64,000 nucleotides of DNA from Fodinicurvata sp. EGI_FJ10296. GTDB taxonomy: Bacteria > Pseudomonadota > Alphaproteobacteria > DSM-16000 > Inquilinaceae. Of the stretch, positions 1 through 64,000 are shown one piece after another. The translations under genes and the position numbers were made by a program. Under the pieces are notes generated by a model that made no database searches, was not told the origin of the DNA, and saw only the letters and a list, made by a program, of their open reading frames with translations. The stretch covers positions 1-64,000 of the forward strand of contig NZ_JBFCVL010000003.1 in the NCBI RefSeq assembly GCF_040712075.1, in the 5' to 3' direction. Positions within the stretch are counted from its first letter, which is position 1, and each line of letters opens with the position of its first letter.

Positions 1-376
1 GACGCCGCAAAAAATCCCCTGCCCCGGACGCAATGCAGCATGAAATGCTGCTTTGCAGAGCCGGGGCCCACACTGTCAGCGTTCTCGCGGAGCGTGTGGA
101 CCCCGGATGACGCTTCGCGTCTCCGGGGTGGAGGCAGGGGCGGATGCTGTGTCGAGAAACACAGTTGCCGAGGAAGAGATCGAGCGGTGACGCCGCAAAA
201 AATCCCCTGCCCCGGACGCAATGCAGCATGAAATGCTGCTTTGCAGAGCCGGGGCCCACACTGTCAGCGTTCTCGCGGAGCGTGTGGGCCCCGAATGTCG
301 CTTCGCTCCACCCCGGAATGGAATAGGAGGCGGATGCTGTGTCGAGAAACACAGTTGCCGGGGAGGAGGATTTGAG
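1..376. repeat. 188-bp structured tandem repeat, two copies
   Basis: Copy 1 is 1-188 and copy 2 starts at 189. Bases 1-99 and 189-287 are identical, and a second identical block is 141-170 versus 331-360 (offset 190, so a 2-bp indel lies between). Each copy folds well on paper: in copy 1, GCAGCAT (35-41) pairs with ATGCTGC (45-51) inside GCAA/TTGC (30-33/53-56); CCCCGG (22-27) can pair with CCGGGG (61-66); 61-73 can instead pair with 94-106; CCCCGGA (101-107) pairs with TCCGGGG (122-128) around GACGC/GCGTC. In copy 2 the 61-106 equivalent is a perfect 12-bp stem. The window starts inside the array, so there may be more copies upstream. It could be an interspersed intergenic element or a structured RNA; no protein-like signal was recognised. 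Confidence 0.85.
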
Positions 377-412
377 GCCCCGGCCGCGATGCAGGCCGGC
401 ACGGGTTACCGC

Positions 413-2155
413 TCAGACGCGGGGAATCAGAACGATGGTGCCGGCTTCGCCCTCGACCGACTCGTCGATCATCGCCTCGATGAACTCCATGACGGTTACG
501 GCGGTCTTCAGCGTCATGGCGTCATAGTTGTTGTTCAGATAGATCTGGCCGAAACTGCGGCGCAGCCGCTTGTCGTTGAACACCTTGACCTGTCGGACGA
601 TCGCGGGATCGGGTTCGCGCAGGATCTGTTCCGTCACCTTGGTCGACTTCTCCGGCAGCATGCCGCTCAGCGTCTCCATGGCGTCATCGGGGTCCTGCTC
701 GATGATCACGGACTTGCCGACGATGCTCGTCTTCTCGCGCTTCTTGCCGTCCGGGGTCTCGAAGACCTGGCGCCGGACCTTGAGATCGACGATGGCGAAG
801 CCGCCCCCGCCCATGCGGTGGAAAACGACCAGCGTATCGATCGGGCCGTCGCGCCGGGACGCCACCATGGTCGAGGTCGACAGGCGCAGAAGCGGCACCA
901 GTTCCGGCTGATCGCGGGTGATATTGATCCGGACATCTTCGAGATTCGCTTCGTCCTTGCGGCGCTGACGCTTGCGCGCCTCGGCCGCCCGGCGTTCGCG
1001 GTCGAAAACGTTCTTGCGCATATTGAAGCGCTCGGCATTCTCGATGATGTCGATGGCGCCGTGTTCCGCAACCTGACAGAGCGGACTGGTCTGATAGCGA
1101 TAACTGGCGCCGCCGCATTCAAACACCCGCCCGCGGGTCTTGCTGGCGTTATTGCGGTCGGTCCTGGCGACGCGGCCGACCTTCTGCAAATATTCCGCCG
1201 GTGTCATTGTGACCCGGAAATTGAGCATGTCCTGAAGGTTCGGAATATCCGTTCCCTCGCCCAGCACGTTGCAGGTCACGACCATATCCAGCGTGCCGTC
1301 GGCCAGCCCCTGCTTGATGGAGCGGCGTTCTTCGCGCGTGGCCGTGCCGTCGATCATGGTCGCCTTGATGCCGAGATCGACGAAACACCCGGCAATGTCG
1401 CGGGCGTGGCGTCGGTCGATGGCATAGACGATGGCAGTGCCCTTTTCCCGGCAGCCCATCCAGTGGCGGCCGACCCGCTCGATGACATTGGGATCGCGCA
1501 AGCCGTGGCTCTTGCCGATGGCCAGGGCTTCTTCCTGGCCCAGTTCAAGCTGTTCGAGATGCACGGGAACGATCAGCCCGTCGTCGGTGGCCTCGTCGCG
1601 GGTCATGACGCTGATGGTCTTGCCGAACATCTCCGCAACCGGCTTGCCGTCCTCGCGCAGCGGCGTCGCGCTGAGGCCGATCCGCAGCTTGGGCAGATTC
1701 TGCAGCAGCAGGCGGTGTTTGGGCGCGGGCGCGTGGTGACATTCGTCGACGAAGGCAATATCGAACGCGCCCAGCGCCTCGCGCATCTCGTCGCGCCGCG
1801 TCGGACGTTCCAGTGCCTTGATCAGCGACAGACTGTTGCCGAACACCGTATGCCCGGTCAGATCCTTCGACCAGGCGCAATACCGTGTGCTGGTCGTGTC
1901 CGCGATGCCCAGCGAATCACCGACCCACGCGAACTTTTCCTGATTCTGCTCGCTGATGTCGTCGTTGGGCGACACAATGATCGCCCGCAGATGCGGAAAG
2001 TGCCACCGGACGGCCGCCATCATGACGGTCTTTCCGGAACCCGTAGGCTTGACGACGACGCCCGCCACCTTGCGGTCTATCGCGTCGCACATCCGCTGAA
2101 CGCCGAGCTTCTGGGCGGGAGTTAGAATCAGACTGGACGGTGTCAAAGCATCCAT
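413..2155 (-). CDS. DEAD/DEAH-box superfamily 2 helicase
   Basis: A 580-residue SF2 nucleic-acid helicase or translocase of the type with a ResIII-like ATPase domain followed by a Helicase_C domain. Visible motifs: Walker A KPTGSGKT near residue 45, DECH box (VDECHHAP), motif III SATPL, and motif VI QKVGRVART. The C-terminal 200 residues after the helicase core are not assigned to a family. The start at 2155 (MDALTPSS) was chosen because the protein begins about 30 residues before Walker A and AGGTGAG lies upstream; the longer reading frame upstream looks non-coding. No methylase or specificity subunit is adjacent, so a restriction role is not supported. It reads towards the structured repeats at 1-376. 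Confidence 0.85.
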   Translation of the reverse strand: MDALTPSSLILTPAQKLGVQRMCDAIDRKVAGVVVKPTGSGKTVMMAAVRWHFPHLRAIIVSPNDDISEQNQEKFAWVGDSLGIADTTSTRYCAWSKDLTGHTVFGNSLSLIKALERPTRRDEMREALGAFDIAFVDECHHAPAPKHRLLLQNLPKLRIGLSATPLREDGKPVAEMFGKTISVMTRDEATDDGLIVPVHLEQLELGQEEALAIGKSHGLRDPNVIERVGRHWMGCREKGTAIVYAIDRRHARDIAGCFVDLGIKATMIDGTATREERRSIKQGLADGTLDMVVTCNVLGEGTDIPNLQDMLNFRVTMTPAEYLQKVGRVARTDRNNASKTRGRVFECGGASYRYQTSPLCQVAEHGAIDIIENAERFNMRKNVFDRERRAAEARKRQRRKDEANLEDVRINITRDQPELVPLLRLSTSTMVASRRDGPIDTLVVFHRMGGGGFAIVDLKVRRQVFETPDGKKREKTSIVGKSVIIEQDPDDAMETLSGMLPEKSTKVTEQILREPDPAIVRQVKVFNDKRLRRSFGQIYLNNNYDAMTLKTAVTVMEFIEAMIDESVEGEAGTIVLIPRV

Positions 2156-2260
2156 CGGGCTTGCGCGCTCACCTGTCGTTGAAGGGTCGAAAGTGCTGTC
2201 GCATGAGCGTTCCGGCAGTACCGGCCACCCGGCCGGCCACCGAAAACGCGAAGGCGCGGC

Positions 2261-2289
2261 ACTATAGGCGAGCATGACGCCGCCGCCAA
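2261..2289 (-). promoter_or_regulatory. candidate sigma-70-type promoter for the helicase gene
   Basis: On the minus strand TTGGCG (2284-2289) and TATAGT (2261-2266) are separated by 17 bases. Transcription would start near 2254, about 100 bases before the start codon. The rest of the 2156-2539 gap between the divergent helicase and MFS genes shows nothing else I can name. Prediction by eye only. Confidence 0.4.
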
Positions 2290-2539
2290 GGCATCGTCGA
2301 CATGCGTCTGGCACATGTGTCGTGCCCGCCGCTCCGCCAATATCCCTTGACGGCCTTCCCATAAGTGGTGCGACCATGCGGTGCTGTCGAGCGATATATC
2401 CACCCGCCGCGAGCAGCATCGCGGGCGGCTGCCCTGCAGGGAGGGCATTTCCGGATACTCTGGCATGCAACCCTTTCGGCAGCGGGGAAGGCGGGCTATG
2501 GTAGCCGGCCTCAGAACCGCTGCGACGGACCAGGATCAA

Positions 2540-3775
2540 ATGGCTTCATCCGCTGAACACCGCAACGTCTTCCTCCTGGCGACCTGTCAGGCATTGTTCA
2601 ATTCGACCACGATTCTGGTGATGACGTTCGGCGGCCTCGTCGGCCAGATGCTGGCGCCCTCACCCGGCTTCGCGACCGTCCCGGTCGGGCTGATGGTCGT
2701 CGGCACCGTCATCTCGACGGTACCCGCATCGTTCGTCATGCGGCGTATCGGCCGGCGCGCCGGTTTCCAGATCGGCGCCACTGCAGGGATGCTCGGCGGC
2801 CTGATCGGCGCCTGGGCGATCTCGATCGACAGTTTCATCGTTTTCTCCGCCGCGACCATGCTGGTCGGCGTCTTCCAGGCCTTCGCGCATTATTATCGCT
2901 TTGCCGCGGCCGATGTCGCCGGACCGGTATTCCGGCCGCGCGCCATTTCGCTGGTCATGGCCGGCGGCATCGTGGCCGCTTTCCTCGGCCCGTTCATCGC
3001 CCGCTCGACCCGCGACAGCCTGGACGGCCTGCCCTATGCCGGATCGTTTCTGGCGCTGGCGGGCCTGGGCGTCCTGTCCTTCGCCATCCTGTCGCTGGTC
3101 CGGATCCCGCGCGCCGAAGCGGAAAAAGCCGGCAAGGCCGGGCGCCCAATGAGCGTCATCGCCCGGCAACCCGCCTTTATCGTCGCCATTCTTTCCGCCG
3201 CGATCGGCTATGGCGTCATGGTGCTGGCCATGACCGCCACGCCGTTGGCCATGGTGGGGCATGATCATTCGGTCGACGACGCCTCGGTCGTCATTCAGTG
3301 GCATGTCCTGGGCATGTTCGCGCCGTCGTTCTTCACCGGCTCGCTGATCGCCCGGTTTGGTGTCCAGCGGATCATCCTGACCGGCGCCGTTCTGCTGATC
3401 ATCCATGTCGGCATCGCCGTTTCCGGCATCACCTTCGCCCACTATCTGTCGGCGCTGTTCCTGCTCGGCATTGGGTGGAACTTCACTTTCATCGGCGGCA
3501 CGACCTTGCTGACCCGATGCCATACCCCCGCGGAAAAGGCCAAGGTTCAGGGGCTGAACGAGTTTCTGGTTTTCGGAACCGTGGCGGTGGCGTCCTTCTC
3601 GTCCGGCGCGTTGCTGCACAATTTCGGCTGGCAGTCGGTGAATATCGGCGCCGTCCCTGTACTCGTGCTGATCCTGATTGCCCTGGCGTGGATGCGCACC
3701 CGGCCGCAAGAGGGTATCGCGCCCGTGGAGACCGACCCTGTGGATACCGACAGGGAAGTGCCGGCCGGAAGCTGA
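2540..3775 (+). CDS. MFS transporter
   Basis: A 411-residue inner-membrane protein with about 12 hydrophobic segments in two halves, typical of the major facilitator superfamily in length and layout. The loop between segments 2 and 3 carries MRRIGRRAG, a basic stretch like the MFS motif A region. Substrate is unknown. Start at 2540 (MASSAEHRN) leaves a short cytoplasmic N-terminus and has AGGA just upstream; ATG at 2498 is the alternative. It is transcribed divergently from the helicase and convergently with the SMP-30 gene, so it is probably monocistronic. Confidence 0.85.
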   Translation: MASSAEHRNVFLLATCQALFNSTTILVMTFGGLVGQMLAPSPGFATVPVGLMVVGTVISTVPASFVMRRIGRRAGFQIGATAGMLGGLIGAWAISIDSFIVFSAATMLVGVFQAFAHYYRFAAADVAGPVFRPRAISLVMAGGIVAAFLGPFIARSTRDSLDGLPYAGSFLALAGLGVLSFAILSLVRIPRAEAEKAGKAGRPMSVIARQPAFIVAILSAAIGYGVMVLAMTATPLAMVGHDHSVDDASVVIQWHVLGMFAPSFFTGSLIARFGVQRIILTGAVLLIIHVGIAVSGITFAHYLSALFLLGIGWNFTFIGGTTLLTRCHTPAEKAKVQGLNEFLVFGTVAVASFSSGALLHNFGWQSVNIGAVPVLVLILIALAWMRTRPQEGIAPVETDPVDTDREVPAGS

Positions 3776-3798
3776 GCCGGGCTGGCCGCACGCCCGGC
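3776..3798. terminator. GC-rich hairpin between convergent genes
   Basis: GCCGGGC (3776-3782) pairs with GCCCGGC (3792-3798) immediately after the MFS stop codon and before the convergent SMP-30 stop. There is no U tract, so function as an intrinsic terminator is uncertain. Confidence 0.3.
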
Positions 3799-3820
3799 CC
3801 AGCGAGAAGTGGTGGGATTA

Positions 3821-4774
3821 TCAGGGGCGTTGGGCGCCGGTCTTGCCGACATAGATCGCATACACCGATGTCGTCGCCGTGATAAACAGCCGGTTGCGGC
3901 GGGCGCCGCCGAACGTGACGTTGGCGACGGTTTCCGGCACAAGAATCCGACCCACCATGTGACCGTCGGGGTCGAAGACCTGAACCCCATCGCCGGCCGA
4001 CGTCCAGATGTTGCCGTCGGTATCGGCGCGGAATCCGTCCGAAACCCCCGGCTCGATCTCGGCGAAGACACGGGCGTTGGACAGGCTGCGGCCATCCGCC
4101 GCCACATCGAACACCCGAATATGATGCGCGCCGCCGGCGTCATGGCTGCGGCCGGTATCCGAGATATACAGCCGCTTTTCGTCCGGCGAGAAGCACAGCC
4201 CGTTGGGCTTGTCGAAATCGCCGGCAACCACGGTCAATCCGCCGTCCGCCGGATCGATCCGATAGACGTTGCAAGCGCCGATCTCGCTGTCGGCCCTGTG
4301 CCCCTCGTAATCCGACAGGATGCCATAGGGCGGATCGGTGAACCAGATCGAGCCGTCCGATTTGACCACGACGTCATTGGGCGAATTCAGCCGCTTGCCG
4401 TCGAATTTCTCGGCCAGCACCGTGATCGTTCCATCCGGCTCGGTTCTCGTAACCCGGCGGCTGCCATGTTCGCAACTCACGAGCCGGCCCTCGCGGTCTC
4501 GGGTATTCCCGTTGGTGAAATTCGACGGACGGCGAAACTCCGACACGCCCTCCTCGGTCCAGCGCATCATCCGGTTGTTGGGAATATCGGACCAGACCAG
4601 CACGCCGGTATCGGCAAACCAGACAGGTCCTTCCGACCACAGAAAACCGGTCGCCAATCGTTCGAGCCACGTGTTCGGCGGAATGAAATAGCGGAACCGT
4701 TCGTCGACGATATCGATGCAATCGGTAATGCGCTCCACGGCCATGGCGGCGCGTCCTCCCTGGTTCTTGATCAT
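3821..4774 (-). CDS. SMP-30/gluconolactonase/LRE family protein
   Basis: A 317-residue six-bladed beta-propeller of the SMP-30/gluconolactonase family, enzymes that open sugar or other lactones with a bound divalent metal. Recognisable elements are SEGPVW near residue 47 (metal-binding Glu), NSPNDVVV near 130 (metal-binding Asn), FTDPPYG, and KPNGLCFSPDE near 188. No signal peptide, so cytoplasmic. The start at 4774 overlaps the stop of the upstream epimerase-like gene by 4 bases (ATGA), which argues for translational coupling and a shared pathway. Substrate cannot be told from sequence. Confidence 0.88.
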   Translation of the reverse strand: MIKNQGGRAAMAVERITDCIDIVDERFRYFIPPNTWLERLATGFLWSEGPVWFADTGVLVWSDIPNNRMMRWTEEGVSEFRRPSNFTNGNTRDREGRLVSCEHGSRRVTRTEPDGTITVLAEKFDGKRLNSPNDVVVKSDGSIWFTDPPYGILSDYEGHRADSEIGACNVYRIDPADGGLTVVAGDFDKPNGLCFSPDEKRLYISDTGRSHDAGGAHHIRVFDVAADGRSLSNARVFAEIEPGVSDGFRADTDGNIWTSAGDGVQVFDPDGHMVGRILVPETVANVTFGGARRNRLFITATTSVYAIYVGKTGAQRP

Positions 4775-5754
4775 GCGCGCAGTGAGTCCTGCGATGCTTC
4801 GTTCCCAAGGTAGTCGAGCGATCCGGCCGCGCCAAGCGCGATGCCGACCGCACTATCCGTTGGCGTATGCGGGATCGTGCCGATGATCGACGACAGCCAC
4901 GCCCCTGAGACCCGATGCGGCGCCGACCAGAGATAGGACATGCGGGTCAGCTCGCGGATCATCGGGTTCACAACGCCGACCGCCCGCATCAGCGTCCAGG
5001 GCATGCGCCGGGTCCGCAGCGGCCGGCCCGCCGCCCGTTCCACCGCCGCCTTCATCTCCGCGCCGGTCAGGCAATGGCCATCGAAGCCAAACCATGCAAA
5101 TCGGTCGAGACCGTGCCGCGCTTCGGCCAGATCGGCGAATGCTTCGGCCAGGTCGGGCAGATAGGCCCAGGCATGCGGGCGGTCCATGGGGCCGGGATAG
5201 GTGAAGATGCCCCGGTCCAGTTTCGCGATCAGGGCCTGGCGGAACCATGATGCCCGGCCGTCACCGTCGCCGCCGAAGAAATCGCCCGCCCGCAGGATCA
5301 GGGTCTGCGTGGCGTCTTCAGTCGCCGCGCGGGCAAAGCGTTCTTCCATCGCGATGCGGGTTGCGGCTTTCGGCGTACTGGCCCTGAACGGCGTGGCCTC
5401 GGTGACGAGGGCCGGTATCTCGCGCCCGAAATTATAGACATTGCCCGGAAAAAGATGGGTCGCGTTGTGGGTGCGCGCGGCCGCGAGCACCGATTCCGCC
5501 ATTGGAACGGCAAATCGATCCCACTGCGTGTAATCGGGATTGAGGCCGTTGAAGATGAGATCCGCCCCCTCGGTCGCACGCACGAGCGCATCCGTGTCGG
5601 TCGCGTCGGCGGCACGATGCGCCGTGCCGACCGGCAGTCCCTCTGCGCGGCCATCTCTGGTAACCGCGATCACATCATAACCGCGCCGGTGGAATGCCCT
5701 CGCCACAGCCCGCCCGACCTGCCCGCGGGCGCCGAGTATCGCTATCGTCATCAT
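4771..5754 (-). CDS. NAD(P)-dependent epimerase/dehydratase (extended SDR)
   Basis: A 327-residue Rossmann-fold protein. The N-terminus has the nucleotide-binding motif GARGQVG; the fold and length fit the extended or atypical SDR group (NAD-epimerase or NmrA-like). A clear YxxxK pair is not obvious, so it may be an atypical SDR without the classical dyad. The start was set at the first ATG of MMTIAIL, 7 bases after an AAGGA ribosome-binding site; an upstream in-frame ATG at 5793 lacks this. It is coupled by a 4-base overlap to the SMP-30 gene, suggesting a two-gene sugar or lactone operon. Confidence 0.75.
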   Translation of the reverse strand: MMTIAILGARGQVGRAVARAFHRRGYDVIAVTRDGRAEGLPVGTAHRAADATDTDALVRATEGADLIFNGLNPDYTQWDRFAVPMAESVLAAARTHNATHLFPGNVYNFGREIPALVTEATPFRASTPKAATRIAMEERFARAATEDATQTLILRAGDFFGGDGDGRASWFRQALIAKLDRGIFTYPGPMDRPHAWAYLPDLAEAFADLAEARHGLDRFAWFGFDGHCLTGAEMKAAVERAAGRPLRTRRMPWTLMRAVGVVNPMIRELTRMSYLWSAPHRVSGAWLSSIIGTIPHTPTDSAVGIALGAAGSLDYLGNEASQDSLRA

Positions 5755-5840
5755 GAACCCGTCCTTTCCTGAATTGTTTCCAGGACAGAACACTATCTAT
5801 TCCTCTGCGTCGCTAATACGGCCAACATCGGGCCTTCTCT

Positions 5841-5854
5841 ATTCATAAATGAAT
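5841..5854. promoter_or_regulatory. 14-bp AT-rich palindrome upstream of the epimerase gene
   Basis: ATTCATAAATGAAT is a perfect inverted repeat in an AT-rich patch about 90 bases upstream of the epimerase start (5754) and just beyond the end of the oxidase operon. Such a site in an otherwise GC-rich region could be an operator. No regulator can be assigned. Confidence 0.35.
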
Positions 5855-5872
5855 TGATATGACGCAGGAGTC

Positions 5873-6226
5873 TCAGGTGCACGCGGTGAGCAAAAGAGGC
5901 GGCGCAAAGGTCAGAACCGTTGCCGCCAGCGCCGACAGCGCACTCCCCATGAAGACCGCCCGAAGAAAGCGGCCGGTCGCAGTGCCGTTGCCGCCTGACA
6001 GGTACAGGTGCCGGACCACCCAGCCCAGTACCCCCAGATGGACCAGCAGCACCAGAGCCATCATCAGCCGCAAAACGCCAGCGGGCCATGCGAAGGCACA
6101 GCCGAGCCCGTGCAGGCCATATAGTGCGCCAAGGGCACTGCCCCAGACCGCGAAGCCGGCCACCAGCCACCAAAGGCGCCATGGGCTGAGACCGTCGGAA
6201 TCGGAGGTGTTCCCGGTGGCGTTCAT
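5873..6226 (-). CDS. small membrane protein of the cytochrome oxidase operon
   Basis: A 117-residue hydrophobic protein with about three membrane segments after a short polar N-terminus. Its start codon overlaps the stop of the subunit I+III gene by 4 bases (ATGA), so it is translated with the oxidase. I do not recognise the family. Position and size suggest an accessory or subunit-IV-like component, but that is inference. It is the last gene of the oxidase operon. Confidence 0.7.
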   Translation of the reverse strand: MNATGNTSDSDGLSPWRLWWLVAGFAVWGSALGALYGLHGLGCAFAWPAGVLRLMMALVLLVHLGVLGWVVRHLYLSGGNGTATGRFLRAVFMGSALSALAATVLTFAPPLLLTACT

Positions 6227-8727
6227 GGCCGCACCTCCAGCGCCCCGACCAATCCGGGCAGCGACAAAACCAGCACCAGGGCGACGGCGCCGACGACGGC
6301 GGTATAGTCCGCCCACACCCGCGTCAGTCGCAGATCCAGGCGGCGGGACGGGGATATGAATCCGGCCCTCAGCCGCAGGGCGTTGCTGATCACGAAGGCA
6401 ACGCCAATTCCCGCATGCAGCGCCGCATAGGTGAGCAGGGCAGACGCGACGGCACCGAACGCGTGCTCGGTCGGAGACGGTGTTATCCCCGCGATCAACA
6501 CCATCAGCCCGGCGATCGCGGCTGCGAATGCCAGACCGCCGGCCGCCAGACGCACCGCGATCGCCGATCCATCGGCCACCGCGCGCAACGCCGAACGGGC
6601 GGACAACGCCGCGCCTGCCAGGGCGGCGACGGTCAGCGCGGCCAGAACCATGCTCGCCTGCCCGACTTCGGGCGGATCGGCTGGCGCGGTCACCCACAGA
6701 TAGAAGGTGCCGAATACCAGTGACGAGAACAGGGCGGCGTCGGCGACCAGCGTTACCATCATGGCCCACCAGGGTGGTGATCCATCGACCTGGGTATGCG
6801 GCGGCAGGGTGACACCGTGACCGACGTCAAGAGGATCAAAGTCCCGCGACAGCCCGGCGTTCTGACCGCTGTAGATGAACAGGCCGACAACCAGAAATGC
6901 GCCCGCAATAGCAAGCGGATAGACCTTGAACAGCATCGCCAGAACCACGAGCCCGGTCGCGACCGCCGTGATCAGCGGCAGAAAGGTCATTCGCGGCAGG
7001 ACGACCAGTTGGTCCGGCAGCCCCGTCGTCGCATGGACACCCAGCGTCTCCTGCCAGCCATGCCGTGTTCGGCTCAGGTATCCCTCACCTCTGGCCAGGG
7101 CCAGTGCCAGCGCCGCCGGGCGAAGATCGTCGGCCCGGCCATCGATATGCGGAATCGACGCGAACGCATAGGGTGTCGGCGGCATCGGCATCGCCCATTC
7201 AAGCGTGCCGGCGTGCCAGGGATCGCGGCGGGCCCGCCGGCCGAAACGCAGCCGGCCCAGAACATCGACCGCGAGCAGAGCAAATCCGATGGTCAGCACG
7301 AAGCCGCCCACCGATGACAGAAGGTTGAGCCCGACCCAGCCCTCGTATCCCGGATAGGTATGGATGCGCCGCGGCATGCCCAGCAGACCGGTCAGGTGCA
7401 TCAGGAAGAACGTCATGTTGAAGCCGATGAAGATCAGCCAGAAGGCCGGAATGGCCAGCCCGGGGATCGACCGCCGCCCGCTGATCAACGGCAGCCAGTA
7501 ATATACCGCCGCCAATATCGGGAACACGAATCCGCCGACGAGAACATAGTGCAGATGGGCGACGACGAAATGCGTGTCGTGGACCTGCCAGTTGAACGGC
7601 ACCATGGCCAGCATGACACCAGTCAGCCCGCCGGCCACGAAGATGAAGAAAAAGCCGAAAACATAGAGCATCGGCATGCTGCGGCGCGGCCGGCCATTCG
7701 TCAGGGTGGCGAGCCAGGCGAATATCTGCACGGCCGTCGGCACGGCAACCAGCGCCGATGCGGCAGAAAAAAAACCCAGCGACAGATGCGGGATGCCGAC
7801 CGTGAACATGTGGTGGACCCAGATGCCGAAGCTCAGGAACGCCAGGGCGACGATCGCAACGATCACGGCGCGATAGCCGATCAGCACCCGCCCCGCCATG
7901 ACCGGGATGATCGTCGACAGGGCCCCGGCCGCGGGCAGAAAGATGATGTAGACCTCGGGATGGCCGAACAGCCAGAACAGGTGCTGCCACAACAGCGGAT
8001 CGCCGCCGCGGGTGGGGTCGAAGAACGGCAAATCGAACGCGCGTTCGGTTTCCAGCAGGATCGAGCCCAGGATCAGTGGCGGAAAGCCGACGACCATCAT
8101 GCCGGCCGTCACCAGGATGTACCAGCCGAAGATCGGCATGCGGTCCAGCGACATGCCAGGCGCCCGCAGCTTCAGGATCGAGACGACCAGTTCCACCGCC
8201 AGCGTCATCGCCGAAATTTCCACGAAGGTGACGCCGAGCAGCCAGACATCGGCATTGATGCCCGGCGAATAGACATTCGACGACAGCGGCGTATACATGA
8301 ACCAGCCGCTGTCCGGCGCGACGCCCGCGATCATCGCCAGGATCAGAATGGTGCCTCCGAACAGATAGCACCAATAGCCATAGGCCGTGAGCCGGGGAAA
8401 CGCCAGATCCCGTGCGCCCAGCATCTTGGGCAGCAGATAGATCGCCATCCCCTCCAGCAGCGGGATCGCGAACAGGAACATCATGATCGTGCCGTGCATC
8501 GTGAAGATCTGGTTGTAGATCTCCGGGCCGACGAAGGCGGAATCCGGGGTCGCGAGTTGCGCGCGGATCAGCATCGCCAGCATGCCGCCGATGGCAAAGA
8601 ACACCATCGCGGTGACCATGAAGCGCAGCCCGACGACCGAGTGATTGACCGAAGCCAGCCGGGTGACGCCGGATCCGCTGCCCCAGATGGCCGATAGCGC
8701 CCGGTGCCGCTGCAGAGTACCGCTCAT
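6223..8727 (-). CDS. cytochrome c oxidase subunit I+III fusion
   Basis: An 834-residue fusion of the catalytic haem-copper subunit (residues about 20-560) with a subunit III-like domain (about 630-834). Redox ligands are all present: His78 for low-spin haem, His256 with Tyr260 in GHPEVY (CuB and cross-linked Tyr), His305-His306 for CuB, His391 for haem a3 and His393 for haem a. The HPEVY motif indicates an A1-type oxidase. It reduces O2 to water and pumps protons in the inner membrane with the CuA subunit encoded just upstream. The ribosome-binding site GGAAG lies in the 17-bp repeat at 8733-8783. In the C-terminal part the usual subunit III signature is diverged. Confidence 0.95.
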   Translation of the reverse strand: MSGTLQRHRALSAIWGSGSGVTRLASVNHSVVGLRFMVTAMVFFAIGGMLAMLIRAQLATPDSAFVGPEIYNQIFTMHGTIMMFLFAIPLLEGMAIYLLPKMLGARDLAFPRLTAYGYWCYLFGGTILILAMIAGVAPDSGWFMYTPLSSNVYSPGINADVWLLGVTFVEISAMTLAVELVVSILKLRAPGMSLDRMPIFGWYILVTAGMMVVGFPPLILGSILLETERAFDLPFFDPTRGGDPLLWQHLFWLFGHPEVYIIFLPAAGALSTIIPVMAGRVLIGYRAVIVAIVALAFLSFGIWVHHMFTVGIPHLSLGFFSAASALVAVPTAVQIFAWLATLTNGRPRRSMPMLYVFGFFFIFVAGGLTGVMLAMVPFNWQVHDTHFVVAHLHYVLVGGFVFPILAAVYYWLPLISGRRSIPGLAIPAFWLIFIGFNMTFFLMHLTGLLGMPRRIHTYPGYEGWVGLNLLSSVGGFVLTIGFALLAVDVLGRLRFGRRARRDPWHAGTLEWAMPMPPTPYAFASIPHIDGRADDLRPAALALALARGEGYLSRTRHGWQETLGVHATTGLPDQLVVLPRMTFLPLITAVATGLVVLAMLFKVYPLAIAGAFLVVGLFIYSGQNAGLSRDFDPLDVGHGVTLPPHTQVDGSPPWWAMMVTLVADAALFSSLVFGTFYLWVTAPADPPEVGQASMVLAALTVAALAGAALSARSALRAVADGSAIAVRLAAGGLAFAAAIAGLMVLIAGITPSPTEHAFGAVASALLTYAALHAGIGVAFVISNALRLRAGFISPSRRLDLRLTRVWADYTAVVGAVALVLVLSLPGLVGALEVRP

Positions 8728-8732
8728 TGGTT

Positions 8733-8783
8733 GGCTTCCATCAGGGGGTGGCTTCCATCAGGGGGCGGCCTCCATCAGGGCGT
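8733..8783. repeat. 17-bp tandem repeat x3 at the ctaC/ctaD junction
   Basis: Units 8733-8749, 8750-8766 and 8767-8783; the first two differ at one base and the third at three. On the minus strand each unit contains CTGATGGA(A/G)GCC, so each carries a TGA, an ATG and a GGAAG/GGAGG-like sequence. The ctaC stop (8758-8760) lies in the middle unit and the ctaD ribosome-binding site in the unit nearest ctaD. Because 17 is not a multiple of three, copy number changes would alter the ctaC C-terminus. Confidence 0.85.
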
Positions 8784-9447
8784 CCTCGAATTCTTCCTCG
8801 GCAACCACGGTAACGGCAAACCGCATGCCGGTGTGACCGCTGCCGCAGAACTCGGCGCAGATCCCGCTCAGCGTGCCCGGCTCGTCAGCGCGAAGCCGCA
8901 TCACGGTCTCGTGTCCCGGAATGGCGTCGCGTTTCCCGGCCAGCCGCGGCACCCAGAACGAATGGATCACGTCACGGCTGGTGATCGTGATATCGACATC
9001 CTGGCCAGCCGGAAGATACAACCGATCCTGCGTCGCCCGGTCGCCGTGATCGGGGTAGCTGAAGCGCCAGTGCCATTGCCGGGCCTCGGCCTCGATCCGG
9101 ATGGCGTGACCCGTGTCGCCGCGAACCAGCCGGTCGCCGGCGAACAGCGCATAACCCACCAGGGGCGGCAGCACGAGGGCCGGCAGCACCAAACCGCCGA
9201 GAACGATCCATCGCGATGCCGGCACCCGGCGGCCCCAGTCGGGACGCCACATAACCATGGCAAACAGGGTCATCACGAGGCCGAGAAGGATTGCCGAACC
9301 GGCCAGCATGACCCACCATAGATCGGCGATGGAACCGGCACCCGGCCCGGCGGGTTCAAGTGTGGAGAACGGGCCGCTGCAGCCGGCCATCAGGAACGGC
9401 GCCGCCAGCGGGAGCAAACGCAACAGGGGGCCACGGCCGTGAGCCAA
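8758..9447 (-). CDS. cytochrome c oxidase subunit II (CuA), lipoprotein
   Basis: A 229-residue periplasm-facing subunit that accepts electrons from cytochrome c. The N-terminus is a lipoprotein signal ending in the lipobox LMAGC (Cys21), followed by two membrane segments and a cupredoxin domain. The CuA ligands are visible: His in VIHSFWVP and the C-x3-C, His and Met of CAEFCGSGHTGM. No fused cytochrome c domain, so it is a plain CuA type. No ATG lies close to the signal peptide; TTG at 9447 gives a sensible signal, but this start would overlap the divergent DUF2231 gene by 9 bases. A longer start at an upstream ATG is possible. Confidence 0.85.
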   Translation of the reverse strand: MAHGRGPLLRLLPLAAPFLMAGCSGPFSTLEPAGPGAGSIADLWWVMLAGSAILLGLVMTLFAMVMWRPDWGRRVPASRWIVLGGLVLPALVLPPLVGYALFAGDRLVRGDTGHAIRIEAEARQWHWRFSYPDHGDRATQDRLYLPAGQDVDITITSRDVIHSFWVPRLAGKRDAIPGHETVMRLRADEPGTLSGICAEFCGSGHTGMRFAVTVVAEEEFEDALMEAAP

Positions 9448-9978
9448 GCCGAAACCAGCAGCAAGAGCGATCCGCCGGAGGCCGGCAACCAGACTGGTGG
9501 CGAACCGGTGATGACCGAGGTGCGGCGCCTCGACAAGGAATCGGCCATTGCGGTTATCGGCCACCCGCTTCATGCCATGATGGTCCATTTCCCGATCGCC
9601 TTCGTCGTTGCCACGTTGGGGGCCGATCTCTTTTTCTGGTGGTCCGGCGATCCGTTCTGGGAGCGTGCCGGATTGTGGACGGCGGGATTCGCCTTTCTGA
9701 CCGGCGCCGCCGCGGCCGGGGTCGGAACGCTGGAACTGGTGCTCGTTCCGGGTATCCGTGCCCGCGTCACCAGTTGGTCGCACGCGGTCGCCGCAATGAC
9801 GCTGCTGGCCGTCGCCGGCACCAATTGGGGCGTGCGCCTGTCCGAAGCCGCCGCCGTGCTGCCGCTGGGGCTGGCGCTCTCGGCCGTGGCGACCGTCCTC
9901 ACCGCTTTTGCGGGGTATCAGGGCGGAAAGCTGATCTTCGATCATGGCGTGGGCATCGTGTTGTCACCGAACGACTGA
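9439..9978 (+). CDS. DUF2231 family membrane protein
   Basis: A 179-residue protein with about four membrane segments. The GHPLHAMMVHFPIAF stretch at residues 41-55 is the hallmark of DUF2231, a family of unknown function often found near respiratory or haem genes. Start is GTG at 9439; ATG at 9511 (MTEVRRLDK) is a reasonable alternative closer to the domain. The 3' end overlaps the convergent CopD-like gene by 37 bases, and the 5' end abuts or overlaps ctaC, so this gene sits tightly inside the oxidase island on the other strand. Confidence 0.75.
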   Translation: MSQAETSSKSDPPEAGNQTGGEPVMTEVRRLDKESAIAVIGHPLHAMMVHFPIAFVVATLGADLFFWWSGDPFWERAGLWTAGFAFLTGAAAAGVGTLELVLVPGIRARVTSWSHAVAAMTLLAVAGTNWGVRLSEAAAVLPLGLALSAVATVLTAFAGYQGGKLIFDHGVGIVLSPND

Positions 9979-10454
9979 TCGAACCAGTCGCCCAGCGCCC
10001 CCGGCTCGAACAGGCCATCGGGAACGAACGCCGCATCGATCGCCGGCTTTGCCAGCACGATCCACAGGATCAGCGCGACAACCGTCGCACTGCCGCCGAT
10101 CAGTGCCGCGCCCGCGATGGCGCCGAAGCGGCCGCCGGGCGCGAACAGCCCCAGCACCACGAACCCGGTCCAGAGATGCAACGCGACCATCGCGCCAACC
10201 GCCGTCAGCTTCAGCGCGAACCAAGGCTCGAACGTCCCCTCGGCGAAGATCAGGACGATGCCGCTGGCAATTGCCAGAAAGGCCGCCGGCGACGTGATAC
10301 CGACGGACACGAACCGCACCAAACGGTGCAGCCGTTCCAGATCATCGGCGTTGTCCATCCGTCGGCGTCGCGAAAGAAGGAAAGGAAGGCCGATCAGCCC
10401 TCCGGCCCAGAACGAGATGGCCACCAGATGGATGAATTTCAGGATGGGAATCAC
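9942..10454 (-). CDS. CopD-like membrane protein
   Basis: A 170-residue four-helix membrane protein of the CopD/DUF2269-like type. The start IPILKFIHLVAISFWAGG with an early His and Trp is typical of this group, which is linked to copper import or haem metabolism. The GTG start is chosen because GTGA overlaps the ctaG stop by 4 bases, indicating translational coupling. In this setting a role in copper delivery to the oxidase is plausible but not shown. Confidence 0.7.
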   Translation of the reverse strand: MIPILKFIHLVAISFWAGGLIGLPFLLSRRRRMDNADDLERLHRLVRFVSVGITSPAAFLAIASGIVLIFAEGTFEPWFALKLTAVGAMVALHLWTGFVVLGLFAPGGRFGAIAGAALIGGSATVVALILWIVLAKPAIDAAFVPDGLFEPGALGDWFDQSFGDNTMPTP

Positions 10455-11218
10455 GGCGTCGTCTCGTGGGGCGCCAGAGCCCTCCAGAGCAGCCAGAGAC
10501 CGGCCGCCGCATAGGGCAACGCGGCGGGAACCCACATCAGCAACCCGGCCAGTTGCTGATCGGCCAGCGGCGAGATCCCCCATGGGATGGTTGCCAGGAA
10601 ATGCACGAAATACAGCGGCTCCGGCGCGAAAACGATGATCGCGCCCAGCATGCCCATCTGCGCGATGGTGCCGATCAGCGCGACGAGCACGCCGACCATC
10701 TGCGATCCGTCACCCCCGCCGCCGCGATGCTGCGCCATGGCCGCGAACACGCCGTTCCACAGCGCCCAGGCGGTGCCCAGCAGACTGACCTGCATCAGCC
10801 AGTAGGCAGGCACGCTCGCCAGTCCCCAGGCGTAGAGGCCGGGAATGTGCCAAAGCCAGAGCACGACGGCGTGGATTGTCGCGAGCGCGGCCAGTGATAT
10901 TCGTCTCGACGAGTTGGCGGCGGGGAACACCAGTGCCAGCAGCGGGGCCACTGCCACGATCAGAAGCACATGGTGCAGCACCCGCGCGGAAAACAACGCC
11001 GAGGACAAGGCGCAAAGCGGCGAGACGAAGATCACCGCCATCAGCGCGACGGCCGTCAACCCAAAGACCCGGTCGTTCGGCCGGTGGCCACCAAACCTGA
11101 CGACGACAAAGGCAGCGAGCCCCAGCACCGCCAGCAGCACCGGGTCCAGGTTCCAGCGCACCCAGAGATCGGCGGGCAGCGGCGCCGGTCCGCAATAGGC
11201 GATGATCGGATCGGACAT
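10451..11218 (-). CDS. cytochrome c oxidase assembly factor CtaG (caa3 type)
   Basis: A 255-residue inner-membrane protein with about seven segments, matching the Caa3_CtaG family (not the COX11-type CtaG). Conserved histidines occur in the segments RVLHHVLL, LWLWHIPG and YFVHFLAT. The family is needed for CuA/CuB-containing oxidase assembly in Gram-positive bacteria and occurs beside oxidase genes in proteobacteria. It is the first gene of a CtaG-CopD pair that points toward the oxidase genes. The 11219-11376 gap separates it from the divergent LysR gene. Confidence 0.85.
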   Translation of the reverse strand: MSDPIIAYCGPAPLPADLWVRWNLDPVLLAVLGLAAFVVVRFGGHRPNDRVFGLTAVALMAVIFVSPLCALSSALFSARVLHHVLLIVAVAPLLALVFPAANSSRRISLAALATIHAVVLWLWHIPGLYAWGLASVPAYWLMQVSLLGTAWALWNGVFAAMAQHRGGGGDGSQMVGVLVALIGTIAQMGMLGAIIVFAPEPLYFVHFLATIPWGISPLADQQLAGLLMWVPAALPYAAAGLWLLWRALAPHETTP

Positions 11219-11376
11219 GTCCAGGCTCGCTTTTCTCTACGGTTCCCGATAGTGAACCCCATCGCCATTGCGATGGTTCCTGATCACATACGAATGATAC
11301 CATACCGGCGGCCGCGCTTCCGATCGGGTTCCCGGGAATAGGCGGTGCGGCGTGAATGCGAGGCGGCGCAAGGACG

Positions 11377-12303
11377 ATGACGGCACTCGACTGGCACCTG
11401 ATCCGAAGCTTCGTTGCCGTTGCCGAGGCCGGCTCTCTGGCCGCTGCCGCCCAGCGCATCGGCATCAGCCAGCCGTCGCTCGGACGCCATATCGACGCCA
11501 TGGAGGCGGCAACCGGGCTGACGCTGTTCGTTCGCGGCCGCGACGGCATGCGCCTCACCGAAGCAGGCATGACGCTGATCGACGATGCCCGCGCCATGGC
11601 GGCCGACGCCGAGCGTCTGGCGCTCAAGGCCGCCGGTCAGTCGGCCGATCCCACCGGCACGGTGCGGATCACGGCCAGCCAGGTCGTTGCCACCTGTATT
11701 CTGCCCGGGATCATCGCCGATCTGGTCCGGGCCGAGCCGGGCATCGAGATCGAACTGGTCGCGAGCAATACGGTGGAGAACCTGCTGTCGCGCGACGCCG
11801 ATATCGCCGTGCGTATGGCTCGCCCGGCGCAGGACGACCTGATCGCGCGCAAGGTCAACGACATGGCGATCGGCGCCTTTGCCCGCGCCGACTATCTGGC
11901 CTGCCACGGCGTGCCCGCTGACTGGCCCCGGAATTGGGACGCGCTGTCCAGCCATTGCATCGTCGGCTATGATCGTTCCGACCTGATCGTCCGGGCGATG
12001 GCCGACATGGGGATCAGCGCCTCGCGACGGGATTTCCGGCTCCGGACCGACGATCAGGTCGTGAACTGGGAACTGGTAAAGGCAGGCGCGGGCATCGGTT
12101 TCGCCAGCGTTTTCGTCGCCCGCCAGTCGCCGGGCATGCGCCGCCTTTGGCCGGATCTGCCGATCCCGGCGCTGCCGATGTGGCTGGCGTCGCACCGGGA
12201 TCTGCGCACCAGCCTGCGCATTCGCCGCGTCATGGACTTTCTCGCCGACGCTCTGACGGCCCTGCCGCTGAACAGCGATCCCGGTGACGATCCGACCCGT
12301 TGA
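11377..12303 (+). CDS. LysR family transcriptional regulator
   Basis: A 308-residue regulator: winged HTH at residues 1-60 (SFVAVAEAGSLAAAAQRIG followed by SQPSLGRHI) and a LysR substrate-binding domain at about 90-295. Start at ATG 11377 with AAGGA upstream. It is divergent from ctaG, and LysR proteins usually control the divergent neighbour, but oxidase genes are not typical LysR targets, so the target is open. The C-terminal domain resembles the group acting on small carboxylates; the ligand is unknown. Confidence 0.9.
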   Translation: MTALDWHLIRSFVAVAEAGSLAAAAQRIGISQPSLGRHIDAMEAATGLTLFVRGRDGMRLTEAGMTLIDDARAMAADAERLALKAAGQSADPTGTVRITASQVVATCILPGIIADLVRAEPGIEIELVASNTVENLLSRDADIAVRMARPAQDDLIARKVNDMAIGAFARADYLACHGVPADWPRNWDALSSHCIVGYDRSDLIVRAMADMGISASRRDFRLRTDDQVVNWELVKAGAGIGFASVFVARQSPGMRRLWPDLPIPALPMWLASHRDLRTSLRIRRVMDFLADALTALPLNSDPGDDPTR

Positions 12304-12333
12304 GATGCAAGGCCGTGCACTGTCTGCGCCCGA

Positions 12334-12906
12334 TCAGGCGGCGATGGCCGGGACGCCGAAAAGCCAGAGATGCAGACGCCAGACGAACAAGAGATAAAGC
12401 CCCAGCCCAATGGCGACGGCAAATCCGTCCCACTTTACCGGCCCCGGTGCCGGACCGCTGTCGCCGCGCTTTCTGGCGGCGATCCGGTCCGCAACCGCCC
12501 ACGCCAGAAACGATCCGAACAGCAGCAGTGCTGCCAGATCGCCATTGGCCAGCAAATGCCCCAGCGCCCAGATCTTGACGCCGACCAGCATGGGGTGCTT
12601 CAGCGTTGCCTTGATCCGGCCCGCCGGTAACTGCGAGGCGACCACGAAGATCAGCGCAAAGGGCATCAGGACGATATTGAGATGCTTCATCCAGACCGGC
12701 GGTTCGTAAAGGATCGGCGCCGTCGGCCAGACCAGCCAATAGCCCCAGACGATCAGAACGAAGCCGATCAGGGACACTAACGAGAAGATTCCACGCCATG
12801 CCCCCGGGCCCCGCGCCGCAATCTGGCGGTCGCGGAAATCCGGCGCCACGATGCGCACCGAATGAACGCCCAGAAAGATGATCAATCCCAGGATCAGAAT
12901 CGCCAT
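12334..12906 (-). CDS. NnrU family protein
   Basis: A 190-residue integral membrane protein with about six segments. MAILILGLIIFLGVHSVRI at the start and LKHPMLVGVKIWALGHLLANGD in the middle (split over residues 106-127) are characteristic of NnrU, a protein tied to nitrite/nitric oxide metabolism in rhizobia and also found without denitrification genes. It resembles isoprenylcysteine methyltransferase-like and NnrU folds. Start at 12906 was chosen at the first hydrophobic segment. No denitrification genes are nearby. Confidence 0.85.
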   Translation of the reverse strand: MAILILGLIIFLGVHSVRIVAPDFRDRQIAARGPGAWRGIFSLVSLIGFVLIVWGYWLVWPTAPILYEPPVWMKHLNIVLMPFALIFVVASQLPAGRIKATLKHPMLVGVKIWALGHLLANGDLAALLLFGSFLAWAVADRIAARKRGDSGPAPGPVKWDGFAVAIGLGLYLLFVWRLHLWLFGVPAIAA

Positions 12907-12985
12907 GTCCCGCTCCGGATGATGGGGTTTCGGCAGTATGCCCGGACATCCGCCGGAATGGAAAAGAAAGCCTGCCGGCAATCGA

Positions 12986-14047
12986 TCAATCGGATCGCAC
13001 GAGTTCGAGATACTCCGGCAATTGCGGCACGGCCGACTGGCACAGTCTGGCCATGCGCTGGCGATAGGTGTCGGCAGAGCGTTCGAGGTGCCTTGACAAC
13101 GCCGCAGAGGCGACATCGATCGCCCTGTCGGACAAGGCTGTCAGGATCGCCGCGTGATCCTGCAGGAATTCGATTTCCGGTTTGATCGCCAGGATCCGTT
13201 CGAACATTGCGTGGTTCGAGATCAGCGGAAGCCTCGTCTGCCGAAGGAGCGCGATCAATTCGATGTTATCGCCCTTTTCCATGCAATGCACATGCAGGAA
13301 ATCCTCCCGCGCATCGAGCACGGCACCATCGATCGCCGGAAATTTCGCAAGGCAGGCATCGACCGCCGCGCGTTCGGCATCGATCTCCGGCCCGGAAAGA
13401 AAGGGAAAGGCGCGCCGCAACGCCAGCGGCTCCAGGTGCTGGCGGATTTCGTAGATGTCGCCGAGCCGCCGGTCGGTCAGCGCGACTGTCACCCATCGGC
13501 CATCACCGTCCTTCCGGACGATACCGGCCTGCTGCAGCCGCGCCAGAATATCACGTGCGACCGTCCGACTGACATTATGCACCGACGCCAGGGTCGCACC
13601 GATGATGAAGCAGGAACCGAACGGCGTCGTTTCCGCGATCTCGCGCTGAACCGTCTTGAACAACACGTCCCAAAGCGGCTTCGCGCGCGGGCGTGGATTG
13701 GCAGGCCCCTGCCCCGGATCCTGCCAGACTGCGGGCTTCGCGATCGCGCGCGTCGGCTCCACGCCGTTCAGGTCCGGCACGACGAAACGGCCGGTGCCGA
13801 TGTCGCGCAGGACGCCCGCCTGCACCATCTCGTGCATCGCCCTGTAGACGGGCGTCCGGCTGACCCCGAAGCGCCTTGCGACATGGGAGACCTTCAGCAT
13901 ATCACCCGGCGCAAGCTGTCCGCGCGTCAGCGCATCGGCGATCTCCGACCTCACATAGCCGTGGACGGTCTGGCGTCGATGCGAACCATCTTCAGGCACT
14001 GAGGATGGTTTCACTCGTCTGATGCTGCTTGATGAAATCCCAGTCAT
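12986..14047 (-). CDS. GntR/FCD regulator with two winged-HTH domains
   Basis: About 353 residues. A first GntR winged helix lies at residues 27-90 (GVSRTPVYRAMHEMV), a second at about 125-190 (NVSRTVARDILARL), and an FCD ligand-binding domain at about 195-345. Most FCD regulators have one HTH, so the arrangement is a tandem-HTH variant. The start at 14047 overlaps the upstream enolase-family gene by 56 bases; GTG at 13999 is an alternative with only 8 bases overlap. As last gene of the TRAP/enolase operon it is probably a local autoregulated repressor; a candidate operator is at 18153-18162. Confidence 0.85.
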   Translation of the reverse strand: MTGISSSSIRRVKPSSVPEDGSHRRQTVHGYVRSEIADALTRGQLAPGDMLKVSHVARRFGVSRTPVYRAMHEMVQAGVLRDIGTGRFVVPDLNGVEPTRAIAKPAVWQDPGQGPANPRPRAKPLWDVLFKTVQREIAETTPFGSCFIIGATLASVHNVSRTVARDILARLQQAGIVRKDGDGRWVTVALTDRRLGDIYEIRQHLEPLALRRAFPFLSGPEIDAERAAVDACLAKFPAIDGAVLDAREDFLHVHCMEKGDNIELIALLRQTRLPLISNHAMFERILAIKPEIEFLQDHAAILTALSDRAIDVASAALSRHLERSADTYRQRMARLCQSAVPQLPEYLELVRSD

Positions 14048-15170
14048 AGGTCACGCCCAGGCCCGGCCCCTCCGGCACCGGGAACGCGCCATCGGCCCCA
14101 ACGGCATCGAGCTGGTCGGAATAGCCGCAGCTATAGACCGGCGGCACGGCATTGGCCGCCCCGGGACCGACAAGCGCCACCTCGTAATACCGCGTATTCC
14201 TGAGCGCCGCCATGCAGTGACGATGCGCCGGGCCGCAGGCGTGGATCTCGACGTCGACGCCGAAGGATTCGGCGAGATGGCCGATCTTCATCGCGCCCGT
14301 AATGCCCAGATCGTATTCCGGGTCGGCGCGAAGGATGTCGGTGCCGCCAGCGATCAGGAAATCCGCCTTGGGTTCGATCCCGCGCACATGTTCCGTCATC
14401 AGCAGCGGCGTTTTCAGCTTTTCACGCAGCCGCTTGTGGGCAAAGGCCGACACACCGCTGTCCCGGAACGGATCCTCGTACCAGAGATAGTCGGCCTCGT
14501 CGCAGGCGCGGCCGACATAAAGGGCGTCGGCAAATGTCCGTAACTGGCAGGCCGGGTCGAGCATCAGTTCCATACGGTCGCCCATCGCCCGGCGCAGGTT
14601 GAGCACGTTTTCCGCCTCGCGCCGCGCCTCACCCTCGTGCCAGCCATGCAGCTTGAATGCGCGATAGCCCAGTTGATAGCAGGCTTCGGCAAATTCCGCG
14701 AAGGCGTCAGGCGAGTTCAATCGCCCGGAATGATCACCGTGATAGGTACTGGCATAGGCGGGCAGGCGCTGGCGATAGCGCCCGAGCAGATGCGACACCG
14801 AACATCCGCATTCCTTGCCCAGCAGGTCCCACAACGCAATGTCGAGCGCGCCGTGACCCATGTGGTCGTATTGGCGCAGTTCGCGTTTGAACTCGTCGAA
14901 CAGCCATTCCCGGTCCCGGGTCGATCGCCCCAGAAGCAGGGGCGCCAGCGTGCGCGTCTGTTCGAAAGCCGAGCGGGTACCGACCCAATGGGTCACATAT
15001 TCGCCGGTCAGGCCGCCCGTACTGTGAAGCAGCACGGCGTACCGTTCGACCGTGATCCTGTCGCCGGGCCGGCAGACCATGTTGTAGGTCGACGCGGCGT
15101 CTCCTTCCAGACCGAGACCGTCGACTTCGAAAGTGAACGTCCGCAGTTCGATGCGATCGATCGTGTCCAA
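13992..15170 (-). CDS. mandelate racemase/muconate lactonizing enzyme family protein
   Basis: A 392-residue enolase-superfamily enzyme, probably a sugar-acid dehydratase. Metal ligands fit Asp205, Glu232 and Glu260; His310 and Asp283 are spaced exactly 27 apart like the His-Asp dyad of mandelate racemase. At the position of the second-strand Lys-x-Lys the protein has Lys173-Leu-His175. This makes the abstraction of a proton by His310 likely, while the other face is altered. It follows dctM by 37 bases and precedes the GntR gene, so the substrate is presumably what the TRAP system imports. Exact substrate unknown. Confidence 0.88.
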   Translation of the reverse strand: MDTIDRIELRTFTFEVDGLGLEGDAASTYNMVCRPGDRITVERYAVLLHSTGGLTGEYVTHWVGTRSAFEQTRTLAPLLLGRSTRDREWLFDEFKRELRQYDHMGHGALDIALWDLLGKECGCSVSHLLGRYRQRLPAYASTYHGDHSGRLNSPDAFAEFAEACYQLGYRAFKLHGWHEGEARREAENVLNLRRAMGDRMELMLDPACQLRTFADALYVGRACDEADYLWYEDPFRDSGVSAFAHKRLREKLKTPLLMTEHVRGIEPKADFLIAGGTDILRADPEYDLGITGAMKIGHLAESFGVDVEIHACGPAHRHCMAALRNTRYYEVALVGPGAANAVPPVYSCGYSDQLDAVGADGAFPVPEGPGLGVTYDWDFIKQHQTSETILSA

Positions 15171-15207
15171 CTCGTTCTCCCTTTATGGTGCCCGGCAACC
15201 GGATCCG

Positions 15208-16476
15208 TCACCGGGCGATGGCGGGCAGTGTCAGCGTCAGAGCCGGGACCAGCGTGATGATGAGCAAGGCGATGATCAGCCCGATCAGGAATGGCCATAC
15301 CTCTTTCAGAAACGCGCCCATGCGCACCCGCGCGATGGCGCAGGAAACGAACATCAGGACACCGAGCGGCGGCGTCATCTGGCCGATAAGCAGATTGATG
15401 ATCATCACGATGCCGAAATGAACCAGATTGATATCGAGACTGTTGAGCAGCGGCAACAGGATCGGCAGCAGGATGATGATGATCGCCAGGGTTTCCATGA
15501 ACGTCCCCAGCACCAGCAACAGGACGTTGAGCAGCAACAGGACCAGGATCGGATGATCCGTGATCCCGGAGATGACTCCGAGCATCGCCTGAGGGGCCTG
15601 GTGAAGCGCCAGGACCCAGGCAAAGGGCGCCGCGGCCGCAACCAGCAGCAGGATCGACGCCGTATCCCGCGCCGTCGAGGCCAGGGCCTCGCCGATGCCG
15701 CGAACATCGAGCGTACGATAGATCACCAGCCCGACCAGCAGCGCGTAAAAAGCGGCAACTGCAGCAACCTCGGTCGCGGTGAAGATACCAGCCCGGAACC
15801 CGCCGACAATCACGACCGGCAGCAGCAAGGCCCAGCCCGACCGGGCAAAGGTGCGTTTCAGGGCCGAACCCGAAAACGCCGCATCCTTCGGGAATCTGCG
15901 GATCTTTGCCATGATGCCGGTGATTGTCAGCAGCACGATGCCGATCAGCAGTCCGGGGACGATTCCGGCCAGGAACAGATCGCCGATCGAGACATTCGCC
16001 ACCCAGCCATAAATGATCAGCAGGATCGACGGCGGGATGATCGGCGCCAATGTCGCCGACGACGCCGTGATGGCAACGCCGAATGCGCGGCTATAGCCGG
16101 CACGCTCCATCTGCGGCACGAACACGCGCGTCGTCGCCGCACAGTCTGCCAGCGACGACCCTGAAATGCCCGACATCAGCACGCTGGCGACGACGTTCAC
16201 ATGGGCCAGGCCGCCACGTATATGACCGATCAGGGCGCGGGCGAAATCGAAAAGCCGTTCGCTCATGCCGCTCTGGTTCATCAGATTGCCGGCAAGAATG
16301 AACAAGGGGATCGCCAGCAGCGGAAACGACTGGACGCCGGACGACACCCGCTGGGCGAAGATCACCAGCGGGAACCCCTCGTACCAGATCGCGACGATCG
16401 CCGAGCCGAGCATGGCAAAGGCAATCGGCAGACCAAGCGCGAGAAGGGCGACGAATGTCAGCAGCAAAAGGGCCAT
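15208..16476 (-). CDS. TRAP transporter large permease (DctM family)
   Basis: A 422-residue membrane protein with about 12 segments, the transport subunit of a tripartite ATP-independent periplasmic system driven by a sodium or proton gradient. GLPIAFAMLGSAIVA at the N-terminus and the central LVPALTLTLP end are usual for DctM. It starts 8 bases after the dctQ stop. It works with the proteins encoded at 16485-17003 and 17088-18092. Confidence 0.93.
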   Translation of the reverse strand: MALLLLTFVALLALGLPIAFAMLGSAIVAIWYEGFPLVIFAQRVSSGVQSFPLLAIPLFILAGNLMNQSGMSERLFDFARALIGHIRGGLAHVNVVASVLMSGISGSSLADCAATTRVFVPQMERAGYSRAFGVAITASSATLAPIIPPSILLIIYGWVANVSIGDLFLAGIVPGLLIGIVLLTITGIMAKIRRFPKDAAFSGSALKRTFARSGWALLLPVVIVGGFRAGIFTATEVAAVAAFYALLVGLVIYRTLDVRGIGEALASTARDTASILLLVAAAAPFAWVLALHQAPQAMLGVISGITDHPILVLLLLNVLLLVLGTFMETLAIIIILLPILLPLLNSLDINLVHFGIVMIINLLIGQMTPPLGVLMFVSCAIARVRMGAFLKEVWPFLIGLIIALLIITLVPALTLTLPAIAR

Positions 16477-16484
16477 GCCGGCGT

Positions 16485-17003
16485 CTATCCTTCCCGCTCA
16501 AGCACCGAGCGCAGCACCTCGTCAAGTCCCTCGTCGAGTGCCTGGCGGATGATGTGTATCCCGGCGAGCGCCATTCCCAGTGGCATCCCGTAAAAGAGCC
16601 AGGCCGCCGAAATGCCGAGGATCGGTGTTGCGTTGCCGGAAACCTGAAGCGCGTAGAAATAGCCGTAGACGATCAGTGTCATGAGAATGCACAGCATCAG
16701 GATCGTTCCGACGAGGCCGAGAACCAGTGTCGCCCATTTCGGCAACAGGCGTGCGGCAAGGTCGATGCGCAGATGCTGATGGGTCCGGAAGCAGGCGCTG
16801 ACACCCAGAAAGATCATCCAGACGAACGCCGCGACCACGACTTCCTCGATCCAGGCGAACGGGCTGCGGAACACATAGCGCAACAGCACGTTGGTAAAGA
16901 GCAGAATGCCGAGACTGGCGCACAGCACTGTGAGTACCACCGTCTCGACGAACGCGATCCCGTCATCGAGACGGCGGAACCAGCGCAGAATTCCCGTCAG
17001 CAT
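16485..17003 (-). CDS. TRAP transporter small permease (DctQ family)
   Basis: A 172-residue protein with four membrane segments; the pattern FAWIEEVVVAAFVWMIFLG and FRTHQHLRIDL matches DctQ small subunits. It assists the large permease in accepting substrate from the periplasmic binding protein. It sits between the binding-protein gene and dctM in one operon. Confidence 0.92.
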   Translation of the reverse strand: MLTGILRWFRRLDDGIAFVETVVLTVLCASLGILLFTNVLLRYVFRSPFAWIEEVVVAAFVWMIFLGVSACFRTHQHLRIDLAARLLPKWATLVLGLVGTILMLCILMTLIVYGYFYALQVSGNATPILGISAAWLFYGMPLGMALAGIHIIRQALDEGLDEVLRSVLEREG

Positions 17004-17087
17004 TCACGTCTCCGTATTTGCCGCCCGCGGCCCCGAATGACGCCTGGCGCGACATCCGGGGCCGCAGATGCGGCTCGGCGGCGCCGA

Positions 17088-18092
17088 TCAGCGGCTGCGC
17101 AGTTCCTCGATGCTCGCCTGGAGACGTTCGAAGTTCTCCGGCCCCCAGCGTTCGGCCATGGACGCATAGGCATCGGTCATGGCGTCGGCGAAGGCCGCGC
17201 GGTCAGGGTCGCGGATCACGGTCGTACCACCGGCTTCCTCGATTTCCTGAAGCATTTCTTCTTCGTGGCGCTGCTGAATGGCCGTATTGATGGCCGAGTA
17301 TTTCTGCGCCTCTTCGAGAAGAATTCTCTGGTGTTCCGTGGAGAGCGACTCGAACTGGCTCTGGTTCATCAGGATCATGTTGTTCTGCAGCATGTGCTGC
17401 GACATGACGAGATAATCCTGCACCTCGTAGAATCGCCGGTTATAGATCGTCGGGATCGGATTTTCCTGCCCGTCCACGACGCCCTGCTGCAACGCGGAAT
17501 AGACGTCGGAGAAGGCGATCGGCGTCGGCGATGCGCCGAAAGCTTCGACCATGGCAACCCAGACCGCCTGTTCCGGCACCCGAACGCTCAAACCTTCCAT
17601 ATCGGCGGGGCTGCGGACTTCGGTATCGCTGAAGGTGAAATTGCGCCAGCCCCAGTACCAGATCTTGCTCAGGGGAATCAGATCGTGCTCGTCGGCCAGT
17701 TCATCGAAGGCCGGCTGCATCGCGTCGCCCAGAATGGTCGCCTGTGCTTCTTCCCAGCTATCCCAAAGGAATGGCGCGCTGGGCATTTCCAGCGACGGCA
17801 CCAGCAAGCTCGCCGACGGCATCGATGGCGCGGTGATGTCAACGCCGCCGGCCTTGGCCTGTTCCACCAACTCGTTTTCGTTGCCGAGTTGTTCGTTCGG
17901 AAAGATCTGGATGGTCAGTTCGCCATCGGTGCGTTCCGCCACACTGTCCGCAAAGTCCTGGAAAAGCTGGGCGGCGATTTCGCCTTCGCCGTTGGCGTGT
18001 CCGAAACGGAGTTGGGTCTGGGCGTCGGCCTGGTGCGACAGCGACAAAAGGGCCACCGCGGCGACCGCGGAAACGGCAGTAAGCCTGTACAT
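17088..18092 (-). CDS. TRAP transporter substrate-binding protein (DctP family)
   Basis: A 334-residue periplasmic protein with a Sec signal peptide (residues 1-24, ending AQA-like near SHQADA). The DctP fold is indicated by LRFGHANGEGEIAAQLFQDF, a carboxylate-binding Arg candidate in the stretch LSVRVPEQ, and the ALQQGVVDGQENPIPT motif near residue 205. First gene of the TRAP/enolase/GntR operon. The ligand is likely an organic or sugar acid given the conserved Arg and the downstream enolase-family enzyme. Confidence 0.93.
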   Translation of the reverse strand: MYRLTAVSAVAAVALLSLSHQADAQTQLRFGHANGEGEIAAQLFQDFADSVAERTDGELTIQIFPNEQLGNENELVEQAKAGGVDITAPSMPSASLLVPSLEMPSAPFLWDSWEEAQATILGDAMQPAFDELADEHDLIPLSKIWYWGWRNFTFSDTEVRSPADMEGLSVRVPEQAVWVAMVEAFGASPTPIAFSDVYSALQQGVVDGQENPIPTIYNRRFYEVQDYLVMSQHMLQNNMILMNQSQFESLSTEHQRILLEEAQKYSAINTAIQQRHEEEMLQEIEEAGGTTVIRDPDRAAFADAMTDAYASMAERWGPENFERLQASIEELRSR

Positions 18093-18152
18093 CCTGGGTT
18101 CTCCCTATAATCCGTACGCTTTTTCATGCGATGAAACGGTCATTTTTGATCA

Positions 18153-18162
18153 GCGTATACGC
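18153..18162. promoter_or_regulatory. candidate GntR operator upstream of the TRAP operon
   Basis: GCGTATACGC is a perfect 10-bp palindrome centred on GTATAC, about 60 bases before the dctP start. FCD-type GntR proteins commonly bind palindromes with a GTATAC-like core. It is the obvious candidate site for the regulator encoded at 12986-14047. The remainder of 18093-18302 holds no gene. Confidence 0.45.
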
Positions 18163-18302
18163 AGTACATTCGCGGCGTCAACCAGACATCAGTATGCGAC
18201 TTCGAGCTTCGACCGGCCATTATTGTCTGCGCGGGAACACGACAACGCCTGACGCAGTTGCATCAACGGCAGTGAAATGGACCATTCTGACGGGAGGATC
18301 GG

Positions 18303-18719
18303 ATGAGACGAAACGTCATAAGCATGCCATTCCTGTTGGGCACGGCAGCAGCGATGCCGGTTCTGGCGCAAGAGAGACGGGATGCGGTGGTCGAAGGGAC
18401 CATGCCGTTCACTCAGGATGTCCTGATCGAAGGGCTGGAGGGACCGTGGGAAGTCACCTGGGGGACGGACGCAACTCCGGCCGCATGAAGATCGGCCCGG
18501 ACGGCAAGCTGTACTAAACGATCGGCGACCGAAGGCGAGACCGTGGCGAATCTGGCGGCCTACGGCCATACTATGCCGCCCAGTGCACCAGACTCCCTGG
18601 CCGACCAGGCCTATCGCAAAATCGTCGCCTATATCCTCCGGGTGCACGGACATGAAGCCGGAGACGAGGAATTTCCGGCCGATGACGAGGCACTGCAACG
18701 GATGACCATCGGAGGTTAG
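18303..18719 (+). pseudogene. remnant of a PQQ sugar/sorbosone dehydrogenase-cytochrome c gene
   Basis: 18303-18488 encodes a signal peptide and the start of a glucose/sorbosone dehydrogenase (DVLIEGLEGPWEVTWG). In another frame, 18480-18520 reads GRMKIGPDGKLY, a stop, then TIGD, a motif that is normally well over 100 residues further on. In a third stretch, 18540-18719 reads the end of a cytochrome c domain: LAAYGHTMPPSAPDSLAD, then IVAYILRVHG and ending MTIGG. So the gene has lost its middle by deletions, has a nonsense codon and frameshifts. It is next to, but not obviously part of, the thiolase operon. Confidence 0.8.
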
Positions 18720-18728
18720 CAGTGAGTG

Positions 18729-19907
18729 TCAGACCGCGTCGGCATCGCCCAATATGATGGTTGATTGCGCCGACAGCACCCCGCCATTGCCGTGGCAAAG
18801 GGCAGTGTGCAGGTCATCGACCTGCCGCTCGCCCGCCTCGCCGCGCAGCTGCCGCACTGCTTCGACCACGAGAAACAGCCCGTACATGCCGGGATGACAG
18901 AACGAGAGGCCGCCACCATTGGTGTTCACCGGCAACCGACCGCCGGGTCCGATGGCGCCGCCGGCGACGAAACTGCCGCCCTCGCCCTTGGCACAGAACC
19001 CCAGATCCTCCAGAAACAGGATCGTGTTAATGGTAAAGGCGTCATAAAGCATCGCCAGCCCGATCTCGCCGGGCTTGAGCCCCGCGCTTTCATAGGCCAG
19101 GGCGCCGGAGTCGCGGGCAGCAGTTTCCGTCAGATCCGGCATGGCACTGATGTTGCGGTGCCGGGACGCCGTTCCGCCGCCAAGCACGGGAACCGGCCGG
19201 GCGGTCAGATCACGCGCTTCGTCCGTTCGGGTCATGACGATGGCGGCGGCGCCGTCGGTCACCAGGCAACAGTCGAGCACGGTCAGCGGGTCCGCGACCA
19301 TTCGGGCCCCGATCACCGCATCAAGCGTCAGAGGCGTGCGCATGAAGGCCTCGGGATTGAGCCCGGCCCAGCCCCGCGCCGCAACCGCGACCTCGGCCAA
19401 TTGCTCCCGCGTCGTGCCGAATTCGGCCATATGGCGGTTGGCGGCAAGCGCATAGGCGGTAATCGGATAGCGGGGCTTATAGGGCGCCTCGCGCCGGTGC
19501 GATGCCGATGGCGAAACCAGTTTGCCCGACGCTGTGCGCTGGTTGCTGCCATAGGCAATCAGGGCAACCCGGCACCGCCCCTCGGCCAGAGCCCGGGCGG
19601 CTTCGGCGACATAGTGAACGAAAGACGCCCCGCCCATCGGCGTCGCCTCGGACACGACGGGCCGGATGCCCATATATTCCGCGACCGAAAGCGACGGCAT
19701 CGCATGCACGGCCGTCGTCGCGAACAGCCCGTCGACATCGCGCACGCTCAGTCCGGCCTGTGAGAGTGCCGACTGTGAGGCCCTCACCAGCAGTTCCATC
19801 TCGGTGAAGCCGGGGGCCTCGCCCAGCCCGGCCATGCCGGCGCCGACGATCGACGCGGCGCCGCGAGGCACCGGTCGGCCGGTTGCGTATTCGAGGCGCT
19901 CAGACAT
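18729..19907 (-). CDS. SCP-x type thiolase-like protein lacking the nucleophilic Cys
   Basis: A 392-residue thiolase-fold protein. Typical SCP-x/lipid-transfer features: MLYDAFTINTILFLEDLGF near residue 290 and NTNGGGLSFCHPGMYG near 335. Where thiolases have the acylated Cys in C-x-S-G, it has GGASF near residue 93, so normal thiolysis is unlikely. The same loss is known in Ltp2-type aldolases of sterol side-chain breakdown, which act with a DUF35 partner; the DUF35 gene here overlaps by 8 bases. A retro-aldol role on an acyl-CoA is inferred. Confidence 0.85.
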   Translation of the reverse strand: MSERLEYATGRPVPRGAASIVGAGMAGLGEAPGFTEMELLVRASQSALSQAGLSVRDVDGLFATTAVHAMPSLSVAEYMGIRPVVSEATPMGGASFVHYVAEAARALAEGRCRVALIAYGSNQRTASGKLVSPSASHRREAPYKPRYPITAYALAANRHMAEFGTTREQLAEVAVAARGWAGLNPEAFMRTPLTLDAVIGARMVADPLTVLDCCLVTDGAAAIVMTRTDEARDLTARPVPVLGGGTASRHRNISAMPDLTETAARDSGALAYESAGLKPGEIGLAMLYDAFTINTILFLEDLGFCAKGEGGSFVAGGAIGPGGRLPVNTNGGGLSFCHPGMYGLFLVVEAVRQLRGEAGERQVDDLHTALCHGNGGVLSAQSTIILGDADAV

Positions 19908-20325
19908 TGGTGGGGTCCCCCGTCCCTGGTTCGCCGCCTGGCCGGAATACGACCTGTGGACTGCCGTCCAGATCCTGAACGCTGGCCATGACGGACATGC
20001 CGACCGCGACCCCGTCGGGCGCGACGCCGACGACCGTACTCATCATGCGCGGCCCCTCCTTCAGATCGACGAGGCAGACATTGTACGCGCCGCCCTTGTC
20101 GTCAGGTCGCCGCATCACGGTCGTGGCATACACGGTCCCCAGGCCACTGGGGGCAACCCAGGCCAGGTCGCTCGCGCCGCAATGCGGACAGATGATCCGG
20201 GGATAAAAAATGTGGGCACCGCATGGGGCGCATCGCTGGATACGGAACAGGCCGTCGCCAAGAAAGTGGTCGAATGCGGCTTCCGGCCCCCTTTCGGCAG
20301 CAGGTGGCGGTTGAGTGTCGGTCAT
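19900..20325 (-). CDS. Zn-ribbon/OB-fold DUF35 protein
   Basis: A 141-residue protein with a rubredoxin-like zinc ribbon at about residues 29-50 (Cys pairs in CAPCG and CPHCG) and an OB-fold after it, the DUF35 acyl-CoA-associated architecture. These proteins form complexes with SCP-x thiolase-like enzymes and help bind acyl-CoA. The stop overlaps the start of the thiolase-like gene by 8 bases. Start set at MTDTQPPP; ATG at 20346 is seven residues upstream. Confidence 0.85.
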   Translation of the reverse strand: MTDTQPPPAAERGPEAAFDHFLGDGLFRIQRCAPCGAHIFYPRIICPHCGASDLAWVAPSGLGTVYATTVMRRPDDKGGAYNVCLVDLKEGPRMMSTVVGVAPDGVAVGMSVMASVQDLDGSPQVVFRPGGEPGTGDPTNV

Positions 20326-20408
20326 GGAACTGTAAAACCCATGCAATTAGCAGGTGCAGGTCGACATGTTCGGCATCTCCGAGCGGGCGTCGTTGAAGGC
20401 CGATTCAT

Positions 20409-20425
20409 TATAATGTACAGTCATT
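20409..20425 (+). promoter_or_regulatory. TATAAT box with overlapping inverted repeat, upstream of GntR/HutC gene
   Basis: TATAAT at 20409-20414 is a perfect -10 box, and AATG (20412-20415) is the inverse of CATT (20422-20425). No convincing -35 lies 16-18 bases upstream. It is in the divergent space between the DUF35 gene and the GntR gene, where an autoregulatory operator would be expected. Confidence 0.4.
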
Positions 20426-20465
20426 CGAACAAGGAGACCAGACCGGGGCTGTGTCGGGGCAGAGC

Positions 20466-21269
20466 ATGAAGAACGATAACCAGAACCTATCCGACGATCT
20501 GCGCCTTTCAGGCAATCAGCCGCGATATCTGCGCATCGCGCAGGCGCTCGTCGCGGATATCGCAGACGGGCGCTACCCGATCGGCAGTCTGCTGCCTACG
20601 GAGGCCGAGCTCTGCGCCCAATATGGCGTCAGCCGGTCGACCATCCGCGAGGCAATCCGCCGGATGCAGCAACTGGGTCTGGTATCGCGGGCGCAAGGCA
20701 TCGGCACCCGCGTCGAAGCGCGCTATTCCAAGTCCAGCTACATCATGTCCACGCAATCGGTGGATCAGGTGATGCAGTATGCGTCGGAAACGCAGCTTCA
20801 TCTCCACACGGTCGAGGACGTCATTGCCGACGACGATCTCAGCCGGTTGATCGGCGGCGAAACCGGCCGGCGCTGGATTCTGTTCGCCGGCGCCCGCAGC
20901 GTGCCCGGCGATCCTGGCCCCGGAGATCCGGGCGGCCCGTTCTGCTGGACAAACGCCTATATTGCCGCCCGCTATGCCGATCTGCGCGGACAGGTCAAGC
21001 TCGGCGACGCGCCAATCACCACGCCGATCTATCAGCAGCTCTGCGACCGGTTCGGCGAGCAGGTGGGCGAAGTCCGCCAGACGGTCAAGGCGGTGGCGAT
21101 CTCCGAGTTGTATGCCCAACGCCTGCAGGTCGAACCGGGTTCGCCGGGGCTGCACATTGTCCGGCAGTATCTGAACCTTGCTTCGGAATTCCTGGAAGTC
21201 TCGGTGAACATCTATCCCGCCGGCCGCTTCGAATATTCCATGCGTCTGCGCCTGGGCACGGTCGGCTGA
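20466..21269 (+). CDS. GntR/HutC family transcriptional regulator (UTRA domain)
   Basis: A 267-residue regulator: winged HTH at residues 20-85 (YPIGSLLPTEAELCAQYGVS then RSTIREAIRRMQQLG) and a UTRA ligand domain at about 100-260. Start at ATG 20466; GTG at 20451 is five codons upstream and has AGGAG 12-15 bases further. Divergent from the DUF35/thiolase pair, it is the probable regulator of that pair and perhaps of the membrane protein just downstream. Confidence 0.9.
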   Translation: MKNDNQNLSDDLRLSGNQPRYLRIAQALVADIADGRYPIGSLLPTEAELCAQYGVSRSTIREAIRRMQQLGLVSRAQGIGTRVEARYSKSSYIMSTQSVDQVMQYASETQLHLHTVEDVIADDDLSRLIGGETGRRWILFAGARSVPGDPGPGDPGGPFCWTNAYIAARYADLRGQVKLGDAPITTPIYQQLCDRFGEQVGEVRQTVKAVAISELYAQRLQVEPGSPGLHIVRQYLNLASEFLEVSVNIYPAGRFEYSMRLRLGTVG

Positions 21270-21282
21270 GCCGACGGACCCG

Positions 21283-22788
21283 TTGCTCGCGCCCACATCC
21301 ATATCGCCGGACCACACAGCCCGGACTCCCGGGGGCGACGCTCTTTTGGCCCTGATCCTCTTTGTCCTGATGGCGTCGGTCCTGGTCGACATCGCAGCGC
21401 CCCGTGTCGGCATGGATCGCGTGGCGGCCATTGCGCTACTGGTCTTTCTGCCCTGCGCCTGGCGGCAATACGGCATAAAGGAAGTGGGCATCGCCACGGC
21501 CGCGGCGGCGAGCGCCGTCATCCTTCTGGCCAGCAGTCCGCCAGCCGATGCCGTTGGCACCATTCTGGCGGCACTTGCCAACGGCGCCCGGCTGGTCGCC
21601 CTGATCCTCTGCCTGACCTTTCTGCGCAACGCTGCGGCGGCTTCGCCGCTGGTTGCCCGAACCGGCCGCTATCTGGCCCGCCAACCGCCCGGACGGCGCT
21701 ATCTGGCCCTGTCCGCGGGTGGACACCTGTTCGGCCTGATGCTGAATTTCGGCGTCATAAACCTGCTGGGACCGGTCGTGCGGGAAAGCGGGCGCACAAC
21801 CGCTGACGCGACCGCCGAGGACCGGCGTCGGGCGCTGATCAGGCGCCGGCGGATGATGGTCGCGCTGATCCGGGGTTTCTCGTTGGTCATGGTCTGGTCG
21901 CCGGCCAGCGTCGCCCAGGCGGTGCTGATTACATCCGTCGCGGGGCTGGCATGGATCGACCTCGTGCCCTACACGCTGACCTGGGTCGCCGTCGTGTGGG
22001 CACTGGGATGGCTCCAGGACCGTATCGCCTGGCACCGCGCCCGTCAGCGTCCGTCAGGAACAGTGCCCGGCACGCGACCGTTCGGTGAATTCCATGGCGA
22101 GGCGGACGCCGGTCAATGGCGCGACCTCGCCGGGCTATGCGCGATAACCGCCGGCATGCTCGGTTGCGTCGTTCTGCTGAATGCCGCCGCAGGATTGAGC
22201 CTGTTGCAGTCGGTCATGACCGCCGCACCGATTTTCGCTGTCATCTGGCTGGGGATCCAGCCGCAGCGGGCGACTCTTGCCAGCCGGTCAATCGAAACCT
22301 GGCAAACCCTACGGAACACCGTGCGGCACGACCTCCCCGCCCAGGGCCGCGAGGTCGCCCTGCTCGGCAGTGCAGGTTTCATCGGCGTGGCACTGCCGGC
22401 ACTGATTCCCAGCGATGTTCTGGTCGGCATCGTCGATCCGGCCGTGATCGCACAGCCGGTTGCCGGCGTTGTCATGATGGCCGCCGTCATCATCGGAGGG
22501 ACTGCCGGGATCAGTCCTCTGATCATGGTTCCGATTCTGGGCGGCCTGCTGACCTCGCTGCCAGTCGGCACCGTCGATCCGGTATTTGCCGGTCTCGCCA
22601 TTTCCGCCGGATGGGGCCTGTGCAACGGATCCACGCCGTTTGCGGCCTCGGCCGTTCTGGCTGGTCGGTTCGTCGACAGCGGCCCGGAAAGGGTGGTCTG
22701 GCGCTGGAACGGCGCGTTCACCGTTCTCGCGATGGCTGTCTGCGCACTTTTCCTGTTCGCGATCTCGCCGCTGTTACCGCCGGGATGA
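21283..22788 (+). CDS. polytopic membrane protein of unknown family, transporter-like
   Basis: 501 residues with roughly 12-14 hydrophobic segments. Two-fold layout is suggested by a long central polar loop (residues 240-275) between two hydrophobic halves. The segment NGSTPFAASAVLAGR near residue 448 resembles the Ser/Asn-containing re-entrant loops of ion-transporter-superfamily carriers, but I do not recognise the family. It follows the GntR gene by 13 bases, so probably one transcript. Start TTG at 21283 has no clear ribosome-binding site and is uncertain. Confidence 0.65.
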   Translation: MLAPTSISPDHTARTPGGDALLALILFVLMASVLVDIAAPRVGMDRVAAIALLVFLPCAWRQYGIKEVGIATAAAASAVILLASSPPADAVGTILAALANGARLVALILCLTFLRNAAAASPLVARTGRYLARQPPGRRYLALSAGGHLFGLMLNFGVINLLGPVVRESGRTTADATAEDRRRALIRRRRMMVALIRGFSLVMVWSPASVAQAVLITSVAGLAWIDLVPYTLTWVAVVWALGWLQDRIAWHRARQRPSGTVPGTRPFGEFHGEADAGQWRDLAGLCAITAGMLGCVVLLNAAAGLSLLQSVMTAAPIFAVIWLGIQPQRATLASRSIETWQTLRNTVRHDLPAQGREVALLGSAGFIGVALPALIPSDVLVGIVDPAVIAQPVAGVVMMAAVIIGGTAGISPLIMVPILGGLLTSLPVGTVDPVFAGLAISAGWGLCNGSTPFAASAVLAGRFVDSGPERVVWRWNGAFTVLAMAVCALFLFAISPLLPPG

Positions 22789-22802
22789 GCGATGGCGGCA
22801 CC

Positions 22803-23408
22803 TTAAAGGAAGACCGAGGTGACCAGCAGATAGAGCGCGACCGCCGTTGCCGCATAACCGACGATTACAAGAGCCCCGTCTCTGGCGACGAGACCAAGGG
22901 CAAACGCCGTGATCGCGGCCGCAGGCACAAAGGCGGCCATGGGGACGACTTCCAGAAACGGCAGCGTCAGCGCCAGCACCGCGCAGGCAGCGGCAATGAC
23001 GTATGCACCCCGATCATCCGTCAGAGAGACCAGCCGCGGCCGCAGCAGCTTGTCCACACCGCCCGCCACCGGCCGGGCCTTTTCGGCCACTGTTTTCAGC
23101 CGATCCGCGCCGACCGACCGCTGCGTCACGAACGCCGGCAGCCAGAAGCTGCGACGTCCGACCAGCAACTGACCGGCCGTCACCAGCACGACCAGACCAA
23201 ACAACGTCGGCACGCCGGGAATTCCGCCAACCGGCGTCAAGGCGATCAGTCCCAGGATCAGCAGCAGGGGCCCGAACGATCGGCGCCCCACCTTGTCCTG
23301 GATTTGACCCACGGACACCGCGCCTCCAGCCCCCGCCCTTTCGGACATCTCGATAAGTTCGGCGGCGACGTCTTTGAGGTTATGCGGCGTTCCATCCTGA
23401 TCCGGCAT
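22803..23408 (-). CDS. exopolysaccharide synthesis protein ExoD family
   Basis: A 201-residue membrane protein of the ExoD family (about four to five segments after a cytoplasmic helical N-terminus). GGAVSVGQIQDKVGRRSFGP at residues 28-47 and the LALTPVGGIPGVPT-like loop are typical. ExoD affects exopolysaccharide production and alkaline tolerance in rhizobia; the biochemical role is unknown. Start at 23408 is preceded by AGGAAG at good spacing. Convergent with the membrane protein gene. Confidence 0.88.
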   Translation of the reverse strand: MPDQDGTPHNLKDVAAELIEMSERAGAGGAVSVGQIQDKVGRRSFGPLLLILGLIALTPVGGIPGVPTLFGLVVLVTAGQLLVGRRSFWLPAFVTQRSVGADRLKTVAEKARPVAGGVDKLLRPRLVSLTDDRGAYVIAAACAVLALTLPFLEVVPMAAFVPAAAITAFALGLVARDGALVIVGYAATAVALYLLVTSVFL

Positions 23409-23549
23409 TGAAGATCTTCCTGTTGCATCCATCGACCGTCCACCAACACGCGGGCGGCGCTTTGAGTTCTCACAAAACGGAGACTCTCGTCGGTGTGACG
23501 CGCTGGAAATCGGTCAGCTGCGTACGACAATGGACGTCATGGGGATGCG

Positions 23550-23625
<76 letters not shown>

Positions 23626-23768
23626 ACGCAGGGAAGTCACGGTGTTATAATGACGCTCGAAATCCGACGCAAGCGGATTCTGGGCATCGGATCATCCCCG
23701 GGGCGCCCCGGTTCGTACGAGTCGCCGTTGCATCGCACCGGTTGCCCGGATTTTCCGGCAGATTGGCG

Positions 23769-24938
23769 TCAGAGCTGGGCGCTCGGGGCTCGGCGGGATA
23801 TCCGCGTATCGCGATGAATATAAACGCTCATGATCAACCCCAGACTGAACATGATCGTCATCATGACGGTCCCGCCATACGAAACCAGCGGCAGCGGAAC
23901 CCCGACCACCGGGATCAGCCCCATCACCATGGCCGTGTTGATGAACACATAGAAATAGAGATTGGCCGTCAGCCCCAGCGCCAGGATCCGGCCGAAATGA
24001 TTTCGGCAGCGAAGGGCGATGACGACCCCGTAGGCAACGAGAAGCAGGAAAAGCAGGATCAGACCGACACCGCCGATCAATCCGAATTCCTCGGCCAGCA
24101 TCGTAAATATGAAATCGGTCTGCATCTCGGGCAGAAAATTCAGATGGCTCTGCGTTCCCTGCAGAAAGCCTTTGCCGAAAAGGCCGCCCGAGCCGAGGGC
24201 AATCTTGCTTTGCAGAATGTGATAGCCGGTCCCAAGCGGATCGGATTCCGGGTTGATGAAAGTGAGCACCCGGGCCTTCTGGTAGTCTCTGAGAAATTGC
24301 CAGGCAATCGGCACGGCGGCCAGGCCGAGAGCCAGTACCAGCGCGAATTTCCACCACCTGACGCCGACGACGAAGAAAATCGCGGCGCCGACGAACAACA
24401 GCATTACTGCCGTTCCGAGGTCCGGCTGGCTCATCACGAGGGCGACGGGCGCGACGATGAGTATGATCGGCAATATCAGCGTGCGGACCCGATACACATC
24501 ATCGAGGGTTGGAACGTGAAAGTACCGCGCCAGTGCCAGCACCAGCGCGATCTTCATCAGTTCCGACGGCTGAAGATTGAAGAAGCCGAGATTGATCCAG
24601 CGCTGGGCCCCCATTCCCACTTGTCCGATGACCTCCACCGCGATCAGGAGACCGAAAGTAATAAAGTAGAATGGATAGGCGATCCGGAGCCAGATCCGAA
24701 GGTCGACCAGCGCGACACCGATCATGATCGCGAACCCGACGGCGAACCGGGCAATGTGACGCGACGCCCAGGGCTCCATGCTTCCATTGGCAGCGGAATA
24801 GAGCATCGCGACGCCGACACCGGCAAGAGCAACCACAAGCAGAATGAGCCCGCCCGGCAGTTGAAGGATTTTCTCCCCCAGAGACTGCCCCTGATCGTCC
24901 GCGTCGATTCCGCTGCCACGATAGTATGCCGTTGACAT
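23769..24938 (-). CDS. rod shape-determining peptidoglycan polymerase RodA
   Basis: A 389-residue SEDS-family glycosyltransferase with about ten membrane segments, polymerising lipid II glycan strands for cell elongation with PBP2. The conserved periplasmic loop residues are seen around EEFGLIGG, and the C-terminus has NTAMVMGLIPVVGVPLPLVSYGG-type sequence (residues 340-362). Start ATG overlaps the mrdA stop by one base (TGATG). Last gene of the mreBCD-mrdA-rodA cluster. Confidence 0.97.
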   Translation of the reverse strand: MSTAYYRGSGIDADDQGQSLGEKILQLPGGLILLVVALAGVGVAMLYSAANGSMEPWASRHIARFAVGFAIMIGVALVDLRIWLRIAYPFYFITFGLLIAVEVIGQVGMGAQRWINLGFFNLQPSELMKIALVLALARYFHVPTLDDVYRVRTLILPIILIVAPVALVMSQPDLGTAVMLLFVGAAIFFVVGVRWWKFALVLALGLAAVPIAWQFLRDYQKARVLTFINPESDPLGTGYHILQSKIALGSGGLFGKGFLQGTQSHLNFLPEMQTDFIFTMLAEEFGLIGGVGLILLFLLLVAYGVVIALRCRNHFGRILALGLTANLYFYVFINTAMVMGLIPVVGVPLPLVSYGGTVMMTIMFSLGLIMSVYIHRDTRISRRAPSAQL

Positions 24939-26839
24939 CAGCCGCCTACTCCGCCCCCGGTTCCACCGACATCTCCCGGCTCACCGGCTGCCGCCACGCC
25001 AGGTGGCGAAACGGGAATGATCCGGTCGCTGGCCGGATTGCGCTTCTGCGCCTCCCACAGAAGATCGCGGGCGATCGGGGCAGCAACGGCCGAACCTCCG
25101 CCACCATGCTCGACAACGACCGAGCACGCATAGCGGGGGCGGTGCATCGGCGCAAACCCGACAAACAAGGCGTGGTGACGGTCGCGCCAAGGGATCTCGT
25201 CCTGGCTGAGCAGCCCCTGCGCCCGCTGTGCCATCGTGATCCGGCGAACCTGGCTGGTCCCGGTCTTGCCACCCATTTCCATGCCCTCAACCGGTATCTG
25301 GGACGAGCGGGCCGTTCCCCGGCTGCCGTCGGTGACGGCGATCATGCCGTCGACCACCGCCCGGATTCCGCGTTCGGAAATGCCGATATCCGGAACTGAT
25401 TCATTCGGGTCGACATTGCGCATGACGACGCGGGGATCGATGGCCCGCCCACCATTGACCAACCGGGCCGTCATCACGGCCAGCTGCAGCGGCGTTGCCA
25501 GAACGTAGCCCTGGCCGATCGCGGCAATAAGCGTTTCCCCCTGCTGCCAGGCCGTGCCCACATTCTGGCGTTTCCAGTCTTGCGTGGGCACCAGACCCTG
25601 GCGCTCGCCGGGAAGGTCGATGTTGATGGATGTCCCCAATCCGAACCGGTTGGCCATCGCCGATAGACGATCGACCCCCACGCGGCGCGAGAGGTCATAG
25701 AAATAGGTATCGCAGGATTCCGCCAGGGCATCGACCAGTGTCAGCCAGCCATGACCGCCCCGACGCCAGCAGTGAAAGCGATGATTGCCCAGATCCATAT
25801 GACCGGGACAGAATACGGAATGATTGGGGCCGGCAATGCCGTTCTCGATAGCCGTCAGCGCCGTTATCATCTTGAAGGTCGAGCCGGGCGCGTATTGCCC
25901 GGCGAGCGCCTTGTTCGTCAACGGCGCATACTGATCGTTGATCAGGGACCGCCATGATGCGCCGTCAATCCCGGTCGCGAAAATATTCGGATTGAAGGAC
26001 GGGCTCGAAGCCATGGCATAGACTTCGCCCGTATGCACATCCATGATCACGGCCGATGCCGAGCGTTCCTCAGCGAGACGGTCCTGAACGTAATCCTGCA
26101 ACCCGACATCGATCGTCGAGCGAACCTCCTCGCCGCGCGTACCCTCGTCGCGAGACAGTTCGCGGATGATCCGCCCGGTGGCATTGACTTCGACCTGACG
26201 GGTGCCGGCGACACCACGAAGCGTCGATTCCAATTGCCGCTCGATGCCGGTCTTGCCGATCCGGAAACCGGGCAGGGTCAGAACCGGGTCTCCAGTCAGT
26301 TCTTCTTCGGAGACCGCGCCGACATAGCCGACCAGATGAGCGGTCGAGGGTCCTTGCGGATAGTCTCTTATCTCGCCGACATCGATCGACAACCCGGGCA
26401 GGCTTGGAGCGTTGACCTCGATCTGGCTGACCTGATCCCAGGTCAGATTCTCGCGTACCGTCACCGGAACGAAGTTGCGACGGCGGGACACATCGCGCAG
26501 CACCCGTTCACGATCGGCATCGGTCAACGGCACGATGCCTGAAAGGCGCTCCAGTGTCGCCTCGACGTCGCCGGCCTGTTCCGCCACCATGATAACCTGA
26601 AAATTCTGCGTGTTCGCTGCCAGCGGGCGGCCATAGCGGTCCACGATCTCACCCCGGGAAGGCGCCAGCAGGCGCATGCTGATGCGATTCTCGTCAGCGA
26701 GCACCCGATATCGCTCGGATTCCGTGACCTGCAGAAAATACATGCGCCCGACCAGCGCCGAGGCCAGGCCAAGCTTCACGCCGCCCAGAATCAGCGCCCG
26801 TCGTGTCAAACTGCGATATCGCTCGGTATCCCGGTCCAT
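24938..26839 (-). CDS. penicillin-binding protein 2 (PBP2), transpeptidase
   Basis: A 633-residue class B PBP cross-linking peptidoglycan during elongation. N-terminal membrane anchor at residues 17-37, PBP dimerisation domain at about 55-220, transpeptidase domain from about 255. Active-site motifs: Ser320-x-x-Lys323 (PGSTFK), SCD near 372, KTG near 535. The C-terminal tail is Gly-rich (GEPGDVGGTGGGVGG). Inner membrane, working with RodA encoded immediately downstream. Confidence 0.97.
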   Translation of the reverse strand: MDRDTERYRSLTRRALILGGVKLGLASALVGRMYFLQVTESERYRVLADENRISMRLLAPSRGEIVDRYGRPLAANTQNFQVIMVAEQAGDVEATLERLSGIVPLTDADRERVLRDVSRRRNFVPVTVRENLTWDQVSQIEVNAPSLPGLSIDVGEIRDYPQGPSTAHLVGYVGAVSEEELTGDPVLTLPGFRIGKTGIERQLESTLRGVAGTRQVEVNATGRIIRELSRDEGTRGEEVRSTIDVGLQDYVQDRLAEERSASAVIMDVHTGEVYAMASSPSFNPNIFATGIDGASWRSLINDQYAPLTNKALAGQYAPGSTFKMITALTAIENGIAGPNHSVFCPGHMDLGNHRFHCWRRGGHGWLTLVDALAESCDTYFYDLSRRVGVDRLSAMANRFGLGTSINIDLPGERQGLVPTQDWKRQNVGTAWQQGETLIAAIGQGYVLATPLQLAVMTARLVNGGRAIDPRVVMRNVDPNESVPDIGISERGIRAVVDGMIAVTDGSRGTARSSQIPVEGMEMGGKTGTSQVRRITMAQRAQGLLSQDEIPWRDRHHALFVGFAPMHRPRYACSVVVEHGGGGSAVAAPIARDLLWEAQKRNPASDRIIPVSPPGVAAAGEPGDVGGTGGGVGG

Positions 26840-26937
26840 CCTCGACGTCTACCTCAATGCACCCGTCCCGATGCGAATAGCGTTGTGCCTGAGCGGCATA
26901 TCGTCAGTCGCGTCACATTCCGCCGCACCGGAATCCG

Positions 26938-27465
26938 CTACTGGGGCACGAGCCGGTGACATTGCATGCATATCCACGCCAGTGCCGGAAACGCACCCAT
27001 CGTCATCAAAGCCCGAAAGATCGCCGGCTCCACAGGCATCACAGCTCCGAAAATGGCGCTATAAAGCACCCATTCCATCACCGCCGTCAACGGCAAGACG
27101 ATCAGGAATCCCCACCACAGCACCCAGAATGACCGACCTACCAGAAAGCGCCGCTGCGACGATACGACCAGCAGCGCGATCATGAAAATGAACGCGTTGA
27201 CGCCCAGAGGCGCGCCGGTCAGCACGTCCTGGAGAATGCCCAGAACGAAGACCATTGGAAACGGCAGCAGATCAGGCCGATGAACGGCCCAATAATAGAG
27301 GGCCATGAACGGAATCATCGGAACCACGGTCGAATAGGCCGGTAGGGGTACCGGAATCACGGCGACGAACACCAGCGACAGCATCAGGATGCCCGGTACG
27401 GCATTGCGGAATATGACACCCAGTCGCGTGCCGATATGCTCTGGCAATCGGTCCTCGAAGCTCAT
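26938..27465 (-). CDS. rod shape-determining protein MreD
   Basis: A 175-residue membrane protein with about five segments, matching MreD by length, by DVLTGAPLGVNAF near residue 80 and by its position between mreC and mrdA. Part of the elongasome that links MreB filaments with PBP2/RodA. The start overlaps the mreC stop by 4 bases. Confidence 0.92.
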   Translation of the reverse strand: MSFEDRLPEHIGTRLGVIFRNAVPGILMLSLVFVAVIPVPLPAYSTVVPMIPFMALYYWAVHRPDLLPFPMVFVLGILQDVLTGAPLGVNAFIFMIALLVVSSQRRFLVGRSFWVLWWGFLIVLPLTAVMEWVLYSAIFGAVMPVEPAIFRALMTMGAFPALAWICMQCHRLVPQ

Positions 27466-28472
27466 TGCTGTCCGTTCTGCGCCGCTTCGGACTCGGCACC
27501 TTCGGTCCCGTCAGTGCCAGGTGCACCCTCGCGGTCATCAGCTCCGGCGGTGGCACCATAGGGCACCAGTTCAGGGTCGGGACCGACCGATTCCGGTATG
27601 GGCACCGGCGGCCCCGCCACATCGGCAAACTGCCCCCGCTCGGTTGCGGGACCGAAATCGACCACACGGACGAGATCAACCCGGTCCAGGTCCTCGAAGA
27701 GCACAACCTCGATACCGGCATCGCCCGATTCCACGACCCGGCCGATGGCAAGGCCGGGAGGAAACATCCCGCCGTGACCGGATGACACCACCCGGTCGCC
27801 GACTTCGACATCATGATCGCGCGGCAGATATTGAAGGGTCGGACGGCCGGAGTTGTCACCGGCAAGGACGGCGCGATGGCCGGACTTCTGCATGGCAACG
27901 GGTATGCGCGAGTTCAGGTCGGTCAACAGGAGGATCCGGGCGGACATGTCGCCGGTCTGAACGATACGGCCAATCAACCCCTCGGACCCGATCACCGCCT
28001 GCCCATCACGAATACCGTCCTGCGCTCCCACATTGATCGCCTTGCTGCGCACGAACGCGCCGCTGTTGTCGGCGACGACCCGTCCCGCGATAAACGAGTG
28101 CTCCATCCCGAGTTCGTAGTTGGTCAGCTCGCGCAGGCTGACGATCTCGGCCTCCAACTGAAAGGCGGCATGGCGATACTGCTGAAGAAGCGTGTTCTCC
28201 TGTCGGAGGCGGGCGTTCTCGGCGCGGAGATCCGCCAATTCCTGGGCTGCATTGATTGCATCGGCCACGGACGCGGCCGGACGCGAAATGACCGCCATGA
28301 TCGGCGTCATGGCGTCGGTGATGCGCGCGGCCATGGCATTCATCAACACCGCATCGACCTTGCCGAGCATCATCAATCCGATGGCCGTCATCAATAGCAG
28401 CGCGAAGGAGAACCTTTGAACCATCGCCCGCAGCGCCGCGATCCGAACCATGGGCTTAGAGCGTAGCCTCAC
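27462..28472 (-). CDS. rod shape-determining protein MreC
   Basis: A 336-residue protein with one N-terminal membrane segment (about residues 20-40), a coiled coil at about 75-120 (LADLRAENARLRQENTLLQQ) and a periplasmic beta-barrel domain with VGAQDGIRDGQAVIG and GLIGRI. It activates PBP2 in the elongasome. The C-terminal 60 residues are Pro/Glu/Gly-rich and probably disordered. The GTG start at 28472 has AAGGACGG 6-7 bases upstream; ATG at 28451 is an alternative. Confidence 0.93.
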   Translation of the reverse strand: MRLRSKPMVRIAALRAMVQRFSFALLLMTAIGLMMLGKVDAVLMNAMAARITDAMTPIMAVISRPAASVADAINAAQELADLRAENARLRQENTLLQQYRHAAFQLEAEIVSLRELTNYELGMEHSFIAGRVVADNSGAFVRSKAINVGAQDGIRDGQAVIGSEGLIGRIVQTGDMSARILLLTDLNSRIPVAMQKSGHRAVLAGDNSGRPTLQYLPRDHDVEVGDRVVSSGHGGMFPPGLAIGRVVESGDAGIEVVLFEDLDRVDLVRVVDFGPATERGQFADVAGPPVPIPESVGPDPELVPYGATAGADDREGAPGTDGTEGAESEAAQNGQQ

Positions 28473-28787
28473 GAAGCCGTCCTTTGGCTCAGTTCCGTTT
28501 GGGGCGAAGTCGAGGTCACGGTCATCAGCAAAATCGGATCGGCGGCAAGATAAGTGGCAACATCAACACCTTACTGCCCTGTGCGGCTCTCGCCGCGTTC
28601 GGCTCAGGGTTGATCCAGCAGGGGCACTGCAATCTGAATACCACAAAATCCCGATCGGTACACTTTCACGGACTGGGCCAGGGAGCCCTTAACGGCCGAA
28701 ATTCATTGTCCATTGCGCATATCGGCCGATTGCCTGCCCAATGAAATGGCCTGCCACCGGCAGCAAACGAAACAGAGCCCCCGGGGC
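28473..28787. other. 315-bp mreB-mreC intergenic region
   Basis: No gene is seen. The end near mreB contains GAGCCCCCGGGGCTC (28775-28789), which overlaps the mreB stop codon and is followed on the minus strand by a T-rich run (TGTTTCGTTT); it could attenuate transcription from mreB into mreC. No clear promoter for mreC was found by eye. Confidence 0.4.
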
Positions 28788-29906
<1,119 letters not shown>

Positions 29907-30079
29907 TCAATGTCGATCCGGGCTCAAGCGGAGAGTTACCCAAAGCCCGAAATCGACAATCGAAAGAATGTCCGTGGGAGTCCGTTGACGCCCCCGAAGT
30001 GCGCCGCATCATAAGCGCTCGCGACCGCGATAGCCAGAGCAACGGTATTGCGCCCGCGTTTTCGACAGATGATCGAAGA

Positions 30080-31147
<1,068 letters not shown>

Positions 31148-31265
31148 TCAATCCTGTGTCCGACCAGGATCCGCCGCCGGCACGCCGCCCGATCCGATCC
31201 CGTTTCATCTCGCGAATACGAATCCAGCCCCTGGTTTTCTTTCCGGCAGGACTTGATCCCGATTG

Positions 31266-31295
31266 GACATAATGCCGTCGGCCTGTTTCTGTCAA
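31266..31295 (-). promoter_or_regulatory. candidate promoter for ilvC
   Basis: On the minus strand a perfect TTGACA (31290-31295) is 18 bases from TATGTC (31266-31271). It would give a leader of about 160 bases before the ilvC start. The -10 match is weak, so this is tentative. The 31100-31342 gap is otherwise empty. Confidence 0.4.
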
Positions 31296-31342
31296 ATGGC
31301 AGTGACTGCCGAATGCACGGCCGCGTTATAACCGCTGCATCG

Positions 31343-31909
31343 TCAATCGCCGATATCGGCCCCGCCGCTGTCCAGAACAGGGGCGCCGTCGGAGGTGAGC
31401 ATCCCCGCCCGGCCGCGAGCAATCGCCGCAACACCGGTGCGCGATACGTCGATAAGACCCAGAGGCTGCATCAATCCGATGAAGGCGTTTACCTTTTCGG
31501 TCGTGCCGGTGACCTCGAAGACGAAACTCTCCAGCGTGCTGTCAACGGCGCGGGCCCGGAATATGTCGCAGATCCTGAGTGCTTCGATCCGCCGGTCGCC
31601 GGTGCCGACCACCTTGATCAACGCCAGCTCCCGCTCCACGAAGGCGCCATCGTCGGTCAGGTCCGACACACGGTGGATCGGCACCAGCCGATCCAGCTGA
31701 TTCTTGATCTGCTCGATGATCATTCGCGTGCCGCTGGTCACCAGCGTGATCCGCGACCGCTTGCCGGCCGGGTCCACCTCGGCGACGGTCAGGCTTTCGA
31801 TATTATACCCGCGGCCGGAAAACAGGCCGATGACGCGGGCCAGAACGCCGGGTTCGTTATCGACAAGGACCGAGATCGTGTGGGTTTCTATGGTGTCATC
31901 AGGCGACAT
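31343..31909 (-). CDS. acetolactate synthase small (regulatory) subunit
   Basis: A 188-residue subunit with an N-terminal ACT domain (HTISVLVDNEPGVLARVIGL, residues 10-29, with FSGRGYNIESLTV) and the ALS_ss_C domain. It binds valine and gives feedback control of the catalytic subunit encoded upstream. It begins 107 bases after the ilvB stop. Confidence 0.97.
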   Translation of the reverse strand: MSPDDTIETHTISVLVDNEPGVLARVIGLFSGRGYNIESLTVAEVDPAGKRSRITLVTSGTRMIIEQIKNQLDRLVPIHRVSDLTDDGAFVERELALIKVVGTGDRRIEALRICDIFRARAVDSTLESFVFEVTGTTEKVNAFIGLMQPLGLIDVSRTGVAAIARGRAGMLTSDGAPVLDSGGADIGD

Positions 31910-32016
31910 TTTGCATTCCAGAACTGGAGCCTCGGTGAGGCCGCGAAAAACAGGCGGCGCCTGGCGGAAGATTCCAGGCGCCGCCGGGAGTGAACGAATG
32001 GACCGTCAGCCGTTCC

Positions 32017-33801
32017 CTATACCAGAACCATACCTTCTTCCGAAGTCTGGTTGCCGGCCTTGTCCGCCGGGCCGAGGATGATCTCGTTGTGGGCGGCCCC
32101 GCCCGGAATCATCGGAAAGCAATTCTCCATCTGCTCGACGCAGACATCCACGACCACCGGGCCCGGCGTTTCGAGCATGGTCTTGAAGACGCCTTCGACA
32201 TCATCGATGGTTTCGGCCCGCAACCCCGTAGCGCCGAACGCCTCGGCCAGTTTCACGAAGTCCGGCAGGGCTTCGGAGTAGCTTTGGGAATAGCGTTCGC
32301 CGTGGATCAACTCCTGCCATTGCCGGACCATCCCCATCCACTGATTGTTCAGAATGAAGACTTTGACCGGCAACCGGTACTGGACGATCGTCGACAGTTC
32401 CTGAATGTTCATCATGGTCGACGCTTCGCCGGCGATATCGATCACCAAAGCATCCGGATGCGCAATCTGAACACCCATGGCCGCCGGCAGGCCGTACCCC
32501 ATGGTCCCCAGACCTCCCGAGGTCATCCAGTGATTCGGCTGATAGAAGGGGAAGTGCTGGGCGGCCCACATCTGATGCTGTCCGACCTCGGTCGTGACAT
32601 AGACATCCTCGCGCTCCGCCTGGCGGTCTGCACACATCTCAGCCAGACGTTTGATGGCGTATTGCGGCTTGATCGTCGACCCGGGCTCCAACGGCTGGTT
32701 GAACTTCAGACATTCGCGGCGGCGCCACAGATCGATCTGCCCCCACCATTCCGCCAGAGAGCGGCGATCGGCCTTGAGCCGGCGTTCCCGCCACATCGTG
32801 AGCATCTGCTCAAGCACCTCGGCGCAATCGCCGATGATCGGAACATCGACGGTGACGTTCTTGTTGATGCTCGACGGATCGATGTCGACATGGATCTTGG
32901 TGGATCCCGGGGAGAAATCGGCAATCCGTCCGGTGACCCTATCGTCGAACCGCGCTCCGATATTGACCATCACGTCGCAGCCATGCATGGCGAGGTTGGC
33001 CTCGTAGGTGCCATGCATGCCCAGCATGCCGAGAAACTGACTATCATCGGCCGGATAGGCGCCGAGTCCCATCAGCGTCGATGTGCAGGGAAAACCCGTC
33101 TCGCGTACCAGTTCGCGCAGCAGTTCCGACGCCTTGGGCCCGGCATTGATGACGCCCCCGCCGGTGTAGAAGATCGGCCGCCGCGCGCCCGCCATGAGTT
33201 CGATTGCGCGCTCCACCTGGCTTTGGACAGGCCGGATCTGAGGTCGATAGGTCCGATGGACCACCTCTTCGGGGCCGGCATACGGCGCCGGACCGAACTG
33301 GATGTCCTTTGGCAAATCGACGACGACCGGTCCGGGCCGGCCACTGCGGGCAACGTAGAATGCCTCGTGCAGGGTCCGGGCCAGCTTGTTACCGTCCTTG
33401 ACCAGATAATTGTGCTTGGTGCACGGCCGCGTGATTCCGGTCGTGTCGCATTCCTGGAACGCGTCGTTGCCGATAAGATGCGTCGGCACCTGTCCGGTCA
33501 GACAGACGATCGGAATGCTGTCCATCAGTGCATCGGTCAGCCCGGTAACGGCGTTGGTTGCGCCCGGTCCCGACGTTACCAGCACGACACCGACCTTGCC
33601 CGTCGACCGGGCATATCCCTCGGCGGCGTGGACGGCGCCCTGCTCGTGCCGCACCAGAATATGGCGTATGGAATTCTGTTGATGCAGCGCATCGTAGATC
33701 GGCAATACCGCACCGCCCGGATACCCGAATATTACCTCTACGCCCTGGTCGGCCAGGGCTTTGAGAATGGTCTGAGCGCCGGTCAGGATTTGGTCGGACA
33801 T
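32017..33801 (-). CDS. acetolactate synthase large (catalytic) subunit
   Basis: A 594-residue thiamine-diphosphate and FAD enzyme that condenses pyruvate with pyruvate or 2-oxobutyrate, first shared step of branched-chain amino acid synthesis. N-terminal FGYPGGAVLPIYDAL with the following VRHEQGAVHAAEGYARSTG (catalytic Glu), central domain with GRFDDRVTGRI-like FAD-site residues, and C-terminal TPP/Mg motif near IDIAGEASTMMN. Start at MSDQILTG, with AAGGT upstream, rather than 18 residues earlier. Confidence 0.97.
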   Translation of the reverse strand: MSDQILTGAQTILKALADQGVEVIFGYPGGAVLPIYDALHQQNSIRHILVRHEQGAVHAAEGYARSTGKVGVVLVTSGPGATNAVTGLTDALMDSIPIVCLTGQVPTHLIGNDAFQECDTTGITRPCTKHNYLVKDGNKLARTLHEAFYVARSGRPGPVVVDLPKDIQFGPAPYAGPEEVVHRTYRPQIRPVQSQVERAIELMAGARRPIFYTGGGVINAGPKASELLRELVRETGFPCTSTLMGLGAYPADDSQFLGMLGMHGTYEANLAMHGCDVMVNIGARFDDRVTGRIADFSPGSTKIHVDIDPSSINKNVTVDVPIIGDCAEVLEQMLTMWRERRLKADRRSLAEWWGQIDLWRRRECLKFNQPLEPGSTIKPQYAIKRLAEMCADRQAEREDVYVTTEVGQHQMWAAQHFPFYQPNHWMTSGGLGTMGYGLPAAMGVQIAHPDALVIDIAGEASTMMNIQELSTIVQYRLPVKVFILNNQWMGMVRQWQELIHGERYSQSYSEALPDFVKLAEAFGATGLRAETIDDVEGVFKTMLETPGPVVVDVCVEQMENCFPMIPGGAAHNEIILGPADKAGNQTSEEGMVLV

Positions 33802-33822
33802 CGTCGTACCTTGTATTTGAGA

Positions 33823-33847
33823 ATGCCGGGCGGCCATCGCCCGGCAT
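33823..33847 (-). promoter_or_regulatory. 9-bp perfect hairpin in the ilvB leader
   Basis: ATGCCGGGC (33823-33831) pairs perfectly with GCCCGGCAT (33839-33847), loop of 7 bases, ending about 20 bases before the ilvB start codon. There is no U tract, so it is not a standard terminator; it could affect ribosome access or be one arm of an attenuator. No branched-chain-rich leader peptide was found before it. Confidence 0.4.
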
Positions 33848-33910
33848 CGACCCATAAGTCATTGCAAGTTATGGAAAATATAGGAGGGTCTTACGCCCAC
33901 CGTTCGGCCG

Positions 33911-33939
33911 ACCCTAGCCCGGAACATTCATAGGGTCAA
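33911..33939 (-). promoter_or_regulatory. candidate ilvB promoter overlapping the miaA stop
   Basis: On the minus strand TTGACC (33934-33939) and TAGGGT (33911-33916) are 17 bases apart; the -35 overlaps the miaA stop codon. GACCCTA and TAGGGTC at 33910-33937 also form an inverted repeat spanning the promoter, which might be an operator. Confidence 0.45.
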
Positions 33940-35009
33940 CGCGAAAATCGAATAAGTGACAAGATTTCCGGCGCTAATCTTTTTGAATATTGCGTGCATA
34001 CGGGCACCTTCATGCCCCCTGCCGGATCAAAATGTGGATCTTCGGGCGGATCATCGGACAGGTTCGGGGGCGCGACCCATTTGCCCCCGCCCATCTGATG
34101 ACGGAACCAGGTCATCTGCCGTTTGGCATAGCGCCGCGTGGCTGTCGATGCGCGTTCGACGGCCTCATGCAGCGGAATTCGCCCTTCAATGAAAGCTGAC
34201 AACTCCGGCACACCGACCGCCTTCATCACGGGCAGATCATTGGCCAGATTCCGCGCCCGCAGCCTGCGGACCTCCTCGACGGCACCGCTGTCGACCATGC
34301 GCAGAAATCTCTCTTCGCAGGCGCGGTAGACAACCGCCCGGTCGGGCATAAGCGTGATCGGGCGGAACATCATTCCGGACGGCGCTCCCGAAGGCGGCAA
34401 CCGCTGCCAGTCAGCCAGGCTGCGACCGGTTGCAGTAATGACTTCCCAGGCACGCACGCAGCGCTGCGTATCCCCCGCCGGAAGCCGGGCCGCCATCTCC
34501 GGGTCGCGGGCCGCCAGATCGGCATGAAAACCTTCGGCGCCCAGTTCGTGGTGCAGCGCCTCGGCTCGCGCGCGCTTGGACGGGTCGCTTGGCGGCACGG
34601 GCGACAACCCCTGCATCAATGACTTGAGATAGAGGCCGGTACCGCCGACAACCACGGGGACACGACCGCAAGCCAGGGCCGCGCGAATCTCACGCTCGGC
34701 GGCATCACGCCAGTGGGCAACCGACGACCGCTCGTTCCCGTCAAGAACACCGTAAAGCCGGTGCGGCACCCGATCGAGCTCGGCAATGGAAGGCCGCGCC
34801 GTCAGTACGTTCAGATCGGCATAAAGCTGCATGCTGTCGGCATTGATCACGATGCCATCCGTGGCTTCGGCCAGATCGACCGCCAGCGCCGACTTGCCAC
34901 TGGCGGTCGGCCCGCCGATGACGAAAACCGGCAATGCCGCCTCGCCGGAGCCCCCGGCCCGGCTCTGGTCGTAGCCGCGTCCGGTGCCGGTATCGTTGTG
35001 CTCGATCAC
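33936..35009 (-). CDS. tRNA dimethylallyltransferase MiaA
   Basis: A 357-residue enzyme that prenylates A37 of tRNAs reading codons starting with U. P-loop GGPTASGKS near residue 32, DSMQLYADL, DxxHY-type region HRLYGVLD and GGTGLYLKSL are the conserved blocks; the C-terminal tRNA-binding part has RRYAKRQMTWFRHQ. GTG at 35009 is chosen as the start (AGGG upstream); TTG at 35045 would add 12 residues. The C-terminus, after about residue 310, runs longer than usual. Confidence 0.95.
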   Translation of the reverse strand: MIEHNDTGTGRGYDQSRAGGSGEAALPVFVIGGPTASGKSALAVDLAEATDGIVINADSMQLYADLNVLTARPSIAELDRVPHRLYGVLDGNERSSVAHWRDAAEREIRAALACGRVPVVVGGTGLYLKSLMQGLSPVPPSDPSKRARAEALHHELGAEGFHADLAARDPEMAARLPAGDTQRCVRAWEVITATGRSLADWQRLPPSGAPSGMMFRPITLMPDRAVVYRACEERFLRMVDSGAVEEVRRLRARNLANDLPVMKAVGVPELSAFIEGRIPLHEAVERASTATRRYAKRQMTWFRHQMGGGKWVAPPNLSDDPPEDPHFDPAGGMKVPVCTQYSKRLAPEILSLIRFSR

Positions 35010-35174
35010 TTTCCCATCCCTGGATCGGTTGCCGGGCTCAACCAACGGGCCGGCCCCAGTTGGCTTGTTGGTCTCTCACCCGCATGCTGGTAGAACATTC
35101 ACTCAGCCAGTGCGCGCCCCGTCGGCAGCCGCCGCCCGGATGCCGCAAAATCGTCAACTATCCGCAAGAGTCCC

Positions 35175-36113
35175 ATGACACATGTTTTGACATTGATAGC
35201 CGGCGTGTCCAAGCGCTCGCTGACCGACGCCCTTATCGACGACGCCGGCCGCGTCCTCGCAACACTTGGTGCCAGGGCTGGCGCACCAGTCATTCTGTCT
35301 CAGGGACGCGCCGTCGATATTCCGTTCGAAATGGGCGACGCCGCAGCGGAAGCGTCGCTCCCATCCGGCGGCTCACTCGACGCCAATGCAGTGCGGACGG
35401 CACTTTCGGCCACGGCGGTCGAGGGCGTCGATCTGGCCGTCATACCGGCCGACGGACGGCGCAAGGGACTGTTGATCGCCGATATGGACAGCACCATCGT
35501 CACCGGCGAAACGCTCGACGATCTCGCCGAACTTGCTGGCATCGGCGACGCTGTCGCGGATATTACCCGCCGGGCGATGAACGGCGAAATCGGCTTCGAG
35601 GGGGCTCTGAGAGAGCGGGTTGCCATGCTGAAGGGACGCTCGACCGATCTCATCGAGCAGGTTATCGAGCGGATGACGCTGACGCCGGGTGCCGAAGCCC
35701 TGGTTGCCACCATGCGCTCTCATGGCGCGCGTTGCGTCCTCGTCTCCGGCGGGTTTACCGTCTTTACCGGCCATGTCGCCGAACTGGCCGGATTCGACGC
35801 CGACTTCGGCAACACTCTGATCATGTCGCATGGCAGCTTTTCCGGGACTGTCGGCGAACCGATTCTCGGCCGCGACGCCAAGCTGTCCACGCTTCAGGCT
35901 GAATGCGAAGCCCGGAATCTCGATACCAGTAGTGCAATCGCGGTTGGCGACGGCGCGAACGATCTTGCTATGATCCAGGCAGCAGGGATGGGCATAGCCT
36001 TCCATGCGAAGCCGTCCGTCAAAGCCGCGGCTCCGATCGTTATTGATCACGCCGACCTGACATCCCTGCTCTATTTGCAGGGTTATGCCGACACCGATTT
36101 CGCCGAGACCTGA
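35175..36113 (+). CDS. phosphoserine phosphatase SerB
   Basis: A 312-residue HAD-family enzyme, last step of serine synthesis. Nucleophile Asp103 and acid Asp105 lie in DMDST; later motifs are VSGGFTVFT (residue about 190) and GDGANDLAMIQAAGMGIAF (about 256-274). The N-terminal 90 residues are an ACT-like extension as in many proteobacterial SerB proteins. Divergent from miaA; the 165-base gap should hold both promoters. Confidence 0.97.
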   Translation: MTHVLTLIAGVSKRSLTDALIDDAGRVLATLGARAGAPVILSQGRAVDIPFEMGDAAAEASLPSGGSLDANAVRTALSATAVEGVDLAVIPADGRRKGLLIADMDSTIVTGETLDDLAELAGIGDAVADITRRAMNGEIGFEGALRERVAMLKGRSTDLIEQVIERMTLTPGAEALVATMRSHGARCVLVSGGFTVFTGHVAELAGFDADFGNTLIMSHGSFSGTVGEPILGRDAKLSTLQAECEARNLDTSSAIAVGDGANDLAMIQAAGMGIAFHAKPSVKAAAPIVIDHADLTSLLYLQGYADTDFAET

Positions 36114-36148
36114 CCGGCATTCTTCGTGGACCATTGCGCCAAAAACGA

Positions 36149-36182
36149 AACGGGGGACCGCCATGATCGGCGGCCCCCCGTT
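36149..36182. terminator. bidirectional terminator-like hairpin between serB and the protease gene
   Basis: AACGGGGG-A-CCGCC (36149-36162) pairs with GGCGG-C-CCCCCGTT (36169-36182) around a 6-base loop with one mismatch. It is centred between the two convergent stop codons. Short A/T flanks only, so rated moderate. Confidence 0.55.
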
Positions 36183-36235
36183 CGTCGGCTTCATCGGCTA
36201 TTGACCGACACGTGAAGTGCCCGCCAGCCGATGCC

Positions 36236-37810
36236 TCAGTTGTCTTGAATGCTCAAGGCCACAAAGCGGATTTCGCCGCCACGGTCAATGAGCAGCAGCA
36301 CCGACCGACGGCCGGCTTCGCGGGCTTCATCCACCATCGAGACGACATCCTCCGGCGTGGAAACTGATTCCTGACCGACCTCGAGGATGACTTCACCGGG
36401 CGTCAAACCTCGCTCGGCGGCCGCGCTGTCCGGATTGACGTCAGTAATGACGACGCCTTCGACATCCTCGGCCAGGTCGAATTGCTGGCGCAGATCCGAC
36501 GTGATGGCCGACAGTTCCAGGCCCAGCCCTTCGAGTTCCTGGCTGGTCGCGTCGGGCGCGCCGCGATCGGGTGCCGCGCCTTCCTCAAGCATGCCCATTT
36601 CTTCGGCACGCTCCAGTTCGCCGAGATCGACACGAACAGTCTGTTCATCGCCGCGCCGCAGGATGACGACCTCTACGTCGCTTCCAACGGGCGTTTCGGC
36701 TACGATTCGAGGCAAACTGCGCATCTCGTCGATCTGCTCGCCGTTGAATTCGAGCACGACGTCTCCGGCTTCGATGCCCGCTTGTGCGGCCGGCCCTTCG
36801 GGGGTAACCCCAGCCACCAGCGCACCGCGCGCCGTATCCATGCCGAGGCTTTCGGCAATCTCGTCAGTAACCTGCTGGATCCGAACGCCGAGCCAGCCGC
36901 GCCGTGTACGACCGAATTCAACGATCTGATCGATGACGCTGTCGGCAAGATTCGACGGAATTGCGAAACCGATACCGATCGACCCCCCTGATGGAGAGTA
37001 GATCGCAGTATTGATCCCAATCACTTCGCCATCGAGATTGAACATCGGGCCGCCGGAATTGCCGCGGTTGATCGATGCATCGGTCTGAAGAAAGTCATCA
37101 TAAGGTCCGGCAGCGATATCGCGCGAGCGGGCGGAAATGATGCCCGCCGTCACCGTGCCTCCCAAACCGAACGGGTTGCCGATGGCAACGACCCAGTCCC
37201 CGACGCGCATGGTGTCACTGTCGCCCAGCGACACCGACGGCAGCGACTGGAATTCGCCCTCGATCTGCAGGACAGCGATATCCGTACGCTCGTCGGTTCC
37301 CACCACCGTCGCGCTGTAGGAACTGTCGTCATGCAGGGTGACGTTTATTTCATCCGCACCGTCGATGACGTGATTGTTGGTGACGATGTATCCGTTCTCA
37401 CCGTCGATGATAAACCCCGACCCCAGCGACTGCGCACGGCGGGGCGGCCCCTGGCGCTGCTGGGGCATACCCGGCGATTGCTCGAAAAACTCGCGGAAGA
37501 ATTCCTCGAACGGCGAGCCTGGCGGAAACTGCGGCATCTCCGGACCCTGGAAACGCTCTTCCATGACCTGAGTCGTCGAGACGTTGACGACGGCGGGGCT
37601 CAGTTCCTCGGCAAGATCTGCAAAACTGCCGGGGCGCCCGTTGTCCGACCAGGCCGGGTTTGCCTGAAGGCTCAACGCGAGGGCGAGAAGTGCGGCGGTT
37701 GCCCATAATGCGGCCATCAAAATCGATGACCGGTCGTCCCCGGCACGGGCTGCGGCAATCCCGCGCTTTGCCCTATCCGGTCCACTGGGGCTGTTGCTGT
37801 TCGATTTCAT
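36236..37810 (-). CDS. Do-family (DegP/MucD) periplasmic serine protease
   Basis: A 524-residue HtrA-type protease/chaperone for misfolded envelope proteins. A hydrophobic signal or anchor is at residues 29-55; trypsin-like domain with His147 (NNHVIDG), Asp177 (RTDIAVLQ) and Ser252 (RGNSGGP); a Q-linker-like segment MPQQRQGPPRR before residue 128; two PDZ domains at about 325-415 and 445-520. Start at 37810 has GGAG upstream. It is downstream of DUF2065 and hflC/hflK, an arrangement common in alphaproteobacteria. Confidence 0.95.
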   Translation of the reverse strand: MKSNSNSPSGPDRAKRGIAAARAGDDRSSILMAALWATAALLALALSLQANPAWSDNGRPGSFADLAEELSPAVVNVSTTQVMEERFQGPEMPQFPPGSPFEEFFREFFEQSPGMPQQRQGPPRRAQSLGSGFIIDGENGYIVTNNHVIDGADEINVTLHDDSSYSATVVGTDERTDIAVLQIEGEFQSLPSVSLGDSDTMRVGDWVVAIGNPFGLGGTVTAGIISARSRDIAAGPYDDFLQTDASINRGNSGGPMFNLDGEVIGINTAIYSPSGGSIGIGFAIPSNLADSVIDQIVEFGRTRRGWLGVRIQQVTDEIAESLGMDTARGALVAGVTPEGPAAQAGIEAGDVVLEFNGEQIDEMRSLPRIVAETPVGSDVEVVILRRGDEQTVRVDLGELERAEEMGMLEEGAAPDRGAPDATSQELEGLGLELSAITSDLRQQFDLAEDVEGVVITDVNPDSAAAERGLTPGEVILEVGQESVSTPEDVVSMVDEAREAGRRSVLLLIDRGGEIRFVALSIQDN

Positions 37811-38134
37811 CTCTTGCGGACTCCATTCCCTATGACGTCTTTTGCACCGGCAGCCCACCGTCGGCATCACACCACCCGGGCCGACCCCGGGCCGACAGTG
37901 ATACGGCGTTCCGGTGCGCCTTATGGCCATCAACTGTCGACCATCCGCTGGCGCGGAATCAGTTTTCCGCCAGGCCTTGGCCGATCTCGCGCGTCGATCG
38001 TAGCGGACAAGATCGCATGACAACTGATCTCAACCCGAACCCATTTAACCATATTCCCAGCGATGACCATTGCGCCGCAGTTTGATCTAATTGTGGCGGC
38101 GGGGACCGAAGTCAGGCGTGGCGTCAAGTCGCGG

Positions 38135-38320
38135 TCACCCCCTGACCAACCATACCACCGCGAGACCGAACATCGCCGATATCAGGCCGGCCGCGCGCAG
38201 CGTCGACGCAGGCATTCCCAGTATGGAAACGATCATACGCTTCATTCCAACGGGAAACGCCGCATAGACCAACCCTTCGACCACGAAAATCAGACCGATT
38301 GCCGTCAACAAATCCGCCAC
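38135..38320 (-). CDS. DUF2065 (YjeT-like) small membrane protein
   Basis: A 61-residue protein with two membrane helices separated by GMKRMI, matching DUF2065, a family regularly placed beside hflKC. Function unknown. It begins 65 bases after a strong terminator that follows hflC, so it probably has its own promoter or depends on read-through; a good promoter was not seen. Confidence 0.88.
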   Translation of the reverse strand: MADLLTAIGLIFVVEGLVYAAFPVGMKRMIVSILGMPASTLRAAGLISAMFGLAVVWLVRG

Positions 38321-38382
38321 GGTATTCCCTGCTCTTCGCTAAGGCCGACGTTGACATCCGTCACAGATGCCGGAAAACGCCG

Positions 38383-38418
38383 GAAAGAAAAAGGGGTGCC
38401 TCGGCAGAGGCACCCCTT
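38383..38418 (-). terminator. intrinsic terminator downstream of hflC
   Basis: A perfect 12-bp stem AAGGGGTGCCTC (38391-38402) / GAGGCACCCCTT (38407-38418) with a 4-base loop, followed on the minus strand by TTTTTCTTTCC. Ends the hflK-hflC transcript. Confidence 0.92.
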
Positions 38419-38516
38419 AATCGACGAGACATTCGCCAAACGATCTTCCCACTGCCGCGATGACCCCGGCGACGGCGCATTTGCCCGGAGCGACAGCAAG
38501 ACAAATCGGCCCTGAC

Positions 38517-39578
38517 TCAGGGTCGCGCCGCCAGCGCGGCCTCGTCGGCTGAGTTCACGTCGCGATCGAATACAGAGGATTGCGCGTCAGCGTCCTCGTT
38601 TTCGGGTTCCTGCGTTTCCTCGGACTCGTCGGGAGCCGGCGGCTGGGTTTCGTCGCCATTGGCGCCGGAGCCCTCGATCGATTCCATGATCCGCGCCGGA
38701 AGCGGCGTGCCGCCTCCGTCAAGGTTCTGAAAGAAACGGAAGAAGTCGCCGTCCGGCGACAGGACGAGCGTCGTATCGTCGGTATTCAGCGATGTCCGGT
38801 AGGCTTCGAGCGTACGGTAGAAGCCAAAGAACGCTTCGTCCGCCGTATATGCTTCTGCCAGAATACGGATCGAGGCTTCATCGCCCTGTCCGCGCAGAAT
38901 CTGCGCTTCACGTTCCGCCTCTGCCAGAATGACGGTACGCTCACGCTCCGCCCGCGACCGGATCTGCTGGGCCTGCTCTTCACCCTGGGCGCGGAATTCG
39001 GCAGCTTCCCGCTCACGCTCCGATCTCATCCGATCGAAAACCGACTGCTCGGTATCTTCCGGCAGATCCGCCCGGCCGATGCGGACATCGACGACTTCCA
39101 TGCCGAAATTTGCGGCCTGCGTGTCCACTTGCTGTCGGATTTCCTGCATGATGCCGGCGCGCTCATTCGACAGGATCTCCAACTGGGTCGCGTTGCCGAG
39201 GACTCGACGCAATGCGGCATTGGTCGTCCGCGTCAGCCGTTCGCGGCCGACAGTCTCGGTTCTGACGGTCTGGTAAAACAGCAGCGGGTCGGTGATTCGG
39301 AAGCGAATGAAGGTATCGACATCGAGCCGGCGCTGGTCCGAAAGGATAACCTGTTCAGCGGGCGGATCGAGCGCCAGGACCCGCTTCTCCATGAACGATA
39401 CGGTCTGCACGAACGGAATCTTCAGTTTGAGGCCCGGATCGCTATAGACCTGCCGTGGCTCACCGAACTGCAGCACAAGCGCCTGTTCGCCTTCACGCAC
39501 GATGAACAGGCTGTTGGCGGCGATGAAGGCGATGACCGCGAGCAGGCCCGCGAAGATGATGAGCTTCTTGTTCTGCAT
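38517..39578 (-). CDS. HflC, SPFH-domain modulator of FtsH
   Basis: A 353-residue inner-membrane protein: signal anchor at residues 4-25 (KLIIFAGLLAVIAFIA), then an SPFH/band-7 domain with FGEPRQVYSDPGLKLKIPF. With HflK it forms a periplasmic cage around FtsH. The C-terminal 60 residues are Glu/Asp/Pro-rich and exceed the usual length of about 290-300 residues. Start overlaps the hflK stop by one base (TGATG). Confidence 0.96.
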   Translation of the reverse strand: MQNKKLIIFAGLLAVIAFIAANSLFIVREGEQALVLQFGEPRQVYSDPGLKLKIPFVQTVSFMEKRVLALDPPAEQVILSDQRRLDVDTFIRFRITDPLLFYQTVRTETVGRERLTRTTNAALRRVLGNATQLEILSNERAGIMQEIRQQVDTQAANFGMEVVDVRIGRADLPEDTEQSVFDRMRSEREREAAEFRAQGEEQAQQIRSRAERERTVILAEAEREAQILRGQGDEASIRILAEAYTADEAFFGFYRTLEAYRTSLNTDDTTLVLSPDGDFFRFFQNLDGGGTPLPARIMESIEGSGANGDETQPPAPDESEETQEPENEDADAQSSVFDRDVNSADEAALAARP

Positions 39579-40729
39579 CAGTTCTGCCCTCCCGTCCGCG
39601 GCCGCAGCTGGTCGAGCGGAAGATAAGGCACGACCCCCTGGCCTGCCGCACCATTGGCGCCGCTGTTCTGGTCGATAATGACCTTGCGGGTGCCGGTCAT
39701 GACTTCTTCCATGGTCTCGAGATAGAAGCGCTGTGCCGTCACCGTCGGCGCGACGTTATAGGCGTCGAGGACGTCGGTGAAGCGGGACGCATCACCCTGG
39801 GCGCTGTTGACCACCTGCTCGCGATAGGCGGAAGCCTCCTGGATGACCTGCTCGGCCTGCCCGCGCGCCCTTGGAATGATGTCGTTCCGATAGGCCTCGG
39901 CCTCGTTGCGGAGCCGCTGCTGATCCTGACGCGCACGAAGCACGTCGTTAAACGCATCGATGACTTCCTGGGGCGGATCGACCTTCTGAAGCTGGACTTC
40001 GGTGATCTCGATGCCGGCGCCGTAGCTGTCCAGAATATCCTGAACCAGACCACGGGTCATGGTTTCCACCTGCGACCGCGCCTCGTTGAGCGCGGGCTGA
40101 ATATCGGTCTGGCCAATGACTTCACGCATCGCCGATTCCGCCGCCCGCTTCACGGTCGTTTCCGATTCGCGGATGTTGAAAAGATAATCGCGGGCGTTGG
40201 CGATTCGCCACAACACAGTGAAATTGATGTCGATGATGTTCTCATCGCCCGTCAGCATCAGGGATTCTTCGCGAATCTCGCGAATCTGTCCCTCGTTGAC
40301 GCCGACATACCCGATATCGATGCGTTGGACGCGGGTAACTTCCGGCGTCTGAACGGCTTCGATCGGATATGGCAAATGATAGTGGAGCCCCGATCCTTCC
40401 GAGCGCACATACTCACCGAACCGGGTGACAACCCCTTCCTCCGACGGCTCAACCCGGTAAAAACCGGTAAGGAGCCATGCGGCGATCGCGATCAGTATGC
40501 CGATGCCGATGACGCGCCCCCCACCGAAGCCACCCGGAAGCATGGTCTTCATGCGATCCTGACCCCGGCGGAGCATATCTTCGAAATCCGGGGGCGTCGG
40601 CCCTTGACCTCCGCCCCCTCCGCCACTATTGCCGCGCTGACCCCACGGGCTCTGACCGCCGCCGCCGCCACCGCCGGTGCCACGACCGCCGCCCCAAGGA
40701 CCGCCGCCGGACTGATTGTTCCAAGGCAT
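39578..40729 (-). CDS. HflK, SPFH-domain modulator of FtsH
   Basis: A 383-residue partner of HflC. The first 45 residues are a Gly/Gln/Pro-rich cytoplasmic tail with runs of Gly, the membrane segment is at about residues 72-90 (VIGIGILIAIAAWLLTG), and the SPFH domain follows with RVEPSEEGVVTRFG. The operon order hflK-hflC and the one-base overlap support co-translation. Confidence 0.96.
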   Translation of the reverse strand: MPWNNQSGGGPWGGGRGTGGGGGGGQSPWGQRGNSGGGGGGQGPTPPDFEDMLRRGQDRMKTMLPGGFGGGRVIGIGILIAIAAWLLTGFYRVEPSEEGVVTRFGEYVRSEGSGLHYHLPYPIEAVQTPEVTRVQRIDIGYVGVNEGQIREIREESLMLTGDENIIDINFTVLWRIANARDYLFNIRESETTVKRAAESAMREVIGQTDIQPALNEARSQVETMTRGLVQDILDSYGAGIEITEVQLQKVDPPQEVIDAFNDVLRARQDQQRLRNEAEAYRNDIIPRARGQAEQVIQEASAYREQVVNSAQGDASRFTDVLDAYNVAPTVTAQRFYLETMEEVMTGTRKVIIDQNSGANGAAGQGVVPYLPLDQLRPRTGGQN

Positions 40730-41414
40730 GCGCCTGTTCCCTCTGCTCGCCCAATTCAGGACCGATTTCCGGTTCCTTTTAGGGGTTTAATCGCCCCCCA
40801 CGCAAGGTCGATCGACTTGAACGACCCACTCCCGCGTCAATAGGGCCGGTCGGCATCCCGACAGACCGCACACTATTGCGGCCACGAAGGGGCACGGTTA
40901 AGGCACATTCGTCTCGCCGCCAATTGCCGCACGGTCGAATGCGGTCGCGGATCGCCGCGAACCGGCCCATGCGAAACCCTGCGAAACCAATGACACCGTC
41001 ACCGGATGTCACCCCCGATAATCGCAAAGTGACCGCTTCGATGCCCCAATCAAGTCGAATTCGCAGCCGACTATTCATATGGGATCGATGACTCCGCATG
41101 GAGTACCGATTCGGTCGGCGTTGACCGACCGTATGAAACGGGTCCGGCCATCGAGGTACAGGGTGCACCTTGCCCGACGCACCACGGCCGGCCGCATTGG
41201 TCGATCTTCTCGTCAGCCGTCCCGCAGTGTAGTTTTTGCCGATATGGTGTTCATGAACCTTGTACGCACTCCCCGCCTTCACGACAGCCAAAGGGATTTT
41301 GCCTCCGGTACTGGAAGCGAGACCGGTGACTTGCGATTCGCTCGGTGCCGGGCGGCTATCGCGCCGCTGTTGCGGAACCGGTCGCGGCAGAACCAGATTG
41401 ACCCTCGGAGCATC
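40730..41414. other. 685-bp region without a convincing gene
   Basis: Between the divergent hflK and exported-protein genes. Reading frames on both strands are Arg/Pro-rich and look like by-products of high GC; none has family features. It should contain both promoters. No hairpin or repeat stood out. Confidence 0.5.
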
Positions 41415-41783
41415 ATGAGGATGAGTTCATTCTCCGACACACCGTTCCAGCGTGCGTCCGCCCGATCGATGGCCTGGGTGCCGGCGCTGGCCGTGTTGCT
41501 GTTCCCGCAACCAGGCGCCGCGGACACTCTCGGCTTTCAGCTGCAGAACAACGCCGGCGAGGCGATCGTCACTGTTCACGTTTCGCCGGACTGGAAACGG
41601 GATTGGGGTGTCGATCACCTCGACGACGGGCCGATCGATCCTGGCGGCAGCCGCTTCATTGCCGTCGTTCAGGAAGATCGATATTGCTACTTCGATGTGA
41701 TGGTGCGGACCGAATCCAGCGCAACCCACACCTACTGGTTCATCAATGCCTGCGAGCACCAGACGGTGACCCACACCGATTGA
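41415..41783 (+). CDS. small exported protein, unknown function
   Basis: 122 residues with a signal peptide ending near GAADT (residue 36). The mature part of about 85 residues contains two Cys (DRYCYF and INACEH) and a likely beta-rich fold; it resembles proteins that present a thin-walled beta sandwich, but I do not recognise the family. Start ATG 41415 has GGAG at 7 bases. Convergent with folA. Confidence 0.65.
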   Translation: MRMSSFSDTPFQRASARSMAWVPALAVLLFPQPGAADTLGFQLQNNAGEAIVTVHVSPDWKRDWGVDHLDDGPIDPGGSRFIAVVQEDRYCYFDVMVRTESSATHTYWFINACEHQTVTHTD

Positions 41784-41841
41784 GGCGCAACCGTCGCCGC
41801 CCAGGAAATCAAACGCTCTCACCAAATCACCTGGCCAGCAA

Positions 41842-42459
41842 TCAATCGTCGCGATCGAATACGCGGAAACGATAGGCGAAGCTGTCAGCCGGATCGGGAT
41901 CGGGCGAAAGCGACCACGATTCCCGCCATCCCGGCCCCCGCCCCGCATGGTCAGCGCCCGCGAAATAAGTGTCCCCCGCTGGCTCCGCATCGACGTCGGT
42001 CAGATACAACCGGTGAGCCTCGGCCATCAGCCGGTCAAAAAGTCCGGCGCCGCCGATCACCATGATCTCACGCCGATCGGGTCGGAGGTAGTGGCGGGCC
42101 CGTTCGATCGCCTCCTCCGGACTGGCTGCGAATTCGAGGTTTCCAGCAGCACCGACGCCTTCCCCAACTGAACTCAGAGTGCTGGACACGACGATATTGG
42201 GACGGCGAGGCAAGGGTCGCCCGATGCTTTCGAACGTCCGGCGCCCCATGATGACCGGCTTGCCCAATGTCATCGCCTTGAAGAAGCGGAAGTCGCCAGG
42301 CAGGTGCCAGGGCAACGCGTTGTCGCAGCCGATCACGCCGTTGCGCGCCACGGCAACGATGAAGGCGATGATTGCCGGGACATCAGGATGGGCCGCTTCC
42401 GCCGGAGGAGGAGCCGGATCGGCCGGTTTGTCGGAGTTTTCCGATTTTTCGGAAGCCAT
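41842..42459 (-). CDS. dihydrofolate reductase
   Basis: A 205-residue enzyme reducing dihydrofolate with NADPH, regenerating cofactor for ThyA encoded upstream. Conserved blocks: VAVARNGVIGCDNALPWHLPGD (residues 35-56; catalytic Asp in the LPGD), MGRRTFESIGRPLP, and GGAGLFDRLM near 137. The first 30 residues are Pro/Ala/Glu-rich and are absent in typical 160-170-residue enzymes; the true start may be further in. 47 bases after thyA, one operon. Confidence 0.95.
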   Translation of the reverse strand: MASEKSENSDKPADPAPPPAEAAHPDVPAIIAFIVAVARNGVIGCDNALPWHLPGDFRFFKAMTLGKPVIMGRRTFESIGRPLPRRPNIVVSSTLSSVGEGVGAAGNLEFAASPEEAIERARHYLRPDRREIMVIGGAGLFDRLMAEAHRLYLTDVDAEPAGDTYFAGADHAGRGPGWRESWSLSPDPDPADSFAYRFRVFDRDD

Positions 42460-42506
42460 CGTTATCTCCCGCCGCGGTCATTTGACAACGCCCGCGTTAG
42501 CCTGCC

Positions 42507-43301
42507 CTAAACCGCTATGTCGGCGTGGATTGCCGGATGCGGATCATAGCCGTCGATAACGATATCGTCATAGCGAAAATCGAACAGGTCGGACCGCTCG
42601 GGCGACAGCGCCAGCGTGGGCAAGGCCCGCGGCTCGCGCTGCAGCTGGAGTCGCGCCTGATCGAGGTGGTTGGCATACAGATGCGCGTCGCCCAGCGTGT
42701 GGACGAAATCACCCGCGCGCAGACCGGTGACATGCGCCACCATATGAGTCAGCAACGCGTATGAGGCGATATTGAAGGGTACGCCCAGAAAGACGTCGGC
42801 ACTGCGCTGATAGAGCTGGCACGACAATCGGCCGCCGGCGACATGAAACTGAAACAGGCAATGGCACGGCGGCAGGGCCATCGCGTCGACATCCGCCGGA
42901 TTCCATGCCGTGACGACGTGCCGGCGAGAGTATGGATTGCTGCGGATGGACTCGATGACATCGCCAATCTGATCGATCGTACGGCCGTCCGGCGCCCTCC
43001 AGGATCGCCACTGCGCGCCGTAGACGGGGCCCAGGTCGCCCTGCTCGTCGGCCCATTCGTTCCAGATGCGCACGCCGTTGTCGTTCAGATAGCCGATATT
43101 GGTGCTTCCCTGAAGGAACCACAGCAGTTCATGGATGACGGATTTCAGGTGGATCTTCTTGGTCGTAACGACCGGGAATCCCTTTTCGAGGTCGAAGCGC
43201 ATCTGATAGCCGAACACACCGACGGTGCCGGTGCCCGTTCGGTCGGGGCGTCGGTCACCGTGCTCGAGAACATGCCTGAGCAGATCCAGATAAGCCTTCA
43301 C
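42507..43301 (-). CDS. thymidylate synthase ThyA
   Basis: A 264-residue enzyme making dTMP from dUMP with methylene-tetrahydrofolate. Signature: [11 protein letters not shown] with the catalytic Cys near residue 146, [10 protein letters not shown] before it, and [20 protein letters not shown]. First gene of thyA-folA. Standard length, no oddities. Confidence 0.98.
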
Positions 43302-43433
43302 AGATGAATAACCCCGGCAAGTGCCCCGGATTGCACAACGCGTCCTGACCGCCCGCCACGTGCGCGGCCGCTGTCAGGGCATGGTCGTACCGCGTTCGCA
43401 CCCCATAGGGCAAGATTTCCTGCATGGCGCCTA

Positions 43434-43463
43434 TTGCGGACCGCCCCCCGGAACGACTATATA
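43434..43463 (+). promoter_or_regulatory. candidate ssrA promoter
   Basis: TTGCGG (43434-43439) and TATATA (43458-43463) with an 18-base spacer directly upstream of the tmRNA; start near 43470. A good fit for a strong stable-RNA promoter. Confidence 0.6.
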
Positions 43464-43469
43464 ACATCT

Positions 43470-43778
43470 GTGTCCGGTCGCACCGGACTATGGCGATAAA
43501 CGCTGTATGGAATAAGCCCTGCGGACCCGGGGGCAGTACCCGGCGCCTCCACCAACCTTCATGGGGGCGAACCAGGATCGACGCGGGTGGTAAAGATGCA
43601 GTTTTCGCCCGGCATGGCACCACCGTTATCGGGCTTTTCAAGCAGTTGCGAATGACAACACTGCTGAAGGTTATGCTGTCGCTGCGTAACGCAGTTCCGG
43701 CTAACCACCTCTAATTCCTGACGTCCTTCAAGCGGCAGGTGGGGTCCGGGGCACCTAGCAACAGAACGCCCCACTTTA
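43470..43778 (+). ncRNA. permuted two-piece tmRNA (alphaproteobacterial type)
   Basis: The acceptor piece comes first and ends CGCCTCCACCA at 43544-43554, containing the T-arm-like CCGGGGGCAGTACCCGG. After a short linker the coding piece begins GGGGGCGAACCAGG at 43563, and its GGGGGCG pairs with CGCCUCC of the acceptor. The tag frame is 43648-43689. The 3' part has the pseudoknot-like GTGGGG (43739-43744)/CCCCAC (43769-43774). The gene order acceptor-then-coding is the circular permutation found in alphaproteobacteria. A hairpin TCCGGT/ACCGGA (43473-43487) is at the 5' end of the precursor. Ends are approximate. Confidence 0.95.
43648..43689 (+). other. tmRNA proteolysis-tag reading frame
   Basis: Encodes ANDNTAEGYAVAA followed by TAA. 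The ending AVAA is a ClpXP degron and AND(N) at the start is the SspB-binding part; both fit alphaproteobacterial tags. Confidence 0.95.
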
Positions 43779-43962
43779 TTCCTGGTCGCGGTCTAATCCA
43801 TCGTTTCGGTTACGCCCGTATACGCCGCACGCCTATGTGCAGGCGGTTAGGTGCGCGTTGCGGGAGGTGCCCGATGCCCTGAATTGGTCCCTGCGAAGAA
43901 ACCCGTCGAAATCCCCTTTCCGGCTCTTCCCATGGCTGGAATCCGGCGCTAGTGTTGCGGCC

Positions 43963-44655
43963 ATGGCAGACGAAGAAATCAGATACGATCGAATGGTGGA
44001 AACCGCGCTTCGCGGCGTGGTGCGGGATGCGCTCAATCAGGCTGCGGCCGAAGGGCTGCCCGGCGACCATCATTTCTATATCACCTTCAAGACCGGGCAT
44101 CCCGGCGTTCGAATTCCCGGATACCTGAGGGCGCAGTATGCCGATGAGATGACCATTGTCCTGCAGTATCAATATCTGCAGCTCGAAGTCGATGACGTCG
44201 GCTTCTCGGTATCGCTCAGCTTCAGCAACAAGCACGAACGGCTGCGAATTCCCTTCGCTGCCGTGACGACCTTCGCCGATCCGTCGGTGAACTTCGCGCT
44301 CCAGTTCCAGGCGCTGTCGGACGAGGATATGGAAACCGGCATCGACGGTGGGGACGAAGCTGGCCAGACCGAAAGCGGGACGGCAGAGGGCAGCACCGTG
44401 ACCCCGATCGCCGGCCCCGCTAGCGACACCGCGGGTGATCGCTCCGGCGTATCCGGGCGCCGGAAGAAGTCCGAAAAAGCCAAACCAGGACCCACGCCCC
44501 CGGACAGTGACGAAGCGGACGCCGTTGACGCTCCGGACGAAAAGACTTCGTCCGACGCGAAAGGCAGTAGCGACGCGGGCGGCTCCGGCCCTGACGACAG
44601 CACGGACCCGGATGAGAGCAAGGTCGTCACCCTCGACAAATTCCGCAAGAAATAG
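43963..44655 (+). CDS. SspB-alpha, ClpXP adaptor for tmRNA-tagged proteins
   Basis: 230 residues. The N-terminal 130 residues match the SspB fold (MVETALRGVVRDALNQAA, HHFYITFKTGHPGVRIP, IPFAAVTTFADPSVNFALQF). The tail of about 90 residues is Asp/Ser/Pro/Lys-rich and ends VVTLDKFRKK, the short ClpX-binding peptide typical of SspB tails. It tethers SsrA-tagged substrates to ClpXP. Located 185 bases after ssrA, which encodes the tag it binds. Start chosen at MADEEIRYD. Confidence 0.95.
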   Translation: MADEEIRYDRMVETALRGVVRDALNQAAAEGLPGDHHFYITFKTGHPGVRIPGYLRAQYADEMTIVLQYQYLQLEVDDVGFSVSLSFSNKHERLRIPFAAVTTFADPSVNFALQFQALSDEDMETGIDGGDEAGQTESGTAEGSTVTPIAGPASDTAGDRSGVSGRRKKSEKAKPGPTPPDSDEADAVDAPDEKTSSDAKGSSDAGGSGPDDSTDPDESKVVTLDKFRKK

Positions 44656-44676
44656 GTGCCGCTTTGCAGGCCCGGA

Positions 44677-45180
44677 TCACGGCTGGGGGTGTTTCAGCGC
44701 CTCCATCCCGCCGATGATCCACCCGATCTCGCCGTCGTCGCCAAATAGCGGACAGTCGACGCTCTCAAACGAAATGAGACCAACCCGGCCAGCGATCTCG
44801 GTCGTGCCCTCGCAAACCCACGGTGTCCTGTCCTGAGCGACGTTCTCCAGATGCTGAGCAAACGCTGCGCGACTCGACGGGTCCGCGGTCGAGAAATATT
44901 CACCCCTGCTGTTGCGGCCGACAATACGGATCACCTCCTGACCCGATAATCGGTACTGAAACCGGCCGGGTTCCAGGCGCCGTACAAGAAACAGGCTCGC
45001 CGCGTTGGCGGCGTGATCGAGGATGTCGAATTGCGACCGATGCGGCGGAGCGCCGTTGCTCTGCCACCACGTCAGCAGGGATTGTGTCCGGAATCCACGC
45101 AATGGCCGGTCAAAATCCGTCAATCGGGCCCGTATACCGCGGAAATTCGTAAAATCATTGATTCGTTCGAGTTCACTCAC
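44677..45180 (-). CDS. PAS domain-containing protein (PAS_5 type)
   Basis: A 167-residue single-domain protein of the DUF1491/PAS_5-like group common in alphaproteobacteria: LLTWWQSNGAPPHRSQFD near residue 36, then FQYRLSGQEVIRIVGRNSRG and later IIGGMEALKHPQ. No output domain. Role unknown, perhaps small-molecule or redox sensing. Confidence 0.8.
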   Translation of the reverse strand: MSELERINDFTNFRGIRARLTDFDRPLRGFRTQSLLTWWQSNGAPPHRSQFDILDHAANAASLFLVRRLEPGRFQYRLSGQEVIRIVGRNSRGEYFSTADPSSRAAFAQHLENVAQDRTPWVCEGTTEIAGRVGLISFESVDCPLFGDDGEIGWIIGGMEALKHPQP

Positions 45181-45236
45181 GAGCGCGCCAAAAGTTTCTG
45201 TTCTAAAATGCCGTCAACAGACAGCCGGGCAACACG

Positions 45237-45893
45237 CTACCGCGCTGCTGATTCGTTCCGGCAGAATTGACTTCTGAGAGCAGATCCGCGTGCCACAGCA
45301 CGACCAGCCCGCCCGCCGATCCTGAGAACTGTTTCGATGCGGCGATGCAGAAAATCCCATGTCGGCGCGCGATCCGGGGTGGAGTCGTTCAACCAGTACA
45401 AAGTCGTCGTCCCGACGATTGCCGAAAGCAGGGCGCGTTTGGAGTAGTGATTGAAGTCGGTTGCCACGTCACCGGCTTCGCGCCAGAGGCGGTCGCTCGT
45501 GCGCCAAACCAGTCGCGCCGCCAACGGCCCGCGTCCGGGATGACTCAAAAGTCCCGCGCTCCGCTGCACAGCCTCGCGATGGGGCTCCATCGATTCAAGG
45601 CGCTTGCGGACGCCCATCGCGATCTTGTCTCGTGTGCGCGCTTCCGGGAAAGCCGAGTCCCCGCGCAGCGCCTCCAGCATATTCCTGTCGGCCCAATCGG
45701 CGAAATGGTCAAGGCCATCATCGGGCAATCGCCGGAACGCAAGATCAATATCGCCGATGTCGAGCCCGGCCTCACTGGCCCCCGCGGCAAAGGCATCACG
45801 GGTCCAGCCATCGAAAGGAATATGCGGCAACGCGGCTTCCAGGAGCCGGTCCTGAAGGTCGCGGCGTAAGTCGGCGCCGGTCGTATCGGTCAT
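45237..45893 (-). CDS. COQ9 family protein
   Basis: A 218-residue TetR-fold-like protein of the COQ9 family, which binds lipid and assists ubiquinone biosynthesis hydroxylases. Recognised from PHIPFDGWTRDAFAAGA near residue 24 and DFNHYSKRALLSAIVGTTTLYWLND near 146-170. COQ9 in bacteria is almost confined to alphaproteobacteria. Cytoplasmic; last helix should contact the membrane. Confidence 0.93.
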   Translation of the reverse strand: MTDTTGADLRRDLQDRLLEAALPHIPFDGWTRDAFAAGASEAGLDIGDIDLAFRRLPDDGLDHFADWADRNMLEALRGDSAFPEARTRDKIAMGVRKRLESMEPHREAVQRSAGLLSHPGRGPLAARLVWRTSDRLWREAGDVATDFNHYSKRALLSAIVGTTTLYWLNDSTPDRAPTWDFLHRRIETVLRIGGRAGRAVARGSALRSQFCRNESAAR

Positions 45894-45977
45894 ACAGCGT
45901 CCTCTCCCTATGCCCCGCCCCCTCTGCCCAACCGTCGCAAGCGGCGCAGATCCGTCACCCGGTGGCGTTGCGGCAAA

Positions 45978-46580
45978 TCACGACGTGCCCCGATCCCGAT
46001 GGGGCACGTTCAAAAGATGGTGCATTTCGGTATCGAATGCCAGCGATCGCATGTCGACCATCCGGTCGAGATACAAAATTCCGTCGAGGTGATCGACTTC
46101 ATGCTGCAGAATACGCGCCTCATAGCCATCCGCCTCGAACTGAACGGGCTGGCCGGCGCCGTCCTGCGCCTCCACCGCAACCCGCGGATACCGGGGGACC
46201 GAGCCGCGCAGGCCGGGAATGGAAAGACAGCCTTCGTACCCGCCATCGGTGAACGGATCCAGCGGCGTCAGCACCGGATTGATCAGCACGACCGGCACAC
46301 GCCCGCCTACCGCCCTTCGCCCCGCAGGCACCTGGCCCCCGACCAGATGGTGATAATCGCCGCTTGGCGCCCCGTCGTTGTCCGGCGGCAGCGTGACGAC
46401 GATCACCCGGAGCGATTCGTGGACCTGCGGCGCCGCCAACCCGACACCGCGCGCGTCGATCAGTGTTTCGACCATATCGTTCGCCAGTTTTTGAATGCCC
46501 GGAGCCATGGCATCCGCAACGGGCGATGCCGGATGGCGCAGAACGGGATGCCCCAATCGGGCAATTTTCAGAAGACTCAT
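45978..46580 (-). CDS. peptide deformylase
   Basis: A 200-residue metalloenzyme removing the N-formyl group from nascent proteins. Three signature motifs are intact: GVGLAAPQ (residue about 45), EGCLSIPG (about 115, metal Cys) and QHEVDHLDG (about 160, metal His pair and Glu). An insertion of roughly 15 residues (GDYHHLVGGQVPAGRRAVGG) lies between motifs 1 and 2 compared with the E. coli enzyme. Start at 46580 has GAGG upstream. Confidence 0.95.
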   Translation of the reverse strand: MSLLKIARLGHPVLRHPASPVADAMAPGIQKLANDMVETLIDARGVGLAAPQVHESLRVIVVTLPPDNDGAPSGDYHHLVGGQVPAGRRAVGGRVPVVLINPVLTPLDPFTDGGYEGCLSIPGLRGSVPRYPRVAVEAQDGAGQPVQFEADGYEARILQHEVDHLDGILYLDRMVDMRSLAFDTEMHHLLNVPHRDRGTS

Positions 46581-46804
46581 GCACAGCGCCTCGTTGCGGG
46601 GTCGACCTTTGCTCATCCTCATTTCGGCACAGTCCGGATGAGCGGCGCCTTGGGACTTGGCAAGACGGCCGACACGTGATACCACACCGCTTCCCTGCAG
46701 CCGATCGGGTTTGCAGACCATTTTTTTGATGCCGAGCCAGCCCGGTGGTTCTTTGATGCCGGGTTCGCTCGGTGGCTCGCGCCAGAAAGGAGTGACGTTT
46801 CGAC

Positions 46805-47008
46805 GTGCAAGTTCAGGTTCGTGACAACAATGTCGACCAGGCCCTTCGTGCGCTGAAGAAGAAGATGCAGCGCGAGGGCATTTTTCGCGAGATGAAGCTT
46901 CGTCGTAATTACGAGAAGCCGTCTGAGCGACGCGCCCGTGAAAAGGCGGAAGCCGTGCGCCGGACGCGCAAGCTTCTCCGCAAGAGGATGGAGCGTGAAG
47001 GCTATTAA
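46805..47008 (+). CDS. 30S ribosomal protein S21
   Basis: 67 residues, [20 protein letters not shown] at the start and a strongly basic C-terminus, nearly the alphaproteobacterial S21 consensus. Part of the small ribosomal subunit. GTG start with AAGGAG 12 bases upstream. The 224-base upstream gap should contain the promoter; a terminator follows at 47164. Confidence 0.97.
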
Positions 47009-47163
47009 TCTGTCCTGACCGGGCACGATTCGGCTGGGTCAATGCTGTACGATCTCCTTTTTCGGACGCAGCGATCGCCCGAATATCAACTGTCTCTTGC
47101 CAATGCACCAGCCTGACGCAAGGCAAGGTCGGTTAATTCGGCGGTTCGGCTTTCGAATACGAC

Positions 47164-47192
47164 AAAAGCACCTCGGGTTCTGAGGTGCTTTT
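47164..47192 (+). terminator. intrinsic terminator downstream of rpsU
   Basis: AAAAGCACCTC (47164-47174) / GAGGTGCTTTT (47182-47192) is a perfect 11-bp stem with a 7-base loop; the arms themselves supply the A and T tracts, so it can act in both directions, on rpsU and on phaR. Confidence 0.9.
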
Positions 47193-47269
47193 CGTATTTT
47201 CAGGTATCAGCACCGGCTGTCTTGCCTCTGCTTTCCGGCCCCGACCTCACAGGGGATGACGCGCTCTGC

Positions 47270-48184
47270 TCAGGTGCGTCGCGTCCGGCTGTTGGATTTT
47301 GCCGGCCTGGGCTCGCCGGATTGAGCTTTTGCAGCCGACGATGCCTTTTTCCCGGAGCCCGCGCCGCCATCATGGCCGGAACCGGACTGCCCATCGCTGC
47401 CGGAACCCGAGTCGCCATCGGCGGGATTGGAACCGGCATCGGACATCGCCTTCCCCATCCGCCCCAACGCTTCCATCTGGCGCTGAAGTTCATCGAGGCG
47501 CCGATGCATGTCACTCAGGGAATCGGCACCGTCGGACGGGGTATCGGACTGAGATTCGGTAGCCCCGACGCCCTCGTTTTCAAGATTGCCGGTGCTGTGA
47601 TCCGTGTGCCCGGCGGCGCCCGTCTTACCGTCGTTGTCGTCCTGCTGCGGCTGTGCGGACCGCGATTGACCGGCTGTCGGAAAAGGACTGAACATCTTCA
47701 TGGCCTGCTCGAACATGGCCACATTCTGCCGACTGACGTCGTCGATCGCTCCAAAAGGAAACATGCCCGGCACTGAATTTTGCATATACTGGCGCATGCG
47801 CTCCTGGTTCTCGGAAAATGTCTCCAACGAATATTCCAGGTATTTCGGCACCATCCATTGCATGTTATTACCGTACAGACCAATGAGCTGCCTCAGAAAT
47901 CCGATCGGAAGCATATTTTGACCTGTTTTGCTTTCTTCCTCGACGATGATCTGGGTCAGGACCGCCCGTGTAATTTCTTCGCCGGTCTTTGCGTCATGGA
48001 CGACGAATTCCTGGCCTTCCTTGACCATTTGCGCCAGGTGCTCCAGCGTCACATAACTGCTCGTGGCCGTGTTATAGAGACGGCGATTGGCGTATTTCTT
48101 GATGCGGATCGGCGCCGAACCTTCGCTGCTCCCGGCGGCTTCGTCCGTCTGCGAGGAACTGGTGCCTGAACGGTTTATGGCCAT
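47270..48184 (-). CDS. polyhydroxyalkanoate synthesis repressor PhaR
   Basis: 304 residues. The N-terminal DNA-binding domain has IRIKKYANRRLYNTATSSYV (residues 25-44) and EFVVHDAKTGEEITRAVL, then the PHB-accumulation regulatory domain with LPIGFLRQLIGLYGNNMQ and MVPKYLEYSLETF. PhaR binds PHB granules and represses phasin and its own gene. The C-terminal 130 residues are Gly/Ser/Asp-rich and low complexity. Divergent from the phaC-like gene. Start at MAINRSGT. Confidence 0.95.
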   Translation of the reverse strand: MAINRSGTSSSQTDEAAGSSEGSAPIRIKKYANRRLYNTATSSYVTLEHLAQMVKEGQEFVVHDAKTGEEITRAVLTQIIVEEESKTGQNMLPIGFLRQLIGLYGNNMQWMVPKYLEYSLETFSENQERMRQYMQNSVPGMFPFGAIDDVSRQNVAMFEQAMKMFSPFPTAGQSRSAQPQQDDNDGKTGAAGHTDHSTGNLENEGVGATESQSDTPSDGADSLSDMHRRLDELQRQMEALGRMGKAMSDAGSNPADGDSGSGSDGQSGSGHDGGAGSGKKASSAAKAQSGEPRPAKSNSRTRRT

Positions 48185-48315
48185 GGATAATGCCTTTCCT
48201 GGACGCCCGTGCCGGTGGCCCGACGTTTCTCCGATTTTCAAAGTGTTACGCGTCGAGCCCTTGATGCGCAAGGTCCGCAGCGCCGTGCCTCCCCTCCAAC
48301 CCTGGTGTGTTCCCG

Positions 48316-48696
48316 ATGACGGCACCATCGAAGACGACCGGACCTCGACCCGCCGGCAGCCCGGCCGAGGACGATGCGGACGCGTTGGCCAAGACCTATC
48401 TGGACATCTGGCAGGACCAATGGGCACGCGCGCTGACCGATCCGGCCATGGCAATGGCAACGGCCAACGTGATGAAGGCGTTCGGTTCCGGTTTTTCCGG
48501 CCCGGTCCGGCGCGATGAGGCGGATCGGGCCCCGACCGCTGCCGCTCCATCTGATGATCCCGACCCAGATGTGGACGGCAGCCCTGATCGCCCAGGGGCT
48601 GGCCCCGGGACCAGCTCCGGCGACGACCGGCCCGACCAACGGCGAAACGGGCTCCTCGGTGACACCGGCAGCGATGACGGCAGCTCTGGGACGTGA
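48316..48696 (+). CDS. short ORF at the head of the phaC-like gene, possibly its displaced N-terminus
   Basis: 126 residues. The first 60 (DALAKTYLDIWQDQWARAL and ATANVMKAFGSGF) look like a real helical protein segment; after about residue 65 it becomes Asp/Pro/Gly-rich, as expected for an out-of-frame reading. It overlaps the phaC-like ORF by 182 bases in another frame. A one-base change near 48488-48512 would join the two into one 477-residue protein. Either a separate overlapping gene or a frameshift. Confidence 0.5.
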   Translation: MTAPSKTTGPRPAGSPAEDDADALAKTYLDIWQDQWARALTDPAMAMATANVMKAFGSGFSGPVRRDEADRAPTAAAPSDDPDPDVDGSPDRPGAGPGTSSGDDRPDQRRNGLLGDTGSDDGSSGT

Positions 48697-49750
48697 AATC
48701 GATCGACGTGCCGCGCGTTATCTTGAGGGGCTGAAACGGTATCGCAATCACCCTTATCAGCGTGATATCGCCGATCCGCCCGCAATCTGGTCGGAGGGGG
48801 CAAGCCGGCTGCTCGATCACGGCGCCCGACACGAGGATAGCGGCGACACGGGCGACGGGGTTCCGGCGCCCGATCGGTCCGTCCTCGTCGTGCCGAGCCT
48901 GATCAACCGGGGCTATATCCTCGACCTGTCGAGGGAAAACAGCCTGATGCAGTGGCTTGTCAGCCGGGGATTCCGGCCTCTGCGCCTGGAATGGGGCGCG
49001 CCCGGACCATTGGAAGAGACCTACGCCCTGACCGACGCCGTCGCCGGGCGACTGGAAAGGGCAACTCTGGCCGCAACCGATTTTGCCGGCAAACCGGTCC
49101 CCGTCGTCGGCTATTGCATGGGCGGCACGCTCGTCGCCGCCCTCGCCCACCGCCGCCCCGATCTGGTCGGGGCCGCGGCCTTTCTGGCCGCACCTTGGGA
49201 CTTCCACACCGAGGGGGCCAAATCCGCCTCTCTTTTCAGCATGGGCATGCAAGCGTTCGGGCCATGGTTCGAAAACGGGTTGCCGGTTCCCGTAGACCTG
49301 CTTCAGGCCATGTTCACGATGATCGATCCGCTGGTGGCTCTGCGAAAATATTCCGCCTTCGCGGAGACACCGCAAGAGAGTCCCCGCGCACGCGCCTTCG
49401 TGGCGCTGGAAGACTGGCTGAACGATGGTATCGATCTCCCCGGCCGGATTGGCCGGGCCTGCTTCGAAGGATGGTACGGCCGGAATGAACCGCAACGCGG
49501 GACCTGGATGATCGCCGGCGCGCCCGTCATACCGGGTGAGATACAGCTGCCGTCCCTTCACCTCGTCGCTGACCGCGATCGCATCGTGCCGCCGGCCTCG
49601 GCGCTGGCGCTGGCGAACGCCATACCCGGCAGCGAGACCCGCCGGGTCGGCCTGGGCCATATCGGCATGGTCGCCGGTCGATCCGCTCCTGCAGCGGTCT
49701 GGCCCCTGCTTGGCGACTGGCTTTCCGAGCAAATCGGCCGGCGGGTGTGA
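48515..49750 (+). CDS. PhaC-like polyhydroxyalkanoate synthase / alpha-beta hydrolase
   Basis: 411 residues, shorter than class I PhaC (about 600) but with its core: modified lipase box GYCMGG with Cys201 as nucleophile, general Asp in LVADRDRIVPP near 360, His in GLGHIGM near 387. It would polymerise 3-hydroxyacyl-CoA into PHB. The N-terminal start is doubtful because of the overlapping frame at 48316-48696; the phrase GPRPLPLHL near residue 5 seems genuine coding sequence. phaA and phaB follow on the same strand. Confidence 0.85.
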   Translation: MRRIGPRPLPLHLMIPTQMWTAALIAQGLAPGPAPATTGPTNGETGSSVTPAAMTAALGREIDRRAARYLEGLKRYRNHPYQRDIADPPAIWSEGASRLLDHGARHEDSGDTGDGVPAPDRSVLVVPSLINRGYILDLSRENSLMQWLVSRGFRPLRLEWGAPGPLEETYALTDAVAGRLERATLAATDFAGKPVPVVGYCMGGTLVAALAHRRPDLVGAAAFLAAPWDFHTEGAKSASLFSMGMQAFGPWFENGLPVPVDLLQAMFTMIDPLVALRKYSAFAETPQESPRARAFVALEDWLNDGIDLPGRIGRACFEGWYGRNEPQRGTWMIAGAPVIPGEIQLPSLHLVADRDRIVPPASALALANAIPGSETRRVGLGHIGMVAGRSAPAAVWPLLGDWLSEQIGRRV

Positions 49751-49953
49751 GTCCGACGGTTGCACCGCTTGGCTGCGGTGCCTATCGTTAGAGCAAGATC
49801 GTTCGCCATCCGACCGGCCGCCCGCCTGAAGACCGACATGCCGGACTGTCGGGCCGACGGATGGTGAATGAACCGACAATGCGGAATGGCCGTCCCGGGA
49901 GGATCCTCAGGGGCGGCAACAATCAGGTTCTTTCGGAACCTTGGGAGTGGACA
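49751..49953. other. phaC-phaA intergenic region with hairpin
   Basis: 203 bases. GCACCGC (49762-49768)/GCGGTGC (49775-49781) forms a 7-bp hairpin 12 bases after the phaC stop without a U tract. The phaA ribosome-binding site GGGAG is at 49944-49948. No gene. Confidence 0.4.
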
Positions 49954-51126
49954 ATGACCAATGTGGTAATCGCCAGCGCCGCCAGAACGGCTATCGGGAC
50001 CTTCAACGGCGCCCTGTCATCCGTGCCCGCCCACGACCTCGGCGCGACGGCGATTTCCGCCGCGCTGGAGCGCGCCGGTGTCGACAGCAGCGACGTCGAC
50101 GAAGTCGTCCTCGGCCAGATCCTGACCACGGCCGCCGGCCAGAACCCCGCCCGTCAGGCCGCTGTCGCCGCCGGGGTGCCGATGGACAAGACGGCCTATT
50201 GCATCAATCAGGTCTGCGGATCCGGCCTCCGAACGATCGCCCTCGCCGCGCAGGGGATCATGGCCGGCGACGCCAGGATCGTGGTTGCCGGCGGGCAGGA
50301 GAATATGAGCCTTTCGCCGCACGCCATGCATCTGCGCGCGCCCACCAAAATGGGCGATGCCAAGATGGTTGATACGATGATCAAGGACGGCCTGTGGGAT
50401 GCCTTCAACGGCTATCACATGGGCAACACGGCCGAGAACATCGCCCGGAAATGGCAGATCACGCGCGAAGATCAGGACGCGTTTGCGGCCGCGTCGCAAC
50501 AGAAAGCCGGCCGCGCGATCAAGGAAGGGCGGTTCAGGGACGAGATCGTCCCCTATACCGTCAAATCGCGCAAAGGCGACATCGTCGTCGATACCGACGA
50601 ACATCCCAAGGCCGACACGACCGCCGAAGGGCTGGCCAAATTGCGGCCGGCCTTCAGCAAGGACGGTTCCGTCACCGCCGGTAACGCGTCGGGAATAAAC
50701 GACGGCGCCGCAGCCATGGTGGTCATGGGCGAAGACGAAGCCAGCCGGCGCGGCATCAAGCCGGTCGCCCGGATTGCGTCCTGGGCGACCTGCGGCGTCG
50801 ATCCGGCCATCATGGGCAGCGGTCCGATTCCGGCATCGCGAAAGGCCCTGGAAAAGGCCGGGTGGAGCGTCGACGATCTCGACCTGATCGAAGCCAACGA
50901 AGCCTTCGCCGCACAGGCGATCGCGGTCAACCGCGACATGGGCTGGGATCCGGACCGGGTGAACGTCAACGGCGGCGCAATCGCCATTGGCCACCCGATC
51001 GGCGCTTCCGGTGCCCGGGTCCTGACCACCCTGCTGCACGAGATGGTTCGGCGCGACGCCAGAAAGGGGCTGGCGACGCTGTGCATCGGCGGCGGCATGG
51101 GGATCGCGCTTTGCGTCGAGCGCTGA
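49954..51126 (+). CDS. acetyl-CoA acetyltransferase (beta-ketothiolase) PhaA
   Basis: A 390-residue thiolase condensing two acetyl-CoA to acetoacetyl-CoA, first step of PHB synthesis. Acyl-Cys88 in NQVCGSGLR, His in the [10 protein letters not shown] segment near 348, and second Cys in [11 protein letters not shown] near 378. Start ATG 49954 follows GGGAG at 7 bases. Confidence 0.97.
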
Positions 51127-51217
51127 TATCCGCAATTGCGGGCGGCGACCATAGCGGCATCAACACGAACGGCCGGGCGACTACGGTACGCCCGGCCCAT
51201 CCGGGAGGAATAGTCAC

Positions 51218-51940
51218 ATGGCAAGAGTAGCACTGGTTACGGGCGGGACCCGCGGCATCGGCGAGACGATCTGCACCACGTTGAAAGACGCCGGTTACAC
51301 GGTTGTCGCCAACTACGGCGGAAACGACGAGCGGGCCAAGGCCTTTACCGAGCGCACCGGCATCCGCTCCGTCAAATTCGACGTCTCGGACTTCGACGCC
51401 TGCCAGGCTGCCGTTGGCGCCATCGAGAAGGAATTCGGCCCGATCGATGTTCTGGTCAACAACGCCGGTATCACGCGCGACGCAACGATCCACAAGATGA
51501 CTTACGAACAGTGGAAGGAGGTCATCGACACCAATCTCGGCAGTTGCTTCAACATGTGCCGGGCCGTGATCGACAATATGCGTGAACGCCGCTTCGGCCG
51601 GATCGTCAATGTCGGCTCGATCAACGGACAGGCGGGACAGTACGGCCAGGTCAACTACGCCGCCGCGAAATCCGGCATCCACGGCTTTACCAAGGCATTG
51701 GCGCAGGAAGGCGCGTCACGCGGGATCACCGTCAACGCGATCGCGCCGGGCTATATCAACACCGACATGGTTCGCGCCGTGCCCGATAACGTGCTTGAGA
51801 AAATCAAGGCCCGGATTCCGGTCGGCCGGCTGGGCGAAGCCAGCGAAATCGCGCGCGGCGTCCTGTTCCTGGTCGGCGACGATGCCGGCTTCGTTACCGG
51901 GTCGACGCTAAGCATCAATGGCGGCCAGCATATGTATTGA
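51218..51940 (+). CDS. acetoacetyl-CoA reductase PhaB
   Basis: A 240-residue short-chain dehydrogenase reducing acetoacetyl-CoA to (R)-3-hydroxybutyryl-CoA with NADPH. TGGTRGIG at residues 8-15, NNAG, Ser in VGSINGQ, YxxxK as NYAAAKSG (Tyr and Lys near 147-151), then SING GQHMY end typical of PhaB. 91 bases after phaA with AGGA ribosome-binding site. Confidence 0.97.
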   Translation: MARVALVTGGTRGIGETICTTLKDAGYTVVANYGGNDERAKAFTERTGIRSVKFDVSDFDACQAAVGAIEKEFGPIDVLVNNAGITRDATIHKMTYEQWKEVIDTNLGSCFNMCRAVIDNMRERRFGRIVNVGSINGQAGQYGQVNYAAAKSGIHGFTKALAQEGASRGITVNAIAPGYINTDMVRAVPDNVLEKIKARIPVGRLGEASEIARGVLFLVGDDAGFVTGSTLSINGGQHMY

Positions 51941-52015
51941 TCGGTTCGCCAGCGGCGGGCACACTCGACCGCACGTTGCGGACAAGCAACAGCGACATCG
52001 AGGAGCCCGCCGCCC

Positions 52016-52750
52016 ATGTCTCCATCCATGCCCACATCTCTGCCCCGGGCCGACTACAAGCTTTTCATTGCCAACAAGAACTATTCCTCGTGGTCGCTCA
52101 GGCCATGGGTGCTGATGCGCACGCTTGGCATTACCTTTGCCGAGCACCTGACGCCTTTCACCGGCGCCACGAACCGGGAAACGTTTCAATCGTTTTCTCC
52201 AAACGCCATGGTGCCGTGCCTGCATGACGGCGATCTGCGCCTATGGGAATCACTGGCTATCATCGAATATCTGGCCGAACGGCACGAGGGTGTCTGGCCG
52301 TCGGACCCGACCGCCAGGGCCTGGGCCCGATGCGCATCGGCCGAAATGCATGCCGGTTTTGCCGCTCTGCGCGATCAATGCACCATGACCTGCGGACAAC
52401 GCGTTCGCCTGCACGAGGTCATGCCGGCTCTATCGAGAGATCTGGAACGACTGGACTCGTTGTGGCGTGAAGGGATGGAGACCTTCGGCGGTCCGTTCCT
52501 GGCCGGCAACGCGTTTACGGCCGTTGACGCGATGTTTGCGCCCGTCGCATTCCGGGTACAGTCCTATGGCGACACGCCGGGGTTTTCACTGAGTCCCACC
52601 GTCACCGCCTATGTCGATCGGCTGCTCGCCCTTGATGCGATGCGGGAGTGGTACGACGCCGCGCTGGCGGAGCCGTGGCGCGAACCGGCTCACGAAGCCG
52701 ACGTCGCACGGGTTGGGTCCGTCACCGGGGATCTCCGAACGCCTGTCTGA
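52016..52750 (+). CDS. glutathione S-transferase family protein
   Basis: A 244-residue cytosolic GST. N-terminal thioredoxin-like half with ANKNYSSWSLRPWVLM (Ser likely binding glutathione) and the AMVPCLHDGDLRLWESLAII segment (cis-Pro and Glu-Ser), then a helical C-terminal half. 76 bases downstream of phaB on the same strand but probably unrelated to PHB. Substrate unknown. Confidence 0.92.
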   Translation: MSPSMPTSLPRADYKLFIANKNYSSWSLRPWVLMRTLGITFAEHLTPFTGATNRETFQSFSPNAMVPCLHDGDLRLWESLAIIEYLAERHEGVWPSDPTARAWARCASAEMHAGFAALRDQCTMTCGQRVRLHEVMPALSRDLERLDSLWREGMETFGGPFLAGNAFTAVDAMFAPVAFRVQSYGDTPGFSLSPTVTAYVDRLLALDAMREWYDAALAEPWREPAHEADVARVGSVTGDLRTPV

Positions 52751-52752
52751 TG

Positions 52753-53118
52753 CTATAGCCATAGCCAGTACGCTGCCTGGAAAACGACCAGCCCGGCAAC
52801 GATCGCGACCGCTTGCCGCTGGGTGATGACGGCGATGGCGAAGCTGGCCGCAACACCGCAAAGACCCGGCACAAATGGTGTCGCCAGCAGATCGGCGGCC
52901 AACAGGTCTACGGTGGGCGGGAGTCCCGCTGCCGACAACAGATTGGACCCGACGATGCCGCCGATGACCGCATATGAGGCATAGTCAAAGAACCGGAGCC
53001 AGGCTGTGTCGGACGAGGCATATCGCAGTTGCGGGACCAGCGCGGGCAGAACGCGATAAGTGAATGTGACCAGGGCGCTGCCGGCCAGTACGAGCCAAAC
53101 GGCGGCATCACCGGTCAC
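52753..53118 (-). CDS. AzlD family branched-chain amino acid export subunit
   Basis: A 121-residue protein with four membrane segments, including TYRVLPALVP near residue 20, typical of AzlD/YgaH. Works with AzlC to export branched-chain amino acids. Start overlaps the azlC stop by 4 bases. Confidence 0.9.
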   Translation of the reverse strand: MTGDAAVWLVLAGSALVTFTYRVLPALVPQLRYASSDTAWLRFFDYASYAVIGGIVGSNLLSAAGLPPTVDLLAADLLATPFVPGLCGVAASFAIAVITQRQAVAIVAGLVVFQAAYWLWL

Positions 53119-53867
53119 GATGCCTGCTTTCCCGATCCGGCGTCAGCGCCCCCTGATGGGCGGTCTGCCAGGACAAAGGTCGATCCGATCAGCCCGGCGG
53201 CGCCGATCAGCCCGAAACCGGGTGCGGCAGCTTCGATCGCGGGCGTCAGCAGCGCGCCGCAGCCGCCGGCGATCACGAAACGGAAACGGGGCCATGCGCG
53301 GGCCAGAAAGGTCACGAAATAGACCGGCAAAAGCATGGCCAGCAGTAACTCGATGGCTGGCGGCATCTCGGAAACGCCGGTATGCCCGATGACGGTTCCC
53401 AGCGCCGCAGCCGACAGGCTGCAAATACAGACGCCAAGATAGTAGGCAAACGGGAAGAACACCGGCCCGCTGTTGATCCTGGAATAGGTCACGGCGAAGG
53501 TGCTGGCCGTCAGCATCGACAGGCCGCCGACCAACGGCGTAAACCGGACCATTCCGAGACGCGGTGTCAGAGACGCCGCCATCAGGAAGAAGCGGGCATT
53601 TATGATTGCCACGGTCGCGATCACCGTCACCGTTGCACCGCTCGCGATCATGTCGATGGCCGCGATCTGGGCGGGGGCGGCGAATACAGCGACCGTCATG
53701 AACACGCCTTGCGCCGTTGACAGCCCGGCGGCATGCCCCGCCGCCCCGATCGCCGTATACATGGCCAGAAAGGTCAGCGCGACGGGCCAGGCGTCGCGAA
53801 GGCCGCGAGCGAACATCTGCCGCCGGACACGTATCTGCCGGGCGCTGAGGGATAACGGCCTGGGCAT
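53115..53867 (-). CDS. AzlC family branched-chain amino acid exporter
   Basis: A 250-residue membrane protein with about seven segments. ARGLRDAWPVALTFLAMYTAIG near residues 20-41 and LPVYFVTFLARAWPRFRFVI toward the C-terminus fit AzlC/YgaZ. Start at MPRPLSLS with AGGCGG upstream. Confidence 0.92.
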   Translation of the reverse strand: MPRPLSLSARQIRVRRQMFARGLRDAWPVALTFLAMYTAIGAAGHAAGLSTAQGVFMTVAVFAAPAQIAAIDMIASGATVTVIATVAIINARFFLMAASLTPRLGMVRFTPLVGGLSMLTASTFAVTYSRINSGPVFFPFAYYLGVCICSLSAAALGTVIGHTGVSEMPPAIELLLAMLLPVYFVTFLARAWPRFRFVIAGGCGALLTPAIEAAAPGFGLIGAAGLIGSTFVLADRPSGGADAGSGKQAS

Positions 53868-54083
53868 GGAATTCCGCCTGGCGAAATCGGCGTGACGAGG
53901 ATGAAAGTCGGGAATTATGGCCGACATTAGACCGCTTTCGGCTCCGGTATGGCAATGACAATTCCCAAGCTCTGCGAAATCCCTGGGCCGGACACCTGAA
54001 AGCGCGGTTATCGTTTGCGTTATACAATACGAGATCATATGTTAGGAATTAATCGAAAAAGTTGTTGCGAGGGAGACTTACGG

Positions 54084-54926
54084 ATGGCCTGTTATTCAGC
54101 CTCCCTTCTCTGCGTTGCCACTGCCCTCGCAATCCAGTCACCGGCGGTTGCCAACGAGGGAAACGACGCGATAAATGCAGCTTCGGCCGAAACGGCGACG
54201 TCCGATCCCCATCGGCTCACCATGGCAATCGACGGCAACGCTGCCGGCGATGGCGCTGAATCCAGTGCCGGCGACGGCTCCGGACCGTTGGACAGCCCGA
54301 TGGCTCATGTCGTTGCTGCAACATACGCCGAGATGGGTCGGACGCTGGATATGGCGGCGATGGCGCGGCAGGCCGCCTTCGATGCCGTCACTTCGGGCGC
54401 GGCCACAGGCTCGTTCGGCTGGCAGCCGACATCCGAACGCATGGCGCGCTTTCATTTTTCCGATCCCATCGCGGTCATACCGCTGGTGGTATTTTCGGAC
54501 GCCTATGTCGCCCTTGATCCGGCTTCCGCGTCCGACCTGTCGGGTCGCACCCTTTGCCAACCAGCAGGGACGCTTCCGCCCGACGATCTGCGGCGCCTGA
54601 TCGATCAGGGCGGTCTACGCCAGCAGCCCGCCAACGACTTCGAAACCTGCGTGCAACTCGTTCACGACGGCCGCACCGATTTCTTCGTCGCCGGCGTCCA
54701 CGAAGGCACCGCCGTGCTGGAGGAGCTGGGTCTCGCGGAAGAATTTCATGTGGCGGTCGAGAATCCCGTCGGTCTGGAAACCCTGCATCTCATGGTTCCC
54801 CGCTCCGTTGCCGGCGGCCGTGCGATCATTGCCGATTTCGATGCCGCCCTTGCCGAACTCGCCGACAACGGCAGCATCGACGACCTTCTCGGCGATGGAA
54901 TGCTGGCGGCCATTCCCGATCGCTAG
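54084..54926 (+). CDS. periplasmic substrate-binding-like protein (SBP_bac_3 type)
   Basis: 280 residues. A signal peptide ends near VANE (residue about 24). A mid-domain SFGWQPTSERMARFHFSDPI and a later GRTDFFVAGVHEGTAVLEEL match the extracellular-solute-binding family 3 fold, but the usual N-terminal PP-x-D/Y entry motif is weak and no ABC permease or ATPase is adjacent. It may be an orphan receptor or a sensor. Start ATG 54084 follows GGGAG. Confidence 0.75.
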   Translation: MACYSASLLCVATALAIQSPAVANEGNDAINAASAETATSDPHRLTMAIDGNAAGDGAESSAGDGSGPLDSPMAHVVAATYAEMGRTLDMAAMARQAAFDAVTSGAATGSFGWQPTSERMARFHFSDPIAVIPLVVFSDAYVALDPASASDLSGRTLCQPAGTLPPDDLRRLIDQGGLRQQPANDFETCVQLVHDGRTDFFVAGVHEGTAVLEELGLAEEFHVAVENPVGLETLHLMVPRSVAGGRAIIADFDAALAELADNGSIDDLLGDGMLAAIPDR

Positions 54927-55222
54927 CCGTTCGATCCCATTGCCGCCTCCGGCCGCCGTTTCCGATCGGCGCGTGCCTTGGCATCCATACTTTCTGCCGC
55001 CCGAACGAGATGGCCCAGATTGGGGAACCGGCGATTGTCGAGCTGCTGGAACTGTGGGTCCGACGCTATGAAACGGGCGCCGTCGCCTTCCATGATGGCG
55101 AGGCCGGCGTCTCGCTCGGCGATCTCGATCAGAAACGTGGTTTGTTTGCGTTCGGCCTGCCGGGGACCGGTGCTGTCTGCTCTCGAAGGACGGATGGCCC
55201 TGGTGTTGCTGTGCGTCATCAT
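54923..55222 (-). CDS. small hypothetical protein
   Basis: 99 residues. The core TFLIEIAERDAGLAIMEGDG followed by ARFIASDPQFQQLDNRRF resembles short alphaproteobacterial proteins of unknown function that I cannot name. The 3' end overlaps the stop of the convergent binding-protein-like gene by 4 bases. Two adjacent ATG codons (55222, 55219) are possible starts. Confidence 0.5.
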   Translation of the reverse strand: MMTHSNTRAIRPSRADSTGPRQAERKQTTFLIEIAERDAGLAIMEGDGARFIASDPQFQQLDNRRFPNLGHLVRAAESMDAKARADRKRRPEAAMGSNG

Positions 55223-55365
55223 ACTCGTCTCATTTCCCACATCCACCGATACCGGCGTGTCGGGACCATGCGAGTACAGCGATCATCGGTCAAAGGACAA
55301 TTCGATGACAACGTGCAATGTCACACAGCTTCGCACGCCTGAATACCGGTGTCAGGGCCGCCAGT

Positions 55366-56358
55366 TCAGAGAGCCAGGGCGCCGGGGTCCGAAAGCCGCT
55401 CGGTCAGTCCGGTCTGCGGATCGACACCAAGGAGCAGATTGAGGTTCTGGACGGCGGCGCCCGACGCACCCTTTCCGAGATTGTCGAGAACGGCCGCCAG
55501 CACGACCTGATTTTCGGCTGTCGAGCCGAAGACGTGCAAATGCAGGTCGTTGGTGCCGACCAGCGTTTCAACGTCGAGCACGCTCGCCCCGTCCCCCGGC
55601 CCTTCCACAGTATGATTGAAGACGCTGACGGCCGGATAGCCGCGATAGTGTTCCACCAGAACCTCGGCGATGGCACCCGGCGATGTCGGCGTCGACAGCG
55701 CGCGAAGCTGCAGTGGCACCTGAACGATCATTCCCTGACGGAATCGACCGACTGACGGCACGAAGATCGGCTGTCCGGACAGAAGCCCGTGAACACGAAT
55801 TTCCGGCACATGCTTGTGATCGAGGCCGAGACCGTAGACCCTGAACGGCGTCGTCAGCGGCTCTGAGTGATCGGGATCCTCGAATCGCGCGACCATCGCC
55901 TTGCCGCCGCCGGTATAGCCGGATACGGCGTTGACGGTCACCGGAAAGTCGGGCGGCAGGATGGATCGACCGACCAGCGGACGCAGCAATGCCACGGCCC
56001 CGGTCGGATAGCATCCGGGATTGGCGACGCGCCCGGACCCGGCGATGCGTTCAGCCTGATCCGGCTCCATTTCCGGAAACCCATAGGCCCATTCGGGGTC
56101 GACACGGTGTGCCGTGCTGGTGTCGATGACTTTGACGCGGTCGGACCGGATCAACGATACGCTCTCCCGGGCCGCGTCATCCGGCAGGCACAGCACGGCA
56201 ATATCGGCGTCGTTGATCGCCGCCGCGCGCCGGTCGCGGTCCTTGCGGTCCGCATCGGGGAGTTCGAGGATCTGCAGATCCGTGCGTCCCGCAAGCCGTT
56301 GCATCAGTTGCAGACCGGTCGTTCCGGCGCTGCCGTCGATGAATACCGTCGCCGTCAT
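55366..56358 (-). CDS. N-acetyl-gamma-glutamyl-phosphate reductase
   Basis: A 330-residue enzyme of arginine synthesis that reduces the acyl phosphate to the semialdehyde with NADPH. Rossmann motif GSAGTTG (residue about 9), catalytic Cys116 in NPGCYPT, and His near 200. Sequence is of the short type 2 group. No arg genes around. Confidence 0.95.
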   Translation of the reverse strand: MTATVFIDGSAGTTGLQLMQRLAGRTDLQILELPDADRKDRDRRAAAINDADIAVLCLPDDAARESVSLIRSDRVKVIDTSTAHRVDPEWAYGFPEMEPDQAERIAGSGRVANPGCYPTGAVALLRPLVGRSILPPDFPVTVNAVSGYTGGGKAMVARFEDPDHSEPLTTPFRVYGLGLDHKHVPEIRVHGLLSGQPIFVPSVGRFRQGMIVQVPLQLRALSTPTSPGAIAEVLVEHYRGYPAVSVFNHTVEGPGDGASVLDVETLVGTNDLHLHVFGSTAENQVVLAAVLDNLGKGASGAAVQNLNLLLGVDPQTGLTERLSDPGALAL

Positions 56359-56439
56359 CGTTCAAACTCTTGCTTTGCTCTGCCCGTTTCGACCGCGGAT
56401 CATGGGCAATATCGGACCCGGCGGCAAGTCCGGTGGCCC

Positions 56440-56988
56440 TCAGGCGTAAGACGACTTGCGGATATTGCCCAAAAGCTTGTGCAGCAATGCCAGCAGCGTC
56501 GCGCGCTCATCGTCGGTGAAGCCGTCGAGCGCCCGGTCGTAATGGCGCATCGCCACAGGCAGAATCCGGCGAAAGGCCGCCATGCCGGCCTCGGTCAGGC
56601 TGACGGTCACGAAACGCGCGTCGCCGTCAACGCTGCTCTTGCTGACCAGCCCGTCACGCTCCATCCGGTCGACCATCCGGCTGAGGGTGGATTGCGGCGT
56701 GACGGAATAGACCACCAATTCACTGATCGTACGGGAATTCTGCGTGGCCAGCACCGCCAGAATACGCCAGTGCTGCTGGCTGAGGCCGAGCTGCTTCAAC
56801 TCGTCCATCAAATCGGTGTTCAGGCGATTCGCGATTCGGTTGAGCAGATACGGCAGGAAATCGTCGAGATAGATGCCATCGGCGAGCGGCTTTGCGCCCC
56901 CGTCCGATGGGGCTGCGTTGCCGTCATCTCCCGCCGGATCCGAGTAGTCAGCGCCCGCGCTGCGATCTCTGCTTGTTTCGTTGGTCAT
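56440..56988 (-). CDS. MarR family transcriptional regulator
   Basis: 182 residues: about 40 disordered residues, then a MarR winged helix (LGLSQQHWRILAVLATQN, SRTISELVVYSVTPQSTLSR, MVDRMERDGLVSK). It follows the TRAP large-permease gene by 27 bases, so it closes the iorAB-TRAP block and probably regulates it. Ligand likely an aromatic acid if the neighbours are a guide. Confidence 0.93.
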   Translation of the reverse strand: MTNETSRDRSAGADYSDPAGDDGNAAPSDGGAKPLADGIYLDDFLPYLLNRIANRLNTDLMDELKQLGLSQQHWRILAVLATQNSRTISELVVYSVTPQSTLSRMVDRMERDGLVSKSSVDGDARFVTVSLTEAGMAAFRRILPVAMRHYDRALDGFTDDERATLLALLHKLLGNIRKSSYA

Positions 56989-57015
56989 GGAGGTATCCTT
57001 CCGTCACCACGCCTT

Positions 57016-58344
57016 TCAGCGGAGTCCGGCCGCTAATTCGGGTAGCCATGTCGCCAGCCCCGGATACGCGAGGATCAGCGCCAAAACAAGGATTTGCAGG
57101 AGGATAAACGGTGCCGCCGCCGTATAGACCTGGCGAAGGGTGATATGCGGCGGCGCAACCCCCTTCATGACGAAAATCAGCAGCCCGAACGGCGGGGTCA
57201 TGAAGCTGACCTCCATGCAGATCAGCATCATCACGCCGAGCCACAGCAGATCGATGCCGACCAGCTCGGCCAGGGGCACGAAGAACGGCAGCGTCACCAT
57301 GATCATGCTGATCTGGTCCATGAACGCGCCGAGAAACAGCAACACCAGCAGCATCAGCAGCAGGACCGTCAGCGTCGAAACCTCGGCACCCTCGATCAGC
57401 GCCAACAACCCCCGCGTCGCCCCGGAGAACGACAGAATCTGCGAGAACGTGATCGATGCCACGATGATGAACAGGATCATCACCGATATCTTGGTGGTCT
57501 CCATCAGGGCGGTTTTCAGCGCCTCGACGGTCAGGCTGCGATAGCACGCCGCCGCGACGAGCGAAGCCGCGCAACCGATGGCAGCGGACTCCGTCGGCGT
57601 CGCCCAGCCGGCGAGCATGCTGCCGACCACCGCGACGAAGATGCCGAACAGCGGCACGACATAAATCAGGAACGGACGGACCCGGTCCCAAAAATCCAGA
57701 TTCGCCAGCCCGTCATCCCCGGCCGGCGCCAGTGTCGGGTTCAACACGCAGCGCGTGACGATATACGCCAGAAAGACCGCGCTCATCATCAGGCCCGGTA
57801 TGATGCCGGCGATCAGCAACTGCGAAATCGAGATGCCCGCAAGACTGCCGAGCAGCACGGCCAGCGCAGACGGCGGGATCAGCATCGCGATGCCGCCTGT
57901 CGCCATGATCGGCCCCATCGCGATCGAGGGATGATAGCCGCGCTTGAGCATATCGGGCAGAAGCGTGCTGCCCAGCATGGCGGTGTTGGCCAGCGAAGAG
58001 CCGGACAGCGTGGAAAAGATCGTGCCGCCGGCCACCGTGACCACCGACAGCCGGCCCGGAACCCGGGAAATCAGTCGGTTGGTAGCCTCGATCGCGCGAA
58101 AGGCGAGGCCGGAATGAAACAGGATCTCGCCCATCAGCAGGAACAGCGGAATCGGCGCGAGCGAGAAGTTCGTCAGCGACGCCGCGGCATTGCGCACGAG
58201 TTGCCCGAGTCCGATGCCGCCGCCCAGAAAAAGGATCGACCCGACGATGTTGACCCCGAGAAAGGCGACCGCGACGGGCAGGCCCAGTGCCATGAAGAAC
58301 ACCAGCAGGCCCAGCAGGATCGTCAGGCTGGTTACCCAGTCCAT
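57016..58344 (-). CDS. TRAP transporter large permease (DctM family)
   Basis: A 442-residue transport subunit with about 12 segments. ATG at 58344 (MDWVTSLTILLG) is preferred because it is one base from the dctQ stop; an upstream in-frame start at 58362 would overlap. Partner of the proteins at 58346-59862. Confidence 0.93.
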   Translation of the reverse strand: MDWVTSLTILLGLLVFFMALGLPVAVAFLGVNIVGSILFLGGGIGLGQLVRNAAASLTNFSLAPIPLFLLMGEILFHSGLAFRAIEATNRLISRVPGRLSVVTVAGGTIFSTLSGSSLANTAMLGSTLLPDMLKRGYHPSIAMGPIMATGGIAMLIPPSALAVLLGSLAGISISQLLIAGIIPGLMMSAVFLAYIVTRCVLNPTLAPAGDDGLANLDFWDRVRPFLIYVVPLFGIFVAVVGSMLAGWATPTESAAIGCAASLVAAACYRSLTVEALKTALMETTKISVMILFIIVASITFSQILSFSGATRGLLALIEGAEVSTLTVLLLMLLVLLFLGAFMDQISMIMVTLPFFVPLAELVGIDLLWLGVMMLICMEVSFMTPPFGLLIFVMKGVAPPHITLRQVYTAAAPFILLQILVLALILAYPGLATWLPELAAGLR

Positions 58345-58345
58345 A

Positions 58346-58876
58346 TCAGCCGGCCCCCGCAATCGTGTCGGCCCCGGGGACGGGGCGGTCGCCGACGATG
58401 ATGTCAGCCGCGCGCATCAGAAAACCGATGGTCAGCAACATCAGGGTGAACGGCAGAAAAGCCAGCAGTATCCATTCCGGAAACACCAAAGTCTTCAAAA
58501 TCATGGCGCCGCGGGCATGGGCGGCCAGCGTCACAACAACCCCGTACCAGGACAGGATCCCGGTAATGGCCGCACCGACAAGCGCCGCAACGATCTCCAG
58601 CACTCTTGCGCCGCCAGCGGGCAAAACGCGCGGCACAAGGTCCATACGGACATGCGCACCCAGCGACAGCACCCATGGCGCCGCCAGCAGGGTCATGCCG
58701 TAAAGACCGTATTCCGTCGCCTCGTTCGTCCAGGGAATGGTGCCGAGCCGAAGGTTGCGGGCAAGAACGTCGGCGCAGATCAGCACGACCAGACCGCCGG
58801 CGATGGCGGCGGCAACCACCGCCAACGCCCAGACCAGAAAGTCATGAACGACCCGGCAATAGCGCAGCGCCGTCAT
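58346..58876 (-). CDS. TRAP transporter small permease (DctQ family)
   Basis: A 176-residue four-segment protein with WTNEATEYGLYGMTLLAAPW and LGAHVRMDLVPRV, the DctQ signature. The start overlaps the dctP stop by 4 bases. Confidence 0.92.
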   Translation of the reverse strand: MTALRYCRVVHDFLVWALAVVAAAIAGGLVVLICADVLARNLRLGTIPWTNEATEYGLYGMTLLAAPWVLSLGAHVRMDLVPRVLPAGGARVLEIVAALVGAAITGILSWYGVVVTLAAHARGAMILKTLVFPEWILLAFLPFTLMLLTIGFLMRAADIIVGDRPVPGADTIAGAG

Positions 58877-59862
58877 CTGTCGCCGATCAGATCGCGCAGG
58901 CGTCCGGCGTTCTCGGCGTCGATCTCTTCGGCCTCTTCCCAGCCGACGCGATAGGCGGTGTCGAGCCAGCTTTCCGCCTGCTCGCCCTCCAGCGTGATCA
59001 CCTCGATCCCGGCTTCGGCCTGACGGTCATATTCCGTCTGGTTGATCTCGGCGTTCTCGTCGTTGAACGCTTCGGTCCAGACCGCCGCTTCGGTCAGGAA
59101 ATCGCGTTGTTCGTCGCTGAGGCCGGTCCAGGTGTCGAGATTGACCAGGAACGAGACGTCGACATTGTAAAAGCCCGGATCGACGCGATAGCTGGTGTGT
59201 TCCTGCCAGCCCAGGTCGAGCACGCCCTGCGCCGGCCAGCCATAGCCGTCGACAACGCCGCGCTCCAGGGCGGTGTACACTTCGCCCGGCGCCGTCTGAA
59301 CCGGCGAGCCGCCCAGCGCATTGATGAAGGCGCGATAGGTCGATGTCGTCCGGATGCGCAGATCGCTCAGATCCGGTCCGTCGACCGGCTGAGTGGTATA
59401 GATGTGGAATGGAATCCCGATGCCGGTCCGGGCCAGATAATGGACGTTCATCTGCTCGCGGTGTAGCTCGTCGATAAAGTCCATGGCGCCGTTCTCGCGC
59501 ATCTCGGCGGAGCTGATTTCGGCCAGCTTCAGCGCATCGCCCAGGGGTAGAACATTGGTGTAAAAAGCCCCGCTGGCATTTGCCAGGTCGATGATGCCCT
59601 GCGACACGGCGCTGCCCATTTCGAACGGCGGAATCGCTTCGGGACCGCCGATCAGATCGATCTGAACGAGCCCCTCACCCTCCTCGTTGACATGGTCGAC
59701 GAACCGTTCGAACTCGCGGGTGAACGTCGTTCCCAGCGCAAAGGAACTGGCCGCGCGCAGCGTCGCCTCTTCGGCGGCGGCCGGCAGCGCCGCCAGACCG
59801 GCCATGACCCCGATGCCGCTTGCCAGCGCCACCGTCGAAATCCTGCTGAGTGTGGTCTTCAT
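58873..59862 (-). CDS. TRAP transporter substrate-binding protein (DctP family)
   Basis: A 329-residue periplasmic receptor. Signal peptide residues 1-30 ending AAAEE. DctP features: ATLRAASSFALGTTFTREFE, LRIRTTSTYR with the likely carboxylate-binding Arg near residue 170, and ALERGVVDGYGWPAQG near 193. Start at MKTTLSR with a perfect AGGAGG. It is distinct from the DctP at 17088-18092. Ligand may be an aryl or 2-oxo acid, by context. Confidence 0.93.
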   Translation of the reverse strand: MKTTLSRISTVALASGIGVMAGLAALPAAAEEATLRAASSFALGTTFTREFERFVDHVNEEGEGLVQIDLIGGPEAIPPFEMGSAVSQGIIDLANASGAFYTNVLPLGDALKLAEISSAEMRENGAMDFIDELHREQMNVHYLARTGIGIPFHIYTTQPVDGPDLSDLRIRTTSTYRAFINALGGSPVQTAPGEVYTALERGVVDGYGWPAQGVLDLGWQEHTSYRVDPGFYNVDVSFLVNLDTWTGLSDEQRDFLTEAAVWTEAFNDENAEINQTEYDRQAEAGIEVITLEGEQAESWLDTAYRVGWEEAEEIDAENAGRLRDLIGDR

Positions 59863-59947
59863 CGTGGGTGCCTCCTGTCGCTTGTTTGTCGCATTCTTCT
59901 TGCCATCAGACAGCCGGCGGGACCGGCTGTCCATCCGTCGCCGGCGT

Positions 59948-61546
59948 TTACGCCAGCGTGCCGCCGTCGATCATGTCCCGCAACCTTATCCCGCTCGGAT
60001 CGGCCAGCGCCGCCTCTCGCAGTTCACCGATGCGCGCCACGGCGTCAACCGGCGGCGTATCGTCGGCCAACAGGGGATCGATCGCCCGGTCCATCAACAG
60101 ATGGAAGGCCGACCAGCCGCGCCGGTGCGTATCGGAATATCCCTTTATCAGCTTGGCACAGCGCGCGATTTCGGTACCCAGCGCCGGCGACCGCTCGGTA
60201 CCGGCGATCACCGCCGACAGCCATCGCTCGATCAGGGCCTGTTCCTCGGCAAACCGGAAGGTTCGCGGCCGCCAGACCCGCAACCGCGCCAGCAGCCACA
60301 GCCGCAGGAAACCGAAAACGGTGTGCGTGCGGATGCGCATGCGGACGTGTTTGGTGCCGATCCAGCCGCGCCGGTCGGCCAGCGCCATCAGGCGGCGGCC
60401 GAGACCGGGCGTCAAAAGGGCGGCGACTTCCTCGACACCGGGCTTGAAGAACTCCGTCAGTTGAACCGGCTCGTTCTCCGCCGCCCGGACCTCGCCGCGC
60501 ACGCGGTCGAACCGTTCCGCCCGCGTCTTGAGATCGGCGACCTTGACGATGTCCTCATAGCTCATCCACAGGGCCAGAAACCGCGCCGTTTCCCGCGTTG
60601 CCGGAAATCCGTCGGCGCCCCCATGCGCGCGCTCGGCGGCCAGCACCGGCGCCAGCCGGTCGAGATAGCGGCGGCCATAGGCGATATCCTGAAAATCGAC
60701 CACACGCTCCAGGCCGGTTTCGACCAGACGGGCGATATCCGCCGGGAACTCGGCCCACACCCGCTTTCTGAGGCCGCCCAGCGTCGTCGGCGCCGCGCGG
60801 CCGGACTCGCTTTCGGCATTGTCGATCGGCGCCGCACCCAAGGTCTCGGCGCCGCCGCCCGCCGCCAGATCGAAACCCGCCCGGAACGCCGCCAGATTGC
60901 TGTCGACCATCTTGCCGGTGGCCCTGATCGACGCCTCGTACACCTCGCGTGCGATCGGCAACGCGCCGGAGCCCGACAGGATGCCCAGCATCACGGCATT
61001 GGGCGCGCCGCCGGCCTGTTCGGCGATGCGGCGGATATCCATCAGATATGACCGCTTTGCCACCGCATCGATCGCCTTTTCCAGCGGCCGGTGATCGAAC
61101 CGCCCGTCGGCCATGGCCGATTTCTCGCTGATGGCGTAAACTCGATGGGTCGAGGCGATCAGCGTCGTCCGGTCGGGGCTGGCAAAGCCGCGCTCCATCG
61201 CCCGCCCGGCCTCCAGAATTTCAGAGGCGACGACGACATCGACCTCGCCCGGAACGGGATAGAGGCCGAACAACGGGCGCCGCCCGCCCAGTTCCGCATA
61301 GGGCACCGGCAGAAACTCGACATAGTAGGTCGTCGCGCCGGTGCGCTGGGCCACGCCGGGAATGGACGTGCTCTGAACCGGAAAGCCGCTCTCCATCGCG
61401 GCGCGGACGATCCAGTCCGTCAACACGCCGCCGCCCTCGCCGCCCAGGGCCGCGATCACGACAGAGCGCGACTTCACCCCGGCCGCCGGATCGGCAGCGT
61501 CGGGCTCGCGGGTGTCGTCGGGAATGCTGATCTGATCGGGACTCAC
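59948..61546 (-). CDS. indolepyruvate oxidoreductase subunit beta family protein (with DUF6537-like C-terminus)
   Basis: 532 residues: the N-terminal 200 residues are the pyruvate ferredoxin oxidoreductase gamma/beta-type domain (VVIAALGGEGGGVLTDWIVR, then SIPGVAQRTGATTYYVEF), and the rest is a helical extension found in the large IorB variant. With IorA it converts aryl-2-oxoacids to aryl-acyl-CoA. Starts 4 bases after the iorA stop. Confidence 0.92.
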   Translation of the reverse strand: MSPDQISIPDDTREPDAADPAAGVKSRSVVIAALGGEGGGVLTDWIVRAAMESGFPVQSTSIPGVAQRTGATTYYVEFLPVPYAELGGRRPLFGLYPVPGEVDVVVASEILEAGRAMERGFASPDRTTLIASTHRVYAISEKSAMADGRFDHRPLEKAIDAVAKRSYLMDIRRIAEQAGGAPNAVMLGILSGSGALPIAREVYEASIRATGKMVDSNLAAFRAGFDLAAGGGAETLGAAPIDNAESESGRAAPTTLGGLRKRVWAEFPADIARLVETGLERVVDFQDIAYGRRYLDRLAPVLAAERAHGGADGFPATRETARFLALWMSYEDIVKVADLKTRAERFDRVRGEVRAAENEPVQLTEFFKPGVEEVAALLTPGLGRRLMALADRRGWIGTKHVRMRIRTHTVFGFLRLWLLARLRVWRPRTFRFAEEQALIERWLSAVIAGTERSPALGTEIARCAKLIKGYSDTHRRGWSAFHLLMDRAIDPLLADDTPPVDAVARIGELREAALADPSGIRLRDMIDGGTLA

Positions 61547-61550
61547 GGGA

Positions 61551-63692
61551 TCAGACCTCCGCCCGGCGGGCGGTAAACCCCTGAAGGGACCCGATCACGC
61601 GGTTGCGCAGCCGCGCCATGAAGCGGTCCCATCGGCCGGGATTGCGGATGATGTCGGCGCGATAGAACGAGGGGCAGAGCGCGGCGGCGTCGGCGACCTC
61701 GCCGCACAGGCCGCAGCCGACGCAGTCGTTGTTCACATGGGCGACAGGGTCGGTGCGCAGCGGGTCGGCGGATTCCTTGACCGTCAGCGACGGACAGCCC
61801 GACAGCCGGATGCAGGCATGGTCGCCGGTGCACACCGTCTCGTCGACGCCGAAACGTGTGCGCACAACCCGTTCGCCGCGTTTCAGCGCCGCACCGTCCG
61901 CCACCTTGACCCGACGCTGGCGGGCAAGCTGGCATTCGCCGTCGGCGACGATGACCTTCAGCCCGCCGGCCTTCGACGTCACCGCCTCTTTCAGGGCCGA
62001 CACCATGTCGCCGACCTTGTAGCTGTTGATCGTGCGCACCCAGGACACGCCGAAACTCTTGACCGCATCCTCGATCGTCATCAGCGCCTTGCGATCGGGC
62101 CCGACCTTCGACGACGGGATGGTTTGCTGGCCGGTGGCCGACGAATAGCCGTTGTTCAGCACGACCAGCACGCCGTCGGTGCCGTTCTGGACCGCCCCGG
62201 ACACGCCGCTGGTCAGGCCGTTGTGCCAGAATCCGCCATCGCCCATGACACTGACCACCCGCTTGCCCAGCGCCGGGCGCACGCCGTTGGCGCTCGCCAG
62301 CCCCAGGCCATAGCCCAGGATCGAGTTGCCGATATTGAACGGCGGCAGGGTGCTGAAGGAATGGCAGCCGATGTCGGCGGAAACGTGGAACTTGCCGATC
62401 TGGCGCTGGGTCAGTTCCATGGCCGTGAACACCGGTCGTTCCGGGCAGCCGGTGCAGAAGGTCGGCGGCCGCGACGGTACCGCGCCGCCGATCAGCGACC
62501 GCGCCCGATCGGCGTTCGACGTCACCCGATGGACGATGCGCCCGACCGTCTCCAGATCGACACCCCGGGGCACCGCGCCTTCCAGATAGGCGCCGAGGCC
62601 CTTGAGCATGACATCGGCGACATATTCGCCAGCTTCGGGCAGCACGCCCTTGCCGATCACGGTGGTGTTCAGGTCGGCCTTGCGCAGGATCGTGTTGACG
62701 GCGTCCTCGATATAGGCCGGAAAGCCCTCCTCCACCACCAGCACCGACCGCTTGCCGGCGCAGAAGCCCGAGATCTCGTCGGGCAGCAGCGGATAGGTCA
62801 CGTTCAGCGCCAGTATCGGAATGTCGGTACCGCCGAACCCGTCGGCCAGGCCAAGCTGGGCCAGCGCGCGCATGACCGTGTTGTGCAATCCGCCCTGACA
62901 GATAATGCCGACATCGTCATAACGCCCGTCGAAATGATCGTTCAGGGCGTTGTCGCGGATGAATTTCAGCGCCTCGGGAAAACGGCGGGTGACCTTGTCC
63001 TGCTCCTGCACATAGGTCGACGGCGGCAGGCAGATCCGGTTGTAGTCGAAGTCTGGGTTTTCCAGCGGCGCCTTGGCCGAATAGCGCGGGCTCTTGTTGT
63101 CGCGGGTTTCGAACCGGCCATGCATGTGACATGCGCGGATGCGGAACTCCATGATCACCGGCGTGCTGGTGGCCTCGGAGAACTCGAAGGACTTTTCGAT
63201 CAGATCGACGAAACGCGTGTGATCGGGGCGCGGGTCCATCAGCCACATGGACGACTTCATGGCAAAGGCGTGGGTGCGCTCCTGGATGATGCTGGCGCCC
63301 TCGCCATAATCCTCGCCGACGATGATCAGCGCGCCGCCGACCACGCCGGCCGATGCCAGATTGGACAACGCGTCCGAGGCGACATTGGTGCCCACGACCG
63401 ACTTCCAGATCGCCGCGCCGCGTATCGGATAGTTGATCGATGCCGCCAGCATTGCCGCACTGCCGGCCTCGTTGGCCGCCGGCTCGTAATGGACGCCCAG
63501 TTCGTCCAGAAACGGCTTGGCCGTCGACAGCACGTCCATCAGATGAGAGACCGGCGCGCCCTGATAGCCGCTGACATAGCCGACGCCGGACTGCAACAGC
63601 GCCTTGGTGATGGCAAGAATGCCCTCGCCCTCGAAGACCTCGCCGTCGCCGCGTTTCAGCAACTCAATCTCAGCGGAATACGACCGTTCCAT
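61551..63692 (-). CDS. indolepyruvate ferredoxin oxidoreductase subunit alpha
   Basis: 713 residues. N-terminal pyrimidine-binding domain (GVGYVSGYQGAPVSHLMDVL near 36), TPP-binding domain near residues 390-560 (CTGCPERPVFTAM, then VMGDGGFWHNGLTSG), and a C-terminal ferredoxin-like region with CTGDHACIRLSGCP and CVGCGLCGEVADAAALCP. The second Cys set has a long last spacing. Start at MERSYSAE; a longer frame upstream lacks support. First gene of the ior-TRAP-marR block. Confidence 0.94.
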   Translation of the reverse strand: MERSYSAEIELLKRGDGEVFEGEGILAITKALLQSGVGYVSGYQGAPVSHLMDVLSTAKPFLDELGVHYEPAANEAGSAAMLAASINYPIRGAAIWKSVVGTNVASDALSNLASAGVVGGALIIVGEDYGEGASIIQERTHAFAMKSSMWLMDPRPDHTRFVDLIEKSFEFSEATSTPVIMEFRIRACHMHGRFETRDNKSPRYSAKAPLENPDFDYNRICLPPSTYVQEQDKVTRRFPEALKFIRDNALNDHFDGRYDDVGIICQGGLHNTVMRALAQLGLADGFGGTDIPILALNVTYPLLPDEISGFCAGKRSVLVVEEGFPAYIEDAVNTILRKADLNTTVIGKGVLPEAGEYVADVMLKGLGAYLEGAVPRGVDLETVGRIVHRVTSNADRARSLIGGAVPSRPPTFCTGCPERPVFTAMELTQRQIGKFHVSADIGCHSFSTLPPFNIGNSILGYGLGLASANGVRPALGKRVVSVMGDGGFWHNGLTSGVSGAVQNGTDGVLVVLNNGYSSATGQQTIPSSKVGPDRKALMTIEDAVKSFGVSWVRTINSYKVGDMVSALKEAVTSKAGGLKVIVADGECQLARQRRVKVADGAALKRGERVVRTRFGVDETVCTGDHACIRLSGCPSLTVKESADPLRTDPVAHVNNDCVGCGLCGEVADAAALCPSFYRADIIRNPGRWDRFMARLRNRVIGSLQGFTARRAEV

Positions 63693-63792
63693 GCCTGCCC
63701 CGACCTTTGCGTCACCTCGCCACGGCGAAGCATATGCAAATTCATATAGGCAGGCAAGGATACACTTCAGGGGCGAAGCATCACTCTCTTGA

Positions 63793-63945
63793 AACGCAAT
63801 TGCGCTCAAAAGGCTGGAAGCCGTGTCCGACGAGCATGACCACCGGCTGACCGTGCGCCGCCAACCCGGCTACGATCAGAGCTACTTCTTCATCGCCACC
63901 GTTATCGACGACCCTCTGCGCTACCACGCATCTGATCTGGCATGA
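63793..63945 (+). pseudogene. C-terminal fragment of S-formylglutathione hydrolase
   Basis: Fifty codons after a TGA at 63790 match the end of the esterase D/S-formylglutathione hydrolase family: [20 protein letters not shown] then [12 protein letters not shown] and stop. The catalytic His position is replaced by Gln in GYDQSY (usually GYDHSY). The N-terminal 230 residues are missing, so it is a remnant. Bases after 63946 are not resolved. Confidence 0.7.
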
Positions 63946-64000
63946 GCGGCTTGAAACCGCAGAGTTCCGCCCAGTTGCGGCGCAGAGATGTGCCAGCATG

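Follow-up and report, generated by a model that had tools for sequence, protein, structure and literature searches.

The window, by which we mean the whole 64,000-nucleotide stretch that was analysed, opens at the first base of contig C3 with two units of a hairpin-rich repeat that extend over positions 1 to 390 (Table 1). The tandem copies reported in an earlier note on this DNA were confirmed: positions 1 to 99 are exactly repeated at 189 to 287 (99 bases), with A100 against G288 as the first mismatch, and a second exact block pairs 139 to 170 with 329 to 360 (32 bases, 2 longer than the 30 first reported). The copies are offset by 188 bases at first and by 190 toward their ends. In 50 mononucleotide shuffles of the stretch, repeats reached at most 10 bases, so the 99-base match is not due to chance. 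CCCCGG/CCGGGG arms lie at 22-27, 61-66, 101-106, and 123-128, and hairpin B opens with the CCA tail of hairpin A and closes with TGG, the inverted tail of hairpin C.

Table 1. Features of the tandem repeat pair and its neighbor at the start of the window
Feature	Positions	Strand	Basis
Module P, 5' linker GACGCCGCAAAAAATCCCCTG, incomplete at contig edge	1..21	+	Module annotation
Copy 1 hairpin A: outer CCCCGG/CCGGGG, inner GCAA/TTGC and GCAGCAT/ATGCTGC	22..66	+	Fold, pair counts
Copy 1 hairpin B: structured spacer CCACAC...GTGTGG between dimer halves	67..99	+	Fold, pair counts
Copy 1 hairpin C: CCCCGGA/TCCGGGG, inner GACGC-TTC-GCGTC	101..128	+	Fold, pair counts
Copy 1 hairpin D: GGCGGATGCTGTGT...ACACAGTTGCCG	139..170	+	Fold, pair counts, exact repeat
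Copy 2 module P	189..209	+	Module annotation, exact repeat
Copy 2 hairpin A, same as copy 1	210..254	+	Alignment, exact repeat
Copy 2 spacer hairpin B, same as copy 1	255..287	+	Alignment, fold, exact repeat
Copy 2 hairpin C, degraded right arm	289..316	+	Alignment, fold, module annotation
Copy 2 hairpin D, same as copy 1	329..360	+	Alignment, exact repeat
Repeat 3' edge, 23 bases short of the 3' end of the neighboring helicase gene	361..390	+	Shared-segment extent, gene calls
Neighboring gene, ResIII/Helicase_C protein, 3' end toward repeats, outside the element	413..2092	-	

Contig C13 terminates, at the unit boundary, in a 187-base copy of the unit that has 2 mismatches. The array probably comprises three or more units and was split between C13 and C3 by the assembler. 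Because several contigs end in or near these repeats (the ends of C13 and C8 and the starts of C3 and C12), the copy number of tandem arrays is probably underestimated.

Three other features of the window were recorded. The 834-amino-acid gene at 6223-8727 (minus strand) resembles by eye a fused cytochrome oxidase subunit I/III, and its relatives (80 kept, 56 to 70% identity) come from scattered taxa, among them Paraburkholderia, Novosphingobium, Bradyrhizobium, and a Geminicoccaceae MAG, a distribution that would fit transfer. A 17-bp tandem repeat of 2.9 copies lies at the boundary of two genes (8732-8780), and an alphaproteobacterial tmRNA, overlapped by a permuted-tmRNA match, was found with Rfam at 43430-43775 (plus strand).

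Both copies of the unit fold more stably than any of 200 dinucleotide shuffles (z = -5.8 and -5.4), and strong folding is seen on both strands. Conservation of the structure was assessed in an alignment of 26 units (A1), which were picked from the genome matches and exclude the near-duplicate copy on C13, units of the E-Q-X type described below, and partial units. In the local hairpins, 90.9% of the 1,082 stem cells were paired, and 61 cells were double changed versus 21.2 in shuffles, a count reached in none of 500 shuffles; when the structure, which was derived from the fold of one member, was slid by 1 to 3 columns, pairing fell to 34 to 48% and double-changed cells to 5 to 14. Pairs with a double change (9 versus 7.8) and pair types (28 versus 30.6) were no more numerous than in the shuffles, so much of the excess in cells may represent a few ancestral subtypes that were copied repeatedly. 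Among the main stems tested, double changes were confined to the inner stems of hairpins A and C, with none in hairpin D or in hairpin B's outer stem; an inner stem of hairpin B had 9 double-changed cells versus 4.2 in shuffles. Departures over all stems were G-U in 30 cases and A-C in 27 (pair 143-162, a constitutive G-U, being left out of the count), and this near equality gives no sign of selection on one transcribed strand. Hairpin C taken alone leaned toward G-U (15 versus 5; P = 0.04, uncorrected).

The symmetry of the hairpins might also have arisen by DNA template switching between the two arms during replication, with no selection and with the repeats themselves inert. Double-sided changes are frequent while departures of the G-U and A-C types are similar in number, and one study reports that template switching creates and maintains hairpins (PMC8794818). 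As a full account we consider this rather unlikely, since it leaves the dispersal and the gene-end location of the repeats unexplained; as the source of the symmetry it is compatible with the explanation that we favor below.

The earlier note had proposed that the CCCCGG/CCGGGG pairings form mutually exclusive stems, as in a switch or attenuator, and that copy 2 keeps the long stem perfect (12 bp), its A-to-G change at 288 restoring a pair that is a C-A mismatch in copy 1. Alternative pairings do exist, because CCCCGG/CCGGGG occurs in both hairpins, and the predicted minimum-energy form of copy 2 is the long stem, because its hairpin C is damaged: the right arm is altered and pairing is lost, so copy 2 is partly degraded rather than improved. 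The folding and covariation checks that the note had called for favored the local hairpins A and C, which are where the compensatory changes lie, and went against the alternative long stem, which had 1 double-changed cell versus 1.2 in shuffles. The supposedly restored pair forms in just 3 of 25 copies and fails in the other 22, and the copies come after genes, with none in divergent gaps. We regard an RNA switch or attenuator that uses mutually exclusive stems as extremely improbable. The suggestion of a noncoding RNA array likewise lacks support, given the near parity of G-U and A-C departures, the lack of any Rfam match within 1-390 at the gathering score (3 matches in the window), and the lack of promoter- or terminator-like sites (hairpin plus T run) within 1-376 in a simple scan of 1-600.

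A search of the whole genome with the unit, as the earlier note had advised, was run and found that the unit is not unique: the 376 bases gave 56 BLAST matches in the 4.83-Mb genome. A covariance model built from the 26-unit alignment gave 106 genome matches at an E value of 1e-3, merging to 74 places (among 150 scored candidates), with 37 units of at least 90 bits and 12 places that hold two or more units of at least 60 bits. A simple recent local duplication, which the 99 identical bases common to the two copies might suggest, has next to no probability, as the unit is present in 74 places and just the tandem pairing seen here could be local. As the full explanation, local duplication is refuted by the dispersal that both BLAST and the covariance model detect. 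The note's other suggestion, that of a family of mobile or structured elements, is supported by this dispersal, by the compensatory changes in the hairpins, and by the absence of the unit from relatives at one locus. At the elements, repeated stretches span 68 to 875 bases and are common to up to 35 other fetched regions; elsewhere in the fetched regions, shared segments reach at most 5 other regions. At the DNA level, 0 of 40 other genomes matched in a first look (17 scored candidates per genome). Plasmid and phage records gave no matches to the unit, and an exact 30-mer of hairpin D had no match in a collection of genome contigs in which the source genome is possibly absent.

Annotation of 40 clusters by local alignment revealed that the modules recur in the order (F or P)-A-B-C-(D or G). 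The unit is a dimer of the head-head type, made up of a REP-like hairpin A and an inverted hairpin C with B as the spacer, often followed by D. A second composite, E-Q-X-B'-C-D, is sometimes nested with main units, and some clusters are partial or irregular (e.g., L012, L037, L038, L041, and L044). Units may stand in tandem (four in L011) or be mutually inverted (L014, L030, L035, and L042), and we read L018 and L027 as containing nested units. Module D overlaps C or an inverted A by 4 bases, CCGG. In the four loci with mutually inverted units, D meets the inverted A at CCGG despite differing A sequences, as if the same junction had been formed repeatedly.

The two unit types differ in their divergence between loci, with E-Q-X units being 84 to 98% identical (maximum, 98.4%; median, 90%; 28 pairs) and main units 63 to 95% identical (maximum, 95.1%; median, 77%; 342 pairs). 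This split suggests that part of the family spread recently and that the rest is older. At a median identity of 77%, the main units are mostly old, which we count against a reading of the repeats as mobile DNA.

Genomic context was read for 40 clusters with genes called by a home-made codon model; 4 clusters at contig edges were dropped, and about 30 weaker places lie outside the count. The 36 clusters with called genes on both sides comprised 20 in convergent gaps, 16 in co-directional gaps, and none in divergent gaps (P = 3.9e-7 by repeat-free intergenic bases; by gaps, P = 7e-4 in a Fisher test). Co-directional copies lay nearer the 3' end of the upstream gene in 13 of 16 cases (P = 0.02) and were oriented opposite to the genes in 12 of 15 (P = 0.035, a weak trend). 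The overlap of any cluster with a called gene was at most 55 bases. Placement upstream of a regulated gene, as in a riboswitch or attenuator, was also considered and rejected, with 0 of 36 clusters in divergent gaps and 13 of 16 co-directional copies closer to the end of the upstream gene.

This location brings in the main rival to the mobile-DNA reading, namely, a selected 3'-end role in which the hairpins act as a 3'-UTR device on both strands, stabilizing upstream mRNAs or stopping convergent read-through. The absence from divergent gaps (0 of 36), the strong folding of both strands, and the G-U lean of hairpin C (15 versus 5) agree with such a device, and E. coli REPs act in this way according to PMC5082802. 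However, purifying loss elsewhere would produce the gene-end bias just as well, the units of the window contain no terminator-like site, G-U departures hardly outnumber A-C departures over all stems, and the unit is missing from relatives at the yggS-ldt junction. We hold this role to be possible but doubtful.

At that junction, the source genome carries an A-B-C-D unit in a 219-nt gap (243 nt when counted from yggS residue 229). Among 16 relatives from the same taxonomic family, yggS is present in 14, and ldt adjoins it convergently in 11 of these; the yggS-ldt distance in these 11, taken by hand from coordinates between yggS residue 228-230 and the aligned ldt end, is 4 to 101 nt in 10 and 220 nt in one. 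The covariance model had no matches in the yggS loci of the 14 relatives. From the one locus compared, it is most likely that the unit arrived here after the genera split. In relative G013 (L152, 1281-1500), an unlike palindromic cluster, CCCCTCACCC...GGGTGAGGGG, fills the same junction in a 220-nt gap, as if 3'-3' junctions collected unrelated palindromes.

A search for a mobilizing enzyme of the RAYT/Y1_Tnp type (PF01797) gave no matches in the source genome; the same search detected it in 5 of 14 control genomes. Among 289 genomes of the class, Y1_Tnp was carried by 5 of 12 genomes with related elements versus 55 of 277 others, a difference that is not significant (P = 0.14) and in which carriers of the element are undercounted (10 candidates scored per genome). 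No clean target-site duplication was seen, and several bases distinguish the hairpin C copies on either side of the nested units in L018 and L027. A miniature element (MITE) that descends from an insertion sequence of the DDE type, with terminal inverted repeats, could likewise be short, dispersed, noncoding, and missing from relatives at one locus. However, the module ends vary and no consistent terminal inverted repeats or target-site duplications were visible by eye, and we judge this origin very improbable.

We conclude with good confidence that positions 1 to 390 hold two units of a dispersed, noncoding, mosaic family of palindromes that is REP/BIME-like and is chiefly mobile DNA. We hypothesize that the family is an untagged, lineage-specific branch of the CGTC REPs of alphaproteobacteria and that it spread as nonautonomous DNA hairpins with the help of an enzyme now absent or not identified. 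Clusters may have grown by tandem duplication and by nesting at CCGG junctions, and the repeats may have persisted at gene 3' ends owing to the loss of insertions from promoters and genes. Any effects on neighboring genes, such as attenuating read-through or protecting the 3' ends of mRNAs, would be secondary.

It would be a bolder proposal that a REP lineage lost the recognition tag still present in its relatives yet went on amplifying, to dozens of copies, in a tag-independent manner; we think this unlikely. Template switching guided by the hairpins, or recombination between CCGG arms that units share, would be examples of such a route. If true, it would mean that a family of palindromic repeats can expand with no transposase of its own and none borrowed. 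The source genome is a useful case in that it combines an untagged mosaic family with tagged elements in the sister genus and with no Y1 transposase found; the family was detected in no other genome tested at the DNA level, and some units are 98% identical between loci. For the window itself, what results is an annotation of repetitive DNA of an ordinary kind.

Mosaic arrays of inverted palindromes are well known from the REP/BIME elements of E. coli. These belong to the RAYT-associated GTAG superfamily. They are located at gene 3' ends (PMC3733652), and the present family is like them in both its mosaic inverted palindromes and its location. Unlike them, it has no Y1 transposase found in the source genome, and its resemblance is to the CGTC-type elements. 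The Br-REP1 and Br-REP2 elements of Bradyrhizobium are also multi-hairpin and intergenic; in PMC5082802, Br-REPs are placed in 3'-UTRs, one of them in the overlapping 3'-UTRs of convergent genes. Their consensus sequences, as printed, appear different from that of the present family. A search within the open-licence PMC literature brought up no paper that we recognized as describing this sequence family.

Relatives of the family were sought with the covariance model, which matched 5 of 6 genomes of the sister genus (g3) and 0 of 10 other genomes of the same taxonomic family (150 candidates scored in each); the search at order level covered the same 17 genomes as that at family level. In the class, it matched at least 12 of 289 genomes including the source, that is, at least 11 of 288 others (10 candidates scored in each). 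The six g3 loci examined are dimers with outer CGTCAT...ATGACG ends; many of the class loci have CGTC or TGTC ends, L057 and L063 have no tag, and L053 has an A hairpin nearly identical to that of the present family. Matches to tagged dimers with similar A hairpins score 44 to 60 bits, and these are short palindromes, so convergence is possible. A tagged-REP pattern matched 41 times in G014, 38 times in G016, 5 to 22 times in the other four g3 genomes, and once in the source genome; a separate tagged-REP pattern scan of the source genome gave 5 matches, and by eye the continuous pairing in each was no longer than 6 pairs.

According to Di Nocera et al. (2013; PMC3733652), CGTC REPs occur mostly in alphaproteobacteria as inverted dimers with CCA tails; they are dispersed, lie between genes that are convergent or co-directional, and are found close to gene 3' ends. 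They are described there as having no dedicated transposase and a mode of spread that is stated to be open. The present family is like them in its inverted pairs of palindromes with CCA tails pointing inward (A plus inverted C with spacer B, the HH arrangement), its dispersal, its location at gene ends (convergent or co-directional in 36 of 36 clusters with two called neighbors), and its lack of a dedicated transposase. The CCA tail follows A in 26 of 26 units, and the inverted TGG precedes C in 19 of 26. Spacers of CGTC REPs may contain stem-loops (PMC3733652), and spacer B is likewise structured; the A hairpin is close to that of the tagged elements in the sister genus and in the class. Unlike CGTC REPs, the family has no tag, longer two-part stems, an extra hairpin D, and a second composite. 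A CGTC, TGTC, or CCTC tag stands before A in 1 of 26 units and GACG after C in 0 of 26, with GACG, GACA, or GAGG anywhere within 12 columns after C in 7 of 26. The CGTC-type stem has 8 to 9 bp, a loop of 4 to 5 nt, and AT first pairs; here hairpin C has 7 + 5 pairs with a 3-nt loop and hairpin A has 6 + 4 + 7 pairs, and the first pairs are C-G. The family is grouped or in tandem at 12 places, whereas clusters of CGTC REPs are called rare in PMC3733652. That paper also assigns Rickettsia RPE-4 and RPE-6 and Neisseria dRS3 to the CGTC superfamily and describes intragenic units as common in R. conorii, whereas overlap with called genes is slight here. Judged on sequence features, the present family is REP-like in its working and probably descended from CGTC REPs, and we do not file it as a member of the superfamily.
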